From: a virus
Virus record (IMG/VR): IMGVR_UViG_3300008050_000075
Location: 1-48,031 of that record
Reading direction: 5' to 3' (one strand)
DNA: 48,031 nucleotides
Shown: positions 1 to 48,031 of the stretch, piece after piece
Position numbering within the stretch: position 1 is the stretch's first letter
Layout: the number at the start of each line of letters is the position of its first letter
The notes under the pieces: generated by a model
What the model saw: the letters and a program-made list of their open reading frames with translations, nothing else
Told to the model about the DNA's origin: nothing
The model's database searches: none
Program-made: the position numbers and the translations under genes

Positions 1-48
1 ATTTCTTATGAGGGATGGTTTTATTACAGTTGGAGGAAAGACAAATGA
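1..48 (+). CDS. Possible C-terminal end of an upstream gene (partial)
   Basis: The frame starting at base 1 is open from the window edge to a TGA at 46-48 and encodes 15 residues ending in YYSWRKDK. The TGA overlaps the ATG of the next gene as ATGA, the same junction used by many gene pairs in this window. That overlap is the only support, because no domain can be recognised in so short a piece. Confidence 0.35.
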   Translation: MSYEGWFYYSWRKDK

Positions 49-2339
49 GTGATAGTCAAATAGATGAGGAAGAAATTAAAACTAAGGTTGCAGAGATGAG
101 CGCAAGGGAGTTCAAAAATTGGTTTATTACAGAGTATGGGGATAATTATGCTGACACTAAAAAAGCGAGGGAGTTTGCAAAGAAGTTATTGGAAATATAC
201 AACGAGGAAGATGTTGAAATTGACGATAATACTAAACAAATAGAGGCAATTCTTAAAGCCTACTTTAGAAATTTGGGTACAAGGAAAGCACTAAATGATT
301 ACATTAAAGGTAAAAAACAATTGAAGGATATAAAAATTAAAACAGATATTGATATGAGTAACTTTGAGAAAAATATGGACTTATTGGTTGTTTTGGGTAT
401 TGAAGATAAAGATAAAATAAAGGAGTTAATTGACTTTACTAAGGGCATTTATTCGGGTGAAAAGGAGGAGTTTGTTTCACGGGATATTGTTTCTATATTA
501 GGTACAATTAATGAATTGGATATGTCCTTAATTGCCGATAGGATTAGGTTTTACACCTATTGGGAAACAGTTAGTGAGCAATATGAAAAATTAGTGTCAG
601 CGTTTGACCTTCTGTTGAGTGAAGCAGAAGATTTACAGGGGAACGAGGAGTTTAAGGAACATATGAGAGAAATAGAAATACCTCCAAATTATGTACTAGA
701 GGGTCAAGAATATGAGATTGATTTACCTAGTGCTTCGGAAAGATTATATGTTTTGTTAGTAGAGATGGGCTACCTAGAAAATGTAGCAGAATTAGATGAA
801 ATGCTAGTAGTAGATTCTACTGAGAAAGTGGATATTGTATTGGATTATGCTATTAGAGAAGGGTTAATGTTAGTTGCTGGTGGTTATGACGATGAGTTAA
901 TAGAGGAGATAATTGACTTAATAGAAGGTGATATAGATGAAGATGATAAGGAAGATATGAAACATATTCTTCAAGTAGTAGAAACACAAATTAATCCCGA
1001 TGTTTGGGATGAATGGAGAAAATTTGATGCAACCCTTAAAGAAGATGTAGGTACTTTCTTTGTGCCTATAAGCCCCTTTGTAATGTCTATTGCGAAGGAA
1101 AATAGGGGGGCAAAAATAACAGTTAGTGAAGATATTATAACCGATACAGAAGATTTTTTTGTAGGTTTACAAAAAGCCTTTACTAAAGAAAGGGCTCTTT
1201 TTACCTTATATCAACCTGCCGAAGATTCTGCTGGTACGGTTTCTTATGCTAATGTTGCCCCGACTGTTAATCAGCCTACGAGTGAAAAGAATAAGACTCA
1301 AAGGATTGATGTAATGAGGGCGCAACCTAAAATACCCCCTAAAGCAGAAACAATTACGGGGGTAACTGATTCTTTCAAAAAAGCACATGAAGCCTTTGTG
1401 GATGTAATGAATCTATATTATTTTCTCCCCCTTAGTTCGTCTAATTTTTTAGATGCGCCCCCTACTTTTTCTCAAACTGCATCATTCAAAGAGGTAGATG
1501 ATGATATAGAATGGGATGATAATAAATGGGAAGGGAAGGGTAAAACTCCTGCTCATAGGGTCAAACCAAAAGGTGATTATTCAATGAAGAACCTTAAAGA
1601 AATGTGGGGTAAGTCATTAATAATGTCGGTTAATGGTACGGACATAGTAGTTAATGCTGAACAGGCATATAAACATTGGAAAACCATTGAAGGTTATATT
1701 GATATGACTAAAGATAAACAAATTATTTTCAATAAGACATTATATTCTACTATTAAAAATACTGTTGAGGCATTAAATAAAATATTCCCCAAGAGAGAGG
1801 TACTTAATGAAGCATGGGGCGGTAATGAATTGTGGAAATATAGTGAGGGATTAAAGAGGAAGGATGCAGAACCGTTTATGGGTAAGACTTTGGAGGAACA
1901 CCACAATGCTTTTGAGAAACAGGATATTATTAGCGGTTATCATCCTATTAATAAATTGAAGCAAGTATTACAAGATGATGAGTTTTTATATATTGTTAAG
2001 GTTGTTGATGAATTGCAGGGTTCATCTAAAATGCGAGAAATTGAGGCTATTATAGAAGCATTGACCCCTAAAAAAAGTAGTGGGGTTGATGATTTAATAA
2101 AGGCCCACGATTTTATTAGACATATGACAGGTAGGGAAATTATTAGAGGACATTGTAGAGTAGATAGAATTAATGCTATGAGTAATGTGATAGACTTTGT
2201 ATATGATAAGTACAAAACTGATGTAACAGTTAGGGAAGTAAATGATATAGTTAAGATGGTGGATTCATTTAAGAATGTTGCACATACACATGGCGTTAGT
2301 GAAGATGTAGTGTATGCTATTAAGGGGTTGTGTAGATAA
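45..2339 (+). CDS. Large acidic protein of unknown function
   Basis: A 764-residue soluble protein, rich in Asp and Glu in its first 330 residues and helical in character throughout. I recognise no catalytic motif, membrane segment or signal peptide. The ATG at 45 is chosen because GGAGG at 32-36 lies 8 nt upstream; an in-frame ATG at 15 has no comparable site. The stop overlaps the next ATG (TAATG), which suggests translational coupling. It lies at the left end of the + strand morphogenesis block, two genes before the RNA-repair pair, so a virion or assembly role is possible but not shown. Confidence 0.8.
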   Translation: MSDSQIDEEEIKTKVAEMSAREFKNWFITEYGDNYADTKKAREFAKKLLEIYNEEDVEIDDNTKQIEAILKAYFRNLGTRKALNDYIKGKKQLKDIKIKTDIDMSNFEKNMDLLVVLGIEDKDKIKELIDFTKGIYSGEKEEFVSRDIVSILGTINELDMSLIADRIRFYTYWETVSEQYEKLVSAFDLLLSEAEDLQGNEEFKEHMREIEIPPNYVLEGQEYEIDLPSASERLYVLLVEMGYLENVAELDEMLVVDSTEKVDIVLDYAIREGLMLVAGGYDDELIEEIIDLIEGDIDEDDKEDMKHILQVVETQINPDVWDEWRKFDATLKEDVGTFFVPISPFVMSIAKENRGAKITVSEDIITDTEDFFVGLQKAFTKERALFTLYQPAEDSAGTVSYANVAPTVNQPTSEKNKTQRIDVMRAQPKIPPKAETITGVTDSFKKAHEAFVDVMNLYYFLPLSSSNFLDAPPTFSQTASFKEVDDDIEWDDNKWEGKGKTPAHRVKPKGDYSMKNLKEMWGKSLIMSVNGTDIVVNAEQAYKHWKTIEGYIDMTKDKQIIFNKTLYSTIKNTVEALNKIFPKREVLNEAWGGNELWKYSEGLKRKDAEPFMGKTLEEHHNAFEKQDIISGYHPINKLKQVLQDDEFLYIVKVVDELQGSSKMREIEAIIEALTPKKSSGVDDLIKAHDFIRHMTGREIIRGHCRVDRINAMSNVIDFVYDKYKTDVTVREVNDIVKMVDSFKNVAHTHGVSEDVVYAIKGLCR

Positions 2340-3343
2340 TGCCGCAGGTTTTATCCAAAGTGCATACAACCGAGGAAATGGTTGAGGTTTGGAATAGGGA
2401 TAATCCCCATGATGTTTTTTTAAGGGATAGTGCATTGGGTGGTAAAATGCCCGAATGGTATGATTTAGATAAGTGGTTATTAAGAGTGGATGATAATAAT
2501 AAAATTATTGCTCGCATAGGGTGGGGTGATAGAGGTTCTCATTATGTTTTAGGGGGGCTTTATGCAATAAAAAACTACCCTAATGGTGAAGGGGAAGTGC
2601 CCAAAAATAACTCAAGAGAATTAATTGAGGCGAGGGAGAGTTTGATTGTAGGGAAACCTAAGATTGCTTCTTTTATGGCTAAGAGAGGTAATAATGCTTC
2701 ATGGAAAGAACACAATAAGAAGAAAAAATTCCCTAAAGGGGGGTGGGTGTTTAACCCTATTGAAGTAGAGGGTATTCCTAAAGATGTTTTAGAAACTTGG
2801 GCTGAAAGATATGACGATGCGTGGGCAGTACGGAAGGAAATGGATTGGGAAGATTTTGCTAAGGCTATATTTGATGATGATGAAAATAGATGGTTTAATG
2901 TTTTGAAGAAGGATAATACTGTTCGTAAGTGGTTTCCCGATTCGTCATGGAGTGAAATAAAAATTAAGGATAGTGAGAAGGGAGTCGGGTATGCGAATGT
3001 AGGGTTTCAAGCCTTAATTAGACCCCACTACATTAACAGAGGTAAAGAGAGGAATCTTCCCTATCGCACAGACCAAATTTCAACATGGGCAGAATTAATT
3101 TTAGAAAAAAATTTACCTGTAAAAATGGCGTATTGGGCTTACACTTCCCCATTAAGAGAGAGAGTGTTTTTCTTTAGTATTATGGATGCCTCCGAGCCAA
3201 TTTATGGAACACAATATAATGTGGATTTTGATAACATAACTATGTTTAATAGCATTGATACTAAAACACCAGCCGATGCAAGAAGGAAACACTCAGAACA
3301 ATTCGTAGATATATGGGGTAATGGAATAGAGAGGCAAGGGTAG
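2339..3343 (+). CDS. Unknown protein with a possible N-terminal GNAT-like domain
   Basis: A 334-residue protein. Residues 40-120 alternate strand and helix patterns (WLLRVDDNNKIIARIGWGDR, then GGLYAI, then a helix with SRELIEARE) in a way that loosely recalls a GNAT acetyltransferase fold. No acetyl-CoA loop is clear, so this is a weak guess. Around residues 168-173 it carries MDWEDF, which resembles the short W-E-D peptide found at the ends of other proteins here; in this gene it is internal. The start shares its A with the previous stop. The 3' end is followed directly by the RNA-repair pair. Confidence 0.75.
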   Translation: MPQVLSKVHTTEEMVEVWNRDNPHDVFLRDSALGGKMPEWYDLDKWLLRVDDNNKIIARIGWGDRGSHYVLGGLYAIKNYPNGEGEVPKNNSRELIEARESLIVGKPKIASFMAKRGNNASWKEHNKKKKFPKGGWVFNPIEVEGIPKDVLETWAERYDDAWAVRKEMDWEDFAKAIFDDDENRWFNVLKKDNTVRKWFPDSSWSEIKIKDSEKGVGYANVGFQALIRPHYINRGKERNLPYRTDQISTWAELILEKNLPVKMAYWAYTSPLRERVFFFSIMDASEPIYGTQYNVDFDNITMFNSIDTKTPADARRKHSEQFVDIWGNGIERQG

Positions 3344-3351
3344 GCAATATT

Positions 3352-3738
3352 ATGTGGTGGAATATTCTAAAGAGTATTAGTTATTCGGCGGTGGTGTTGG
3401 ATGAAAAGTCTAAAAATACTTTACTTGAGTTAGATATTCCCGAAGGTTGGAAACCTATTGCACATCATATGACTATTACTCTTGGGCCATTAAAAGAAGA
3501 TTCAAAGTATAAGGTGGGCGAAGAAATTAATATGCCCATAATCGCTATTGGTAAAGATGATAGGGCGATGGCGGTTAAGGTGGAAGCCAAAGGTGCAAAT
3601 GTTAAATCTTTTCCTCATGTTACTGTTGCAATTAACCCTAATGGTGGTAAACCATTTCATTCTAATAAAATCCCAAGAGAAAACTTTACTGAGTTTAGTG
3701 GGGTATTAAGTGGTATTGTTATGGAGATTTCTAATTAG
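3352..3738 (+). CDS. 2H phosphoesterase-like protein (LigT/CPDase fold)
   Basis: A 128-residue protein with two H-x-T motifs, H39-M-T41 and H89-V-T91, the paired catalytic signature of the 2H phosphoesterase superfamily. Family members hydrolyse 2',3'-cyclic phosphates or 2'-5' linkages at RNA ends. The second motif, in PHVTVAIN followed by GGKPFHSNK, recalls the cyclic phosphodiesterase domain of fungal tRNA ligase. The H-x-T motifs are seen directly; the substrate is inference. The first 9 residues (MWWNILKSI) precede the fold and closely match the leader of the next gene. Followed 8 nt later by a CCA-adding-type enzyme, it may help repair tRNA ends cut by host nucleases. Confidence 0.72.
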   Translation: MWWNILKSISYSAVVLDEKSKNTLLELDIPEGWKPIAHHMTITLGPLKEDSKYKVGEEINMPIIAIGKDDRAMAVKVEAKGANVKSFPHVTVAINPNGGKPFHSNKIPRENFTEFSGVLSGIVMEISN

Positions 3739-3746
3739 GTGATACT

Positions 3747-4991
3747 ATGTGGTTTAATATATTAAAAATATCTGTTGATATTATGCCCCAAGAATTGAGA
3801 AACCATATTAAGAAAGAGGGTGGTAAGGTGTATCAAATCGGTGGGGCAGTTAGAGATGAGTTTTTAGGTAAAGTATCTAAAGACTTAGATTTAATTATTA
3901 CAGGAATAGATATTGATGATTTACAAGTAATTTTAGGGGAATATGGTTCTGTTAATCTTGTTGGGAGGAATTATGGGGTATTGAAGTTTAGACCAACGGG
4001 CCTAACCGGAGAGCCAATAGATATTTCAGTTCCAAGAATAGAGGTTAGCACAGGAGAAGGGCATAAAGATTTTGAAGTTAGGTTGGGTAGAGGTATTACT
4101 TTAGAACAGGAACAATTGCGTAGGGATTTTTGGATGAATGCAATTGCGAAAGATATAGATACAGGGGAGTTAATTGATATTGAGGGTAAGGGGCAATTGG
4201 ATATAAAAAATAAATTAATTTCAGTAATTAACCCTAAAGCGTTTGATGACGACCCACTTAGAATGTTAAGGGCAATACAGTTTGCGGCAAGGTTTGACTT
4301 TGAAATAGAACCTAAAACTATGCAAGAAATAAAAAAGAATGCTAAAAAAATTACTACTGTTTCCCCCACTAGATTTCAAGAAGAATTTAGAAAGATGTTT
4401 GAAAAGGCAAATAAACCAACAGTCGGTGTAGATTTATTAATTGAAACGGGAATTATGCCTTTAATTTTAAGTAAGGGGAAAAGTAACCCATTGATGGATA
4501 AATTAGATAAAAAGGCATTCCCTACATTTTTAGCCCTATTAGCAGAAGATTATGGTGAAGCGGCAGGAGAAACAATACAAACTTTAATGAAAGTATCAAA
4601 GGTAGATACTAAGGCAATTCAAGCAGTAGTAGATTTTCAAAAGATACCCTTTACAAACATTTCAATTATTCAATTCTTAAAAGATAGGGCTAATTTAGAT
4701 TATGTTATTCAACATATTGATGCGTTATTAAAGGCGCAAGGTAAAGGGGCATTAAGTGATAAATTAAAGGATATGAAGGGGGGCGGGATGCCTACAAAAA
4801 GAAATGAGTTAGCAGTTAGTGGGCGGGATTTATTAGATGTGGGGTTAAAGGGTAGACAAATTGGTGAAGCCATAGAATATTTAATGGGGGTTGCCGTTAA
4901 TTCTAAGAATGAAAAGGAACATTTAATTAACGAAGCGAAAAGAGAGTTTGGTATATCTAAAATGTCATGGGAGGATTTACTATGGAGATAA
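3747..4991 (+). CDS. Class II CCA-adding enzyme / poly(A) polymerase-like nucleotidyltransferase
   Basis: A 414-residue protein. The nucleotidyltransferase head is clear: IGGAVRD at 31-37, the metal-binding DxD at 46-48 (KDLDL), RRDFWMNAIA at 125-134, then DDDPLRMLRAIQFAARF from about 167 in the neck. This is the arrangement of bacterial-type class II enzymes; archaeal cellular CCA enzymes belong to class I. It probably adds or repairs the CCA end of tRNA, although poly(A) addition cannot be excluded. It starts with the leader MWFNILKIS and ends with KMSWEDLLWR, so it carries a proposed targeting peptide at both termini. The ribosome binding site is TAGGTGAT, 3 nt before the ATG. Its 3' end overlaps the terminase start. 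Confidence 0.88.
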   Translation: MWFNILKISVDIMPQELRNHIKKEGGKVYQIGGAVRDEFLGKVSKDLDLIITGIDIDDLQVILGEYGSVNLVGRNYGVLKFRPTGLTGEPIDISVPRIEVSTGEGHKDFEVRLGRGITLEQEQLRRDFWMNAIAKDIDTGELIDIEGKGQLDIKNKLISVINPKAFDDDPLRMLRAIQFAARFDFEIEPKTMQEIKKNAKKITTVSPTRFQEEFRKMFEKANKPTVGVDLLIETGIMPLILSKGKSNPLMDKLDKKAFPTFLALLAEDYGEAAGETIQTLMKVSKVDTKAIQAVVDFQKIPFTNISIIQFLKDRANLDYVIQHIDALLKAQGKGALSDKLKDMKGGGMPTKRNELAVSGRDLLDVGLKGRQIGEAIEYLMGVAVNSKNEKEHLINEAKREFGISKMSWEDLLWR

Positions 4992-6424
4992 AACAAATGG
5001 ATTTTGTACATGACATGGATATGGAATTGTCAAAAAATTCTTTCCCTTATTTTTTCAAAGAAGTGTTGGGTTATGATTTAGCCGACTTTCACCAAGAATG
5101 GTTGGAGTTGATTAATACTACTGATAGGACAGTAATTATTTGTAGCCGTGACCACGGTAAATCGGTTTTTATGCACAGTTGGGTTGTATGGAATCTATGT
5201 TTTCAACCACCCCCCTATCAATTCTTATACATATCTTCTAACCATAAACAGACTATGGTTCATATGAGAGAAATAGATAGATTATTTGAAGCCCCTGCCC
5301 TACATCAATTCAAACCTTCAAGAGGATGGGCAATAGGAAACATAACTTTAACTAATGGTAATTCAGTTATGGAAAGGTCAATTGGTTCACAGATTCGGGG
5401 GCTTCACCCTCAAGAAATTATTATTGACGACCCGTTGAAGGAGTTTAGTTTATCCGCTATCCGTAAAGTAACAGATTGGTTTTTTGGGGATATGATACCA
5501 ACCCTCCATCATACTGCTAAGTTGAGAATGATAGGAACGCCCTTTACCTATACTGATATATTTACTGAGTTAGAAGATAATGCCGCCTATACGGTTAGGA
5601 AATACCCATGTTTGAATCAATTGGGTGAAGCATTGTGGGCGGATAGATGGGATTATGATTCACTAATGAGAAGGAAAGAAGAAGTAGGGTCAATGAAGTT
5701 TACAAGGGAATACTTATGTATCCCTATTTCAACCGGCACTTCACTATTTAACCATGAGCATTTAGATGCTTGTAAGGATTTAGGTAAAAAGGATATTGTT
5801 AGAATGCGTGGTAGGCATAAAGAGGGGTATAGTTATTATGTCGGGGTAGACCCTGCAATTTCAACAGATGGTGATTACAATGTTATCCTTGTATTGGAAG
5901 TAGATGAGGATAGGAATAAGCGCATTGTCTTTATAGATAGGCAGAAGAATGTAGAGTTTAGAGAAAATATAAATAAATTAAAATTGATTGGGCAATTGTT
6001 TTCCCCCGAAGTTATATTTTTAGAAACTAACACCTTTGCTAAATCATTTACCCAAGAATTGAGAAATATTACTGATTTGAATGTTAGGGATTTTACTACC
6101 ACAAGAAAGAGGAAGGAAGAAATAATACTTAATTTGCAGATGAATATAGAGAACCACAAAATAGTATTTCCTATGGGTAATGAAGAAAGCCGTAGAGTTA
6201 GTGGTAATATTGTTGATGAATTGTCTATGTTCTGTATTACAGATAGGGGCAAGTTTGAGGGGGTAGGAGCACATGACGACTTGGTAATGGCTCTTGCTTT
6301 GGCTAATGCGGCTACTCATTCTTTGACCGAAGCCTTTGTATTGTTAGACGACTTGGATATATTCGGCAGTAGTGCTCAAGATGCTCCTATGGGCATTGGC
6401 GGAGTATTAGGTTTGAACATTTAG
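4982..6424 (+). CDS. Terminase large subunit (packaging ATPase-nuclease)
   Basis: A 480-residue TerL that would translocate DNA into the procapsid and cut it. The ATPase has a Walker A-like CSRDHGKS at 54-61 and Walker B EIIIDD at 145-150. The RNase H-like nuclease shows the expected acidic residues: D290 in GVDPAIS, E348 in FLETN, and D432-D433 in AHDDLVMA. The start at 4982 is preferred because GGGAGG at 4969-4974 sits 7 nt upstream; an in-frame ATG at 4967 lies within that region. No small terminase is recognisable next to it. Confidence 0.95.
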   Translation: MEIKQMDFVHDMDMELSKNSFPYFFKEVLGYDLADFHQEWLELINTTDRTVIICSRDHGKSVFMHSWVVWNLCFQPPPYQFLYISSNHKQTMVHMREIDRLFEAPALHQFKPSRGWAIGNITLTNGNSVMERSIGSQIRGLHPQEIIIDDPLKEFSLSAIRKVTDWFFGDMIPTLHHTAKLRMIGTPFTYTDIFTELEDNAAYTVRKYPCLNQLGEALWADRWDYDSLMRRKEEVGSMKFTREYLCIPISTGTSLFNHEHLDACKDLGKKDIVRMRGRHKEGYSYYVGVDPAISTDGDYNVILVLEVDEDRNKRIVFIDRQKNVEFRENINKLKLIGQLFSPEVIFLETNTFAKSFTQELRNITDLNVRDFTTTRKRKEEIILNLQMNIENHKIVFPMGNEESRRVSGNIVDELSMFCITDRGKFEGVGAHDDLVMALALANAATHSLTEAFVLLDDLDIFGSSAQDAPMGIGGVLGLNI

Positions 6425-6435
6425 GGGGAGTAAAA

Positions 6436-7761
6436 ATGGGCGAAAAGGGTGATAAAATTAGGGAATTGGCGGATAACGCTGATGAACAAGAACGCCTTAC
6501 AGAAGAAATGGAGAACCTTAACAAGTGGTTAATATCACAACCCATTATTGATGAACATGAAATCGCTAAGAGAATGTGTTTGAAGTTTCAAATTAATTTA
6601 TCGGAGGCGAAAAAGAACCTTGAGAAATACCCGATGGAATATAAAGTGGAAGATAAATATATTCCCGATATAGTTAAAGATATGCGAAAATATAGGCGGA
6701 AACTAAAGGGCGATAATAGGGATAATATGTCTAAATCTATTGATACTTTGGTGTACGCTTATGGTGATTATTTGGGGAAGTGCGTGGATTCTATTTATTG
6801 GGTTAAAAAATACAAGAGCCCTTTGACTAAAATGAAAGGTGATGAAAAGAACCTAAAAAAGATTTATAGTATTAAAGATGGAGATACCCGACAAAAGGTA
6901 ATAGATTCAGTCTGTAAGTTTTGGGAGGCTGATTTAGATATTAAGGGGGTTCCCTATGGTAAAGAATATGCTTCTTTGAGTAAGAGTAGAACCTCTGCTA
7001 AAAAGGAATTGACAAGTATATTGAAGAACATTACCCACCAATCTATTAGGAAAAACTTTAGTGAAAAGGTTGAGGAGTATGTTATCAAAAAAGTGAGTGA
7101 GAATCAAGGTATATCGGCAAGAGAAATACATGAAACGATGGAGTTGAAAATGTTTAGAAAAACTTCTCCTTTTATAATATCTAAAATGAGTGATAAGATT
7201 AACCTTACTAATATAGATGGTAGATATTATAAATTGGATATGAGCATAAAGAAGGATTTGTATGCTTATACTGCGGCCTTTATTGATTCTGATGGGTATA
7301 TTACTATGGATAAAAAGGGCAACCCAAGAGTCGGGTTGGTTGCTACGGGCGATAGGGGTAAGGCATTTATGGTTGAGATGCACAAGAGTTTGGGGGTAGG
7401 AAAACTGCACCTAGACCAAAAATCCCCCCAAAATACAAGGCCGGTTAATCGGCTTAATTTTTATTCTCAGGATGATGTTAGGGAATTGTTACTTAAATGT
7501 CGGCCCTTTTTTAGAATGAAGGGTGAACAGGCCGATACTTTACTTGAATTAATAAGGATTAAGAAGGAACATAAAAAGCAAGATTGGGCTAAACCAAGAA
7601 TAGAAGAATTATTTAAGTTGATGAAGTGGTATAATCATAAAGACCATGTGGGTTTTGACTTTTCACCGTATGGGATTGATGCGGAAGTTATTTCTAAATT
7701 AGAAGGGAATAATAAAATGGGTATTATGGATGGTATAGAGCAAGCGGGAGTGGTGGCTTAG
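6436..7761 (+). CDS. LAGLIDADG-type endonuclease-like protein with helical N-terminal region
   Basis: A 441-residue protein. YTAAFIDSDGYITM, starting near residue 277, is a single LAGLIDADG-type motif, followed by the usual strand pattern and a C-terminal part with FFRMKGEQADTLLELI. Such enzymes with one motif normally work as homodimers and cut DNA to spread themselves. Residues 205-265 look like a winged helix, and the first 200 residues are helical, charged and unrecognised. The gene is inserted between terminase and portal, a common place for homing genes. Because no small terminase is visible nearby, a domesticated role in DNA recognition for packaging is conceivable, but that is speculation. 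It is preceded by a purine-rich GGGGGAG site. Confidence 0.8.
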   Translation: MGEKGDKIRELADNADEQERLTEEMENLNKWLISQPIIDEHEIAKRMCLKFQINLSEAKKNLEKYPMEYKVEDKYIPDIVKDMRKYRRKLKGDNRDNMSKSIDTLVYAYGDYLGKCVDSIYWVKKYKSPLTKMKGDEKNLKKIYSIKDGDTRQKVIDSVCKFWEADLDIKGVPYGKEYASLSKSRTSAKKELTSILKNITHQSIRKNFSEKVEEYVIKKVSENQGISAREIHETMELKMFRKTSPFIISKMSDKINLTNIDGRYYKLDMSIKKDLYAYTAAFIDSDGYITMDKKGNPRVGLVATGDRGKAFMVEMHKSLGVGKLHLDQKSPQNTRPVNRLNFYSQDDVRELLLKCRPFFRMKGEQADTLLELIRIKKEHKKQDWAKPRIEELFKLMKWYNHKDHVGFDFSPYGIDAEVISKLEGNNKMGIMDGIEQAGVVA

Positions 7762-9405
7762 ATGGCTAAGAAGCGTTTTTCAATTAAGAGTTTTCTAAGA
7801 AAGAGAACCCCTATACCTGCTGATAGAACAGTATTTCAAATGGGTATTCAAGAGAGGGCCGATTCATTAATAATGAGTTCCCCTATTCTTTATGAAGTGG
7901 CGAACAGTTCAGTAATTGTTAGGACATGCACTACACAGTTAAAAAATGAAGTATTTAGGAGAGGGTATGAATGGAGGAAGGCTTTTGTTCTTAAGTGTGA
8001 AGATTGTAAAAAGGAACATGATAATCATGTGGATACCTGTAATCAATGTGATAGTAGTAATCTAAGGAAACCTAGTGCTGAACAATTAGAGTATGTTAAT
8101 GAAATGTTTGGTTCATATATCAATTCCTCCGAACAATTATTTATTGATGTGCTGAGGCAATTGGAAGATGATTTGAATATTATGGATGATGCGTATATTA
8201 TGTTGGTTAAAGAGTATTATGTGGATGGTAATGGTGAAATTAAACTACATAAAATTAAAGAAATATATAGGGGCGACCCCATAACTATGACTATTTATGC
8301 TGATGAAACGGGTTCAAGAGGTACTAAGGGATTTACTGCCCTGCATGATAGGTCTATAATGACGGCTGATGAACATGAGTGTCATCCCGATTCGGGGGAG
8401 ATTTTACATCCCGTTCATTATGTTAATAGAGTGAATGGGGAAGAACAGTATTTTATTAGGGGTGAAGTATTACATTTCAGTAAGTATTCACCGAGTAGGC
8501 TTTATGGGCAATCCCCTGTTGTAACTTTATTTAAGCACATAACTACTTTACTTGCTATGGAAAATTATGTAAATACTTCCTACACTAAAAGTAGAATGCC
8601 GAGAGGTTTATTGGCCGTTCAAACAAGAAATATGGAGAGCATGAGAGGCTTTTGGAGGTCTGTAAAAGAGAAGATGGAGGAAGACCCCCATTTTATACCT
8701 GTTATGGGTATAGAAGCGGATAACGGTAAAGGTTCTGTTGAATGGATTAAGTTTATGGATAGCCTTAAAGAAATGGATTATGTTTCAGTTAAGGAAGATT
8801 TGAGAGATAGGATAGGAGGGTTTTATGGAGTAAGTAAGATATTCATGGCTGATTCTTCAACAAGTGGAGGTTTGAATAATGAAGGTATGCAGATTTTAGT
8901 TACTAATAGGGCCGTTGAAATGGCTCAAAATGTATATAATAAGTATGTGTTTCCGTGGTTATGTAAAGAGTTTGGTATTACTGATTGGAGATTAGTATTA
9001 CCTCCTAGCGAAGAAGAAGATGAAATTGCTGTTTTAAGAAAGAGAGAAATAGAAGTAAATATTGCTAATTCTATTAAAGGCTTGGGCTTTGAAGTAGAAA
9101 TGGGTGATGATGGGGAGTTTATTTTTAAGAAACCTCCACCCGTTCAAGAAAAAGCACCCGTAGGAGAGGGGGAAAAAGGCGGAGGTGGGGGGAATAATCC
9201 CCTTGCTGGTTCTAATTTAGACCAAAGAGATTTAGATGAGCAGATGAGAAACTTAACTCAAGGTGAGGCAAAACCTCAAGAGAACCCCGCAACCACAAGA
9301 AATAAACCCTCTATGAGTGTAGGGCCACCTAACCGCAATAGCGGTCTACCCGAAGAAGCGGCAAATAATAATGTAGATAAAAGGACAGAAAGGAGAGTTG
9401 GATGA
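7762..9405 (+). CDS. Portal protein (HK97/SPP1-like) with zinc-ribbon insertion
   Basis: A 547-residue portal forming the ring at the capsid vertex through which DNA passes. Typical features are the N-terminal basic segment, VIVRTCTTQLKNEVFRRGYE near 51-70, the middle part with YGQSPVVTLFKHI, and SVKEDLRDRIGGFYGV. Its place directly after the terminase region supports the call. Cys79, Cys82, Cys93 and Cys96 form a C-x2-C...C-x2-C zinc ribbon inserted near the N-terminus, unusual for bacterial phage portals. The tail from about residue 455 is low-complexity (Pro, Gly, Gln, Asn). The ATG follows the previous stop without a gap. Confidence 0.9.
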   Translation: MAKKRFSIKSFLRKRTPIPADRTVFQMGIQERADSLIMSSPILYEVANSSVIVRTCTTQLKNEVFRRGYEWRKAFVLKCEDCKKEHDNHVDTCNQCDSSNLRKPSAEQLEYVNEMFGSYINSSEQLFIDVLRQLEDDLNIMDDAYIMLVKEYYVDGNGEIKLHKIKEIYRGDPITMTIYADETGSRGTKGFTALHDRSIMTADEHECHPDSGEILHPVHYVNRVNGEEQYFIRGEVLHFSKYSPSRLYGQSPVVTLFKHITTLLAMENYVNTSYTKSRMPRGLLAVQTRNMESMRGFWRSVKEKMEEDPHFIPVMGIEADNGKGSVEWIKFMDSLKEMDYVSVKEDLRDRIGGFYGVSKIFMADSSTSGGLNNEGMQILVTNRAVEMAQNVYNKYVFPWLCKEFGITDWRLVLPPSEEEDEIAVLRKREIEVNIANSIKGLGFEVEMGDDGEFIFKKPPPVQEKAPVGEGEKGGGGGNNPLAGSNLDQRDLDEQMRNLTQGEAKPQENPATTRNKPSMSVGPPNRNSGLPEEAANNNVDKRTERRVG

Positions 9406-9406
9406 T

Positions 9407-9616
9407 ATGACAACAAGAGATGAATTAGCAAAAATTAGGAGAGAGTTGCAAGCGGCTGAAAAGGCAGTAACTTATAATGAGAGTAAGACTGAAACAAATA
9501 GGGACATGGGCCCAATAACTTTACCGAAGAAAAAATGGTTAAAACCAAAGGCTTCCGAAATACCTAATGTTATTCATATGCCTCCTAAACAAAGAAGAAC
9601 AGAAAATAAGTGGTAA
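9407..9616 (+). CDS. Small basic protein of unknown function
   Basis: A 69-residue protein with an N-terminal coiled-coil-like helix (RDELAKIRRELQAAEKA) and a basic, proline-containing second half. A TTG at 9398 is in frame, but GGAGAG at 9392-9397 is too close to serve it and is well placed for the ATG at 9407, so the ATG is chosen. Its stop is followed one base later by the next ATG. The position right after the portal suggests a head protein; nothing more can be said. Confidence 0.6.
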   Translation: MTTRDELAKIRRELQAAEKAVTYNESKTETNRDMGPITLPKKKWLKPKASEIPNVIHMPPKQRRTENKW

Positions 9617-9617
9617 T

Positions 9618-9890
9618 ATGTGGATGGGTATTCTCAAGGCTTGGAAAGTGGAGAGCACTACGAGATTACAAAATATGATTGATGGAGTGGCTAAAGATAT
9701 GGATGTTTTTTCAGCAAGGGCATTGTTTAGCGTAACTTTTGCTAAAGCACATGAGTTGAGGAGAGAAGGTAAAATGGGTTCATTCGCACACTATGATAAG
9801 AGTGGGTTAATAGCATACCTTAAGCGTAGTGATAATTATATGATTGTAGAACGGGGCGATAATGGTAATACTTGGGGGTGGGTTGCTTGA
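9618..9890 (+). CDS. Small unknown protein with MWxxILK leader
   Basis: A 90-residue protein beginning MWMGILKAWKVE, which shares the M-W-x-x-I-L-K leader with the 2H phosphoesterase and the CCA-adding-type enzyme. The ATG at 9618 lies one base after the previous stop. A longer in-frame start at 9567 would overlap the previous gene by about 50 bases and hide the leader, so it is rejected. The rest (RALFSVTFAKAHELRREGKM and a C-terminal GNTWGWVA) matches nothing I recognise. The stop overlaps the TTG start of the following gene. Confidence 0.7.
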   Translation: MWMGILKAWKVESTTRLQNMIDGVAKDMDVFSARALFSVTFAKAHELRREGKMGSFAHYDKSGLIAYLKRSDNYMIVERGDNGNTWGWVA

Positions 9891-12800
9891 CTTTGCTCAA
9901 AGCGTATTTAATGGGTACAAATAACCCATTTGTGTTAGCCAAAGTATATTATGATGAGGTGTTGCTTAAGAGGGAGATTAACCCAATGTTTAACTTACCT
10001 GAAATTAAACTACACCTAAACCTTATTGCACAACAAGAAAGTATTGTTGAAGAAATTGATTCGGTAGTGGCTGATGTAGAAGATGATTTTAAGTATGTTA
10101 AACAAGTAAGCGAATCATTAGCAAGATTTGAGCGACCATTAAATAATACACCTTTAGAAGTGAAACTATCAAAACCCTATGAAAAAGTGATACAAATATG
10201 GGATTCTAATGCGAAAAAGTTTAGGTATGTTGAAAACCCCAAATATGATAAAAATGTGTCTGCTCCCGCCCCTAAATCTGAGGTAACGACCACGGAAAAG
10301 GATAAGAAGAATAAGGAGAAAGAAGAAAAAGAAAGAAAGGAGAAAGAGAGAAAGGAGAGAGAAAATACAACCACAGAACAGGATTTCATGGGGGGCATAC
10401 CAAGAAGGGTTATCCCCAAGAAGGTATTGTATGAGGATGAAGAAGATGAATCCCTTTTGGTTCATATAGGGACATCGGGAAAGACAGGAAAGAAAACCGT
10501 GGATGAGAATATTTTAGGGGATAAAGAGGGTATTGTGGCGGATATTATTGATTTTGAAGAAGTGCATATTAGTGATATTGAATCTTGGCATAAATTAGTA
10601 GATGAATTAGGAAAATTATTAATAAAGTATGAGGGGCAATTGAAAGAAGAAGAAAACATATTAAAACATATGAGTGAGAAACTTGAAAAAACTCTTAATA
10701 AACTTAAAGAAAAGAAGGGTATAGTTGAGTTAGAAGCATGGAAAAAATGGGCAATTACACAGTTTGAGAAACAGATAGTATCGCTTGAAGAAATTATTAG
10801 TGGTTTAGGTGATTATAGTGAAATGGTTGATATTACTGCTTTACAAGAAAAATATAAGAAAGAGATAGAAGTTGCTACTGACAAGTGGAAGCGAGGTATT
10901 AAGGCACCTTCTGGTAAGAATTGGATACAGGAATTAGGCAAACTCCAAGTAGCCCATAAAAAAGAATTAGCGGAAAAACTTAAGTCGCAGACAGGGACAC
11001 CTCTTAAGGCATATAATTTACAAGAAAAGATAAAGGAGATAAAGGGTGTAATTAAGGAATACAAGGCTAAAAAAATAGATACTGTTTCACTAACGGCTTT
11101 TATTCAAGAACATACTAGACCTTTGACGGCGGAGCAAAAAGAGAAAAGAAAGAAAGAGCGTGAGGCTGAGAATAAAAAGAGAGAGAAGGAGGGTAGACCC
11201 CTTCTACCTAAAATACACGAACACACTTCACCAAATGATGAATCAAGTAGTAGGGATAAGAAAATAAAATTTACAGATTCAAAATATTTAAGCACAATAA
11301 AAAACAAGAAGTTGAAGGAGGATTTGGAGGAATTTTTTAGTAATATAAGTGCAGAAGATAAATTGTTGTTTTCTTCTCCTAATGTTTTAGGTGGGAGGAA
11401 AGCAGATGGTTCGGATGAACCGAAAGTAACAACGGGGCAAAAATTTGCTCTTGACCCAAAGCAAAAACCTACTGCATCTTATTTCCTAAGTCATGGAGGA
11501 AAACCTGCACCCGAAGGTACAGAGGAACAAGAGGAGGCCAACCTTTCAAAATTGAAGGATATTTTTAGTAGATATAAGGGAGATAATGATAGGGAATTGA
11601 TTGAAAGGATTAAGACTTCTATTGAGCGAAGATTGTCTGTTATTCGGAGGAAAGCAGAGGAAGAAGCACAAAGGAAAGGGAAAAGAAAGGGAAGGGAACA
11701 TATTGCCCTTACTACATACACCTCATTGAAAAAAGGGTTGCAGAGTATATTAGATGATGCAAATAGAGTAACAGAATTAATTACTAGGAAAAAAATTGTT
11801 AAATTATTTAAGGGGGGTAAGAGAAAATTCACTATGAAAGATTTGGATTTTTGGGAAATTGATGAAGCGGTGGAAAATCTTAAAAAAGAAAATAAAAAAA
11901 GAGCATCTTCTGTTCTCCTAAATAAAACCATTCAAAAATTAAATGGTATAAAAATTGACTTGGAAGAAATATTGGATAGTAAAGTGAAAGACACTACTTT
12001 AAGGGAAATTGTTCGTAGAGCAATAGGTAGAAATATTGGCGGTAAATCAAAAAATGATGGTTCAAAGAGTGGAGGTTCTAAAATACAATCGCATTTGTTA
12101 AGAGAAAACAGAATAAGGCGTGATGCGGAAGGTAAGTTTATTGAACCTACTGAACCCGATGAACCCGAACCTATTGAGTTTGAAGCACCATTGAGAGAGA
12201 ATTATGGGAGTGATAGAGAATATAAAGACGCTCTCCATAAGATAAAACACGCACATAGGCTAAAACAAGAGAGGATAAAAGTTACCCATAATAAAAAAAT
12301 GAAAAAATATAAAACCCTTAAAGCAAAATATGACGATGCTATGGAAGGAGAGAAAGAATATAATAAATTAAAACAGATGGTCGGTTCTATCAAGGGCAAA
12401 GAAGGAGGGAAGAAGTTTTCCGATGAGTGGCTCAAAATAAACCATGATGTGCTGAAGAAATATGTAGGGGTTATCCCTGCTGATGAGAAGCGTAAGGTTC
12501 TTGAAATTATTAATAAAGGACATAAACTATATGCCAAGATAAATGTTAAGAGTAAAGATAAACTTACGCCCTATAATGAATTAAACCCATTACAACAAAG
12601 AGTAAGGCAATATTTCTTGGCGAAGAAATTAAAGTCGGAGAATGAAACTTCCTCAGAAGATTTGGCCGTATCTATTGAGGCTTTAATTGAAACAAACGCC
12701 GAAGATACTTCGGAGTGGATTAACCCTTTAACTGCCCAAAAAGAGAAAGTTAGTAGTAGAGAAAAGGCTACACTTATTGGGTTTTTAGGAAGTGGTCTTG

Positions 12801-13075
12801 AGTTCAAATCACCAATAGAGAAGAATAGATTGGCTTTTATTGCCGCTTTTGATGATGAAACGGCTTCCGATGTGCACCTTATGAAAGTGTGGAAAAAAAC
12901 TATTAAAAGACCTAAGAAGAAGAAAATTCTACCAATTGCTGGTAAGAGTAATTTGGGTGAAGTGCTTGATTATGAAGGGCGCACACTTGGAGATTCTTTA
13001 GAAGATAAGAAAACTGTTACAGACGAGAAGTATGTTTCGGATGATGAATATGGTGCGAACCCCGATGGGGAATAA
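9887..13075 (+). CDS. Very large charged coiled-coil protein
   Basis: A 1062-residue protein dominated by Lys and Glu, with long stretches of predicted coiled coil and polyampholyte, for example the KEREKERKERE-type segment near residue 150. I see no enzymatic motif or membrane segment. The TTG at 9887 is chosen because it overlaps the preceding TGA as TTGA and follows a GGGGGTGGG run; it gives an N-terminus MTLLKAYLMGTNNPF. Its place between portal and scaffold genes suggests an internal head or core protein, possibly ejected with DNA, but this is inference from position and composition only. Confidence 0.75.
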   Translation: MTLLKAYLMGTNNPFVLAKVYYDEVLLKREINPMFNLPEIKLHLNLIAQQESIVEEIDSVVADVEDDFKYVKQVSESLARFERPLNNTPLEVKLSKPYEKVIQIWDSNAKKFRYVENPKYDKNVSAPAPKSEVTTTEKDKKNKEKEEKERKEKERKERENTTTEQDFMGGIPRRVIPKKVLYEDEEDESLLVHIGTSGKTGKKTVDENILGDKEGIVADIIDFEEVHISDIESWHKLVDELGKLLIKYEGQLKEEENILKHMSEKLEKTLNKLKEKKGIVELEAWKKWAITQFEKQIVSLEEIISGLGDYSEMVDITALQEKYKKEIEVATDKWKRGIKAPSGKNWIQELGKLQVAHKKELAEKLKSQTGTPLKAYNLQEKIKEIKGVIKEYKAKKIDTVSLTAFIQEHTRPLTAEQKEKRKKEREAENKKREKEGRPLLPKIHEHTSPNDESSSRDKKIKFTDSKYLSTIKNKKLKEDLEEFFSNISAEDKLLFSSPNVLGGRKADGSDEPKVTTGQKFALDPKQKPTASYFLSHGGKPAPEGTEEQEEANLSKLKDIFSRYKGDNDRELIERIKTSIERRLSVIRRKAEEEAQRKGKRKGREHIALTTYTSLKKGLQSILDDANRVTELITRKKIVKLFKGGKRKFTMKDLDFWEIDEAVENLKKENKKRASSVLLNKTIQKLNGIKIDLEEILDSKVKDTTLREIVRRAIGRNIGGKSKNDGSKSGGSKIQSHLLRENRIRRDAEGKFIEPTEPDEPEPIEFEAPLRENYGSDREYKDALHKIKHAHRLKQERIKVTHNKKMKKYKTLKAKYDDAMEGEKEYNKLKQMVGSIKGKEGGKKFSDEWLKINHDVLKKYVGVIPADEKRKVLEIINKGHKLYAKINVKSKDKLTPYNELNPLQQRVRQYFLAKKLKSENETSSEDLAVSIEALIETNAEDTSEWINPLTAQKEKVSSREKATLIGFLGSGLEFKSPIEKNRLAFIAAFDDETASDVHLMKVWKKTIKRPKKKKILPIAGKSNLGEVLDYEGRTLGDSLEDKKTVTDEKYVSDDEYGANPDGE

Positions 13076-13096
13076 ATATTGAAGTGGTGAATAATA

Positions 13097-13432
13097 ATGA
13101 CTTGGGAAAATATTTTGAGAAAAGAGAATAGTGCTATTCTTGATACTTTAGATGAAAAACAGAAGAAAAAGTTAAAGAAAACTTTACAGTCGGCTGAACC
13201 AACGGAGTATTTCGGGCAAGACTTTACCAAGTTGGGGGAGTTAGTAGATATGCTTAAAGAGTTAGATTTAATTAAGGCAGATAAAAGATTAACTAAGAAA
13301 GTAAAGACTTTTAGTGAGAAGAATGTTGATGTAATTGCTACTGCGGCTAAATTAAGAAAAACATATGAGGAATTATATAGACAAATTAGACAAATAATAT
13401 ATCCTAAAAACAAGGGGTTGAACAAAGAATGA
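13097..13432 (+). CDS. Small helical protein with MTWENILR leader
   Basis: A 111-residue, Lys-rich, all-helical protein beginning MTWENILRKENSAIL. The leader matches the M-x-W/x-x-N-I-L-K/R start of three other genes and shares the W-E-N/D-I/L core with C-terminal tails of other proteins here. The remainder resembles no family I know. The ribosome binding site is GGTGAATAATA. It overlaps the next gene by ATGA. Confidence 0.72.
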   Translation: MTWENILRKENSAILDTLDEKQKKKLKKTLQSAEPTEYFGQDFTKLGELVDMLKELDLIKADKRLTKKVKTFSEKNVDVIATAAKLRKTYEELYRQIRQIIYPKNKGLNKE

Positions 13433-13668
13433 CAGTAAATGAAGAAGTAATAACATTAATTAAAATGTTAATGGAAAAGATTGAAAAATTAGAAAAGAAT
13501 GTGTACGATGGCGACAATATATTAGTTAAGTCGGGGATGGTTAAAGTTAATGGCCCTGTGCCTTCAATAAGCCATACTGCTGACGGTTTGCCTGATTCTA
13601 ATGCGATAGCAAAAATGAGTTGGGAAGATATTAATAACATGGTAGCACAAATGGAGGGGAGAGCATGA
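13429..13668 (+). CDS. Small protein ending in KMSWEDI tail
   Basis: A 79-residue protein. An N-terminal helix (about 1-24) is followed by a short linker and the C-terminal segment KMSWEDINNMVAQMEGRA. That tail matches the end of the CCA-adding-type enzyme (KMSWEDLLWR) and the end of the protease-scaffold (KMDWSDIHSTLDKLTGGI). Serine is coded AGT here and TCA in the CCA-type gene, so the peptide is conserved independently of the DNA. Function unknown; it could be a scaffold accessory or packaged protein. Confidence 0.7.
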   Translation: MTVNEEVITLIKMLMEKIEKLEKNVYDGDNILVKSGMVKVNGPVPSISHTADGLPDSNAIAKMSWEDINNMVAQMEGRA

Positions 13669-13991
13669 ATGTGGAAGAAATTATGAAAAAATTAAAGGAA
13701 ATTAAAGTGGCCGAATATAATAATGTTACTAGTGGTGAAGAAAAAAGCCCTATCCAAGTGGCTGATAAAGATAGATTACCCAATGATGATGATTTAGCAG
13801 GTAAGGAAATAAAACCCGAAAATAAAAAGGGAGAAAAGATAAAGGACAGAGGGTCAATGAGTAGGACAACCCCAATGGATGGAACAAGTGAGTGGAATAA
13901 AGATAAGAAAGATTATCTTTTTGATGCTACGGTAAAACACATCACCATTGAATCATTACAGAATCAATTGGATGATGTATTAAAAGAGTAG
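13665..13991 (+). CDS. Small charged protein of unknown function
   Basis: A 108-residue protein with an N-terminal helix (EEIMKKLKEIKVAEY), a hydrophilic disordered-looking middle and a C-terminal helix (TIESLQNQLDDVLKE). The ATG overlaps the previous stop, with GGGGAGAG upstream. It is the last of three short genes between the coiled-coil protein and the ligase. No function is suggested by the sequence. Confidence 0.65.
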   Translation: MNVEEIMKKLKEIKVAEYNNVTSGEEKSPIQVADKDRLPNDDDLAGKEIKPENKKGEKIKDRGSMSRTTPMDGTSEWNKDKKDYLFDATVKHITIESLQNQLDDVLKE

Positions 13992-14001
13992 GTGGTTTCA
14001 T

Positions 14002-16509
14002 TTGCCCCTTTCTGGTATTTTTGAAAAAGATGTTTCTGTTTTGTCAAGACAGATTGAGCGTCTATTTGAAGGTGTTAGGGTTGATTATCTTTCAGCAAGA
14101 GAAAACCCTACATCTTATAGTAAAGATTGGGGTAAAAGGGTAGAGAAAGTTAGAGAAGCCTATAATGATATAGATGATTTGGCTAGAGTATTACAAGACA
14201 CTATTACTGAAAAGGATTTAGAGTCGGATGATGTTAAAAACCCCGAATCTAATTCTGCGAGGAATGTTTATGGTGCAATAAAAACATTAAGGTTTGACAG
14301 TAAGTATATCAAAGACCCCTTTAGAAAAAAGTTTAAGGAAGAAACATTTGAGAAACTGATGGCGGATAAAAACCTATTGGCTACCTTTATACATTGGGCT
14401 ACAAGAACGGATGAACGGGCTCTACCCAATGAGTCTTGGGAAAACTTATTGCCTAAAGGTGATGTTATTACGGATGGATATAGGGGTTTAGACCTACATT
14501 TAGATGATATTGGGTCATATTTCATTGAACATTATGGGGAAGGTAAGGACACTAAGATGGTTAAACCTAAAATAAAGGGGGCTATATCCCTCTTGAAAGA
14601 AACCTTTACTGCTTCACATGGGGAAGATGGGTGGAGAAAATTAGCGGATATTTCTAAGGCTGAAAAAAAAGCAAGCATGGATTTTATAGTGCCTAATAAA
14701 CCAATGTATCGTATTTTCAACATTGATGACATTAAAGAATTAAAGGGGTTTACGGGTGAATGGGTAGTGCAGGAGAAATACGATGGTATGCGTGTTCAAT
14801 TACATAAAATAGGTGATACTGTTACTGTTTTCTCATATAATAATAAAGATATTACCGATAAATGTGAAGAAGCAGTTAAAATACTAAAGGATAAGAAGTT
14901 TGGTGAATGTATTTTAGATGGTGAATTAATGTTGTTTGATGGTGAAAAGCCTCTATCAAGGGCTAAAGCAATAGCAAGGGTGTTCAAGGATGCGAATAAA
15001 GATATGACTATTAAGATACATGTGTTTGATATAATGAGGCACAATGATAGAGAATTGATGGAGGTTGATTTGGAAGAAAGATTACAAATACTTATGCAAA
15101 ACTACACTCCACATTCACATGATTTTTTGGCTTTCCCGTCTAAACAAGATACAAGGATTGCTCATTCATTGGAAGAAATAGAGGGTTATGCTAAGGAAAT
15201 TATGGAAATACCTACTTCGGAGGGGGTAGTAATAAAGGATTTAACTTCTACTTATTTTGTTGGTACTAAGAAAAACCCAAAGTGGATTAAGTGGAAGAAG
15301 TTTGTTGATTTAGATTTAATGGTTATAGATAAAAAAGAAACTGCTTCTAACTTGAAGTCTTATACTTTAGGTGCAGGGCCATTAAGTATTGAAGAATCAC
15401 GAAAATTAGAACATAAAAAGGTTAATGACCGTTATTATCTAAATGTAGGTAAGGCACTTAATACTAAGGTGGATGTAGAAATAGGTTCAATAGTAAGGGT
15501 AAAGGTGGATGAAGTTAAAAAGAATAAGAAGGGGCAAATTAGGGTATTTTCGGCTAAGGTGATTGAGATTCCCGAAGTGGAAAGCCCCGATAAAATAATA
15601 ACTTTAGAATTATTAGCGGGTGAAAAAGAAGCCATACAATATAAGGTGAAGGCGTTAGAAAAAGGTTATACTGTTAGTGATGATTCTCATGGTGAAGTGG
15701 GGGTTATATTAAAGTCGGAGTATAAGGGATTTACAATATATGGTTTTGAAGAAGATAATTTAATGGCTAAGAATGCTTTATTAGATATTGATATTTGGAA
15801 GGAACAGATAGATAGTATAATGAAAGAAAAGAAAGGCTACCTAAGAGTTTTTATTAAAAACATTATACAACAGGAGAGTAATAATAAATTACCTTTGGCT
15901 AAAATACTTGATAGTATAGAGAGAAATGACAAGGCTAATGCTATTTATCAAGAAGTATTTGATGGTAGTAGTAAAAAATTATCACAGTATTTAACTAACC
16001 AAGCAGAAGAAATATCATTTGAGGGACAACACACTTATTCGGCTAATGAAGAAATAATTGAGAAAGGAGAATATAAAACCCCCGATGAATATAGAGATGG
16101 TAAGTTCAAACTATACAAAAGAGAAGATGAGAACCTTTCTTTGACTTTTCTTCTTAATAATGAGAAATTAGGTTGGGAAATTAAAATAGAAGAAGATGAT
16201 AATATTTTTGATTTGTTTGGTAAGGCGGGTAGATACCCTGCTAAGGTACAATCTACTGTATCAAAAGAAAAGTTGGTAGATGAGGGCGACATTACTTTAG
16301 GTGTACAAAGAGAGGGGTATCATGAATATTTTTTGAAAGGGGAGAAATTTGAAACTAAACTCCATTTGAGGGTAGTGCCCATAGGAGGAGAAGATAAATG
16401 GTTAGCCTTTACTTCTTTTGTTAATGAGCCTGTTAATCCTAAAAGTGATGAAGGAAAATGGGATTTTAGAAAAGGTAAATACGCTCAATTATCCTTTGAA
16501 AACCTATAA
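14002..16509 (+). CDS. ATP-dependent DNA ligase with extra C-terminal domain
   Basis: An 835-residue ligase that seals nicks in DNA. Motif I is EKYDGMR with adenylated Lys259, followed by ILDGELMLFD (motif III), SEGVVIKD (motif IV) and WIKWKK (motif V), then an OB-fold with GSIVRVKVDEV. After the OB-fold come about 280 further residues. Their end (YFLKGEKFETKLHLRVVP, then WLAF) resembles the closing strands of the LigD 3'-phosphoesterase domain, but the usual catalytic His pattern is not evident. Residues 144-150 contain ESWENLL, akin to the proposed targeting peptide. The start is TTG at 14002 after GGTGGT, with no better ATG upstream. It lies in the morphogenesis block, away from the replication genes. 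Confidence 0.92.
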   Translation: MPLSGIFEKDVSVLSRQIERLFEGVRVDYLSARENPTSYSKDWGKRVEKVREAYNDIDDLARVLQDTITEKDLESDDVKNPESNSARNVYGAIKTLRFDSKYIKDPFRKKFKEETFEKLMADKNLLATFIHWATRTDERALPNESWENLLPKGDVITDGYRGLDLHLDDIGSYFIEHYGEGKDTKMVKPKIKGAISLLKETFTASHGEDGWRKLADISKAEKKASMDFIVPNKPMYRIFNIDDIKELKGFTGEWVVQEKYDGMRVQLHKIGDTVTVFSYNNKDITDKCEEAVKILKDKKFGECILDGELMLFDGEKPLSRAKAIARVFKDANKDMTIKIHVFDIMRHNDRELMEVDLEERLQILMQNYTPHSHDFLAFPSKQDTRIAHSLEEIEGYAKEIMEIPTSEGVVIKDLTSTYFVGTKKNPKWIKWKKFVDLDLMVIDKKETASNLKSYTLGAGPLSIEESRKLEHKKVNDRYYLNVGKALNTKVDVEIGSIVRVKVDEVKKNKKGQIRVFSAKVIEIPEVESPDKIITLELLAGEKEAIQYKVKALEKGYTVSDDSHGEVGVILKSEYKGFTIYGFEEDNLMAKNALLDIDIWKEQIDSIMKEKKGYLRVFIKNIIQQESNNKLPLAKILDSIERNDKANAIYQEVFDGSSKKLSQYLTNQAEEISFEGQHTYSANEEIIEKGEYKTPDEYRDGKFKLYKREDENLSLTFLLNNEKLGWEIKIEEDDNIFDLFGKAGRYPAKVQSTVSKEKLVDEGDITLGVQREGYHEYFLKGEKFETKLHLRVVPIGGEDKWLAFTSFVNEPVNPKSDEGKWDFRKGKYAQLSFENL

Positions 16510-16520
16510 ATCATGATTTC

Positions 16521-16530
16521 TTTTATATAG
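16521..16530 (+). promoter_or_regulatory. Candidate archaeal TATA box before the protease-capsid genes
   Basis: TTTTATATAG lies in one of the few gaps of the + strand block, about 25-30 nt before the protease-scaffold ATG. At the usual archaeal spacing transcription would begin almost at the start codon, yet an AGAGG site also precedes the ATG, so either a near-leaderless transcript or readthrough from upstream may be used. Confidence 0.45.
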
Positions 16531-16553
16531 TCATCGTGGTTTAAGAGGTTTTA

Positions 16554-17960
16554 ATGGCGATAGGAGCAACCTTGATTCGGCCCTTTACAGGCACTAATCA
16601 TTTTGCAGACTTTACTATCCTTAAATCGGATAATTTACATATTGCTGGTTATGCCTCTATTGAAATGGTAGATAAACAAAACGATTTAATTACTCTTAAT
16701 GCTCTTGGGGATGCAGTAAAGAAGTTTATGAATGTCCCTCGGTATAGAAATGTTATGTCTAACCATTCTAATGTTCAAGTTGGAGAAGTGGTTAAAGAAC
16801 ATAGGGATTCATCGGGTAAGATATGGAAAACCGAAGTAGATGATGTAGGTTTCTTTGTGGTTATTAAACTGCGAGATGATATAGAAAAGGCTAAAGAGGT
16901 TTCAAGGAGTATTAGAAATGGAGGGTTGCGTTCTTTTAGTATTGGAGGACAAGCAATTCATAAGAAGAAAAAAACCCATGAAGATTTGGGTGATTATAAT
17001 GAAATTAGTAAATTAGAATTACATGAAGTTACCATTTGCGAAAAGGGTATTAACGCTGAGGCAAAATTTGATATTCTCAAACAAGAGAAAGGTGAAACTA
17101 TGAATATAGACAACGCATTACAAGAGATTAATACATTAATTAAACAAATAGAAAACGACAGAGTAGAGAAAACGGCCCTTCCTAATAACTTGGAAGATAT
17201 GTTAGGAGGTAAAACACCAACGGTAGATTCAATTAATGCTGAATTGGCCTCAGTAATGGGGGGCGAAATAGCATGGGGTGAAGCCCAAAGGGTGGTTGAG
17301 AGAGCAGGTATTTCTCAAGAAGATTTCAAACAAATGGCCGCAGAGCACGATTTAGTAGTAAAAAATGAAGGTGAAAATATGACAGAAGAATTGTTAGACA
17401 CAGAAGGCGAAGGCGAGGACATGGAATATATGTCTGCTGGTGAAGGAACGAATGAAGAAGAAGTTGGAAAGACAGATTTAGCCTATGGTGCGGAAAATCC
17501 TGATGAAACGGGTGAAGTAATTCACGATGGTACGCCAAGAAGTAAGCATCCGCAAATTAATGTGAGTGAAAATACAGTAACCGTAAAGGCATACGATGGT
17601 GATACTCCGTCTTTGAATCTAAGCGAAGAAAATTTAGAAAAGGCTTATTCTCAATTTAAGGCTGAACAGATGGAAAAAATGGCTTATCAAGACATTAAAT
17701 CTACCTTTGAAACTCGCCTTGAAAAAGAATTGAGTGTTAAGAAGGCTCGCCAATCTAAAGAGTCTTATGATGCTCAGTTGGAAGTTAACGAATTGAAGAA
17801 ACAATTTAGCGAATTACTTTCCGCAATTAAAGACGACAAAGAAACAGTAATTATGAAGCAACAACAAGTGGCTTCCCAATTACCTACTTTTGATGATATT
17901 TCTAAAATGGATTGGAGCGACATTCATTCCACTTTGGATAAATTAACGGGAGGCATTTAA
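16554..17960 (+). CDS. Prohead serine protease fused to scaffold
   Basis: A 468-residue protein. The first 180 residues match the S78-type prohead protease pattern: GYASIEMVDKQNDLI, His71 in SNHSNVQVGEV, Ser129 in LRSFSIGG, and LELHEVTICEKGINAEA. It would cleave scaffold and capsid N-termini after procapsid assembly. From about residue 185 the protein is acidic and helical, as in scaffolds, with a coiled coil near 360-440. It ends KMDWSDIHSTLDKLTGGI, matching tails on two other proteins here. Scaffold C-termini often bind the capsid protein, which makes this shared ending informative. The major capsid gene follows. Confidence 0.9.
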   Translation: MAIGATLIRPFTGTNHFADFTILKSDNLHIAGYASIEMVDKQNDLITLNALGDAVKKFMNVPRYRNVMSNHSNVQVGEVVKEHRDSSGKIWKTEVDDVGFFVVIKLRDDIEKAKEVSRSIRNGGLRSFSIGGQAIHKKKKTHEDLGDYNEISKLELHEVTICEKGINAEAKFDILKQEKGETMNIDNALQEINTLIKQIENDRVEKTALPNNLEDMLGGKTPTVDSINAELASVMGGEIAWGEAQRVVERAGISQEDFKQMAAEHDLVVKNEGENMTEELLDTEGEGEDMEYMSAGEGTNEEEVGKTDLAYGAENPDETGEVIHDGTPRSKHPQINVSENTVTVKAYDGDTPSLNLSEENLEKAYSQFKAEQMEKMAYQDIKSTFETRLEKELSVKKARQSKESYDAQLEVNELKKQFSELLSAIKDDKETVIMKQQQVASQLPTFDDISKMDWSDIHSTLDKLTGGI

Positions 17961-17993
17961 GTTTCCTTTGGGAATTAAATAGAGGTGAAAATT

Positions 17994-19340
17994 ATGGTAA
18001 AATATATTAATACATTGAAAGACTTAGAAAACGCAACCTATGGAGTTGCAGGGAATAACCTATTAAAAGCAGGTGGCCTTGTTGCTGGTGTTCACACCGG
18101 CCATGATAGTGCTACTGCTCTTAACGGAACGGCTTGGAGTTCAACCCCCAACCTATACAATGTTCTATACGGCCAAAAAGTATGGTCTATGCTAAATCAA
18201 GAAGTAAACCCTTTGAGTATTCTTCCTAAGAAACCCTACACAAGTAGCGGGTGGAGAGTTATGACAGGTCGCCCTGCTGGTGGTAGTGGTGCGGCTTTTG
18301 GTTTGGGTTCAACAAGTTATGCGGCTGGTAATGCTATGGCGGCACCAAACGCTGATGAAATTGGTGGAGTGGATGAAAACCACGGTCTTGCTTCGGCTGG
18401 ATTACAACCTTTAGCCCCAACATACGATGTTCTTTATATGAGCCCAAAGACAGTTGCTCATATGTTTGATTATTCGGAATTGGCTGGTGAAATGGCTAAG
18501 ATTGATGATGGTGTAGGAGATTTAAGAGCCCTTATTCGTGAAGATATGGGCAAATTTCACGCTGAAACACAATCAGTTATGCTGGTTATGCCCCTTGAAA
18601 ATTATGACGATACTAATTATGCTGGTATTGAAAGAAATTATACTTCTTTGATGAAGATAATTGCTTCAAGTGCAGAACATGAGGCTATGGTTGATGCTAC
18701 AATTCATGCAAGGTTAACTTCTACTTCTTCAACAGGTGGGTTAACAACCGATTTCTCACAATTGTATGGGAATACTTCTCGCCAATTAGTGGGTAATGCT
18801 TTTAATGCTTCCTTTATGGATTCTCAAGTAGATTATGGTGATTCTTATGCGGCGGCTGATGTTCGCCCATTAACCCTTACTTTATTGAATAACATGATTC
18901 AAAATTTGAGAACCAACGGCGGTACACCAAAATGTATCTTAACAGGATATGATACTATCCAAGCAATTGCAGACCTATTGCAGAGTCAAGAAAGATTCAT
19001 TGACGGAAAAGAAATTATTCCTACACATAATGGTGTTCGTGGAATTAAGGGTCAAGAAGTAGGATTTAGAGTAGCAACATACTACGATATTCCTCTTATT
19101 GCCGCAAAGGATATGCCTTCAAGCGGATTGGCTAGCACACAATTATCGGATATGCTCTTTTTAGATACCGACCATCTATGGCTTTCAGTTATGAAACCTA
19201 CTGAATACTTTGAAAGTGGTATTTCTCATGGCGACCCATTCGGAATTGGTACACTTGGGAATCGTGGAATGTATCGCACAATGGGCGAAACCGGATGTTC
19301 TTTCTTTAAGGGTCAAGGTAAAATTACCAACATTCAATGA
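17994..19340 (+). CDS. Major capsid protein (HK97 fold, inferred)
   Basis: A 448-residue protein directly after the protease-scaffold, the standard place for an HK97-fold capsid protein. Composition fits: Ala/Gly-rich, few Cys, and a C-terminal part with hydrophobic strands (TYYDIPLIAAKDMP, then MLFLDTDHLWLSVMKP). The N-terminal 50-60 residues could be the segment removed by the protease. AGAGGTG at 17981-17987 serves the ATG at 17994; a GTG at 17985 lies inside that site and is not used as the start. Codon use looks less AT-biased than in neighbours, as expected for a highly expressed gene. Confidence 0.88.
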   Translation: MVKYINTLKDLENATYGVAGNNLLKAGGLVAGVHTGHDSATALNGTAWSSTPNLYNVLYGQKVWSMLNQEVNPLSILPKKPYTSSGWRVMTGRPAGGSGAAFGLGSTSYAAGNAMAAPNADEIGGVDENHGLASAGLQPLAPTYDVLYMSPKTVAHMFDYSELAGEMAKIDDGVGDLRALIREDMGKFHAETQSVMLVMPLENYDDTNYAGIERNYTSLMKIIASSAEHEAMVDATIHARLTSTSSTGGLTTDFSQLYGNTSRQLVGNAFNASFMDSQVDYGDSYAAADVRPLTLTLLNNMIQNLRTNGGTPKCILTGYDTIQAIADLLQSQERFIDGKEIIPTHNGVRGIKGQEVGFRVATYYDIPLIAAKDMPSSGLASTQLSDMLFLDTDHLWLSVMKPTEYFESGISHGDPFGIGTLGNRGMYRTMGETGCSFFKGQGKITNIQ

Positions 19341-19350
19341 GGTGTTTTTA

Positions 19351-19707
19351 ATGACAGTAACAATAACAATAGTTGCCGACCACAAGGGGGTTTCAAAACC
19401 TTCTGTGGTTGGTGATGAGTATGTAGTAGATGTTTTGGCGAACATTACCTCTTATACCCCATTGGGCGAAACTATTAGTGCGGCTAATTTGGGATTAACC
19501 ACAATTACTGCGGCGACAATTACAGGTCAAGAAATGGGTGTCGGTGCTACGGGTTATGTAGCATCAATTGGTTTAGATGCTTCGGGAGATTATACTTCCT
19601 CATCGTCTTTCAAGGTTCTCGCTACTGATTTGGATGGTACTAACGCAGAAGCAGGTGCAACAGATGATGTAGGCATGATTAGACTTCGGGTTTGGGGTCG
19701 TATTTAG
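19351..19707 (+). CDS. Small beta-rich head protein (possible capsid decoration)
   Basis: A 118-residue protein of alternating strands (TVTITIVADH, EYVVDVLANI, GMIRLRVWGRI) rich in Thr, Ala and Gly. It follows the capsid gene after GGTGTTTTTA, the place where decoration or cement proteins are often encoded. The ATG at 19351 is used; a longer frame starting at 19210 lies inside the capsid gene and is rejected. Function is inferred from position and composition only. Confidence 0.65.
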   Translation: MTVTITIVADHKGVSKPSVVGDEYVVDVLANITSYTPLGETISAANLGLTTITAATITGQEMGVGATGYVASIGLDASGDYTSSSSFKVLATDLDGTNAEAGATDDVGMIRLRVWGRI

Positions 19708-19715
19708 GTGATTTA

Positions 19716-20069
19716 ATGGCTATCGTAACTTTAGTGAAAAAAGGTGTACGAGGCGGCAGAATAATTGGTGGAGTGCATTTTAAGAGAAATGTTCCTGTTA
19801 ATGATTTGGATGCTAATTTTGCAGTATCGTTTGCCGGTTCGGATTCTTTTGAGGTACAATTAAGTGCCTCCGAAGTTAGAGGTTTGAGTGATAGGAAACT
19901 TAAGCACTTACCTCGCCTTTTAGGTGTTTCATCCATTAAGGAGGCTAAAAAGGTACTTAATCCCGATTCAATTAAGAAGAAAAGCCTATCTTCAAAGGTA
20001 AAATCTACTGTTGAGAAGGCTCTCCCTCTTAAAGAGGAAGAAGATACTTCCGAAAATACCGAAGAATAA
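19716..20069 (+). CDS. Small head-module protein of unknown function
   Basis: A 117-residue protein. The N-terminal half has strands (AIVTLVKKG, GGVHFKRNVP), the middle contains a helical segment LSDRKLKHLPRLLGVSSIKE, and the end is highly acidic (KEEEDTSENTEE). The middle resembles a short helix-turn-helix or LEM/SAP-like pattern, but not convincingly. TAGGTGAT ends the previous gene and stands 3 nt before this ATG, the typical start signal of this genome. Confidence 0.65.
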   Translation: MAIVTLVKKGVRGGRIIGGVHFKRNVPVNDLDANFAVSFAGSDSFEVQLSASEVRGLSDRKLKHLPRLLGVSSIKEAKKVLNPDSIKKKSLSSKVKSTVEKALPLKEEEDTSENTEE

Positions 20070-20085
20070 CCCACATTTAATAAAT

Positions 20086-20130
20086 GAGGGGCGTTGTCGC
20101 CTAATTGGTGAAGGCCATTAAAAAGTGGCG
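20086..20130 (+). other. Two tandem RNA hairpins in an intergenic gap
   Basis: GGCG-TTGT-CGCC (20090-20101) and GCCATT-AAAA-AGTGGC (20114-20129, one G-T pair) are adjacent and lie in a 72-base gap, long for this compact region. No T-run follows, so a classical terminator is not supported. The stretch TCGCCTAATTGGTGAAGGC looks like a tRNA D arm, but no anticodon or T arm follows. It may be a processing, stability or attenuation element ahead of the next gene, whose ribosome binding site GGCGGAG begins at the foot of the second hairpin. Confidence 0.5.
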
Positions 20131-20141
20131 GAGTTGATAAA

Positions 20142-20447
20142 ATGGTATGTAGAAGTAGTGGTGAATTAACAGAAACAAGTGGGGCAAGCGGAAACGGTCA
20201 AATAGCAATCGCTTCAAGCGGAAGAAAATTAATTAGCATTCATGGGTACGCTGATTCAGGAACAGTAGCAGAGTGTATTGTGTACGATAATACTGCTGGT
20301 TCGGGAACGATTGTAGCAAGAATGAGAGTTGAAGATGGTAGTTTTGAATATGATATGCATGGTGTTCTTTGTCAAAAAGGGCTCTTTGCAGTTGTAACCA
20401 CTCCTACGGGTTCGGGCAATCATGGCTTTACTGTGGAGTTTTCTTAG
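20142..20447 (+). CDS. Small beta-sandwich-like protein
   Basis: A 101-residue protein of short strands and Gly/Ser turns (RKLISIHGYAD, ECIVYDNTAGSG, GLFAVVTTP, HGFTVEFS). It looks like a compact beta-sandwich as found in decoration or collar proteins. No family is recognised. The gene is preceded by two RNA hairpins that sit just upstream of its ribosome binding site, so its translation could be controlled. Next gene starts 9 nt after its stop. Confidence 0.65.
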   Translation: MVCRSSGELTETSGASGNGQIAIASSGRKLISIHGYADSGTVAECIVYDNTAGSGTIVARMRVEDGSFEYDMHGVLCQKGLFAVVTTPTGSGNHGFTVEFS

Positions 20448-20456
20448 GGTGATTTC

Positions 20457-20840
20457 ATGGCGGCAATAAATGAAGATACTAGGTTAGTTATGACTATTCT
20501 TTTTGTAGGTGCTATGTGTGGCATGAATGTATATTTCTACTCTCTTTATGGGATAGAATTACCGTGGAATGCTCTTTCTCATGCGGTACTTTTCAGTTTA
20601 ATTTCTATTGGTTTGATTATGGCTCAAAAGGCTATTTTTGATTTGATTATGAATGATAAGATGGAATTATGGTTATTGGATAGAAAAATTAGAATGTATT
20701 GGGAAAAAAAAGCAAGAGAAGAACAACAAAGAAACAAAATAAGTGAATCTTTGAGGAAATATCCTAATGCCCCTGCTAATTACCCCACCCCTTCATACGA
20801 TGAAGTGTCAAATGAGTTTTTGGCTAAGATTGAGCAGTAG
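20457..20840 (+). CDS. Small protein with two membrane segments
   Basis: A 127-residue protein with hydrophobic segments at about residues 10-32 (VMTILFVGAMCGMNVYFYSL) and 40-65 (ALSHAVLFSLISIGLIMAQ), then a charged helical tail of about 60 residues ending in a Pro/Tyr-rich stretch. Both ends are predicted on the same side of the membrane. It opens a cluster of three membrane-associated genes inside the virion block. A holin-like role is possible from size and topology, but no family match is seen. The ATG is preceded by GGTGATTTC. Confidence 0.7.
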   Translation: MAAINEDTRLVMTILFVGAMCGMNVYFYSLYGIELPWNALSHAVLFSLISIGLIMAQKAIFDLIMNDKMELWLLDRKIRMYWEKKAREEQQRNKISESLRKYPNAPANYPTPSYDEVSNEFLAKIEQ

Positions 20841-20848
20841 TGATATTC

Positions 20849-21064
20849 ATGGGTTTATTTCCCGATTTAATGGGCGTTGATGAGCAATCTATGGCTTATG
20901 ATATGACAAGAGCCCATAGTGCAGATATATGGTTTTTGAAGATTAGGTTTTATATGTGGGGTATTACTTTATCGGTAATGTCCTTTTTAGTAGGGAATAT
21001 AATAGGTTCAATAGGGTTTAATATATTCGGTAGAGTATTTGAATGGTTGAAACATTTGGTGTGA
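20849..21064 (+). CDS. Small single- or double-span membrane protein
   Basis: A 71-residue protein with a hydrophobic stretch from about residue 35 to 62 (GITLSVMSFLVGNIIGSIGF) and an amphipathic C-terminus (FGRVFEWLKHLV). The ATG at 20849 fits the TAGTGATATTC start signal; a GTG at 20840 is part of that signal and is not taken as the start. The gene lies between another membrane protein and the GTPase. Unknown function. Confidence 0.65.
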   Translation: MGLFPDLMGVDEQSMAYDMTRAHSADIWFLKIRFYMWGITLSVMSFLVGNIIGSIGFNIFGRVFEWLKHLV

Positions 21065-21070
21065 TTAAAT

Positions 21071-21742
21071 GTGTCAGTCGTTGCCGGATTTACTATTGTG
21101 TGTGCCGAATTAATTATGGGTTTCTACAAAAAAATCCATGCAATTAATTTTGGTATTTATGGTGCTGGTGAAGTGGGGAAAACCACCTTACATAAACAAT
21201 TGAGAACAAGAGGAGAAGTGGCTAATGTATCAAAAAGAACAGATGGATTACAAAGGGCTACAAGGAAAATCGTTAAAATAGATGGCGATTCACGCACCAT
21301 AAGGGCATCGGATGTTGGTGGGCAAAGTCAGTATTGGAATGAATGGAAACGGGATATGCGTGAAAGGAAGGTTCAATATGTTATTTTTGTTATAGATGAT
21401 ACTCATTTAAGCGAACCATATAATATGCAAAACCAATTGGCGTGGCAGTATTTAGTAGAAATAATAACAGATGAGTTTTGGCGTAAGGGGAAGAAAATAA
21501 AAAAAAAGAAGCCGCATGATTATCCGAAAGCAATAGCAATATGGGCAAACAAATATGATTTATGGGAGGGTAAATATGAACATGACGGGCCAATGGATAA
21601 ACACCCTATATTTTCACCTTTCAAATTGGGTTGTAATAAACTCAATGATATGGGGATTCCTACACATAAGTATATTGTTTCAGCCAAATCCGACCCCGAA
21701 ATGGTTTACAGGGGCGTAATGACAATAATTAAAGATTATTAA
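21071..21742 (+). CDS. Arf/SRPRB-like small GTPase with N-terminal membrane anchor
   Basis: A 223-residue P-loop GTPase. G1 is GAGEVGKTT at 31-39, G3 is DVGGQ at 81-85, G4 is NKYD at 160-163, and SAK near residue 204 fits G5. DVGGQ followed by a Trp-rich helix (SQYWNEWKRDM) is the Arf/Galpha/SRP receptor beta pattern rather than the Era/Obg pattern. Residues 2-19 are hydrophobic and could anchor the protein in a membrane. A Lys-rich loop (KKIKKKKPHDYPK) precedes G4. It starts with GTG after GTGTGATTAAAT. The two genes before it are also membrane proteins. The GTPase fold is seen in the sequence; its viral role is unknown. Confidence 0.9.
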   Translation: MSVVAGFTIVCAELIMGFYKKIHAINFGIYGAGEVGKTTLHKQLRTRGEVANVSKRTDGLQRATRKIVKIDGDSRTIRASDVGGQSQYWNEWKRDMRERKVQYVIFVIDDTHLSEPYNMQNQLAWQYLVEIITDEFWRKGKKIKKKKPHDYPKAIAIWANKYDLWEGKYEHDGPMDKHPIFSPFKLGCNKLNDMGIPTHKYIVSAKSDPEMVYRGVMTIIKDY

Positions 21743-21756
21743 TGAAGGTGGTAAAT

Positions 21757-22386
21757 ATGACAATAGGATATAACGCAAACATAATACAAAATAACATGAC
21801 TGTGCAAAACTTGACTAAAAGTTTAGGTAGGTCAGGAGGGCCGGTAGGGGAGTTTTATTTCTCTCAAACTAAGCCCAAGAAACAATTGAAAGAATTAAGA
21901 TGGTGTTTATTACCGGAGAAGAAGAAGTTGTTATTCATTAAGTATGGTTTTAAGTTTAATTTGAGGGATACTTGTATTGTATGTGGGTCAATGCACCGTT
22001 GGGATATTTCCGACCCAATGAGGCCACCTTTACCGTTATCCGAAGTAACAAAGGGTAGGCCATTAAAGGGTACTTTTTGCCCTAAACACGCAGGGTATCA
22101 TAAGCAGTTTGAAATGTTAGAACAGAAAATCTTGGCTGAGGAAAACGGGATAGAGTTTAGGGCTTTTATACCTAAAGCAAGAATGCCTTCTTTAAGGAGA
22201 GCCCCTGTGCAGACTTTAAGCCCGATTGAAATGTCTACCCTAATTGGCGCAGGTTGGGCTATTAGCCCACCACAAGGCACGACAGAAAACGCTATGGAAC
22301 AATACACAAGACTAATGGTAGAAATACAGGGTAAACTAAATCAAATACAAAAAATAATACCTTATATTGAACAAAAGGAGGAATAA
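21757..22386 (+). CDS. Zinc-binding protein following the GTPase
   Basis: A 209-residue protein. A likely zinc site is formed by CIVCGSMH and FCPKHAGYH (C-x2-C then C-x2-H), in the middle of the protein, flanked by a basic N-terminal half and a C-terminal helix (about 170-205) that may be a coiled coil. The start at 21757 follows AAGGTGG; an ATG at 21742 overlapping the GTPase stop is in frame and would add 5 residues. The linkage to the GTPase suggests it could be its partner or effector, which is inference. Confidence 0.72.
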   Translation: MTIGYNANIIQNNMTVQNLTKSLGRSGGPVGEFYFSQTKPKKQLKELRWCLLPEKKKLLFIKYGFKFNLRDTCIVCGSMHRWDISDPMRPPLPLSEVTKGRPLKGTFCPKHAGYHKQFEMLEQKILAEENGIEFRAFIPKARMPSLRRAPVQTLSPIEMSTLIGAGWAISPPQGTTENAMEQYTRLMVEIQGKLNQIQKIIPYIEQKEE

Positions 22387-22388
22387 AA

Positions 22389-23069
22389 ATGGTAGGAACA
22401 GGAACGATGAATAAAGGGTTTCAAACCCAACAAGAACATACTTTTAGAACGGTGAATAATCTATTGACATTACAGGAAAACCCTGTTGAGGAATTTTTTG
22501 AATATCACGGTGTTGAGTTTTTAGCGGCATTGGAAAAACTAATAGAAGATACGATAGAATCTACGGTTAGTCAGATGTTAAGCAAATTAGAGTTTACATT
22601 AAACACTACGAGTAATAGTATTACCCTAGTACAAAGTTGTTTGTCGGATTTTGAGAAAATAACAAGAGAAAATATAGATTTAGATTTACAGAATCTTCTT
22701 GCTTCCGCAATTAATAGTGAAGTGATTGCCCAAAGAAAGATGGCTAAACAATCGTATTTAGAATCACAGGGTTTTGCACCTTCAAGCGTTACACCACAAC
22801 AACAAATGCAACAACAACCTATGCAACAACCTATGAATATACAAGGGCAACCTCAAATGGGTGGGATGAATCAACAAATGCAACAACAACAAATGGCCAT
22901 GAATAATCAATCGGGCTATCCTGTTGCACCAATGGGCTACGACCAATATAATAACCCCTATTGGAATGACCCTGCTACGGGCCAAATAACTTATACTCCT
23001 CCTCAAAGTGGATTACATTTAGGCCAAAAGGTTGCTAAGGCGGCGGCTTGGGCAAAGTGGTTAGCATAA
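22389..23069 (+). CDS. Protein with helical N-domain and Gln/Met-rich low-complexity tail
   Basis: A 226-residue protein. The first 130 residues are helical (EEFFEYHGVEFLAALEKLIEDT). Residues 137-180 are dominated by Gln, Met and Pro (QQQMQQQPMQQPM), followed by a Tyr/Asn/Pro stretch with YDQYNNPYWNDPATGQ and a C-terminal helix ending AAAWAKWLA. Such tracts are often flexible or phase-separating. No family is recognised. The start follows GGAGGAATAAAA and the gene is tightly spaced in the GTPase cluster. Confidence 0.72.
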   Translation: MVGTGTMNKGFQTQQEHTFRTVNNLLTLQENPVEEFFEYHGVEFLAALEKLIEDTIESTVSQMLSKLEFTLNTTSNSITLVQSCLSDFEKITRENIDLDLQNLLASAINSEVIAQRKMAKQSYLESQGFAPSSVTPQQQMQQQPMQQPMNIQGQPQMGGMNQQMQQQQMAMNNQSGYPVAPMGYDQYNNPYWNDPATGQITYTPPQSGLHLGQKVAKAAAWAKWLA

Positions 23070-23079
23070 GGTGATTTAG

Positions 23080-24372
23080 ATGTTGAAGGGGTTTTTCTTT
23101 GGTACGCAAATTAATATTACTAAAGAATTGTTACTTCAATTGGTAGGTAAATACTTGATGGAAAACCTTGCCCAAAAGAGGAAAAAAACACCTATTGACC
23201 GCTTGGGTTCAGTAGATTTAGATACTTTACCCAACGAGTTAATTAATCTTGGTTCTAATACTATTAATCTAGCCACTTCTTTAGATTGGGTTGAGCGTGA
23301 TGAAAACGAATTACTGAGTCGCCTTACTACTATAATGGAGGATATTAAAGAGGAAACGATTGGTGAGTTAGTGGATAATTATGTTACAGAAGAAGGTAAT
23401 ATGAAATTTATTGAAAAGTTAAACTTAGATGCAGACCATCATTATGATGTAGATGGTAAGAATGCTGAGGTAAGGGATTTAACATTATCTAATATTTTAA
23501 CAGGCAATAGTGGGTGGGATAATTACCCTTTCAAAATGGGCAAAATTGATTTAGATAAAGACCAAGAGAAACTATTAAGTGGGCGTAGAATGTTGTCCGA
23601 AGATGAGTTTGAAAGTTCTGTTGATTGGAGTAAAATGCGATTAAAAAGCGACTTTAGTAAAATGAATCAAGCAGAAGTTTTTTTGGAAATGGAGGTGAAG
23701 GAGGAATTATTGACTCCTATATGGGAACAAGAGTTTCCGAAGGCTAAAGTGGGGTGGAAGGATTCAAATGAACCTAAAAAGGATACTGTTGTCCCTACAC
23801 CTAATTATGAAAAAACATTAAGTGAAATAAAAACCACGAATAAGGATGGTTGGGAAGGGGGCAAATCAATGGGTTCAGAAGAATATGGGCAAAATGTTCA
23901 GTCATATATTGATTATGAAAATGAACCCGTTAAAGGGGCACCACCCGAAGGTTTAGCAGAAAGTGATGCGGTATTAAGAGAGAATTATGTAAGGGGGGTA
24001 GTTAAGGAGAGGTTGTATGATATATTAAAGCAAAATTTTAAGGAGGCTTTAACCATTAATTATCAATCTATTATTACTTTTAACATGAATGTACCATTAA
24101 AAAATAAGGGGGATTCAGTAATATCTTCTCTAAAGGTGGGTGTAGAACACCAAAAAGAAATAGATACTGCGGCTTTAGGTTCAATAGCAGGGTCAAAAAG
24201 CGGCACTTTAGCCAATGTGATAAACCCCAAGCAATCAACATTTGCTTGGAGTAAAATAGATAGTAAAGAGTCAAGAGATAAGGGATACAATGCTACAAGA
24301 AAGGGGTATGTTCATTTGTTGGGGCGACATTGGAGAGAATTAGAAGAAGTTAAAAGGAGTTTAGGTGAATAA
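23080..24372 (+). CDS. Unknown protein between the GTPase cluster and the connector
   Basis: A 430-residue soluble protein with helical N-terminal and C-terminal thirds and a charged, probably disordered middle (about 200-285). The end contains RKGYVHLLGRHWRELEEVKRSLGE. No motif is recognised. A GGTGATTTAG site precedes the ATG. Its location just before the head-tail connector suggests a virion or assembly function, but the sequence does not show which. Confidence 0.72.
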   Translation: MLKGFFFGTQINITKELLLQLVGKYLMENLAQKRKKTPIDRLGSVDLDTLPNELINLGSNTINLATSLDWVERDENELLSRLTTIMEDIKEETIGELVDNYVTEEGNMKFIEKLNLDADHHYDVDGKNAEVRDLTLSNILTGNSGWDNYPFKMGKIDLDKDQEKLLSGRRMLSEDEFESSVDWSKMRLKSDFSKMNQAEVFLEMEVKEELLTPIWEQEFPKAKVGWKDSNEPKKDTVVPTPNYEKTLSEIKTTNKDGWEGGKSMGSEEYGQNVQSYIDYENEPVKGAPPEGLAESDAVLRENYVRGVVKERLYDILKQNFKEALTINYQSIITFNMNVPLKNKGDSVISSLKVGVEHQKEIDTAALGSIAGSKSGTLANVINPKQSTFAWSKIDSKESRDKGYNATRKGYVHLLGRHWRELEEVKRSLGE

Positions 24373-24373
24373 A

Positions 24374-25492
24374 ATGGCTCAACATTCTTCTCCCTCGGAT
24401 TATTCTGTTATAAACCCTAATTATACTTTAGGTGAGGGTTATTATACTAATGATAGTTTGGTGGCTGATTTGTTACAAATACCCGACTTTACAGGTAGCA
24501 CCAACCCTACTAATTCTCAAATAGGAGAATACATTAAGAGAGTAGAATCTTATATTGATATTAAAACGGCTAATTCTTTTAGGCCGTTATTATTTGAAGA
24601 TGAAGTGCATGACTTTCAATTTACAGGAAGGACATACTCAAATAGATATTACCATGACTATGTGGGGTTTGTTCAATTGGATAGACCTAACATTAGAAAG
24701 GTGTTGAGGTTAGAAGTTTGGCAAGGAAACCATTGGAAAAACTTGGCTTCTGCTTCTGCTTCTATTACTGTTGGAACATATAGTGATGTTGTTACTGCTT
24801 CCGGTTTAGAAACTACTATTACTCTAACTTTGCCGAATAGTGGGTTGGCTTTTGATTTAGAAGCGGGTACTCTTAGTAGTAGGTGGAATACTTCTTATGG
24901 TAATAAAACTGCGGCACAGGAAATAGTTTCATTGATTAATGAGATGTTCCCCCATGATACTGCTACTATTACTAACGCTACTAGTTCTAAAGCATTACAA
25001 GATAATGCGGGTTCTCCGACAAGAAACATTAGTGATTTTTTCTATGCTACTGTTGATAGTGAAGATAATACAAAGGTAATAGTTACATCAAAACTTTTGG
25101 GCGAAGATGGGGCTAATTGTTCTATTAGTGTAAGTTCTTCTAGTGAGGGAATATCAGTAGGGGCTTTTACTGACGAGGAAGAAATGAAAAGGATGGGCGA
25201 TTGGTGGTCTATTAATAATGAGGGGAGAGTATTCTTTAGAACCAATTTCCCTTATAGTGAAAATAATTCAATTAAAGTTACATATATTGCTGGTGAAGCA
25301 AGAGTTTCGGGTGTTATTTGTGATGCCGCTACAAAATTGGTAGCGTGTGAAGTATTAAGGGCTGACGACCAAACCGTTCTTATTGCTGAAACAGGGGCTA
25401 ATATAGACATTAAGGCTAAATATGATTTACTAAAGCAAGAGGCGGAAGAATTAATTAATATATGTAAAGAAACAGTATTCTTTTTAGAGTGA
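24374..25492 (+). CDS. Head-tail connector protein (gp6-like, inferred)
   Basis: A 372-residue protein. The N-terminal segment (EYIKRVESYIDIKTANSFRP) and the C-terminal helices (VICDAATKLVACEVLRADD, then KYDLLKQEAEELINICKE) fit the alpha-helical connector of HK97 gp6 type; a beta-rich domain of about 200 residues lies between them, longer than in typical phage connectors. It is followed by small completion genes and the tail tube, the usual order. The ATG at 24374 is chosen because the in-frame GTG at 24365 is part of the GGTGA ribosome binding site. Confidence 0.68.
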   Translation: MAQHSSPSDYSVINPNYTLGEGYYTNDSLVADLLQIPDFTGSTNPTNSQIGEYIKRVESYIDIKTANSFRPLLFEDEVHDFQFTGRTYSNRYYHDYVGFVQLDRPNIRKVLRLEVWQGNHWKNLASASASITVGTYSDVVTASGLETTITLTLPNSGLAFDLEAGTLSSRWNTSYGNKTAAQEIVSLINEMFPHDTATITNATSSKALQDNAGSPTRNISDFFYATVDSEDNTKVIVTSKLLGEDGANCSISVSSSSEGISVGAFTDEEEMKRMGDWWSINNEGRVFFRTNFPYSENNSIKVTYIAGEARVSGVICDAATKLVACEVLRADDQTVLIAETGANIDIKAKYDLLKQEAEELINICKETVFFLE

Positions 25493-25496
25493 TATT

Positions 25497-25703
25497 ATGA
25501 GTACGATAGATAAATTACTTAGGGCCAATGATATATTACTAAAGGCTATTGAATTGAAGGAGCGTGAATTGGGTATTGCAGAACAGTTGCCTCAATTCTC
25601 TATATTAAAAACTGATGAAGAATATGAATTAGAAGCAGTTGAATTGTTGGTTAAGGGCATGGCTGAAAAGATAATGAAGGATATTGAAAAAGGACATAGG
25701 TGA
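25497..25703 (+). CDS. Small helical protein between connector and tail completion genes
   Basis: A 68-residue protein with two helices (IDKLLRANDILLKAIELKERELG and AVELLVKGMAEKIMKDIEKG). A head-closure role would fit the position, but the sequence is too short and generic to tell. GTGATATT before the ATG is the local start signal, and its stop overlaps the ribosome binding site of the next gene. Confidence 0.68.
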   Translation: MSTIDKLLRANDILLKAIELKERELGIAEQLPQFSILKTDEEYELEAVELLVKGMAEKIMKDIEKGHR

Positions 25704-25708
25704 GAAAT

Positions 25709-26308
25709 ATGGATGAAGTTAGTTTCTTAGTAGAGTTAATTACAGGGGGTAATATTACTTCTTCTCTACCTGCTTCATTTACTACTTATAATGCGGCCAA
25801 TAGCCCCGATGTTGCTGATAATTGGGCGGGGTCTGCTGATATTGTTTTTGGAGGAGGTAATGGTGCATCCAAAGCACCTACTCCTAATGTTATTGATATT
25901 CGCAATTTAGGTAAGAACAGGGGGGCTCGCTATGATTTAAGTAAAAAGGATGTTATTATTGTGTTTGAAGATTCACAAGATATAGAATATCCTACCATAG
26001 ATTGGTCTGTTAGAAATGAAAGTTTTACTATGACTATGAACATTAGAACCATTGTAGATGAACGGGCGGGGGCTAATGATGGTGATGGGGATAACTCATT
26101 TGGGAAAGAAAGATTAGAAAACTTATATAAAGTCTTAAGGCATAGGATTGAATCGCATAGAAAGGGGGCGACAGTAACTTTGAGTGGAGAGGTCAAGAAA
26201 TTCAATCAATTGGTTCTTAATTCAAGGTCGGAGTCTAATGATAGGAAAAAGCGGATATATGGATATAAAATAACGGTGAGCATGAAAAAGTTCGCTACCT
26301 CATTGTAA
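25709..26308 (+). CDS. Putative tail terminator / tail completion protein
   Basis: A 199-residue protein placed directly before the tail tube. Strands such as KDVIIVFEDSQD and ESFTMTMNIRTIVDE, a helix RLENLYKVLRHRIES, and the closing strand KRIYGYKITVSMKKF fit the alpha/beta fold of tail terminators, which cap the tube and join it to the head. The assignment is by gene order and strand pattern, not by a sequence signature. The ATG at 25709 is used; the GTG at 25700 lies in AGGTGA. Confidence 0.6.
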   Translation: MDEVSFLVELITGGNITSSLPASFTTYNAANSPDVADNWAGSADIVFGGGNGASKAPTPNVIDIRNLGKNRGARYDLSKKDVIIVFEDSQDIEYPTIDWSVRNESFTMTMNIRTIVDERAGANDGDGDNSFGKERLENLYKVLRHRIESHRKGATVTLSGEVKKFNQLVLNSRSESNDRKKRIYGYKITVSMKKFATSL

Positions 26309-26325
26309 GTAAGTAGGTGAAAAAA

Positions 26326-27897
26326 ATGGTAGAAAATAACGAGATTTTTGTAGGAAGTGGTGCAAGTATAACATTTGTGCCGGAAAATGATATATATATT
26401 AAACAGAGTGGCGCAATAACTGATAGTGCGACAATTACTTTACATGGTGATATGGCGCATTTTAGTTTAGTTGATGATTTATATGTGGCTTGTGCCGTAG
26501 AACATTATAATACTTCCGATGTTCTCCAAGATACACTTAGGGTAAAAAGTAATACTGCTACTACTTTAGTATTAACCAAAAATATAACTTCTAGTGCGAA
26601 TGATTATTTTATCCTTAAGGGATATGGTGCGCCTTGCCCTGCACCAAAAAGTGCGGTTACACCTTACCCCCTAAGACTACTTTCCGATGAATGGTTGGGA
26701 TTAGTTAATACTGCTACATTCCCTTCTTCAACAATTGAAATGAAAGAACAGAACCTATTTTTGGGAGGGTCAAGAAACTTTACTTTTGCCTATAAGGGAA
26801 TAGAAACATCCGATGGCGGTAGTTTGGATATTACTGCTAATCACGGTGCATGGTTATATTATGCTTTAGGTCTTTGTTCCTCTATTAGTGCAACGGCACT
26901 AACTACAACAGGTGCGGGGAGCAACCATGCTACTACTGCGTTTTCCGCCGCCGCCGCCTCTGCGGGTAAATATATTTATGATGATGGTGATGGGCATATT
27001 ACTAATGGGCCTTTGTTTTATAGGGTTATTACAGATGGTAGCGATTACCAAATATGCCCTCCTCTATTACCTACTGATGCTTTTGCTACTATTGATTTAT
27101 TAACAATACCTACTTCCACCAATTTAATAGAATACACATTCACAGAAGCCAATAGTGCTAATTTGCCTTCTTTCGCCCTTGAAAGAACCTTTTCTAAATT
27201 AAACTCAAGTAATACCTATGCAATTGAGGGTGAAACACCCGAAACACATAACTTTGTTACAATAGCAAGAGGTAATAGAGTTAATAGTTTAACTATTAGT
27301 GCTAACGAAAATGAAGAAGTAAAAATGGCCGTAGAATTGAATACAAGGGCAATAACATCAATACCTTCTACTATTAATTATGAAGCAAGGAGAGGGGTAA
27401 CAGATGAAACTGCCTTTGCTAATTATAATCGCAACAATAGTTTCCTTGAACCCTTCTTTTTCTATGATGGGTCAATTAGTATGTTCAGCCAAGAGTTTCT
27501 AAAGATTACCTCATTAACTTTGGCTATCAACAATAATATTGTAGATAAAAGATACATCGGTGTATCAAGTCGGGAAGTTAAAGAAGGCATCCCTGCTCAA
27601 CGCTTCTATGAAATGACATTTACTGCCCAAGTTACTGATGATACGCTATTTACTGAGTTTAGAAACTTAACAGAAGAAAAGGCCACAGGGACAGACCCGA
27701 ATAAAGTAGGGTTAATAGAACTCACATTTTCTAAATCAAATGGTGAACAAATTGTAATTAAGTTAGACGACTATTATGTTACTGCAAACAATTGGACTAT
27801 CCCTGAAGATTTAGGGGCAATTGATGTTGAAGCCACTATTAAGGCAAGAACCCTTAACTCTTGCACAGTTAAAACCCATTGGGTATTACAGGGGTGA
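26326..27897 (+). CDS. Tail tube protein
   Basis: A 523-residue protein. The region SFALERTFSKLNSSNTYAIEG, then RGNRVNSLTISANENEEVKMAVEL, matches the pattern of large siphovirus tube proteins, where a central cysteine or asparagine-containing segment and paired strands build the ring. It precedes the chaperone pair and tape measure in standard order. At over 500 residues it is longer than typical tube proteins, so surface domains are likely. The ATG at 26326 follows TAGGTGAAAAAA. Confidence 0.75.
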   Translation: MVENNEIFVGSGASITFVPENDIYIKQSGAITDSATITLHGDMAHFSLVDDLYVACAVEHYNTSDVLQDTLRVKSNTATTLVLTKNITSSANDYFILKGYGAPCPAPKSAVTPYPLRLLSDEWLGLVNTATFPSSTIEMKEQNLFLGGSRNFTFAYKGIETSDGGSLDITANHGAWLYYALGLCSSISATALTTTGAGSNHATTAFSAAAASAGKYIYDDGDGHITNGPLFYRVITDGSDYQICPPLLPTDAFATIDLLTIPTSTNLIEYTFTEANSANLPSFALERTFSKLNSSNTYAIEGETPETHNFVTIARGNRVNSLTISANENEEVKMAVELNTRAITSIPSTINYEARRGVTDETAFANYNRNNSFLEPFFFYDGSISMFSQEFLKITSLTLAINNNIVDKRYIGVSSREVKEGIPAQRFYEMTFTAQVTDDTLFTEFRNLTEEKATGTDPNKVGLIELTFSKSNGEQIVIKLDDYYVTANNWTIPEDLGAIDVEATIKARTLNSCTVKTHWVLQG

Positions 27898-27902
27898 TTA
27901 AC

Positions 27903-28025
27903 ATGGGTGAAGGTAAATCATTTAGAAGTAAAATGGAAATAAAGAATAGAAAAAAGAATAAGGTAGTAAAGGCAAAGAAGAAGAAAGGTAATGAAATACA
28001 AAAAGACGAACCAAAAAAAGCATAA
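27903..28025 (+). CDS. Tiny lysine-rich protein
   Basis: A 40-residue protein, MGEGKSFRSKMEIKNRKKN at its start, with about a third lysine. It follows GGGGTGATTAAC, the normal start signal of this genome, and ends 49 bases before the tail chaperone gene. The clear ribosome binding site supports that it is translated. A role in binding nucleic acid or an acidic partner is possible from charge only. Confidence 0.55.
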   Translation: MGEGKSFRSKMEIKNRKKNKVVKAKKKKGNEIQKDEPKKA

Positions 28026-28042
28026 TACTCCACTAACAATTG

Positions 28043-28053
28043 TTTGTATATAA
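28043..28053 (+). promoter_or_regulatory. Candidate TATA box before the tail chaperone genes
   Basis: TTGTATATAAG lies in the 49-base gap before the first tail chaperone gene. The spacing would place a transcript start very near its ATG at 28075, although AAGGTGAAG also stands before that ATG. It may give a separate late transcript for the distal tail genes. Confidence 0.45.
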
Positions 28054-28074
28054 GTTAGTAGAAGGTGAAGAAAA

Positions 28075-28440
28075 ATGTTAAACGGAAATATAATAACAGA
28101 TAAAAGCATATTATTTGCGATGAATGAACCCATTTGTCATGAATTAAAAGTAGACCCAACGAGTGATAAAATATTAAAAGTTTGGGTGAAAGAACCGACA
28201 TGGCTTGAAGTAGAAAAGGCTATGGCCGCATTGATGAAAATTGATGCTAAAAAACAAGATGTAGGGATAGACTTAAACGCCATGTATAAGTTTATGGCTG
28301 AAAAGTTTGTTGTAAAAACTGAGCCACATCTTTCATCAATTGATTTACTTAGGCTAACGCCATATATAGGCAATCAATTAAAAGAAATACTTCCTAATCC
28401 TTTTGACGCTATGGCGGAGGATGAGGAAAAAAACGACTAA
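28075..28440 (+). CDS. Tail assembly chaperone, short form (gpG-like)
   Basis: A 121-residue protein in the place of lambda gpG, between tail tube and tape measure. It is mixed alpha/beta at the start (KVDPTSDKILKVWVKEPTWLEVEKAM), helical later, and acidic at the end (EDEEKND). Near its 3' end the heptamer A AAA AAC is in the correct phase for a -1 frameshift into the next frame. Chaperones of this type coat the tape measure during tail assembly. The stop overlaps the next ATG as TAATG. Confidence 0.8.
   Translation: MLNGNIITDKSILFAMNEPICHELKVDPTSDKILKVWVKEPTWLEVEKAMAALMKIDAKKQDVGIDLNAMYKFMAEKFVVKTEPHLSSIDLLRLTPYIGNQLKEILPNPFDAMAEDEEKND
28428..28434 (+). promoter_or_regulatory. Programmed -1 ribosomal frameshift site (A AAA AAC)
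   Basis: In the frame of the upstream chaperone the codons read GAA AAA AAC, giving the classic slippery heptamer. Slipping back one base continues CGA CTA ATG without a stop into the downstream gene, making a fusion of 190 residues. A GAGAGA starting 7 nt downstream (28442-28447) can pair with TCTCTC at 28485-28490, a possible weak stimulator. This reproduces the lambda G/GT arrangement. Confidence 0.8.
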
Positions 28441-28646
28441 TGAGAGATACAGTTAGAGGTAGGTCTAAAGACTTACACGCCGTTTCTCTCTTAATCGTTT
28501 ATACCCTTTCTAAAGGATTAGGTATTAGCCCATTGGAGATATTACAAATGCCCCAAAGTATGGTGATGGATTTGCTATATATGCACAGGGCGGTTGAAGA
28601 ATTGAAGGCCGAAGAAATAAAAAAGATTAGTAAGAAGGTGAAGTAA
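28440..28646 (+). CDS. Tail assembly chaperone, T-part (gpGT-like extension)
   Basis: A 68-residue, mostly helical reading frame (SLLIVYTLSKGLGISPLEIL, then MVMDLLYMHRAVEEL) in the -1 phase relative to the preceding chaperone. By gene order it corresponds to the T extension of lambda gpGT, made by frameshifting. It also has its own ATG overlapping the upstream stop, so it might be translated alone by termination-reinitiation. The stop overlaps the tape measure start, and AAGGTGAAG just before serves that gene. Confidence 0.78.
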   Translation: MRDTVRGRSKDLHAVSLLIVYTLSKGLGISPLEILQMPQSMVMDLLYMHRAVEELKAEEIKKISKKVK

Positions 28647-30376
28647 TGACTGACTCAGATGCAGTTAGGGTTTTGGGCCAAATGAATACTGTTCTTAGTC
28701 AATTAGATAAATCATTTGGGCGCACAATTGAAATGCAAAAAAATTACTTAGCATTGGGAAATAAACTAATAACAACGCAAGGGCATATAATAAAAATGCA
28801 GGAAACAGTAGAGAAGAACAATGCAAAAGCCACCAAGAGTAGAGGTAAACTAAATGCTGCAACCCGCAATACCAATAGAATATTAATAAAGAGTAGAGAA
28901 AAACTAAATGGTACGGCCCACAATACCAATAGAATATTAATACAGATGAAGAAGATGATGGAGGGTGGTGTCGGTATAACCAACCTAACTACTGAAGCAT
29001 TAAAAGCAGAAATAGAAGCAAGGAAAGAATTAGATGACAGTTTAGACAGTAATAGTAAAAAGGGTAAAGATTTTTCTACTATTTGGGGTAAGATGGCTCA
29101 CCATTTAACTTCTACCGACACAAAAATGGCTACTGTAAGGAAAATAATGTATGGGTTCTTCCCCGCCGGTATGTTTAGATTAGTTAATAAATTAGCGGTT
29201 ACTTTTAAGGCATTAGACAATATATTTGGTTCGGGGGAAGATGATAGTAAGAAAGTTTCTTTTTTGAAGATGGGGGCTAAACACATGAAATCAATGGCTG
29301 GTTTGGGTGAAGGTAAGTTCGGGGGGAAAAAAGGGTTTTGGCAAAAATTTGATGGTATGACTCAACGCCGCCCTGATAAAAAGGGATACCAAGCAGAAAT
29401 ACAACGCAAGGTAGATGAGGGGGCAGATAGAGAAACCGCCATAGAACAAACCGATAAGAAGGATTTTTTGAAAAGCCCTGTTGAGATGTTCTTTAGAAAA
29501 ACAGGGAGGGGGCTAAGAAGCATTGTGGGTCTGAGCCTTAAGTTCCTTAAACATAGTATGATGTTTATGTTATCTTTAACTCTATATCTAATACTTGCAG
29601 TATTAATTTGGAAGGCATTAGGGCCGCAGATTATAGAAGCATTCAAAGTAGTATGGGTGTTGCTCAAGTGGGTTGGTGGGTTTATTTGGTCTAGTATTAG
29701 TATGGTTTGGGATGGTTTGCTATCAATATATAAGGGGTTTACTAAAGGTGGTAGCCTTATGGATATTGTAGATGGAGCGATGCTTATTTTGGGGGGGCTC
29801 TTAGGAGTATTATTGGGGTTGTTGATGGGGGTTTTGGGTGCGATAGTTGTTTGGTTTGGTATAGTTTTTGCGGAAACAGTCGTAAGAGTAGCAGAGTGGA
29901 TTGACGGGATAAAGGGTGATTGGAAAAACCATATTGGGGGAATAATTAAAGTTATAGGTGTGATAGTATTGCTTATAATGGGCTGGCCCGCTATGTTAAC
30001 CGCAGTAGTGGGGGCGGCAGTTGTTCGCTTAATTAAACACCTTAAACCTGAATGGTATAGCAAGGCTCAAGACAAAATTAAAGATGTTAGAAAAATGGCT
30101 GGGTTTGCCTCCGGTGGTGTTTCTACGGGGGGTATGGCTTTAGTAGGTGAAGAAGGGCCGGAAATAGTTAATTTACCTATGGGTGCTAGAGTACATAGTA
30201 ATTCCGAAAGTAAGAAAATGGTTGGCGGGTCTGTCGTCAATAACATTTCAATTAATGTAAAGGGGCACATGGGTTCTTCCGATGCTGATATTAAAAAATT
30301 GGCGCAGAAATTGGGTAATTTAGTTTCTAAGGAAATAACAAGGAAGGTTTCAAGCCCCGCTTCAATATTTAGGTGA
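28646..30376 (+). CDS. Tail tape measure protein
   Basis: A 576-residue protein that sets tail length. It begins with a coiled coil (to about 120) containing a tandem 18-residue repeat, has hydrophobic segments near 300-330 and 370-415 and another near 430-460, and ends with the characteristic sequence FASGGVSTGGMALVGEEGPE followed by IVNLPMGARVHSN. The last part (VVNNISINVKG and a Lys-rich helix) is also typical. It is short for a tape measure, so the tail should be modest in length. It directly follows the chaperone pair. Confidence 0.92.
   Translation: MTDSDAVRVLGQMNTVLSQLDKSFGRTIEMQKNYLALGNKLITTQGHIIKMQETVEKNNAKATKSRGKLNAATRNTNRILIKSREKLNGTAHNTNRILIQMKKMMEGGVGITNLTTEALKAEIEARKELDDSLDSNSKKGKDFSTIWGKMAHHLTSTDTKMATVRKIMYGFFPAGMFRLVNKLAVTFKALDNIFGSGEDDSKKVSFLKMGAKHMKSMAGLGEGKFGGKKGFWQKFDGMTQRRPDKKGYQAEIQRKVDEGADRETAIEQTDKKDFLKSPVEMFFRKTGRGLRSIVGLSLKFLKHSMMFMLSLTLYLILAVLIWKALGPQIIEAFKVVWVLLKWVGGFIWSSISMVWDGLLSIYKGFTKGGSLMDIVDGAMLILGGLLGVLLGLLMGVLGAIVVWFGIVFAETVVRVAEWIDGIKGDWKNHIGGIIKVIGVIVLLIMGWPAMLTAVVGAAVVRLIKHLKPEWYSKAQDKIKDVRKMAGFASGGVSTGGMALVGEEGPEIVNLPMGARVHSNSESKKMVGGSVVNNISINVKGHMGSSDADIKKLAQKLGNLVSKEITRKVSSPASIFR
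28837..28944 (+). repeat. Tandem 54-bp repeat inside the tape measure gene
   Basis: Two imperfect copies of 54 bases (from 28837 and from 28891) each encode 18 residues of the form KSR(G/E)KLN followed by NTNRILI. The segment AATACCAATAGAATATTAAT is identical in both. The repeat keeps the frame and lies in the N-terminal coiled coil, where repeat number could change tail length. Confidence 0.85.
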
Positions 30377-30381
30377 TACAA

Positions 30382-31101
30382 ATGGTTCAAGATGCAGAAG
30401 GAATAGAGCACTATGTTTGGTTAAAATTAGGTGCAAGCATTGAGGGTGATATGACAATAAATACTGTGGCGTTAAAGGTTACTGATATTAATATTAATAC
30501 TTCTAAAAATGTTCCTTCTATCCCAATCCCTCTTTCGGGTTTAATAACGGGTGAATCACAATCAATTGCTCTTAATTTAGGTATGGCTCAAAAGACTATT
30601 ACTGTTAATGGTTTCTTGGTAGACCAAATAATTAAAAGGAGTTTTGATTCTATGAGTAACAGTAATTTTAATGTTGCTAGTGGGGTGTCTTTATTCCCTA
30701 GTAAAGAAACCACTACTGTTAATGGTGTTGATGTTGAGTATATAACTATTGAAATGACTAGTGTGGAAATAGCACAGTTAATACATTCTTATACTGATTC
30801 TACTACTTTACAACCCTACCAAAATATGAATGAATTAATATTCCTTTATGAATCTAAAGTAAATAGTTATTATCAATACAGGAATGCGGATAAAAGTGCC
30901 GATTTAGTACCATTCAATTTTGCGGCAAGGGGAAATGCTGGTGAATTAGATAATGCTTGGTGTATGCCGATTAATGAGATACCTTCTGCTACAACGGATG
31001 AGGGTTTAAGTGGCTTTGTTAGGAGTTTTGGTACACCTATAACGGGGGAAAGTAGGGAGATACCGTTTTCATTAGAGTTTGAAGTAGCCATGACTTTGTA
31101 G
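30382..31101 (+). CDS. Putative distal tail protein
   Basis: A 239-residue beta-rich protein directly after the tape measure, where distal tail (Dit-like) proteins are encoded. Strands include TVALKVTDININTS, KTITVNGFLVDQII and a closing IPFSLEFEVAMTL; the final strand has the look of a tube-like interface. No family signature is certain. The ATG at 30382 is taken, since the in-frame GTG at 30373 belongs to the AGGTGATACAA start signal. Confidence 0.6.
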   Translation: MVQDAEGIEHYVWLKLGASIEGDMTINTVALKVTDININTSKNVPSIPIPLSGLITGESQSIALNLGMAQKTITVNGFLVDQIIKRSFDSMSNSNFNVASGVSLFPSKETTTVNGVDVEYITIEMTSVEIAQLIHSYTDSTTLQPYQNMNELIFLYESKVNSYYQYRNADKSADLVPFNFAARGNAGELDNAWCMPINEIPSATTDEGLSGFVRSFGTPITGESREIPFSLEFEVAMTL

Positions 31102-31112
31102 GTGATAATGTG
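31101..31112 (+). promoter_or_regulatory. GGTGAT ribosome binding site that selects a GTG start
   Basis: The sequence GGTGAT-AAT-GTG places GTG at 31110 at 3 nt spacing, the same as for many ATG genes here. An ATG at 31108 overlaps in another frame and would give only MCIRL before a stop. GGTGAT is complementary to the AUCACC near the 3' end of archaeal 16S rRNA and recurs before starts at 3747, 19716, 20457, 23080 and 30382. Confidence 0.75.
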
Positions 31113-32261
31113 TATAAGACTCTAATTGGTAAACAACGGTGTTTGGTATTTCCTGTTGGGTGTAATGCTAATGTTCACCTACCGTTTGCTGATAATATAC
31201 CCGATTATTTAGACGATGATGATGTTAGTAATGATGAGCATTTTGGTATATGGGGGCATACAGGGTCATTCACAATATCTTCAATCTTAACCCCCTATGA
31301 TGTTAATGGTTATGGTACAGAAGTTACAGGGAGTAGTTTGGGTTCAGTATTGGATTCGGATAAGACCCTACCTGTAATTCATACGGATGAATCAAGCCCT
31401 GCTAATAGAGAGATGGAGCAGTATTTATCTAAGGCTAATAGAAGCGGTTATACTATGAGGGTTTTTCAAAGTGATAACGCTACAATAGATTTAGTGAACA
31501 CGGCTACGCATACTCAAAACCAACCCGCCGAATACAAAATAAAGTTTAGTGTTACAATTAATGGTTCTACTGTTAGTGTTGAGAGCGATACGGTCATTAA
31601 GGCCAATGCGGTTAATGTGCCCTATGACTCCACTTTAGAAGAACGGGGGTTTGAGGATAACAAATGGGCGTATCAAAAAGTGGGGGGAGGCTACGGCACA
31701 ACGATAACAGGGGGGGTTGCGAGCACATCTTTCACCACAAATGAGGCGGATTATGGGGCAAAGTATTTTGTTAATCAAGAATTGTTTGTTGATGATGGTG
31801 GGTTTGTTTCTATCGGTAATATTCTTTCTATTGTTAATGTTGGTGCAATTACTACTATAACTATGGGCGACACTATTCCTCTTGATATTACAGGTGAGGT
31901 ATTGTATTCTCATTCTAATAAAGAGGCTACTTATTTAGATGGGCTTTGCGCCATTTCCTGTTCCTTTAAGCAAAACAGTAGGGAGATGAGTATATTTTAT
32001 AATAACATGAGAGTTAAGGTGGGCAACCATACTATTAACGATACTTTTTCTTTTGGTAGGGGGGATATGTATATTGGTGCTAATGGTTCTAATGTTACAC
32101 AGGCCACTAATACTTCTGTTAGTAATAATCAATTCATGGGCGAGTTTCACGAATTGGCAGTTAGTAATATAACACCCAAAAACTTTCAATCCCGCTTTAC
32201 TTTATCACCAAGATATGATAATCTATTATTGTATTTACTCTTTGAGGAGGTAGATGTTTAA
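31110..32261 (+). CDS. Tail protein with C-terminal LamG/concanavalin-like domain
   Basis: A 383-residue protein with GTG start. Residues from about 260 on (ISCSFKQNSREMSIFYNNMR, then RGDMYIGANGS, then FMGEFHELAVSN) follow the LamG/concanavalin-like pattern: a strand ending in an 'N' loop, an I-G strand and the F-x-G-x-x-x-E-x-x-V closing strand. Such domains often bind glycans or stabilise tail tips. The N-terminal half is unrecognised. It is coupled to the giant tail gene by a TAATG overlap, so the two probably assemble together. Confidence 0.7.
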   Translation: MYKTLIGKQRCLVFPVGCNANVHLPFADNIPDYLDDDDVSNDEHFGIWGHTGSFTISSILTPYDVNGYGTEVTGSSLGSVLDSDKTLPVIHTDESSPANREMEQYLSKANRSGYTMRVFQSDNATIDLVNTATHTQNQPAEYKIKFSVTINGSTVSVESDTVIKANAVNVPYDSTLEERGFEDNKWAYQKVGGGYGTTITGGVASTSFTTNEADYGAKYFVNQELFVDDGGFVSIGNILSIVNVGAITTITMGDTIPLDITGEVLYSHSNKEATYLDGLCAISCSFKQNSREMSIFYNNMRVKVGNHTINDTFSFGRGDMYIGANGSNVTQATNTSVSNNQFMGEFHELAVSNITPKNFQSRFTLSPRYDNLLLYLLFEEVDV

Positions 32262-35200
32262 TGGCCCTATATGTTCTAAGAGAGGGAGTAAAACCTTCTT
32301 CCTTTTCGCCCAATACTACTTTTGGTAATGTAGGGCACAATGTTAATTTTAATTGTCCTACTAATCCTGTAATACATAACGCCACTTCTTTCAGCACAGA
32401 TTGTTATATATTTGCCTACATTTCGGATAATTATGATGGTTCGGTATCTTCCTTTGATAGAGCATTACCTTCAAGCGGGGCTTGGAATACTTATTTAGAA
32501 AATCAATCTACTACTGTTGGGTATAAAATTAAAAATCATTCTGTTAATGGAGGTGAAGTAATGTCGGCTTCCGATATTAGCGATTTCGCCACTTATGATT
32601 ACTTTATTTTAATTTATGCTGATGATGCTAAACAACACCACTTTGCTAAAATAACATCAATTAATAGTGAAGATACTACGGGGGATGCGTTAGAGTTTAG
32701 CCCCAAGTTAGGAGGGGAAATACCACAGGGCACTAAGTTTAATGTTTTCAAAGGGCCACTAAAAACTAAAACTGATATTGTTTGTATTACTGCTGGCCTA
32801 TTGGCTATTTCGGGTGAACAAGAACATTGGGAACAAATGATAGTATCTAAACCCCTATTTTATTATTATAGTGATAGGTTAGATAAAAAGGATGAATTAG
32901 ACCACAATAAGAAATACCAATTGGCTTGGGGCAATTCCACCTCTACTTCCTCAATTGCTATGGGTGAAACTTCTATTTTTATAACAGAGGAAGATTATGG
33001 TTATAATATTATTGACAAAAGCCGCTATACTATGAAGGTTAAACTTAAAGATAATTTAAGGGATTTAGACGACCCAAGATTAACTCGCCCTGTTAGTAAT
33101 GAAGGTGGAGATAGTAATTTAACTAATACTTTTATACCTTTGGGTTCTTCATCAATAACTTTTAGTGAAACAGTATTTGAAAATTATGGGCAAGTGTTTA
33201 TTAATTCAAGGCGGGAATATAATGATGATTATAGTGCATTGTTTTTTAATGGGCCATATAGATACTTGCGATACGATTATTCTCCTACTAAGGCTAATAT
33301 AGTGGCGGGTCTTGTTGATTGTAGCGTATCACAGTCAATTGGTTTAAGAAGTGCTTCATCTTCTGCTAAGTATTTAGATTCTAACAGGATTTTGGCTTCT
33401 AAAATAAATAACAATGATGCACTTAGAGTTAGGAATCAAACTTACGATGGGGCTTTTAATGGTTATTTTGATTTAGATGCAACATATACTTCGGAGAGTG
33501 CAGGTAATTACACTTTCACTATTAATACTTCGGCTAATCAAAATTATGATTTGAGAGTAGTATTGGGGCAGGGTGATGAAATTAAGGTGGGATTGATAAT
33601 TGGAGTAATTGATACCATTGGTGCTCCTTCGGCTGGAACACAAATATTAACCTTTTATTCTTTTTATAGATTACAAACCGATAGTGTATTTACTGCGGGT
33701 GCTCCTTCTTTTGTTGATGATGCTACTGTTTCAAGAAAAGTATGGTCGCCAATTACACAGACCCTTTTAACTAATTATAAAATAGATACTACAATTACAT
33801 ATCCTTCTTCATTCCCTTCCCACCCTATTGATGATAGTGTTTTAACAGTATTATACAATGGTGTTACTTTAACTTCTTTGAGAGAAAGTAGATTATATAA
33901 TAACTTTGTATTAATAGGAGGGGAAAACTTTGATATTAAAGAGTATCAAGTATTATACGGTGATGCCCTACATAAATGTCTAAGGTTAAAAGATGTATCT
34001 AATTCTTTGTATCGCCCTTCTTCTACCCATGAGTCATCATTGAATTATGCTAATCAAAACTATACTATTGAAATAGAACGCTTTAGTGGGTCAATAGATG
34101 AAATAGAATCATACATTGAACATGAGCAAATGTATTTCAATGTTACAGGTAGGGATGAGTTTTCTAAATTAATATCCCCTTCTATTGTTAAAGATACTCT
34201 CTTTTCGGAAGATATGGTTTATTCAAGTAGGGGTATATTGCATAAGTGTGGGGCGATTACGGGGGCGATTAGCACTAAGTTAGACTTTGGTGTGTTTTCT
34301 ATTTATTTTACCGGCACTTCGCAGACTATTCCTAATTCTTTAGGGGTCGCCACCTCCATTCTTACAGAAATAGTAGAGGGGGATTTGATTTTTAATAGCA
34401 ATATGGCCTATATAGGGGAGGTGAACCTATGCGCTACGGATGGAAGTGGTGATAATTATATCGCCCTTAAGTCGGGGGCTTTGGCTGAGTGTGAAACTAC
34501 CGAAACTTTGTATGCGTCAAGCGGGACAAATGTTAAAGATTACGCCTTTAATAAATCCCTATCTTCTAACCATTTGGCTAATAAGAGTGTAACTTCTTTA
34601 ACAGGTGCGGCCAATAAGGGGGTCTTTTTTACAGGGGGTAATGTTATTGATTCGGATGGGCTTAAGGTTGATTGGTTGCCCGAAAAAGTAATTGATAGCG
34701 ATAATGCAAAGGCTAATGGTTTTCATATTCAATACCCCTTGAAACTTAAGAATGATAATTCTTTTCAATGTTCTTTATCAAAAATTAATGCTAATAGCGA
34801 CTTAACCCAATATGAAACATTTGATACTATAAACAGTTTAATGGATTTTGAAATCATTTCTTTAAGTAGTGGTAAGAAGGGGGGCACTATTGAAATAGCC
34901 CCATATATCCCACTAACTTTAGGTAGGGTGGATAAAAATGTTAGTAATACTAACGATATTACCTTAACTGATACTACGGGCTTTACTCTTTTGGTGGGTA
35001 CTTCACGACTAGTTACTATATCTTCTAATGTAATGGGTAGTATTGCTGATGGGGATTCAGTATATATTGATGAAACCTTCCCTTCAAACGGTAATAAGAT
35101 ATTTGCAGGTGTTGTGCAATACCGCTATTGGAATGGTGTTTCAACCTTTGTATATCTTGACCGTACTTCTACCCATGCTATTAATGTATCAGTTTATATT

Positions 35201-38200
35201 TTGGCGGCTGATAGTAAATATACCCACGATTTATATTTAACTAATGGTGAACACCTTCATGGGGGTAAAACTGTTGCTCTATTATACCCCCAATTTTTAG
35301 ATGTAGATTGGGATGGTACTAATACACTAGCCAACATTGTTGCCGGTCATAGTGCCCATACCCATTTTGTGCCGTGTGTGATGGATTATTCTACCCCTAA
35401 CTTAAGTGGGACACATAGTAGTAATTTTGGTTCATCTTACTTTAGAATATTCAATGTTGAAAGGGGGGGATTCAGTTATTCTAAACTGAAAAGGTCGGAT
35501 AACTTCAACACCGATTCTATACAATACTACCACGATAAACCCTCGTTGAGTGCTTATTATGCACAGGGATATAAATACAATCCCGCCTATAATGGTACGG
35601 TTACTACTGCTAATAATATAACACATTATGGTAAAACATCATCGTCTATCCCCTATTTGCCGATGGAAGAAAGGGGTTGGAAACCTGTTCGGGGGTCTAA
35701 TTTTTTCAGTAAAACGATATTTAATTCAAGTGATGGCAACCCTCTTTTGTATAAGGACATTACCGATATGTCAGTAAACCCCAATGATATTGTAGTGGAT
35801 ATTTTAGAACAACCCGACCCCAAAACAGGTAGGTTGTTTTTATTTGGTAATACTGACATTACCCCTTATTCTTCACAAAGAAAAGATAGTTTGATGAATC
35901 AAGAGAGGGTTTTAACGGATTATAATATAATGTTATTAAATAATAGTAATAGTGAAGATGGGGGTAATACTCATTCACACCATAAAGGTAAAGGTAAGAG
36001 AGTAAGATTAGAAGATACTGATGTTGAAACCGTTCCTATACTTTCTTATGATAGAGATTTATCAACCACTAAAAGATTTGGGTTAATGCGATTAACTGAA
36101 TTAACCTTTGATTTTCACTTCAACAATGTTGATTGCGAGAACCCCCCTGCTAAAGATAGAACCATACCTGCGGAGGCTTCAAATTATGTTGTAAATAACT
36201 TTGTTGATACAGGGCTAACTATTGATTCTGTTAGTACAAGTGGTACTTCATTAGTTTGTAATGAGGATGTTTCTACCTCTCCCCATGCTTTTACTACGGG
36301 GGATATTTTAGTGGATGTTAATGGTGTTAAATTGGGGTTGTATAATAGCACACAACCACCACCACCACCGCCTCCACCACCACCACTCCCTCCTCTTTTA
36401 GGAAATGAGATTACATTACAGGCTACAATAATTAACACCAATGAAGGTGGATTACCTGCTAGTGGGTCAAAAATCTATGTGTATGTAGGTTTAGATTCTA
36501 CTTTACATGGGCATGGTTCTAAAGATACATTTGTTAAGTTTGAAGAAGATATTAATTTGTTGAAAGGCACAGTTTTTGGGATGGAGGTTTCGGAGTATGG
36601 TAGTAATACTAATGATGCCTTTGAGGTTGAGTATGGTGCTACTATAAATGCCTCTAATTTAGATAAAATGGATATGGCTCTCCCCTTTTCTTGTGTAGAT
36701 AATGGGACAGGCACAACCCTATTTGATAGTGCAGGTGACTCAAGGAAAATCAATTCCTCCACAATACTCAACCACCCTTCTATATTGATGCAAAACTTTG
36801 ATGGAGGGAATGTAGTAGATAATAGTAGTGGGTCGGCAAACGAAGTTAACACCCATAGGTGTTATAAAAAATGCTTGGCTCTATTTTTAGATAGATATTC
36901 TATTGAAGATGGTGGAAATACTAAATTAGATGCAGGGTCGGTTTCGCCGGTATTGAATAGATGGTGGAGAAGGGATATGGGGGCAGGTAAGCCTGAGTTT
37001 GTTACTTTAGAAGGTAACGCTTGGGTAACTAATGAACAGGGGTTTGCAACAAATAAAGATTTAACTGCTACAAGCGCAATACCACTTGTTCATAGTGCGC
37101 CTTATGACGCTGATGGTGGGATAATGGTGTTTAAGCCAAGATTAGAAATGGTAACTTCTACCATTACTCATACTGAAATAAGGGGGGCGGCTACTAGGAC
37201 AGATAGCGTTGGGGGGGGTATATCAAGTCTAATATCCCGCAACAATGTATTACATAAACATGTAATTTCCGCAGGGCAATATAATGCTTGGTTAAACCAT
37301 GTTCAAGATTTAACAGGGTGTTATTTAGTTAGCGAACAGGGTGTTATTTACAATAGTAATACTGTTTATGGGGCAGAAGTTAATGATGATGCTGATTTGA
37401 GGACAAACTACACTCCCTCTAGCCCAAAGGGATTAGATAATGTTATACCCACTACCGTAGCCTATGTTATTTCTCATGAAATAGACACTACACAAGGAGA
37501 TAGCGATACAATTTATCATACCATAGTTACTGATAAATCTATATTTGATAGTGGAATAGTTAGTAGCCCATTCCCCTGTTATAGGGTAATGCAACCTAAC
37601 CCTGTTTGTATGTATGATTTTACACCTAAAACAATTAAACTAAATACTCTTTCAAGTGCTTACACTAAAAAAGCATATGAAAATACCTGTTATGGTAAAA
37701 TAGGGGATTTCTCAATACAAGATACTTCTGCTACTACTGAATACTCGGCCACCAAACCAAACACAGGGGGTAATGAAGCCGCACTTTCAATGTATGTTAT
37801 GGTAGATACTGATAAACAAGCCACTTCGGAAGATATAGTAATTAGAAAAGTTGAAGATACTGTTAGTTCCTATGAAGGAGAAGGGAGTGGAGTTTTAGAC
37901 CCCATAGATTACACAATGGTATTCTCCGATGGAGTAAATAATATAAAAACCACAGTAAGCACAAAATATAACGGGAGTATTTGGGATGGAAGTAAATATC
38001 TTTATACAGGGGCTTCTTTGACATTAGGGAACACTAAAACTCTAATGGGCATAGTATCAGTTGCAGAACCCATTGTTATTAAAACAGGAAAGGTTGACGG
38101 TGGCGCATTTGATAGGGCGGTTATAGGAACAAGCGTTAATGTATGTTTTGAAAATGAAGATTTAGTAAACCACCTATTTGAAGAAAATGATATTACTTTT

Positions 38201-39043
38201 ACAAGTCAAGATTTGGTATATTCTCGCTTCTCAAGTAAGGATATTAAGGGGCAAGATTTATTCAATGTAGTTTATAATTTATTGGAAGAAAAGGATAGGG
38301 TTATAACATTTGAAAACGACCAATTTACTGTTAGGGATAAAGTAGGAGGTTTAGTAGAAACAAACATTACTATTTCCGATACTGACAATAACATCAAAAT
38401 AAAAGAAATAGGTAAAGTGCAAAGTATGTTTGATGTATATAATGAAATAACAGTATATGGTAAACACCACAAATCCACTAGAGCAGACTTTAGAAGCATT
38501 AAAAAGATTGGGCGAAAAAGCCTAAAGGCCGATGAAGAACATTTGATAACTCAAGTAGATGTAGAAAAAAGGGCAAGTGAATTATTAAAACAACATTCTA
38601 AAACTAATACCAAATTAACAATAGAAGTATCGTCAAATAGTATTTATCATTTGAGAGCAGGTGATATTATTAATGTTGAATTGCGTAAGGAAAATATTGA
38701 ATTAGAAAGATATGTAGTTATGCAGGTAGAACACTTTATTGACGGGTTTATGAAACTACAATTGGGTAAATATAGTAAAGGGCTTGAAGATAGGTTTAGT
38801 GAATTATTAACGCAGAATAATAGTGTTTTCTCTAAATTAAGGTCGGCGGCCTATGAAGAACCCTTCACATCATCATCGGCTATTGAGTTTATGAAAATCA
38901 ACCCTCTCAAATTAACCGTTAGGAGTATAGGTAGCGTGGCTGGTATGACTTTAGGTTTTACAGATACCTTAAATACGGGCAGTACGCCATTGGGGATAGG
39001 GGATGGGATTATTATTACTGAATTGGTGGAGGAAATATTATGA
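32261..39043 (+). CDS. Giant tail protein with C-terminal baseplate-hub-like domain
   Basis: A 2260-residue protein, the largest of the window, placed after the distal tail genes. The first 1360 residues are Ser/Thr/Asn-rich and strand-forming, with no enzyme motif seen. A run of ten prolines at about 1366-1375 separates them from the rest. Near the C-terminus the segment FNVVYNLLEEKDRVITFENDQF, then VYNEITVYGKHHKS, then YHLRAGDIINVELRKENIEL fits the gp27/gp44-like tail hub fold. It would form the tail tip and perhaps bind the host. The polyproline run should make translation depend on aIF5A. Start overlaps the previous stop (TAATG). Confidence 0.8.
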   Translation: MALYVLREGVKPSSFSPNTTFGNVGHNVNFNCPTNPVIHNATSFSTDCYIFAYISDNYDGSVSSFDRALPSSGAWNTYLENQSTTVGYKIKNHSVNGGEVMSASDISDFATYDYFILIYADDAKQHHFAKITSINSEDTTGDALEFSPKLGGEIPQGTKFNVFKGPLKTKTDIVCITAGLLAISGEQEHWEQMIVSKPLFYYYSDRLDKKDELDHNKKYQLAWGNSTSTSSIAMGETSIFITEEDYGYNIIDKSRYTMKVKLKDNLRDLDDPRLTRPVSNEGGDSNLTNTFIPLGSSSITFSETVFENYGQVFINSRREYNDDYSALFFNGPYRYLRYDYSPTKANIVAGLVDCSVSQSIGLRSASSSAKYLDSNRILASKINNNDALRVRNQTYDGAFNGYFDLDATYTSESAGNYTFTINTSANQNYDLRVVLGQGDEIKVGLIIGVIDTIGAPSAGTQILTFYSFYRLQTDSVFTAGAPSFVDDATVSRKVWSPITQTLLTNYKIDTTITYPSSFPSHPIDDSVLTVLYNGVTLTSLRESRLYNNFVLIGGENFDIKEYQVLYGDALHKCLRLKDVSNSLYRPSSTHESSLNYANQNYTIEIERFSGSIDEIESYIEHEQMYFNVTGRDEFSKLISPSIVKDTLFSEDMVYSSRGILHKCGAITGAISTKLDFGVFSIYFTGTSQTIPNSLGVATSILTEIVEGDLIFNSNMAYIGEVNLCATDGSGDNYIALKSGALAECETTETLYASSGTNVKDYAFNKSLSSNHLANKSVTSLTGAANKGVFFTGGNVIDSDGLKVDWLPEKVIDSDNAKANGFHIQYPLKLKNDNSFQCSLSKINANSDLTQYETFDTINSLMDFEIISLSSGKKGGTIEIAPYIPLTLGRVDKNVSNTNDITLTDTTGFTLLVGTSRLVTISSNVMGSIADGDSVYIDETFPSNGNKIFAGVVQYRYWNGVSTFVYLDRTSTHAINVSVYILAADSKYTHDLYLTNGEHLHGGKTVALLYPQFLDVDWDGTNTLANIVAGHSAHTHFVPCVMDYSTPNLSGTHSSNFGSSYFRIFNVERGGFSYSKLKRSDNFNTDSIQYYHDKPSLSAYYAQGYKYNPAYNGTVTTANNITHYGKTSSSIPYLPMEERGWKPVRGSNFFSKTIFNSSDGNPLLYKDITDMSVNPNDIVVDILEQPDPKTGRLFLFGNTDITPYSSQRKDSLMNQERVLTDYNIMLLNNSNSEDGGNTHSHHKGKGKRVRLEDTDVETVPILSYDRDLSTTKRFGLMRLTELTFDFHFNNVDCENPPAKDRTIPAEASNYVVNNFVDTGLTIDSVSTSGTSLVCNEDVSTSPHAFTTGDILVDVNGVKLGLYNSTQPPPPPPPPPPLPPLLGNEITLQATIINTNEGGLPASGSKIYVYVGLDSTLHGHGSKDTFVKFEEDINLLKGTVFGMEVSEYGSNTNDAFEVEYGATINASNLDKMDMALPFSCVDNGTGTTLFDSAGDSRKINSSTILNHPSILMQNFDGGNVVDNSSGSANEVNTHRCYKKCLALFLDRYSIEDGGNTKLDAGSVSPVLNRWWRRDMGAGKPEFVTLEGNAWVTNEQGFATNKDLTATSAIPLVHSAPYDADGGIMVFKPRLEMVTSTITHTEIRGAATRTDSVGGGISSLISRNNVLHKHVISAGQYNAWLNHVQDLTGCYLVSEQGVIYNSNTVYGAEVNDDADLRTNYTPSSPKGLDNVIPTTVAYVISHEIDTTQGDSDTIYHTIVTDKSIFDSGIVSSPFPCYRVMQPNPVCMYDFTPKTIKLNTLSSAYTKKAYENTCYGKIGDFSIQDTSATTEYSATKPNTGGNEAALSMYVMVDTDKQATSEDIVIRKVEDTVSSYEGEGSGVLDPIDYTMVFSDGVNNIKTTVSTKYNGSIWDGSKYLYTGASLTLGNTKTLMGIVSVAEPIVIKTGKVDGGAFDRAVIGTSVNVCFENEDLVNHLFEENDITFTSQDLVYSRFSSKDIKGQDLFNVVYNLLEEKDRVITFENDQFTVRDKVGGLVETNITISDTDNNIKIKEIGKVQSMFDVYNEITVYGKHHKSTRADFRSIKKIGRKSLKADEEHLITQVDVEKRASELLKQHSKTNTKLTIEVSSNSIYHLRAGDIINVELRKENIELERYVVMQVEHFIDGFMKLQLGKYSKGLEDRFSELLTQNNSVFSKLRSAAYEEPFTSSSAIEFMKINPLKLTVRSIGSVAGMTLGFTDTLNTGSTPLGIGDGIIITELVEEIL
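36356..36385 (+). repeat. Polyproline codon run in the giant tail gene
   Basis: Ten consecutive proline codons, mostly CCA and CCG/CCT, interrupt an AT-rich gene. Because the unit is a triplet, changes in copy number stay in frame, so length variation of a hinge is possible but not phase switching. Consecutive prolines stall ribosomes and are relieved by aIF5A in archaea. Confidence 0.9.
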
Positions 39044-39381
39044 TAATGGATAAACTGAGAGAAGATGTAATTGCGTATTTGAAAACGGCCTTTGATGGTG
39101 GTAATGTGGGGGCGGGAGGTAATGCCTCTAATCCTACTGCTACTGAGTTAGATGTGCCGTTATTAGCGGCCAATAGTAGTATTAGTGTTTCGGAAGTTGC
39201 AGGGGGTAATGTAATGGATATAAAATTATCAGTAGCAGGGTCTAACATAACGGGCAAAACGCTTAGAGAATGTGGTTTTTATGATGGGTCGGATTTGATG
39301 GCGAGGTTTAATTTTGATGGTATAGGGCCATTTTCTTCATCCGATACGATAGAGTTTTTCTTAACTTTGGAGGTGGAGTAA
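39040..39381 (+). CDS. Small tail-tip protein
   Basis: A 113-residue protein. The N-terminal helix KLREDVIAYLKTAFDGGN is followed by strands, and the segment ITGKTLRECGFYDGSDLMAR resembles the G-K-x-x-R-E-x-G-x-x-D motif of phage tail-fibre base proteins that attach fibres. It lies between the hub and the fibre, in keeping with an adaptor. GGAGG at 39029-39033 precedes the ATG, which overlaps the previous stop. Confidence 0.65.
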   Translation: MIMDKLREDVIAYLKTAFDGGNVGAGGNASNPTATELDVPLLAANSSISVSEVAGGNVMDIKLSVAGSNITGKTLRECGFYDGSDLMARFNFDGIGPFSSSDTIEFFLTLEVE

Positions 39382-39382
39382 T

Positions 39383-40846
39383 ATGGTTTCAACAGAAACA
39401 AACCCTAATTATTTCGCCACTAGTACAAGTGCGGATATTACGATTGGGCAGATAATAGATGGTACTGATTACCCCCATACAGGATTACTTAAATGTTTAA
39501 GTCAAATGGGCAGGGGTAATTACGCAGTTAAGGGTTCTGCTACTGATTTTGATATTGAACAGGCTTCAACGGGTAATGTAGTAACGGTGCTTAACGGTTC
39601 AATTTATAGGGATGGGGAGTTTATTACTACGACAGGCACACATACATTTACATCATCGGCCTTTTTCTTAACAAGTAATTCATACCATTTGTTAGTGGTT
39701 GATTCTGCTAATGCTATTGCTATTAGAGCCCCAAGTGCGGTAGATAGGGTTGCTGATTTAACGGCTGGCGATACGATAATAGCAGTATTAACTTATGATA
39801 GTGGAGGGTTTGGTGCTTTGAAAGTGCAATACTTAACTACTGATAAAACTACTAATGTCGTTAGTTTAGGTTATGATGTAGGGGGTGCTTATACCGAAGG
39901 AGGGTCTATAACGGGAAGTGCAAGTGGCGTTTCTTTTGATTCAAATGTTGGTATAAACACAACCTCTCCTACATCAATGTTACATTTAGAAGGAGCACTT
40001 GGAGGAGAACCAACAATAACTATTGAAAATACAGGAACGGCCCTTACCGAGCCCGAACTTCTATTTTTAAGGTCGGGAGCAGGGGCTCAATCACAAGATA
40101 TTGGGCATATTAAATGGAAGGCAAAAGATAGTGGCGGTAATAGCCATATCTACGCTAGTATATATGCTGATGCTCAAGATGAAACGGCAGGGACAGAAGA
40201 TGGCCGTATTTTATTTTTAGTAACAAGGGGCGGTACGGATAGCACCGAAGTAGTAAGAATAAGTGGCTCTGAGGGAGTGGTGGTTAATGATGGCTCTAAG
40301 GATATGAATTTCAGAATTGAAACAGATAATGAAACCCATGCTTTATTTGTAGATGGAGGTTTAGATGCCGTAGGTATGGGTCAATCATCACCTCAAGCAC
40401 CACTTCATGTTTCGGGAGCAGGGACAACAGGAGCAACAGTAATTGCAGATGGGGCAATTAAGCAGGGGGCTTCCGTTAAAGGATATACTGAACAAATGGG
40501 TACGGCTGGCCTAATAATTTATACTATTGATAGATTAGACGACCATTTCATAAAAGTGGGTTCATCCCCTTCTATCCCCCCTGCTCCTCCTAATAATGTA
40601 ACATTAACAATACCAACAGTTACTTCCGCCGCAGAAGATGTGGGGAGGAATTATACTATAATATGCGTTTCAAATGCAGGGGCAGTAGATGATGTTGTGC
40701 TTGATGCTGATGCTGGAATTACAGTTAAAAACCATTTAGATGCAACCTTATTTTCGGGCGGAAGCCCAATGTCTTTAGTTGCCGGTACAACATATAAATT
40801 GATTTGCTCAAGTTCTACTACTTGGAATTTAATTGCCCTAAATTAA
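39383..40846 (+). CDS. Tail fibre protein
   Basis: A 487-residue fibre. The sequence VGINTTSPTSMLHLEG and the later VGMGQSSPQAPLHVSGAG are two copies of the V-G-[IM]-G/N-x-x-[ST]-P-x-x-x-L-H-[LV] motif typical of trimeric phage fibres and appendages. The N-terminal 190 residues would join the base; the C-terminal 90 residues (strands with VTLTIPTV, TYKLICSSSTTWNLIALN) look like a receptor-binding tip. GGAGG lies just upstream. It is the last + strand gene before the convergent junction. Confidence 0.8.
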   Translation: MVSTETNPNYFATSTSADITIGQIIDGTDYPHTGLLKCLSQMGRGNYAVKGSATDFDIEQASTGNVVTVLNGSIYRDGEFITTTGTHTFTSSAFFLTSNSYHLLVVDSANAIAIRAPSAVDRVADLTAGDTIIAVLTYDSGGFGALKVQYLTTDKTTNVVSLGYDVGGAYTEGGSITGSASGVSFDSNVGINTTSPTSMLHLEGALGGEPTITIENTGTALTEPELLFLRSGAGAQSQDIGHIKWKAKDSGGNSHIYASIYADAQDETAGTEDGRILFLVTRGGTDSTEVVRISGSEGVVVNDGSKDMNFRIETDNETHALFVDGGLDAVGMGQSSPQAPLHVSGAGTTGATVIADGAIKQGASVKGYTEQMGTAGLIIYTIDRLDDHFIKVGSSPSIPPAPPNNVTLTIPTVTSAAEDVGRNYTIICVSNAGAVDDVVLDADAGITVKNHLDATLFSGGSPMSLVAGTTYKLICSSSTTWNLIALN

Positions 40847-40850
40847 AATT

Positions 40851-40874
40851 AAAAAAAGGAGGGCCGAATAGCCC
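40851..40874 (-). terminator. Hairpin and T-run ending the - strand unit
   Basis: On the - strand, GGGC-TATTCG-GCCC (40874-40861) is followed by TCC and seven T (40857-40851). It lies just past the stop of the last - strand gene and between convergent blocks. Archaeal termination relies mainly on T-runs, so the run may stop the transcript with or without the hairpin. Confidence 0.6.
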
Positions 40875-40905
40875 ACCGTTAAGTGAGTTATCCGACCCGA
40901 AGGTA

Positions 40906-41049
40906 TTAGTCGTGTTTATCCGACCATATACCAAAACAATCTCTACATTCCCATAGTTTAATGTTATCTTTTGACCCTATGTATAAACCAATAATCCTTT
41001 TAGGAATTGTCCTTGCCCTACAATGGGGGCAAGTATATCTTAATCCCAT
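40906..41049 (-). CDS. 47-residue zinc-ribbon protein
   Basis: The protein has C-x2-C at TCPHC (near residue 7) and C-x2-C at ECRDC (near residue 35), the layout of a small zinc ribbon, with basic residues between (RARTIPKR). The ATG shares its bases with the TAA of the previous gene as TAATG, which supports its translation. Such small viral ribbons often bind nucleic acid or modulate transcription, but the function here is unknown. It is the last gene of the - strand block. Confidence 0.7.
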   Translation of the reverse strand: MGLRYTCPHCRARTIPKRIIGLYIGSKDNIKLWECRDCFGIWSDKHD

Positions 41050-41207
41050 TATTGTCTACCTTCATCTTTGCGAATGTCAGTAATTAGATTATCCATATAT
41101 TCTTCAATTGTTGTTTCATTAATATTTGATGTGCCAAAGGCCGCAAAAAATAATAATGTTATCACAATCATAAATAATAGCCATCCAAAAATCTCTGCCG
41201 TATTCAT
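41049..41207 (-). CDS. 52-residue membrane protein
   Basis: A short protein with one hydrophobic segment at about residues 5-25 (IFGWLLFMIVITLLFFAAFG) and a charged, acidic-basic tail (EEYMDNLITDIRKDEG). The ATG overlaps the stop of the exonuclease gene, and the stop overlaps the following start. A single span with a short soluble tail is all that can be said; a holin or accessory role is possible. Confidence 0.65.
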   Translation of the reverse strand: MNTAEIFGWLLFMIVITLLFFAAFGTSNINETTIEEYMDNLITDIRKDEGRQ

Positions 41208-41806
41208 CACCATTCAACCTCCATTGTTTTTACTTTTTCTTCTTCTATACTAAAGCCCTTTATCGTTTTACCTTGCCCGTGTTTCCACAAATCATAAACC
41301 AATTCACAATCTTTTAAGCAATAATCTACTACTTCTTGATAATTACCCGCTTTCCATAATGAAGGTGCTAACGCACTTTCTAATGATTTGGATTCTCCTA
41401 ATGTATTATCTACTAAGTTTTGTAGAGTAAATCTTTCTCCGTGTTGTTTAGTCATTTCTCTACTTGTATCAATATACTGCTTTTTATTTAAGAAACCCTT
41501 TATGCAATAAATATCTAATGAGTTTTTAAGAACAGGTAAATCAAATGACGCTATATTATGACCCAACAATTTAACATTCTTTTCTAACGCTTCATCTAAG
41601 TCATACTTTAATTGACGCAGGGGGAGTATTTGCACATTGGATTTCGCTACAAGATGGTTTTGAATATCCTTTTCAACATATATTTTACCAATATTGCCAT
41701 CCCATGTTGCTACTGTTGAAACTAAAAACATATGAGTATTACCCCACCCCCCTATTTCAGTAGAAAGGTTCTTGGTTTCTATATCCAATGCTAACACATT
41801 ACTCAT
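41207..41806 (-). CDS. DEDD-type 3'-5' exonuclease
   Basis: A 199-residue stand-alone RNase H-fold exonuclease. Motif I is LALDIETKN with Asp8 and Glu10, motif II is GHNIASFDLPVL, and motif III is VVDYCLKDCELVYDLW with Tyr and Asp in the DEDDy spacing. These enzymes remove 3'-end nucleotides and proofread DNA synthesis. Since only the C-terminal part of PolB is in the window, this separate exonuclease might supply its proofreading, which is inference. It overlaps its neighbours by a few bases in a - strand unit. Confidence 0.85.
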   Translation of the reverse strand: MSNVLALDIETKNLSTEIGGWGNTHMFLVSTVATWDGNIGKIYVEKDIQNHLVAKSNVQILPLRQLKYDLDEALEKNVKLLGHNIASFDLPVLKNSLDIYCIKGFLNKKQYIDTSREMTKQHGERFTLQNLVDNTLGESKSLESALAPSLWKAGNYQEVVDYCLKDCELVYDLWKHGQGKTIKGFSIEEEKVKTMEVEW

Positions 41807-42032
41807 TTTTGTTTCCCCATAATTTACTTAATACATGCTCTTCTTCACTTGAAGTATCGGGCACTTCATAGGTTGGTCTTACTAAAAAGAATACCAATTG
41901 AGAACCTGCTACATTAATACTTGTAACAGGATACCACCCATCTTCTCCTTTAGAATTAAGTATTTCTATAATTGCTTTCGGCCCTTTAGTTACATCAAAT
42001 ATAATATAATCGTTTTCAAATGTTGCTTTCAT
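41799..42032 (-). CDS. Small protein, possibly DUF4177-like
   Basis: A 77-residue protein. The segment IIEILNSKGEDGWYPVTSIN followed by strands ending FFLVRP resembles the G-x-x-G-W then lysine/arginine-proline ending of DUF4177-like proteins, which bind no known ligand. The acidic tail (SSEEEHVLSKLWGNKNE) is distinct. It lies between the helicase and exonuclease and overlaps both. Function unknown. Confidence 0.65.
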   Translation of the reverse strand: MKATFENDYIIFDVTKGPKAIIEILNSKGEDGWYPVTSINVAGSQLVFFLVRPTYEVPDTSSEEEHVLSKLWGNKNE

Positions 42033-43573
42033 TTATCTTCCTCCTTGAGTTTAAGGTATATCGTTTTCCCCTTTTTCTTTTCCTCAAATATATGTTTTAT
42101 TTTTGGGTATTGTCTGTAAAATGTTGGTGAGGGTATTGAATAATCATCCTGTAATTTCTTTTTCAAATCGTTTTTTAATGCCCACCCTTCGTTATCTTGT
42201 TTAATAGCCACATATGCACTAATGTATTTTGCAGAGCCGGTTTCTTTACCGAGAGCCGCCATTTGAACCCTTATGGCTGATTGAAGCCACGATGCAAGAC
42301 TCGTATAACCTTGTCGCACAATAACCGATGCTTGGCGAACATTTCTAGGAAAAACTACAAATTTTTCATCTGTTTCTCTACCATAACTTTCAGTTATAGC
42401 ACATAAAACGGACATTTTAACTATATATATCAAATAGTTAGTTTCAAACAACGATACAGTTTCCTGTATCTTAGGTGGTAGGTCGTCTATTTCTTTAATC
42501 ATCCCCTTATATTCCATTTTAATAGTGTCTATAATGTTAGAATCAAAGGTTATTAAATCTTCATTTGATGCTAATGTAGTATTGGCTTCCTTAACCATCT
42601 TAACAAGTTCCATTAATGCCTTAGCGTATCTATTAATTGGGTTCTTTCTAACTTCCCTAGTTCCTAAAGTTTCAATTAATTCTACTATCATTTTATCTTT
42701 AGTGTGTTTGGGTACTTCTCTCACAAACATAAACATCCTTTGTAATACTCCCTTTTGTGCAATAACATAAGTTAATTGTTCGGGAACATAACTTGTGCCC
42801 CACACAGAACGCTGACAATCGCAAATAATGTCCTCACCACTACCTGCTAATCTCTTTTTGATAATATAACCATCTGTTGAAAGGGTATTCATTAACTTTT
42901 GAAAATACACTACCACATTTTCTTTATGCGACCTTTGGCTAAAGATACCGCTAGATTCAAACTCATCAAAAAGAATTAATCCACTCCCAACCAAAGCACC
43001 GTCTACTTGTTGAGGTATTGTTTTGAGTTCATCATTATTTTCATCGTTTCTATCATAGAGGGGATTATCTACCATAACATGAGTGCCCACCATAGCCGCA
43101 TCAGTAATATCTAATGTATCAAAGATAGTGTAGTTAAGGTTATATGTAGCATTCATATAAGAAAAGAGTTTGTTACATATTTCAGCATAAAAATCGTTCA
43201 AAACTGATTTGCCCGTTCTTGCAGTTTGAATCCAACAAACATGAACCCTTGAATCTTCAACGGTGTTTCCGAAGGGAATAGTAACATCATCCTTTAATGC
43301 TTGCCCAAGTATATTGAAATAGGCCAAAATAGAAGCATACCTATTTTCTTTAGACACCATATTAAAATCGTCTGCCCATTGTTCTATAAGTGCGGGGAGT
43401 TTTTCTATCTCAATCTCCTCATGGGTAATATCCTTTTCTAAATTGCGCTCATTTTCTAAATTGCGTTCATACTCATCATTTTCTCTTTCATTTTCATTTG
43501 AGGGTGCGTTTAATTCATCCCAATCTTTAGAATCATCATATTCGCCCCATTCAATGTTATCATCATCTGTCAT
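42029..43573 (-). CDS. AAA+/P-loop replicative helicase-like ATPase with winged helix
   Basis: A 514-residue ATPase likely to unwind DNA at the viral fork. Walker A is QTARTGKS at about 116-123 and Walker B is LILFDEFESSG. The central region resembles DUF3987/MCM-like primase-associated helicases rather than DnaB, although the family is not certain. The last 70 residues (SAKYISAYVAIKQDNEGWAL, then KKLQDDYSIPSPTFYRQYPK) look like a winged helix. The N-terminus is acidic with a small tandem repeat (ERNLENERNLE). It is two genes away from the primase in the same unit, which supports the role. Confidence 0.82.
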   Translation of the reverse strand: MTDDDNIEWGEYDDSKDWDELNAPSNENERENDEYERNLENERNLEKDITHEEIEIEKLPALIEQWADDFNMVSKENRYASILAYFNILGQALKDDVTIPFGNTVEDSRVHVCWIQTARTGKSVLNDFYAEICNKLFSYMNATYNLNYTIFDTLDITDAAMVGTHVMVDNPLYDRNDENNDELKTIPQQVDGALVGSGLILFDEFESSGIFSQRSHKENVVVYFQKLMNTLSTDGYIIKKRLAGSGEDIICDCQRSVWGTSYVPEQLTYVIAQKGVLQRMFMFVREVPKHTKDKMIVELIETLGTREVRKNPINRYAKALMELVKMVKEANTTLASNEDLITFDSNIIDTIKMEYKGMIKEIDDLPPKIQETVSLFETNYLIYIVKMSVLCAITESYGRETDEKFVVFPRNVRQASVIVRQGYTSLASWLQSAIRVQMAALGKETGSAKYISAYVAIKQDNEGWALKNDLKKKLQDDYSIPSPTFYRQYPKIKHIFEEKKKGKTIYLKLKEEDK

Positions 43574-44253
43574 TGTTTCACCTTCTTGTTTGAATTAAAT
43601 ACAGTAATTATCCTTGAGGCAATTACTCTCCCTATGCCTTCTATTATTGTTAATTCATCAATAGTAGAATTGGCTATTTCTATTATACAACCAAACTTCT
43701 CTAAAAGTTGTTCAGCCTTTACTTTACTTACCCCTTTCACGGTCATTAGAGCATCTAATCTAACATCAATCGTGGCTACCCTTTTTAGTAGGCGGGGGTC
43801 TATTATCTTCCTTTCAACAGGTATCATTTTAGCCAAAGTTACTAAGTGGTCTGCCGCTTCTTGGGGGGTTCTACATAATATTACTTCGGCATTATAATCT
43901 AATCTAATTCTTCCTATCCCTCCTTTGAAAGCGTTAGAAAAACGCACCTTATTCCTTGCCGTATCGCCGCCCATATATTTAGTAGCCTTTAGTGCCTTCT
44001 CAAGACTACCATGAATAATGACAAAGTTTTTATTAAAATGTTCTTCCATATTACTCAATTGAACCCAAATCCTTCTATTCAAAACTGACTGTATGAAATC
44101 CTCTACTGATTTTGCTTCAAAACAAACATCCCCTATCACATAATCCCCCACTTCCATCCATACTTTCTCATATTGTATTAGATTCTTTTTAACCTTAGCA
44201 ATAATACACTCGGTCAAAAGGGATTTTTCCCTACTATCAATAAAAAGTTTCAT
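43570..44253 (-). CDS. ERCC4/XPF-type nuclease with C-terminal HhH domain
   Basis: A 227-residue nuclease of the XPF/Mus81/Hef class, which cuts branched or flapped DNA. FIDSREK at 4-10 and GDYVIGDVCFEAKS at 36-49 form the nuclease site; the usual E-R-K is E46-A47-K48, so the middle arginine is replaced. The C-terminal part has tandem helix-hairpin-helix segments (VKGVSKVKAEQLL and IIEGIGRVIASRI). The ATG at 44253 follows GGAGGACATTTA and overlaps the primase stop; a longer start is rejected. Most likely used in replication or recombination. Confidence 0.88.
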   Translation of the reverse strand: MKLFIDSREKSLLTECIIAKVKKNLIQYEKVWMEVGDYVIGDVCFEAKSVEDFIQSVLNRRIWVQLSNMEEHFNKNFVIIHGSLEKALKATKYMGGDTARNKVRFSNAFKGGIGRIRLDYNAEVILCRTPQEAADHLVTLAKMIPVERKIIDPRLLKRVATIDVRLDALMTVKGVSKVKAEQLLEKFGCIIEIANSTIDELTIIEGIGRVIASRIITVFNSNKKVKQ

Positions 44254-45284
44254 TAAATGTCCTCCAAAGACGGATAACGCCAACACTTGCCTACGCAATA
44301 ATCTTCACTAATTAGTTTGCTACAAGAAGGGGCAACATAGCCCCCTTGATTGCTAATGGTAAACCAAGCATGGTTTCTTGTTATATTCTCGTTCCAATCC
44401 AACCATACACCATCCTTAGCCGCTATCACTTTAATTTCTTCCATTACCGCTTCTAGCATATACCTATGTATTTCTTCATCATATATTTTAACGCTTACAC
44501 CAAAAGTATTGGCTAAAACTGTCCTATACCATGAAACAAGATAATAGCGAGTAGTGTGGGTCGGATTTTCAATCATAATACTATTAGCCAAGCAAGGGAT
44601 TAGGGGTATTTTACCTACCTTTTCAACATTGGCTAAATTGATAGGGGTTGCTTCAAAAGAAGGGGCTTTGGGGAACACTACCTTCCTATTCCCATACCTA
44701 ATAGGGGGGTTAAAGAGGGGTGTTTGCGCCAAAGAAAGGATATTTGAGAGGGGTTTTTCTAAACAATCCTTTTCTAGGGGTACACAGTAAAGACAATCAT
44801 TTGTTTTCATATTAACAGTATTGGGGATTCTTCTTAATCTTCTAGCATCAATTACACGATTATCCAATGTTCCCATAATGGTTAATGTATTTAGTTTATT
44901 GAAAAACTGTCTAATATTTCTCATCGTATCGGTCTGTTCTCCATACACAAAAATATGAAATCCATTTCCACTAAAGGCCATATCAAATATATAATTTTCA
45001 TGTAGTAGTTTGTTGGCTACTATTTTGAAATCAGTAAAGGAATCTTCAAGTGGTTTGGTATGTGAATCAAAATCTAAAAACAACCTATCTAATATTACAG
45101 AAGAAACTACTGCTTGTGAAGAACCAAAGTGTTTGTAATCATATACAGAAGTATAACAATTAACTTTATTATTATTCATCTCTATAAACTTAACATACTC
45201 ATCCTTTGTATAAACAATTTGACGGGGCAAAGACCCCTTACCCTGCAAGTGGCTTCCCCACCACACTTCTCTAGGAAACTTCAT
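44253..45284 (-). CDS. Primase: PriS-type catalytic domain fused to PriL-like Fe-S domain
   Basis: A 343-residue archaeo-eukaryotic primase. The catalytic residues are in LFLDFDSH (Asp71, Asp73), SGNGFH at 105-110 and D146 before the basic RRLRRIPNTVN. A small cysteine group C164-x2-C167-x6-C174 may bind zinc. The C-terminal part has C231, C321, C330 and C334, the spacing of the PriL [4Fe-4S] domain, and a WYR-containing helix before it. A fused PriS/PriL enzyme makes RNA or DNA primers in one chain. The start overlaps the preceding stop as ATGA. Confidence 0.88.
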   Translation of the reverse strand: MKFPREVWWGSHLQGKGSLPRQIVYTKDEYVKFIEMNNNKVNCYTSVYDYKHFGSSQAVVSSVILDRLFLDFDSHTKPLEDSFTDFKIVANKLLHENYIFDMAFSGNGFHIFVYGEQTDTMRNIRQFFNKLNTLTIMGTLDNRVIDARRLRRIPNTVNMKTNDCLYCVPLEKDCLEKPLSNILSLAQTPLFNPPIRYGNRKVVFPKAPSFEATPINLANVEKVGKIPLIPCLANSIMIENPTHTTRYYLVSWYRTVLANTFGVSVKIYDEEIHRYMLEAVMEEIKVIAAKDGVWLDWNENITRNHAWFTISNQGGYVAPSCSKLISEDYCVGKCWRYPSLEDI

Positions 45285-45709
45285 AGTCTTTCAACGCCCT
45301 TAATTGCTCTAATTCCATCATTAGTTTTCTTAGATGTTTTTTTGGTTGTAGATGTTTTTTTAACTGTTCCTTTTGGTGTTTTTAATGAAGATGGTTTTTC
45401 CGCTTTAACTTGAACGGGTTTCGGTTTAGGGGTTTCACCGAAGGAAACCTTTGCCGCTTCAAAGTGAGTTTGAAATTGTTTTTTCACCTGTTTAACTAAG
45501 CATGATATAGCCACTTCTCTATATAATGAACCAAAGGTTTTCTCAGGTTCTATTTCCCAATCCCATATTAAATTAATTATATCTTGAGGGGGTAAGGTAT
45601 TAAAAAGACCATCAGCCATTTTTTCACTAACCTCATTAAGTTGCAATAACTCAGCAAAGCCCCATTCTTTTTCAATTATCATATTTGTTATTTGTTCTTT
45701 TATATCCAT
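45281..45709 (-). CDS. Protein with helical domain and Lys/Thr-rich tail
   Basis: A 142-residue protein. The first 95 residues are helical and acidic (EWGFAELLQLNEVSEKMADG). The rest is basic and low-complexity (TPKGTVKKTSTTKKTSKKTN), which suggests contact with DNA. The ATG at 45709 overlaps the stop of the nuclease gene as TAATG; an in-frame TTG at 45718 is less likely. It lies between the Cas4-like nuclease and the primase, so a replication accessory role is likely by context, with no family known. Confidence 0.7.
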   Translation of the reverse strand: MDIKEQITNMIIEKEWGFAELLQLNEVSEKMADGLFNTLPPQDIINLIWDWEIEPEKTFGSLYREVAISCLVKQVKKQFQTHFEAAKVSFGETPKPKPVQVKAEKPSSLKTPKGTVKKTSTTKKTSKKTNDGIRAIKGVERL

Positions 45710-46677
45710 TAAAACCAATCTCCATTTAATTCATCTCTTACTGCCGCAGGGCATATTGTATTAAAACTACAATGTGGTAAGCACTTTTTATGAAAGAAAG
45801 ACGGGGAAAAATTATCGGGCATATTATGTTCATAATTATATAATAATTTAGCAATAGCCTTCTTTACCGATGTAGTAGATGCTTTCTTTCTTTCTTCTAC
45901 TGTAATGTGATTTGCGGCGGGATAATACCAACCCCAATGTGTAATAGGTAAATATGGTAGATTATGTTTTTCATATTCATCTTGCCCAACATTCTCTAAT
46001 AGTAAAGCATAGAAAGCCATTTCAGCCCTCATAGAGGATATTTTTGAATCCTTCCATTTACCTGTTTTTAATTCCATAGGGATTAAAGAATCGCCTTCTC
46101 TAAATATCCTATCAATAATACCCTGCAAATGCACAACATATGCTTGAGTTAATGGGTATCTTGGATTAGTGTTTGGTAGAATAATAATATCGGTATCTAA
46201 TTGTACTTCATTCCCAACAGGGACAAAATTACTCAATGTGCCGCTTTCCTTTTCTTCAATAAAACGGTTCGCTTCATAAGTAACCATTTGTTGCGTTAAA
46301 TCAACATACTCATCTATGGGGAATAAAGATGTAAAGTAAACCCTTAATTCTTCAAAGGTCATACCCTCAGCCTTTTTAACATCCACAGAATTATAAAAAT
46401 CCTCATGTGAATTATGAACGACTGTTCCCTTGAGCATCACGGGGGTTTGTTCTTGCCTTCTCCTATCTAAATATTGATATTCATATTGTTTGTTACACCA
46501 AGTAAAACAACCCAAAGACGACTTACTTATTTTTAATATAGGTTTAGAAGGGTCGTTAGCATAGTCAGCATTCCAATGGTAAGTATAAGAATCATTCTCA
46601 TTCACCTTTGGTCTAACCCAAACACCATTTTCTTCATGCCCGTAAACTCTTTTATTTATTTTAGTATTATCTGTCAT
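45709..46677 (-). CDS. Cas4/AddB-like PD-(D/E)XK nuclease with Fe-S cluster
   Basis: A 322-residue nuclease. The PD-(D/E)XK core is visible as His88 in GTVVHNSHEDF, Asp in GIIDRIF, and ELKTGKW. A likely [4Fe-4S] cluster is formed by Cys61 with Cys299, Cys303 and Cys309 (CLPHCSFNTIC), as in Cas4 and AddB. Such enzymes resect DNA ends. No Cas1 or Cas2 is present, so a CRISPR role is not supported. The ATG at 46677 after GGAGAGTGG overlaps the PolB stop; a longer frame extends into that gene and is rejected. Confidence 0.87.
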   Translation of the reverse strand: MTDNTKINKRVYGHEENGVWVRPKVNENDSYTYHWNADYANDPSKPILKISKSSLGCFTWCNKQYEYQYLDRRRQEQTPVMLKGTVVHNSHEDFYNSVDVKKAEGMTFEELRVYFTSLFPIDEYVDLTQQMVTYEANRFIEEKESGTLSNFVPVGNEVQLDTDIIILPNTNPRYPLTQAYVVHLQGIIDRIFREGDSLIPMELKTGKWKDSKISSMRAEMAFYALLLENVGQDEYEKHNLPYLPITHWGWYYPAANHITVEERKKASTTSVKKAIAKLLYNYEHNMPDNFSPSFFHKKCLPHCSFNTICPAAVRDELNGDWF

Positions 46678-47465
46678 TAAAACCACTCTCCTAAAGTTTT
46701 TTGGCTTTCGTCTAACATTACATTCTTTATTTCCCACCCCATAGCCAAAAAAATAGGGGTGGCTTTTTTTATTATATCTTCTGCATAAGCACCCCAATGG
46801 GGATGGTATTTAGCAGTAATCTCTTTCTTTTCTCTAAAGGCTACAAAAACAGCCCTTCTTTCTCTACCACTAGGTAGGATAATATATTGAGGGCCATCAA
46901 TGTTAGCGCACTTGAAATACACAAAGGAATCAGTAATTGGGTTTTCGGGATTGATGTGTTGGTTATAGTAACATACACCAGCGATTCCCCCTGCAATACT
47001 TTTATAATTATTCAAATCATTATGAAGCCTTCCTCTTTTTATAACTTCATCTAAGGATATTCTACCCTTTTTTACATTATTATACTGTTCCCTACAAAAA
47101 GAAACTATATCGTGTTCAGTATCACCCGAAGCCCATTTTTTTAACAAATCACTTTGAAACTTTTTACTCATGGGGCTTTCGGATATACGCTTCATAGAAA
47201 AACCTGTTACTATGAATTGTTCTTCCTCTAACCATTCTCCATCCTTCCAAGTAATGAAACCAGCATTTCTATTTTTAGAAGCACCTACGCCCAAAGTAGA
47301 ATAAAACTTTTCAAATTCTAATTTAACAGGGTGTTCTTCTAATCCCATCACATTAGGGAAAACAGTTTTCATATGTTTATCTATCTTATCACATATTTCC
47401 TGTGCTTTTTCTACATCATTAATTTGTACAAATATTGAATCTGTATGCCCATAAACTACTTTCAT
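46677..47465 (-). CDS. C-terminal part of a split family B DNA polymerase (motif C and thumb)
   Basis: A 262-residue protein beginning MKVVYGHTDSIFVQ. YGHTDS is PolB motif C (usually YGDTDS), keeping the second, essential Asp. Then come GASKNRNAGFI (KKRYAG-like), and thumb patterns KRISESPMSKKFQSDLL and RGRLHNDLNNYKS. The fingers, motifs A and B and exonuclease are absent. The ATG is at 47465, after GGAGAGAGTGAG, with no longer version supported. It must pair with an N-terminal polypeptide from elsewhere, presumably beyond the right edge. A two-gene PolB broken before motif C is known in Methanothermobacter. Confidence 0.85.
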   Translation of the reverse strand: MKVVYGHTDSIFVQINDVEKAQEICDKIDKHMKTVFPNVMGLEEHPVKLEFEKFYSTLGVGASKNRNAGFITWKDGEWLEEEQFIVTGFSMKRISESPMSKKFQSDLLKKWASGDTEHDIVSFCREQYNNVKKGRISLDEVIKRGRLHNDLNNYKSIAGGIAGVCYYNQHINPENPITDSFVYFKCANIDGPQYIILPSGRERRAVFVAFREKKEITAKYHPHWGAYAEDIIKKATPIFLAMGWEIKNVMLDESQKTLGEWF

Positions 47466-47466
47466 T

Positions 47467-47676
47467 TTACTCACTCTCTCCTTTTGATACCCAAAAACCA
47501 TTACCCGTTTTATCATATCCGTTTCTTCTAAGAATATGCCCTATTAATCTTGTCCCACCAATATACATACTATTACCATATTTATCTAAAATGCGGTCAA
47601 GAATCATTTGTGCGGTAAACTCTCCCTGCACTAATTTAGCCTCCTTTATTACCCAACGGTGAAAAGTCTTAGTCAT
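47467..47676 (-). CDS. Small winged-helix protein
   Basis: A 69-residue protein with a winged-helix pattern: helices HRWVIKEAKLVQ, FTAQMILDRILDKY and TRLIGHILRRNG, then the wing YDKTGNGFWVSK. The size fits a DNA-binding transcription or replication factor. It stands between the PolB fragment and a membrane protein, overlapping the former's start signal. It is placed where an unbroken PolB would continue, so it is either an insertion or simply an adjacent gene. Confidence 0.7.
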   Translation of the reverse strand: MTKTFHRWVIKEAKLVQGEFTAQMILDRILDKYGNSMYIGGTRLIGHILRRNGYDKTGNGFWVSKGESE

Positions 47677-47882
47677 ATACCCGCCATCTCCATTAATGCT
47701 AATTCCATCCCGAATATCATAGCGAAAAATAAACCAATGGTTTCAATGTTTCGGGCTATAAAGGGCAGTATTGTTGCCTTGCCTTCTTCTATTCTTCTTT
47801 TCATAATGTATGCTGATATTCCTACGCTTAAGGCACCTAATACTTGTATTGGTATTGTTTTTATTATTTCTATTACTATCAT
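47673..47882 (-). CDS. Small protein with two membrane segments
   Basis: A 69-residue protein with hydrophobic stretches at about residues 2-25 (VIEIIKTIPIQVLGALSVGI) and 42-69 (IETIGLFFAMIFGMELALME), separated by a charged loop (KRRIEEGK). GGAGG precedes the ATG by 4 nt. Two overlaps, with the winged-helix gene and with the upstream frame, indicate an operon. Function unknown; holin-like topology is possible. Confidence 0.65.
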   Translation of the reverse strand: MIVIEIIKTIPIQVLGALSVGISAYIMKRRIEEGKATILPFIARNIETIGLFFAMIFGMELALMEMAGI

Positions 47883-48025
47883 TCTTCTTCCTCCTCTTGG
47901 TTATTCATTTTTCCTCTCCATATTAAACAACCTCTTTCCTCTTTTATATATTCCCCGTTTAGTTTTATTTTAGTTTGAATCTTTCTTACACAAGGAAACC
48001 ACCCTCTATCTTTATAGAAAGACAT
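47879..48025 (-). CDS. Short reading frame at the right window edge
   Basis: A 48-residue frame, MSFYKDRGWFPCVRKIQTKI at its start, with Cys12 and Cys33 and a C-terminal run of Glu. Its TGA overlaps the next ATG as ATGA, which supports translation. It is not clear that the ATG at 48025 is the true start, because the frame stays open to the window edge, and a TATA-like sequence lies within it. It may be the end of a longer gene. Confidence 0.4.
   Translation of the reverse strand: MSFYKDRGWFPCVRKIQTKIKLNGEYIKEERGCLIWRGKMNNQEEEEE
47942..47951 (-). promoter_or_regulatory. Candidate TATA box on the - strand
   Basis: TATATAAAAG (read on the - strand) is a strong archaeal TATA-like sequence. At normal spacing transcription would start near 47918 and leave about 36 bases of leader with GGAGG before the membrane protein gene at 47882. 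It lies inside a short reading frame, which weakens that frame or means the two overlap. Confidence 0.45.
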
Positions 48026-48031
48026 TCCCAA

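Follow-up and report, generated by a model that had tools for sequence, protein, structure and literature searches.

The DNA analysed here, called the window below, is a 48,031-base IMG/VR virus record taken at its full length. Two open reading frames on its + strand lie immediately 5' of the large terminase gene. They were re-found at 3352-3738 and 3747-4991, where a model reading the letters alone (the original prediction) had placed a phosphoesterase and a nucleotidyltransferase. The terminase start at 4982 falls within the 3' end of the second frame, and 3' of the terminase gene follow genes for an HNH protein, the portal, a ligase-domain protein, the prohead protease and the major capsid protein (MCP). 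The main features are:

3352..3738, + strand: 2H phosphoesterase (2',3'-cyclic phosphodiesterase, CNPase/tRNA-ligase CPD clade), tagged, 128 aa; from PF08302, HxT motifs and fold
3352..3372, + strand: leader MWWNILK of the 2H protein; from motif statistics and low pLDDT
3747..4991, + strand: class II tRNA nucleotidyltransferase (CCA-adding type), tagged, 414 aa; from PF01743, PF12627, PHROG 2244 and PDB matches
3747..3767, + strand: leader MWFNILK of the CCA enzyme; from motif statistics
4962..4988, + strand: C-terminal tag-like MSWEDLLWR of the CCA enzyme; relatives end LWKSILKK/LWKSILRR
4982..6424, + strand: terminase large subunit (TerL), context; PHROG 38, E 1.5e-51
9618..9890, + strand: small protein behind the portal gene, with leader MWMGILK; from the leader
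13097..13432, + strand: 111-aa member of a leader cluster of 54, leader MTWENILR; from the leader
13429..13668, + strand: 79-aa coiled-coil-like protein, C-terminal tag MSWEDIN at 13615-13635; 33 tagged relatives of this size class
16554..17960, + strand: S78 prohead protease, its long C-terminal part scaffold-like; PF04586, E 3.2e-9, and PHROG head maturation protease
17084..17102, + strand: Shine-Dalgarno-like AGGTG and in-frame ATG (17100), probable separate scaffold start; conserved in relatives
17907..17927, + strand: C-terminal tag MDWSDIH of the protease/scaffold; C-terminal motif in protease frames
17985..19340, + strand: MCP; PHROG 24667, major head protein

No tRNA gene was found in the 48,031-base window, which rules out that the CCA enzyme is there to serve window-encoded tRNAs. 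Sigma-70 promoters and terminators were no more numerous in the window than in shuffled sequence. Two further proteins of the region may be mentioned: the ligase-domain protein of the head module (14002-16509, 835 aa, ATP-dependent DNA ligase domain PF01068, also RNA_ligase), which is untagged and has homologues in related loci, and a small GTPase-like protein with weak MMR_HSR1 and Arf matches, encoded among the genes 3' of the MCP (21071-21742).

The host is likely an archaeon, as judged from viral relatives and gene content. A tblastn search of the phage collection with the MCP matched archaeal viruses only (Haloarcula viruses of Druskaviridae and methanogen viruses), the same Haloarcula viruses gave the best matches to the protease, and the relative G005 encodes PolB, a TCP-1/Cpn60-family chaperonin, an RFC-like clamp loader and an ATP-dependent DNA ligase.

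A minimal 2H phosphoesterase of the CNPase/tRNA-ligase clade

The 128-aa protein meets the definition of the 2H phosphoesterase superfamily, with two HxT/S motifs on a 2H fold. The motifs read HHMT and PHVT (HxT at positions 3463 and 3613), and H39/T41 and H89/T91 are invariant among 11 homologues. Its Pfam match to tRNA_lig_CPD (PF08302, E 3.6e-5) passes marginally, at 23.8 bits against a gathering score of 23. An AlphaFold model built from 11 diverse alignment rows reached a pLDDT of 89, while an earlier model from other input was poor (pLDDT 66). Its two best fold neighbours are CNPase (Z 11.8) and fungal tRNA ligase (6u05, Z 9.5). The Pfam score and the closest fold together place the protein in the tRNA-ligase CPD/CNPase clade, which confirms, at the level of family, the predicted 2',3'-cyclic-phosphate-type phosphoesterase. 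Like CNPase and the cyclic phosphodiesterase domain of fungal Trl1, it is expected to act on 2',3'-cyclic phosphates; it differs from them in being a tagged, stand-alone minimal domain with only ~15% identity. Searching PDB sequences with five 2H rows yielded chance matches only, and tblastn of the protein against annotated phages matched nothing.

A class II nucleotidyltransferase of a viral clade

The 414-aa protein has the head and RNA-binding domains of the class II tRNA nucleotidyltransferase superfamily, PolyA_pol (PF01743, 1.6e-14) and PolyA_pol_RNAbd (PF12627, 5e-13), both above their cut-offs. It also matches PHROG 2244 (tRNA nucleotidyltransferase, 1.3e-57) and CCA enzymes in the PDB (for example 6ibp, E 1.8e-21). 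GGAVRD, DLD, RRD, DDPLR and the motif that follows are intact, and the class II catalytic motifs (GGxVRD, DxD, RRD, E/DDxxR) are conserved in 13 homologues. Class I archaeal CCA families gave no match up to E 1, so that the class II, bacterial-type label is upheld and the grouping with class I enzymes that would have refuted it did not occur. Across the control genomes, PF01743 was present in ten, all of them bacteria.

While the enzyme shares its domains and motifs with bacterial class II CCA-adding enzymes (6ibp, 1miv), it lies in a viral clade distant from cellular sequences and bears tag peptides at its ends. In the NCBIfam equivalog test its best score was 120 bits against 439 required. 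It is therefore not filed as a cellular CCA equivalog, and CCA, CC-only and poly(A) activities cannot be distinguished. Its close relatives are viral (48-67% identity), and the sole cellular relative found outside the viral clade is ~30% identical. A contig scan with the CCA alignment returned one distant cyanobacterial contig and a contig from a Flavobacteriaceae MAG (52%); the latter is probably a phage contig, as its enzyme falls among the viral ones and starts with a peptide resembling the T4 capsid-targeting sequence (CTS). In the CCA tree the tagged enzymes form a single branch whose support is not strong (82/61). With the cellular row on a long branch as well, the tree does not allow the donor of the gene to be named.

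Fusions link the two enzymes in probable RNA repair

Domains that are adjacent in this virus are fused, independently, in unrelated viral contigs. A CCA-2H fusion occurs as a single 619-aa protein in an unrelated viral contig (L250:4525-6384) and again within a 1,913-aa frame of L252; an HAD phosphatase gene lies nearby in both. 2H is fused to HAD_SAK_1 in L253 and to an AAA_33 kinase (PNK-2H) in L249. In G005, a leader-bearing gene for HAD_SAK_1, of the Swiss Army Knife RNA-repair family, sits between the 2H and CCA genes. Fusion in one virus and adjacency in another are good evidence for a common pathway. Together with the CNPase/tRNA-ligase fold, the fusions lend support to the proposal of RNA-end repair, and we consider it highly probable that the two proteins are an RNA-end repair pair, although their enzymatic activity is inferred. 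Against this counts that no phosphatase was identified in the window, as 2H alone would leave a phosphate needing removal.

An RNA-repair role of phage-encoded CCA enzymes and 2H phosphoesterases has already been considered for jumbo phages (PMC7824862). As in the known phage sets (T4 Pnkp/Rnl1; jumbo-phage CCA, 2H and PNK; PMC7824862), virus-encoded 2H, HAD/PNK and CCA enzymes would undo tRNA damage. What differs here is that 2H and class II CCA make up a two-gene unit next to the terminase gene of an archaeal virus, that the window has no tRNA genes and that both enzymes bear a putative packaging tag. As a separate observation, the CCA-2H part of the L252 protein (L252:652-6393) is C-terminal, and its N-terminal part resembles a separate 1,132-aa frame in L250.

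A leader common to unrelated proteins of the head-gene region

The leader noticed in the original prediction (MWWNILK and MWFNILK) is real and far exceeds chance on related loci. In the 2H model, its residues 1-5 have pLDDT <50 and lie outside the fold. The general motif is M-x-W-x-x-[IV]-L-K, counted as M-x-W-x-x-[ILV]-[LIVM]-[KR]. In related-virus loci fetched by protease similarity, which gives a set unbiased for the leader, it begins 140 of 1,266 distinct open reading frames, whereas at the 5,739 internal Met it never occurs (p 1e-107), with related sequences treated as separate. It is found on 25% of + strand genes 5' of the protease and on 1.7% of those 3' of the MCP (p 1e-35); the protease-to-MCP interval (0/61) and the minus strand (0/85) are free of it. 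Terminase, portal and MCP have no leader, nor do genes of the replication region and nearly all of those of the tail region.

Over all fetched loci the carriers fall into ~350 sequence clusters, 253 of them single sequences; this count uses a slightly wider pattern, and part of the loci were fetched via the leader itself. Nearly all of these carriers are encoded 5' of the prohead protease. Among 110 cluster representatives the Trp never varies; for these proteins Pfam gave no more than pentapeptide repeats and a weak YkyA match, which leaves the function of the putative cargo mostly unreadable. A short N-terminal peptide common to unrelated proteins of one virus group qualifies the leader as capsid-targeting-like. 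It fails membership in the T4 CTS (MKTYQEFIAEA-like with an (L/I)xE cleavage site), being of different sequence; unlike in T4, no cleavage consensus follows it and no residue past LK is conserved. A literature search found no text with MSWEDILK and nothing apt on archaeal-virus capsid targeting, subscription journals being mostly not covered.

The motif recurs at the C-terminus of the protease and of a small coiled-coil-like protein

A form of the same motif, M[SDNT]WxxI[HN] or a close variant, ends the protease in nearly all relatives (65 distinct sequences, none internal) and also ends a ~78-aa coiled-coil-like protein (33 distinct sequences, none internal). The CCA gene itself ends in KMSWEDLLWR, where the coding sequence overlaps the TerL start and its ribosome-binding site.

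The protease gene appears to hold a second start. A Shine-Dalgarno-like sequence with an ATG lies at codons 173-195, past the protease domain, in 56 of the 65 proteases, compared with 10% of other internal ATGs. The Shine-Dalgarno-like sequence is read in different phases (K-G-E, K-V-K, K-E-D), indicating that the DNA itself is kept. From this we infer a separate scaffold protein that would end in the tag. Just 5' of the probable scaffold start, the protease domain ends in FDILK (17067-17081), which resembles the leader core and is present in 64 of 65 relatives. A protease whose scaffold part can start internally is also known from lambda C/Nu3 and herpesvirus UL26/UL26.5, and in UL26/UL26.5 the scaffold C-terminus contacts the capsid protein. 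In contrast to those systems, the scaffold start here is only inferred from conservation of the Shine-Dalgarno-like sequence and ATG, and the C-terminal peptide is also found at the N-termini of cargo.

T4-like phages bear their own leader on the homologous CCA enzyme

Homologous CCA enzymes are encoded by marine phage loci (L006-L018 and L238), one of which (L015) has T4-like neck and tail genes. These enzymes lack the W-leader. Allowing for start-codon choice, every one of them begins with a T4-CTS-like sequence (MIKFSSFLTETA, MFKFSTFFNESS, MKPFRKFLNEEA, MRKFKNYIIESN), and they thereby meet membership in the T4 CTS. Among neighbours of these genes, a CTS-like leader is present on 33 of 234 open reading frames, while internal Met show it in 2 of 650 cases. 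In T4 itself, internal proteins II and III start with MKTYQEFIAEA, a type of sequence whose role in targeting proteins to the T4 head is proven (PMC3012670, PMC5694885). Two unrelated virus groups thus appear to have each equipped this enzyme with a head-targeting peptide of their own. With packaging itself inferred, no other observation speaks more strongly for injection of the archaeal pair.

The archaeal-virus leader resembles the T4 CTS and the N-terminal signal of P1 DarB in being a short N-terminal peptide on head cargo, which here is inferred; in T4 and P1 the tagged cargo acts on host defences after injection, and the T4 CTS is common to unrelated proteins (PMC3012670, PMC5694885, PMC9024508). 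It differs from the T4 CTS in its sequence (W-x-x-I-L-K rather than MKTYQEFIAEA), in its additional C-terminal place on protease and scaffold, and in the many more protein families that bear it. The setting, an archaeal virus group with an HK97-type S78 protease, is also different from T4 and P1.

T4-like CCA loci also encode kinase-like AAA_33/Zeta proteins that begin with a CTS-like leader. Two proteins near the CCA gene (L015:12874-14067 and L012:5373-6569) combine a CTS-like leader with an AAA_33/Zeta kinase-like part and a weak NT5C-like phosphatase match; they may be a packaged PNK-phosphatase.

A head-loading model and its rivals

We regard it as probable that the leader serves these archaeal viruses as a capsid-targeting tag modelled on the scaffold tail, the packaging role being inferred. 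Under this model, the W-x-x-[IV]-L-K leader would copy the C-terminal tag of the protease/scaffold, an inference with strong positional support, and would dock at the scaffold-tag site inside the prohead, probably on the MCP, the docking partner being hypothetical. Tagged proteins would be enclosed as the shell assembles and ejected with the genome. In the new cell, 2H might open the 2',3'-cyclic phosphate left on tRNA 3' ends by a presumed host nuclease. Removal of the phosphate might fall to a phosphatase, which is HAD in one relative and would here be supplied by the host or be another enzyme of the virus; the class II nucleotidyltransferase could then restore the 3' CCA end, so that translation would be sustained before any viral gene is expressed. 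As a whole, this reading of 2H and CCA as internal head cargo injected to mend tRNA ends seems reasonably likely, with packaging, activity and nuclease all inferred. The earlier suggestion that a shared leader might mark both proteins for delivery with the DNA has gained from the wider leader system and from the CTS-like leaders on homologous CCA enzymes, packaging again being an inference.

Other explanations of the leader remain. It might tether its carriers to another viral structure, be it a replication or assembly site, a membrane or the terminase-portal, with the pair repairing RNA late in the cell. Leader genes do adjoin those of terminase and portal, many carriers are tiny and of unknown function, and no proteomics places them: we know of no virion proteome for this virus group, and tagged proteins have not been shown in particles. 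We consider a tether unlikely, however, given that the motif also ends the protease/scaffold, a component of the prohead interior, that it is missing from replication-region and nearly all tail-region genes, and that T4-like relatives bear CTS-like peptides on the same enzyme. There is even less to recommend the idea that the leader is mainly a nucleic-acid element, such as a translation enhancer at the start codon or a hot spot of gene shuffling, whose peptide has no function of its own. Part of the leader similarity does reflect copied DNA or an mRNA constraint, as Ser2 is AGT in 92% of cases against 30% in gene bodies, Glu4 is GAA in 97% and Ile6 is enriched in ATA; the leader also recombines between genes, the 2H protein of G002 having a different N-terminus before the same domain. 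Yet selection on the peptide is indicated by Leu7, for which all six codons occur, and Lys8 has the codon usage of gene bodies. MWFNILK and MSWMDILK moreover keep the peptide pattern without common DNA, and a C-terminal motif on the protease and coiled-coil-like protein does not fit a start-codon element.

A further rival concerns the 2H enzyme, which could be an Acb1-like anti-CBASS protein that degrades cyclic nucleotide signals, its place beside the CCA gene being incidental. Acb1 (7t26) is a phage 2H protein and is in the fold list at Z 7.0, but CNPase and the fungal tRNA ligase score clearly higher, tRNA_lig_CPD passes its gathering cut-off, and 2H domains are fused to CCA, HAD and PNK domains, which leaves this reading very improbable on fold and domain context.

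Returning to head loading, the broadest claim is that in a marine archaeal tailed-virus lineage one interchangeable scaffold-derived peptide loads hundreds of proteins into the head, including a ready-made 2H/HAD/CCA kit for tRNA ends that enters with the genome, and that T4-like phages have convergently come to package this CCA enzyme by a targeting peptide of their own; we hold this at only somewhat better than even. To our knowledge, no capsid-targeting code has been described for archaeal tailed viruses, and, if true, this would be one. Injected effectors would then be predictable from sequence alone across ~350 clusters, almost none of whose 110 scanned representatives has a Pfam match. 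It would also mean that infection can call for tRNA-end repair within its first minutes and imply tRNA-end-cutting defences in archaeal hosts, and the leader would offer a portable loading tag for protein delivery.

Other shared terminal segments

Two further kinds of shared terminal segment were observed. In L247, L248 and L249 another leader type, MKITKSxLKQIIREE, is common to several open reading frames, and one protein (L247:7503-8264) also ends in a similar sequence; the 2H and PNK-2H homologues of these loci also begin with leader-like peptides. In Druskaviridae, a different segment of ~30 aa (RVYI-x-SP-x-EAP...G-YYY) is common to several head-region proteins, at the N- or C-terminus, at 7781-10927, 12174-16115 and 16108-16569 of HVTV-1 (L235) and at 7376-10516 and 13474-17106 of HCTV-1 (L236). 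This segment is perhaps the halovirus counterpart of the tag.

Follow-up and report, generated by a model that had tools for sequence, protein, structure and literature searches.

Terminal tryptophan motifs in the window

The window (the whole stretch of DNA that we analysed, 48,031 nucleotides, IMG/VR record IMGVR_UViG_3300008050_000075) encodes a fusion of a prohead protease and a scaffolding protein (CDS 16554-17960, + strand), which is followed by the major capsid protein (17985..19340, + strand). Pfam identifies the protease as S78 and the capsid protein as SU10-type, and it also identifies a CCA-adding enzyme (CDS 3747-4991, + strand). A first-pass annotation of the window reported matching C-terminal tails on three proteins, and all three are present, on the + strand. 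KMSWEDLLWR (4959..4988) ends the CCA-adding enzyme. KMSWEDINNM starts at 13612, 18 residues before the end of a conserved 79-residue protein (CDS 13429-13668, hereafter the 13429 protein; its tag, KMSWEDIN, spans 13612..13635). KMDWSDIHST starts at 17904, 18 residues before the end of the protease-scaffold (tag KMDWSDIH, 17904..17927). Serine is encoded by TCA in one of these tails and by AGT in another, also as reported. The capsid protein does not contain the motif.

The annotation further proposed that the core of the tails recurs in N-terminal leaders. Four such leaders are present in the window, all on the + strand: MWFNILKI at the start of the CCA-adding enzyme (3747..3770); MWWNILKS at the start of a 2H-phosphoesterase-like protein (3352..3375; CDS 3352-3738); MWMGILKA (9618..9641) in an ORF listed as 9567-9890, whose true start is probably the methionine at 9618; and MTWENILR at the start of a conserved 111-residue protein (13097..13120; hereafter the 13097 protein). 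Two other instances that it listed fared less well. ESWENLL in the ligase is not conserved in homologous ligases, so we ruled it out as a tag and consider it a coincidence. MDWEDF is present in the 2339 protein, but it is internal and is probably a coincidence as well; a search for homologues of this protein, in which the match could be tested, found none.

Relatives of this virus with genomes of 86-95 kb have opposed replication and morphogenesis modules, and the window is a 48-kb fragment with both. It encodes PolB and an ATP-dependent ligase. A GroEL-like chaperonin is encoded in 4 of the 7 records that we scanned and is absent from the window fragment. The genomes of the Magrovirales, which are viruses of marine Poseidoniales archaea, have been described as about 90-110 kb long, with their modules opposed and with genes for PolB, a ligase, and a chaperonin. 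The lineage matches the Magrovirales in genome organisation and in genes, and we infer that it belongs to them; it is a lineage of marine viruses whose hosts are probably archaea. Among named viruses, the Druskaviridae have the nearest capsid proteins (22-23% identity). Four contigs with Maricaulis or Altibacter as the labelled host look mis-binned, and we rejected these hosts.

Frequency and placement of the tag in related viruses

We scanned viral contigs with the capsid protein (52 loci) and with the scaffold-protease (80 loci), which yielded about 130 related loci. Complete homologues of the scaffold-protease have a C-terminal tail of this kind, in variants such as AKMDWNEIH, AEMSWSDIH, and NMSWNEAH; the C-termini listed, about 65 distinct ones, carry the tryptophan motif. 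When 39 diverged scaffolds are aligned, W454 does not vary, though much of the C-terminal region does. The 13429 protein has a similar number of homologues, nearly all of which have this kind of tail: there is one clear exception, with phenylalanine in place of the tryptophan, and there are a few variants such as GDKSWGELH. Homologues of the 13097 protein mostly start with M[ST]W..[IV][IL]K. These three conserved carriers sit in the head gene cluster. Apart from them, the conserved head and tail core genes are untagged, and the tag is absent from the portal, terminase, tube, and tape-measure proteins.

Across the proteins of the related loci, the pattern M[SD]W.[DE][IL] was found 122 times within the last 35 residues, 53 times within the first 15 residues, and once internally (these are counts of unique proteins, many of which are homologous to each other), and after shuffling there was about one match in all. 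Thus, the motif is placed at termini and not at random in the related viral proteomes, and the likeness of the three tails is far beyond chance. With a looser pattern, 140 of the 143 C-terminal cases are homologues of the scaffold or of the 13429 protein.

When we scanned all of the proteins in the related loci, we found the same leader on hundreds of further proteins. The tag that is common to the scaffold tail and to many otherwise unrelated proteins has the eight-residue consensus M-S-W-x-D-I-L-K. Its logo is M-[ST]-W-[KEQF]-[DN]-[IV]-[LI]-K, and conservation stops abruptly at the lysine: the logo has no conserved residues beyond it, and no conserved cleavage site there. A genome encodes from several to about 30 carriers. 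With the tag trimmed off, 408 carriers form 217 clusters by sequence (at E 1e-3), and in an alignment of 140 carrier representatives, MxWxxILK is the sole conserved part. Orphans make up 61% of the carriers versus 23% of other late genes, and this high share is expected of arms-race cargo (compare PMC3012670).

The leader is also a feature of late genes. In 14 genomes or large fragments, 197 of 921 genes on the late strand have W-x-x-[IV]-[LI]-K within their first 15 positions, versus 0 of 760 genes on the early (replication) strand; these counts are approximate because ORFs were selected by a simple greedy rule, and the related genomes are not independent. A looser pattern gave 210 late-strand versus 4 early-strand genes (Fisher p 6.5e-54). 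For the tighter motif, the rate is 0.0143 per N-terminal position in late genes versus 0.000087 per internal position, or about 160 times higher. Finally, we scanned viral contigs blindly for the DNA pattern of the tag, and among the matches listed, almost all are from this clade.

Terminal peptides on homologous enzymes

Within the clade, CCA-adding enzymes start with MSWMDILK or [MV]GWMQILK and end with LWKSILKKQYNIK or LWKSILRRNTRW; near this end, at the site of the window's KMSWEDLLWR, they have LWKSILKK or LWKSILRR. C-terminal copies of the ILK form are found on other proteins as well (KKSWEEILKC, KKSWNEILKVN, LKSWMDILRN, SSWQEILKVVR, and VTWREILKVN), and some copies of the tag sit at the extreme end of the protein. 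Because the CCA enzymes are tagged at both ends and because of these ILK-form C-terminal copies, we argue from the sequences that a single element occurs both as the C-terminal motif and as the N-terminal leaders. In-clade homologues of the 2H-phosphoesterase start with MSWKTILKS or MSWKDILKL.

For comparison, the internal proteins IPII and IPIII of phage T4 start with MKTYQEFIAEA. For targeting to the T4 head, the ten N-terminal residues of IPIII are sufficient, with residues 4 and 7 being the most important (PMC9026906). The internal proteins of T-even phages are diverse defence proteins, and this capsid-targeting sequence (CTS) is their sole common part (PMC3012670). Outside the clade, we examined homologues of the CCA enzyme at 13 loci, with 9 distinct sequences. 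The tryptophan tag is absent from all of them, and all of them have a leader resembling the T4 CTS at their start, or near a plausible start (such as MIKFSSFLTE, MKPFRKFLNE, or MRKFKNYIIE). The neighbours of these genes mostly start with MKSFKQYITEA or MKTFTQFLEEA; on the basis of their leaders, these contigs are putatively T4-like. Because CCA homologues elsewhere carry a T4-type leader in place of the tryptophan tag, we read the tag as head-targeting. This swap is the strongest indirect evidence, by analogy, that the tag does the T4-type job.

A HAD RNA-repair enzyme gives another comparison. Inside the clade it starts with MSWMDILKAINKIVIIDFDQTL, so that the tag is a clean extension. Its homologues outside the clade are untagged, and they begin at the domain (MITRILFIDFD or MRKLAFYDFD) or lie inside larger proteins.

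A proposed role in head packaging

We propose, with a probability of about 0.75, that [ST]-W-x-[DN]-[IV]-[LI]-K serves for packaging into the head, as a capsid-targeting tag that imitates the tail of the scaffold. The first-pass annotation had suggested that the tails recruit cargo by mimicking the scaffold, and recruitment via a tag common to the scaffold tail is the best-supported explanation of the sequence comparisons: the tag is modular and terminal, it is confined to the late strand and found at either end of proteins, and a T4-type leader takes its place in other viruses. As the shell assembles, the scaffold-protease probably attaches to its inner surface through this tail. Unrelated accessory proteins would have acquired the same tag, mostly at the N-terminus and less often at the extreme C-terminus, and would enter the procapsid together with the scaffold, stay with the DNA, and be delivered at the next infection. 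We infer that the carriers are inside the virion, that they act early in the new host, and that the capsid protein is their receptor. We name this receptor with caution, because the T4 CTS (which is later removed) sends proteins to the scaffold core and not to the shell, whereas here it is the scaffold that bears the tag.

Binding of the tails to the capsid protein had been suggested as well. A structural model of the scaffold tail with the capsid protein, for which the genes were joined in their shared frame with the two intervening stop codons read as serine (we do not claim any read-through), had a mean pLDDT of 45, which is too low for contacts to be used. In a model of the scaffold alone, of moderate confidence, the tail is a short helix that starts at the key tryptophan; this model carries no information about a partner.

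The motif could instead be mainly a site for recognition or cleavage by the prohead protease, for trimming during head maturation and not for recruitment. Indeed, the protease itself bears the motif and is encoded in the same gene cluster, and the T4 capsid-targeting sequence overlaps its cleavage site (PMC9026906). However, we consider this unlikely: there is no conservation after the lysine, cleavage would be of little use for copies that form the last residues of a protein, and the motif is missing from the capsid protein, which is normally the main substrate. A protease site would be compatible with a packaging role. It seems quite improbable that the tag directs late proteins somewhere other than into the head, such as to the portal, the tail, a membrane, or the site of virus assembly. 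All of the carriers are encoded by late-strand genes, and these do include the tail genes, but the three conserved carriers are in the head gene cluster, with the protease-scaffold among them; the portal, terminase, tube, and tape-measure proteins are untagged; and the CCA homologues in other viruses bear a leader of the head-targeting type.

The codons of the tag raise another issue. Serine is encoded by AGT in 92% of tags versus 27% across late genes, and the isoleucine at position 3 after the tryptophan is encoded by ATA in 67% of tags versus 32%; in untagged late genes, a serine at codon 2 is AGT in only 53% of cases. This bias would fit an N-terminal leader that has no function in the protein, being a feature of the nucleotides or of translation initiation, or a 5' DNA cassette that was spread by recombination. 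On the other hand, leucine codons within the tags vary freely, early genes do not have the motif, and the same motif is found at C-termini and at both ends of one enzyme. The C-terminal copies and the tagging of both ends rule out a purely nucleotide-level or translation-start reading, and we consider a leader without protein function to be very improbable. The tags may have originated by the spread of a DNA cassette. As for a chance likeness of short peptides, isolated internal matches do arise, as with the unconserved match in the ligase, but for the terminal copies chance is hardly credible given the roughly 160-fold enrichment at N-termini, the restriction to one strand, and the conservation in diverged homologues.

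If the motif is indeed a head-packaging tag, then one sequence rule gives a place (the head) and a time (entry) to hundreds of orphan proteins, and the tag would offer an off-the-shelf peptide with which to load viral shells with proteins. Also, T4-like phages and this uncultured marine lineage would have evolved head-targeting tags independently of each other. The tags on the CCA enzyme, the 2H-phosphoesterase, and the HAD repair protein would fit with delivered tRNA repair; marine viruses would then bring enzymes for tRNA repair into the cell along with their DNA, presumably to counter defences that cut tRNAs. Most of the carriers have no assigned function. We noticed motifs like those of ADP-ribosyltransferases by eye in a few of them, and these have no support from Pfam. 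We give even odds to a broader picture, in which an abundant marine and probably archaeal lineage of viruses has its own code for loading the head: an octapeptide that mimics the scaffold tail, at either end of several to about 30 proteins per virus (including a kit for tRNA repair), with every head thereby bringing in an assortment of counter-defence proteins that changes rapidly.

In a search of open-access literature, we found no paper that links capsid-targeting sequences to archaeal viruses. The tag does have parallels in other systems. Scaffolding proteins, including the protease-scaffold fusions of herpesviruses, have C-terminal tails that bind the capsid. The scaffold described here is also fused to a protease, and it has coiled coils as well as a short, conserved helix at the C-terminus; unlike in herpesviruses, its tail motif is found on cargo as well, and its binding to the capsid is putative. 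The cargo-loading peptides of encapsulins are short terminal peptides that load a shell with the HK97 fold, as we propose for the tag. Unlike the encapsulins, this is a virus with a scaffold and a protease. The lineage also differs from HVTV-1 (Druskaviridae) and vir519: we checked the head-region proteins of both, and the tag is absent from them.

The T4 CTS is also a short terminal peptide on otherwise unrelated, fast-changing late proteins, and in other marine viruses it is a CTS-like leader that the CCA-adding enzyme bears. In contrast to the CTS, with its K-x-[YF]-x-x-F-x-x-E, the tag has W-x-x-I-L-K, and it does not follow the T4-type pattern MK[TS][YF]xxFxxE. Unlike the CTS, the tag is found at either end of proteins, is common to the scaffold's own tail, has no visible cleavage site, and is on several to about 30 proteins per genome. 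By analogy, the best reading is that the tag functions like the T4 CTS but lies outside of its sequence family.

Codon usage and divergence of the tags

Among 14 genomes or large fragments of related viruses, the N-terminal tags (consensus M-S-W-x-D-I-L-K) encode serine as AGT in 92% of cases and isoleucine as ATA in 67%. This codon bias is stronger than at gene starts generally in the same genomes, which hints that DNA recombination was part of how the tags spread. In the relative G014 (L188-L190), 31 of 66 genes are N-tagged, and these tags prefer F or W directly after the key tryptophan; the tail of its scaffold is likewise divergent (NMSWNEAH). It is possible that the tag and its putative receptor co-vary in this virus.

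Other genes of the head region

An ATP-dependent DNA ligase (14002-16509) is encoded on the late strand, not the replication strand. It always adjoins the protease-scaffold and has homologues in 123 loci. A homing-endonuclease-like gene (6436-7761; PHROG HNH endonuclease, 1.6e-8) lies between terminase and portal, and related genomes carry it at the identical position. The head-tail gene cluster also includes an Arf/Ras-like small GTPase (21071-21742; weak Pfam matches, best 3e-5), with homologues in 90 of the loci compared. Such a gene is unexpected in the structural module of a tailed virus.

Related contigs and other marine viruses

Mis-binning is the probable reason why contigs of this virus group (L314-L317) sit in draft genomes that bear the names Maricaulis and Altibacter. 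In other marine virus contigs (L330 910-5783, also L323-L334), adjacent genes in rows begin with leaders resembling the capsid-targeting sequence of phage T4, for example MKSFKQYITEA. Judging from these N-termini, the rows would represent a large set of internal proteins belonging to those other viruses.

What the first reader, a model, noticed from the sequence alone, without database searches (positions are those of the whole stretch)
46677..47676. PolB gene broken immediately before motif C, with a winged-helix gene in the gap
The piece starts five residues before YGHTDS, the place where PolB inteins also insert and where Methanothermobacter PolB is divided. No C-intein precedes it (no His-Asn end), so trans-splicing is not indicated; two subunits must assemble. 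The first Asp of motif C is His.
Basis: partly seen in the sequence, partly recalled or inferred. Interest (0 to 1): 0.72.

Follow-up and report, generated by a model that had tools for sequence, protein, structure and literature searches.

The report
Two-gene viral DNA polymerase, magrovirus-like
This virus, a relative of the abundant marine archaeal viruses called magroviruses, carries its DNA-copying enzyme as two separate proteins cut just before a core catalytic motif; relatives show that the cut happened once, long ago, in a lineage that had already lost one of the enzyme's usual active-site acids.

Summary
ORF 46677-47465 (-) is the C-terminal third of a family B DNA polymerase, starting MKVVYGHTDS; a small gene ends 2 bases upstream. 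The window is a 48 kb virus fragment, so the N-terminal gene would lie beyond base 48031. In IMG/VR relatives it is there: 114 distinct split pairs, none fused, N-part about 550 aa ending after motif B, gap -4 to 2392 nt. No residues are lost at the cut, there are no intein remnants, and both halves are under strong purifying selection (dN/dS about 0.07). A well-supported tree puts all split forms in one clade; its sister is a marine clade of intact PolBs with the same downstream genes. The first motif-C Asp is His in every split form and His or Phe in every intact sister, but Asp in haloviruses, so the Asp was lost before the gene split. All other catalytic carboxylates examined are kept. Most likely this is an active two-subunit polymerase without splicing. 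A magrovirus genome is already drawn with PolB-NTD/CTD by ICTV, so the split itself is not new; the single origin, intact sisters, prior Asp loss and gene-collecting gap are additions I did not find in the papers I could search.

The parts
46677..47465 (-). PolB C-terminal subunit (262 aa): palm part with motif C (YGHTDS) and KNRNAG motif, plus thumb
   Evidence: Pfam/PHROG PolB; 108 distinct homologous C-parts with the same start; PDB profile and fold matches to PolB
47436..47453 (-). Motif C, YGHTDS; first Asp replaced by His, second Asp kept
   Evidence: sequence; His in 157/157 split loci
47467..47676 (-). Small gene (69 aa) directly before the C-part, possibly helix-turn-helix/winged helix; lies in the N-C gap
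   Evidence: homologues in the gap of relatives; related to the gap gene of L002/L005/L007 by profile comparison (hhalign 95.7%); fold class not confirmed
47673..47882 (-). Small ORF (69 aa, hydrophobic), in the gap; no homologue among the loci fetched
47879..48031 (-). ORF (50 aa from a TTG) reaching the end of the record; the PolB N-part is expected further right, outside the window
   Evidence: gene order of relatives
45709..46797 (-). PD-(D/E)XK nuclease, RecB/Cas4/Exo5-like; the mechanical ORF start is probably too early
   Evidence: Pfam; follows PolB in split and intact relatives
44253..45284 (-). Primase-like protein
   Evidence: PHROG primase 6e-5; conserved place
43570..44298 (-). 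ERCC4-type nuclease with helix-hairpin-helix
   Evidence: Pfam; conserved place
42029..43573 (-). Replication-module protein with a P-loop-like stretch, possibly a helicase; no Pfam match
   Evidence: conserved place; function by inspection only
41207..41806 (-). Stand-alone 3'-5' exonuclease, DnaQ-like
   Evidence: Pfam/PHROG; conserved place

Best explanation
The ORF is the C-terminal subunit of a two-gene family B DNA polymerase of a tailed virus related to magroviruses (viruses of marine archaea). The N-subunit (exonuclease, fingers, palm with motifs A and B) is encoded upstream, outside the window. Most likely the two proteins associate without splicing: the palm is completed only when the C-subunit brings the strand with motif C next to motif A, so one active site is shared by two polypeptides. 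The enzyme keeps proofreading. It works with a single motif-C Asp, the usual first Asp having been replaced (most simply by His) in an intact ancestor before the gene was split once. Small genes then settled in the gap. Shown here: the split, its conservation, single origin, colinearity, purifying selection, and the order of Asp loss and split. Inferred: subunit assembly, activity, and the N-part of this particular virus.
For: 114 distinct split pairs and no fused form in the clade. The N-part ends after motif B and the C-part starts at the next position with no missing residues against intact sisters. The N profile covers Pfu-type PolB to about residue 524 and the C profile starts at about 536. 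Folded models of both halves match PolB structures; in the C model residues 1-94 (palm part) have pLDDT mostly under 50 while the thumb is confident, as expected if the palm part needs its partner. dN/dS is 0.071 (C) and 0.065 (N). Motif A Asp, second motif C Asp and the exonuclease carboxylates examined are 100% conserved. Split clade support 100, one change on the tree. Same replication gene order in split and intact sisters. Precedents: phage 25 split gp43 copurifies and is active (PMC2988022); PolB of M. thermautotrophicus is two polypeptides (PMC7776575); primer-independent PolBs lack the first Asp yet are active (PMC7544198).
Against: The N-part of this virus is not in the record. No complex was modelled or measured. 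Models rest on shallow alignments (16 and 14 sequences; mean pLDDT 65 and 60), so low palm confidence may be technical. All relatives are metagenomic.
Confidence: 0.9

Rival explanations
1. The two halves are joined after translation by a split intein, as in Nanoarchaeum equitans PolB.
For: Inteins occur in PolB genes; one sits in motif C of a halovirus-type PolB (L211). N. equitans PolB is split with intein parts (PMC4104785).
Against: C-parts begin MKVVY with no intein C-half, and N-parts end ...KELEV-stop or similar with no intein N-half in all inspected relatives. The cut lies about ten residues before the L211 intein site.
Confidence: 0.02
2. The polymerase is inactivated (lost Asp, broken gene) and is decaying or has a structural role.
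For: First motif-C Asp lost; gene broken; archaeal PolB2 with a similar change was once considered inactivated (PMC7544198).
Against: dN/dS about 0.07 in both halves; motif A Asp, second motif C Asp and the exonuclease residues examined invariant; no further PF00136 polymerase in near-complete relatives; other PolBs without the first Asp are active.
Confidence: 0.06
3. The break is an assembly or sequencing error, or a frameshift in one gene.
For: Metagenomic contigs do carry frameshifts (for example L170, L289).
Against: Same break with the same start codon in 114 distinct pairs from many samples, with unrelated genes of up to 2.4 kb between the parts.
Confidence: 0.01

Closest known systems
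Magrovirus PolB-NTD/CTD, Poseidoniales virus YSH_150918 (Aoguangviridae, ON649702; PMC10768690)
   Same: Family B polymerase drawn as N- and C-terminal genes in a tailed archaeal virus with a genome of about 92 kb and similar replication genes
   Different: Record not in my collections, so not aligned. The profile does not discuss the Asp change, the origin of the split or the gap genes
Split PolB3 of Methanobacteriales (M. thermautotrophicus; PMC7776575, PMC4104785)
   Same: PolB as two polypeptides
   Different: Cellular PolB3; proposed to come from erratic intein excision. Its exact cut site was not tested here
gp43A/gp43B of Aeromonas phages 25 and 44RR (PMC2988022)
   Same: Viral PolB split by intervening DNA; the phage 25 halves copurify and polymerise
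   Different: Phages of bacteria; homing endonuclease or untranslated insert in the gap; a different viral lineage
Haloarchaeal tailed-virus PolB (group B5; HVTV-1, HRTV-27; PMC7544198)
   Same: Closest isolated relatives by sequence, about 20-26% identity
   Different: Intact gene, motif C YGDTDS
Archaeal PolB2, PolB_SITDG and primer-independent PolB (PMC7544198)
   Same: First motif-C Asp missing (conserved His in PolB2, hydrophobic residue in SITDG), as in the split clade (His) and the intact sisters (His or Phe)
   Different: Different PolB lineages; the cited paper does not describe them as split

Membership tests
Family B DNA polymerase | Sequence match to the DNA_pol_B family | tested here: met
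   54 bits, over the cut-off, positions 218-406
Family B DNA polymerase | Motif A Asp, motif B Lys, exonuclease residues (N-part) | tested here: met
   invariant in 157 split loci; in relatives only, as the window lacks the N-part
Family B DNA polymerase | Two Asp in motif C (DTD) | tested here: not met
   HTD in all split forms; this feature is not universal in the family
Split (two-subunit) PolB | Two genes together cover one PolB without loss | tested here: met
   colinear junction, complementary profile coverage; for relatives, N-part of the window not held
Split (two-subunit) PolB | The two proteins bind and polymerise | not testable with these tools
   needs expression and assay
Split-intein PolB (N. 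equitans type) | Intein halves at the ends of the fragments | tested here: not met
   none at either end
Magrovirales | Tailed virus of 90-110 kb; opposed replication and virion gene clusters; PolB, primase, RecB-like nuclease; often chaperonin | tested here: inconclusive
   long relatives mostly 87-96 kb, chaperonin in 7 of 11 records searched, PHROG terminase in the window, two opposed gene blocks in the window, nuclease and primase-like genes; MCM weak or absent; no reference magrovirus genome was available for direct comparison

The most novel reading that the evidence does not exclude
The small DNA-binding-like protein encoded between the halves, whose gene adjoins or overlaps both in the window's close relatives (L002, L003, L005, L007), is a third subunit that bridges or regulates a polymerase whose active site uses a motif-C His.
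Probability: 0.1. Interest if true: 0.65.

Novelty: new variant of a known kind. Interest (0 to 1): 0.5.

Why it matters
It shows a replicase catalytic centre divided between two proteins as a stable, old state in a large group of mostly marine viruses. With intact sisters in the same gene order, it gives a natural before-and-after pair to test what splitting costs, and whether the first motif-C Asp, usually counted in the catalytic triad, can be replaced by His or Phe. Practically, PolB marker surveys that assume one gene may count these viruses wrongly.

Tried and rejected
Frameshift or assembly error: rejected by many independent relatives. Intact second PolB: searched in about 20 long records of split relatives, none found beyond the N and C matches (hits there that seem to span both parts contain stops and run across the gap). 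Intein trans-splicing: no intein ends. The split as cause of the Asp loss: rejected, since intact sisters have His or Phe. Small gap gene as cause of the split: not decidable; its family or the related family c2 is in 39 of 111 distinct gaps, including deep branches. An HNH endonuclease is in 6 loci only, so it is not a likely ancestral cause. Homologues of the window's last two ORFs: none. Reference magrovirus genomes and the Philosof, Zhou and Prabhu papers not held. A single genome-contig hit (L195) lies in a Maricaulis MAG, probably a mis-binned viral contig.

Full report
Observation. The window is a whole IMG/VR virus record of 48,031 bases, linear, very likely a fragment. The rightmost genes run leftwards. 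ORF 46677-47465 starts MKVVYGHTDS and matches the last part of Pfam DNA_pol_B (54 bits, profile 218-406 of 453) and two PHROG DNA polymerase families. An earlier in-frame ATG exists (47516), but relatives have their first start at MKVVY. Directly before it, 47467-47676 encodes 69 aa; its TAA is one base from the polymerase ATG. Two more small ORFs follow up to the record end. Only the count 'five residues' is off by one, and the winged-helix label stays unproven.

Relatives. The C-part found 36 loci in IMG/VR, and profile searches found hundreds more, of which the best 80 each were fetched. In 162 loci both parts could be read on one contig: N-part about 540-585 aa when complete, C-part about 260-345 aa, never fused. 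Some loci are repeat fetches of the same contig; removing repeats leaves 114 distinct pairs, and 111 gaps range from -4 to 2392 nt, median 459. In L152, L155 and L190 the two genes overlap by four bases. The gap carries 54 clusters of small genes, among them the window's small-gene family (26 of 111 distinct gaps) and a related family, c2 (13 of 111; related by hhalign at 95.7%). c2 is present in deep branches (L130, L133) and in the window's nearest relatives, so such a gene may be an old resident of the gap, but many lineages lack it.

Anatomy. N-parts end after motif B in the helix before the motif-C strand (for example ...ITASAREAIRLAAFKAKELEV). The C-part opens with that strand. Against intact sisters the two pieces abut with no residue missing; the start Met is the only addition. 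By profile, the N-parts match archaeal PolB structures up to about residue 524 and the C-parts from about 536. Predicted models of each half match PolB folds. In the C-part model the thumb is confident and the palm stretch with motif C is not, which fits a strand that needs the other subunit; the alignment is shallow, so this is weak evidence. Both halves evolve under strong constraint: median dN/dS 0.071 and 0.065.

Intact sisters. A scan with halovirus PolBs and follow-up scans found intact PolBs of about 770-800 aa that score 228-297 bits with the N-part profile (halovirus and other PolBs: up to about 127). They include 36 distinct sequences. The same genes follow PolB in the same order in both groups: PD-(D/E)XK nuclease, primase-like protein, ERCC4 nuclease, possible helicase and, where the contig reaches, exonuclease. 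A maximum-likelihood tree of 75 rows, rooted on haloviruses, places all split forms, the window included, in one clade (support 100) and all these intact forms in its sister clade (support 100), with a single change between the states. This is a quick tree with LG+G4, and the root rests on distant haloviruses.

Motif C. Haloviruses have YGDTDS. Split forms have YGHTDS or YAHTDS (157 of 157 loci). Intact sisters have YGHTDS (16 loci) or YGFTDS (43 loci), with His on the outer branches and Phe nested inside. The first Asp was therefore lost before the split. The second Asp, the motif A Asp, the motif B Lys and the exonuclease residues examined are invariant. The first Asp is counted in the catalytic triad of RB69 polymerase (PMC3792054), yet primer-independent PolBs lack it and are active, PolB2 has a conserved His in motif C, and PolB_SITDG has a hydrophobic residue there (PMC7544198). 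So activity is the likelier reading.

Origin of the cut. Split PolB3 of Methanobacteriales was proposed to come from erratic intein excision, and N. equitans uses a split intein (PMC4104785). A halovirus-type PolB, L211, carries an intein in motif C after YGDTD. That is close to the present cut but about ten residues downstream, and no intein remnant is seen, so a relation to inteins is possible but not shown. Insertion of a mobile gene, as in T4-type phages (PMC2988022), is equally possible; an HNH gene lies in the gap of six loci only.

What is known. ICTV's profile of Aoguangviridae labels PolB-NTD and PolB-CTD in a magrovirus (PMC10768690). The relatives here fit magroviruses in size, gene content and frequent chaperonin, though no reference genome could be aligned. 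The split is therefore known at least as an annotation. I found no paper in the held library that discusses its single origin, the intact sisters or the prior Asp loss; key papers (Philosof 2017, Zhou 2023, Prabhu 2025) were not held and may do so.

Verdict. Confirmed observation, largely correct interpretation, modest novelty. The most useful new point is the pair of sister clades, intact and split, both with a motif C lacking its first Asp.

Noticed in passing
L211:3938-7429: Halovirus-type PolB of 1163 aa with an apparent intein of about 325 aa inside motif C (YGDTD / SVPAEEP...MIVHN / SNYIKF).
   Followed up: partly
gap between PolB parts in L002-L194: The gap acts as a landing place for small genes: 54 clusters, including coiled-coil, cysteine-rich, MazG-like and HNH endonuclease genes.
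   Followed up: partly
window 46677-47465 and split relatives: The conserved KKRYAG-type palm motif reads KNRNAG in nearly all split forms, Tyr replaced by Asn; intact sisters mostly keep KNRYAG or KNRYV.
   Followed up: no
window 41207-41806: A separate DnaQ-like 3'-5' exonuclease is kept near a PolB whose own exonuclease residues are intact in relatives.
   Followed up: no
L170:4065-5796: N-part in three reading frames relative to L171; sequencing errors or a further break.
   Followed up: partly
C-parts of the marine subgroup (e.g. L009, L032): An insertion with several Cys (zinc-finger-like) in the thumb region, absent from the window and its close relatives.
   Followed up: no
L195 (NZMJ01000151.1): Only genome-contig hit, in a Maricaulis MAG; probably a viral contig binned by mistake.
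   Followed up: no
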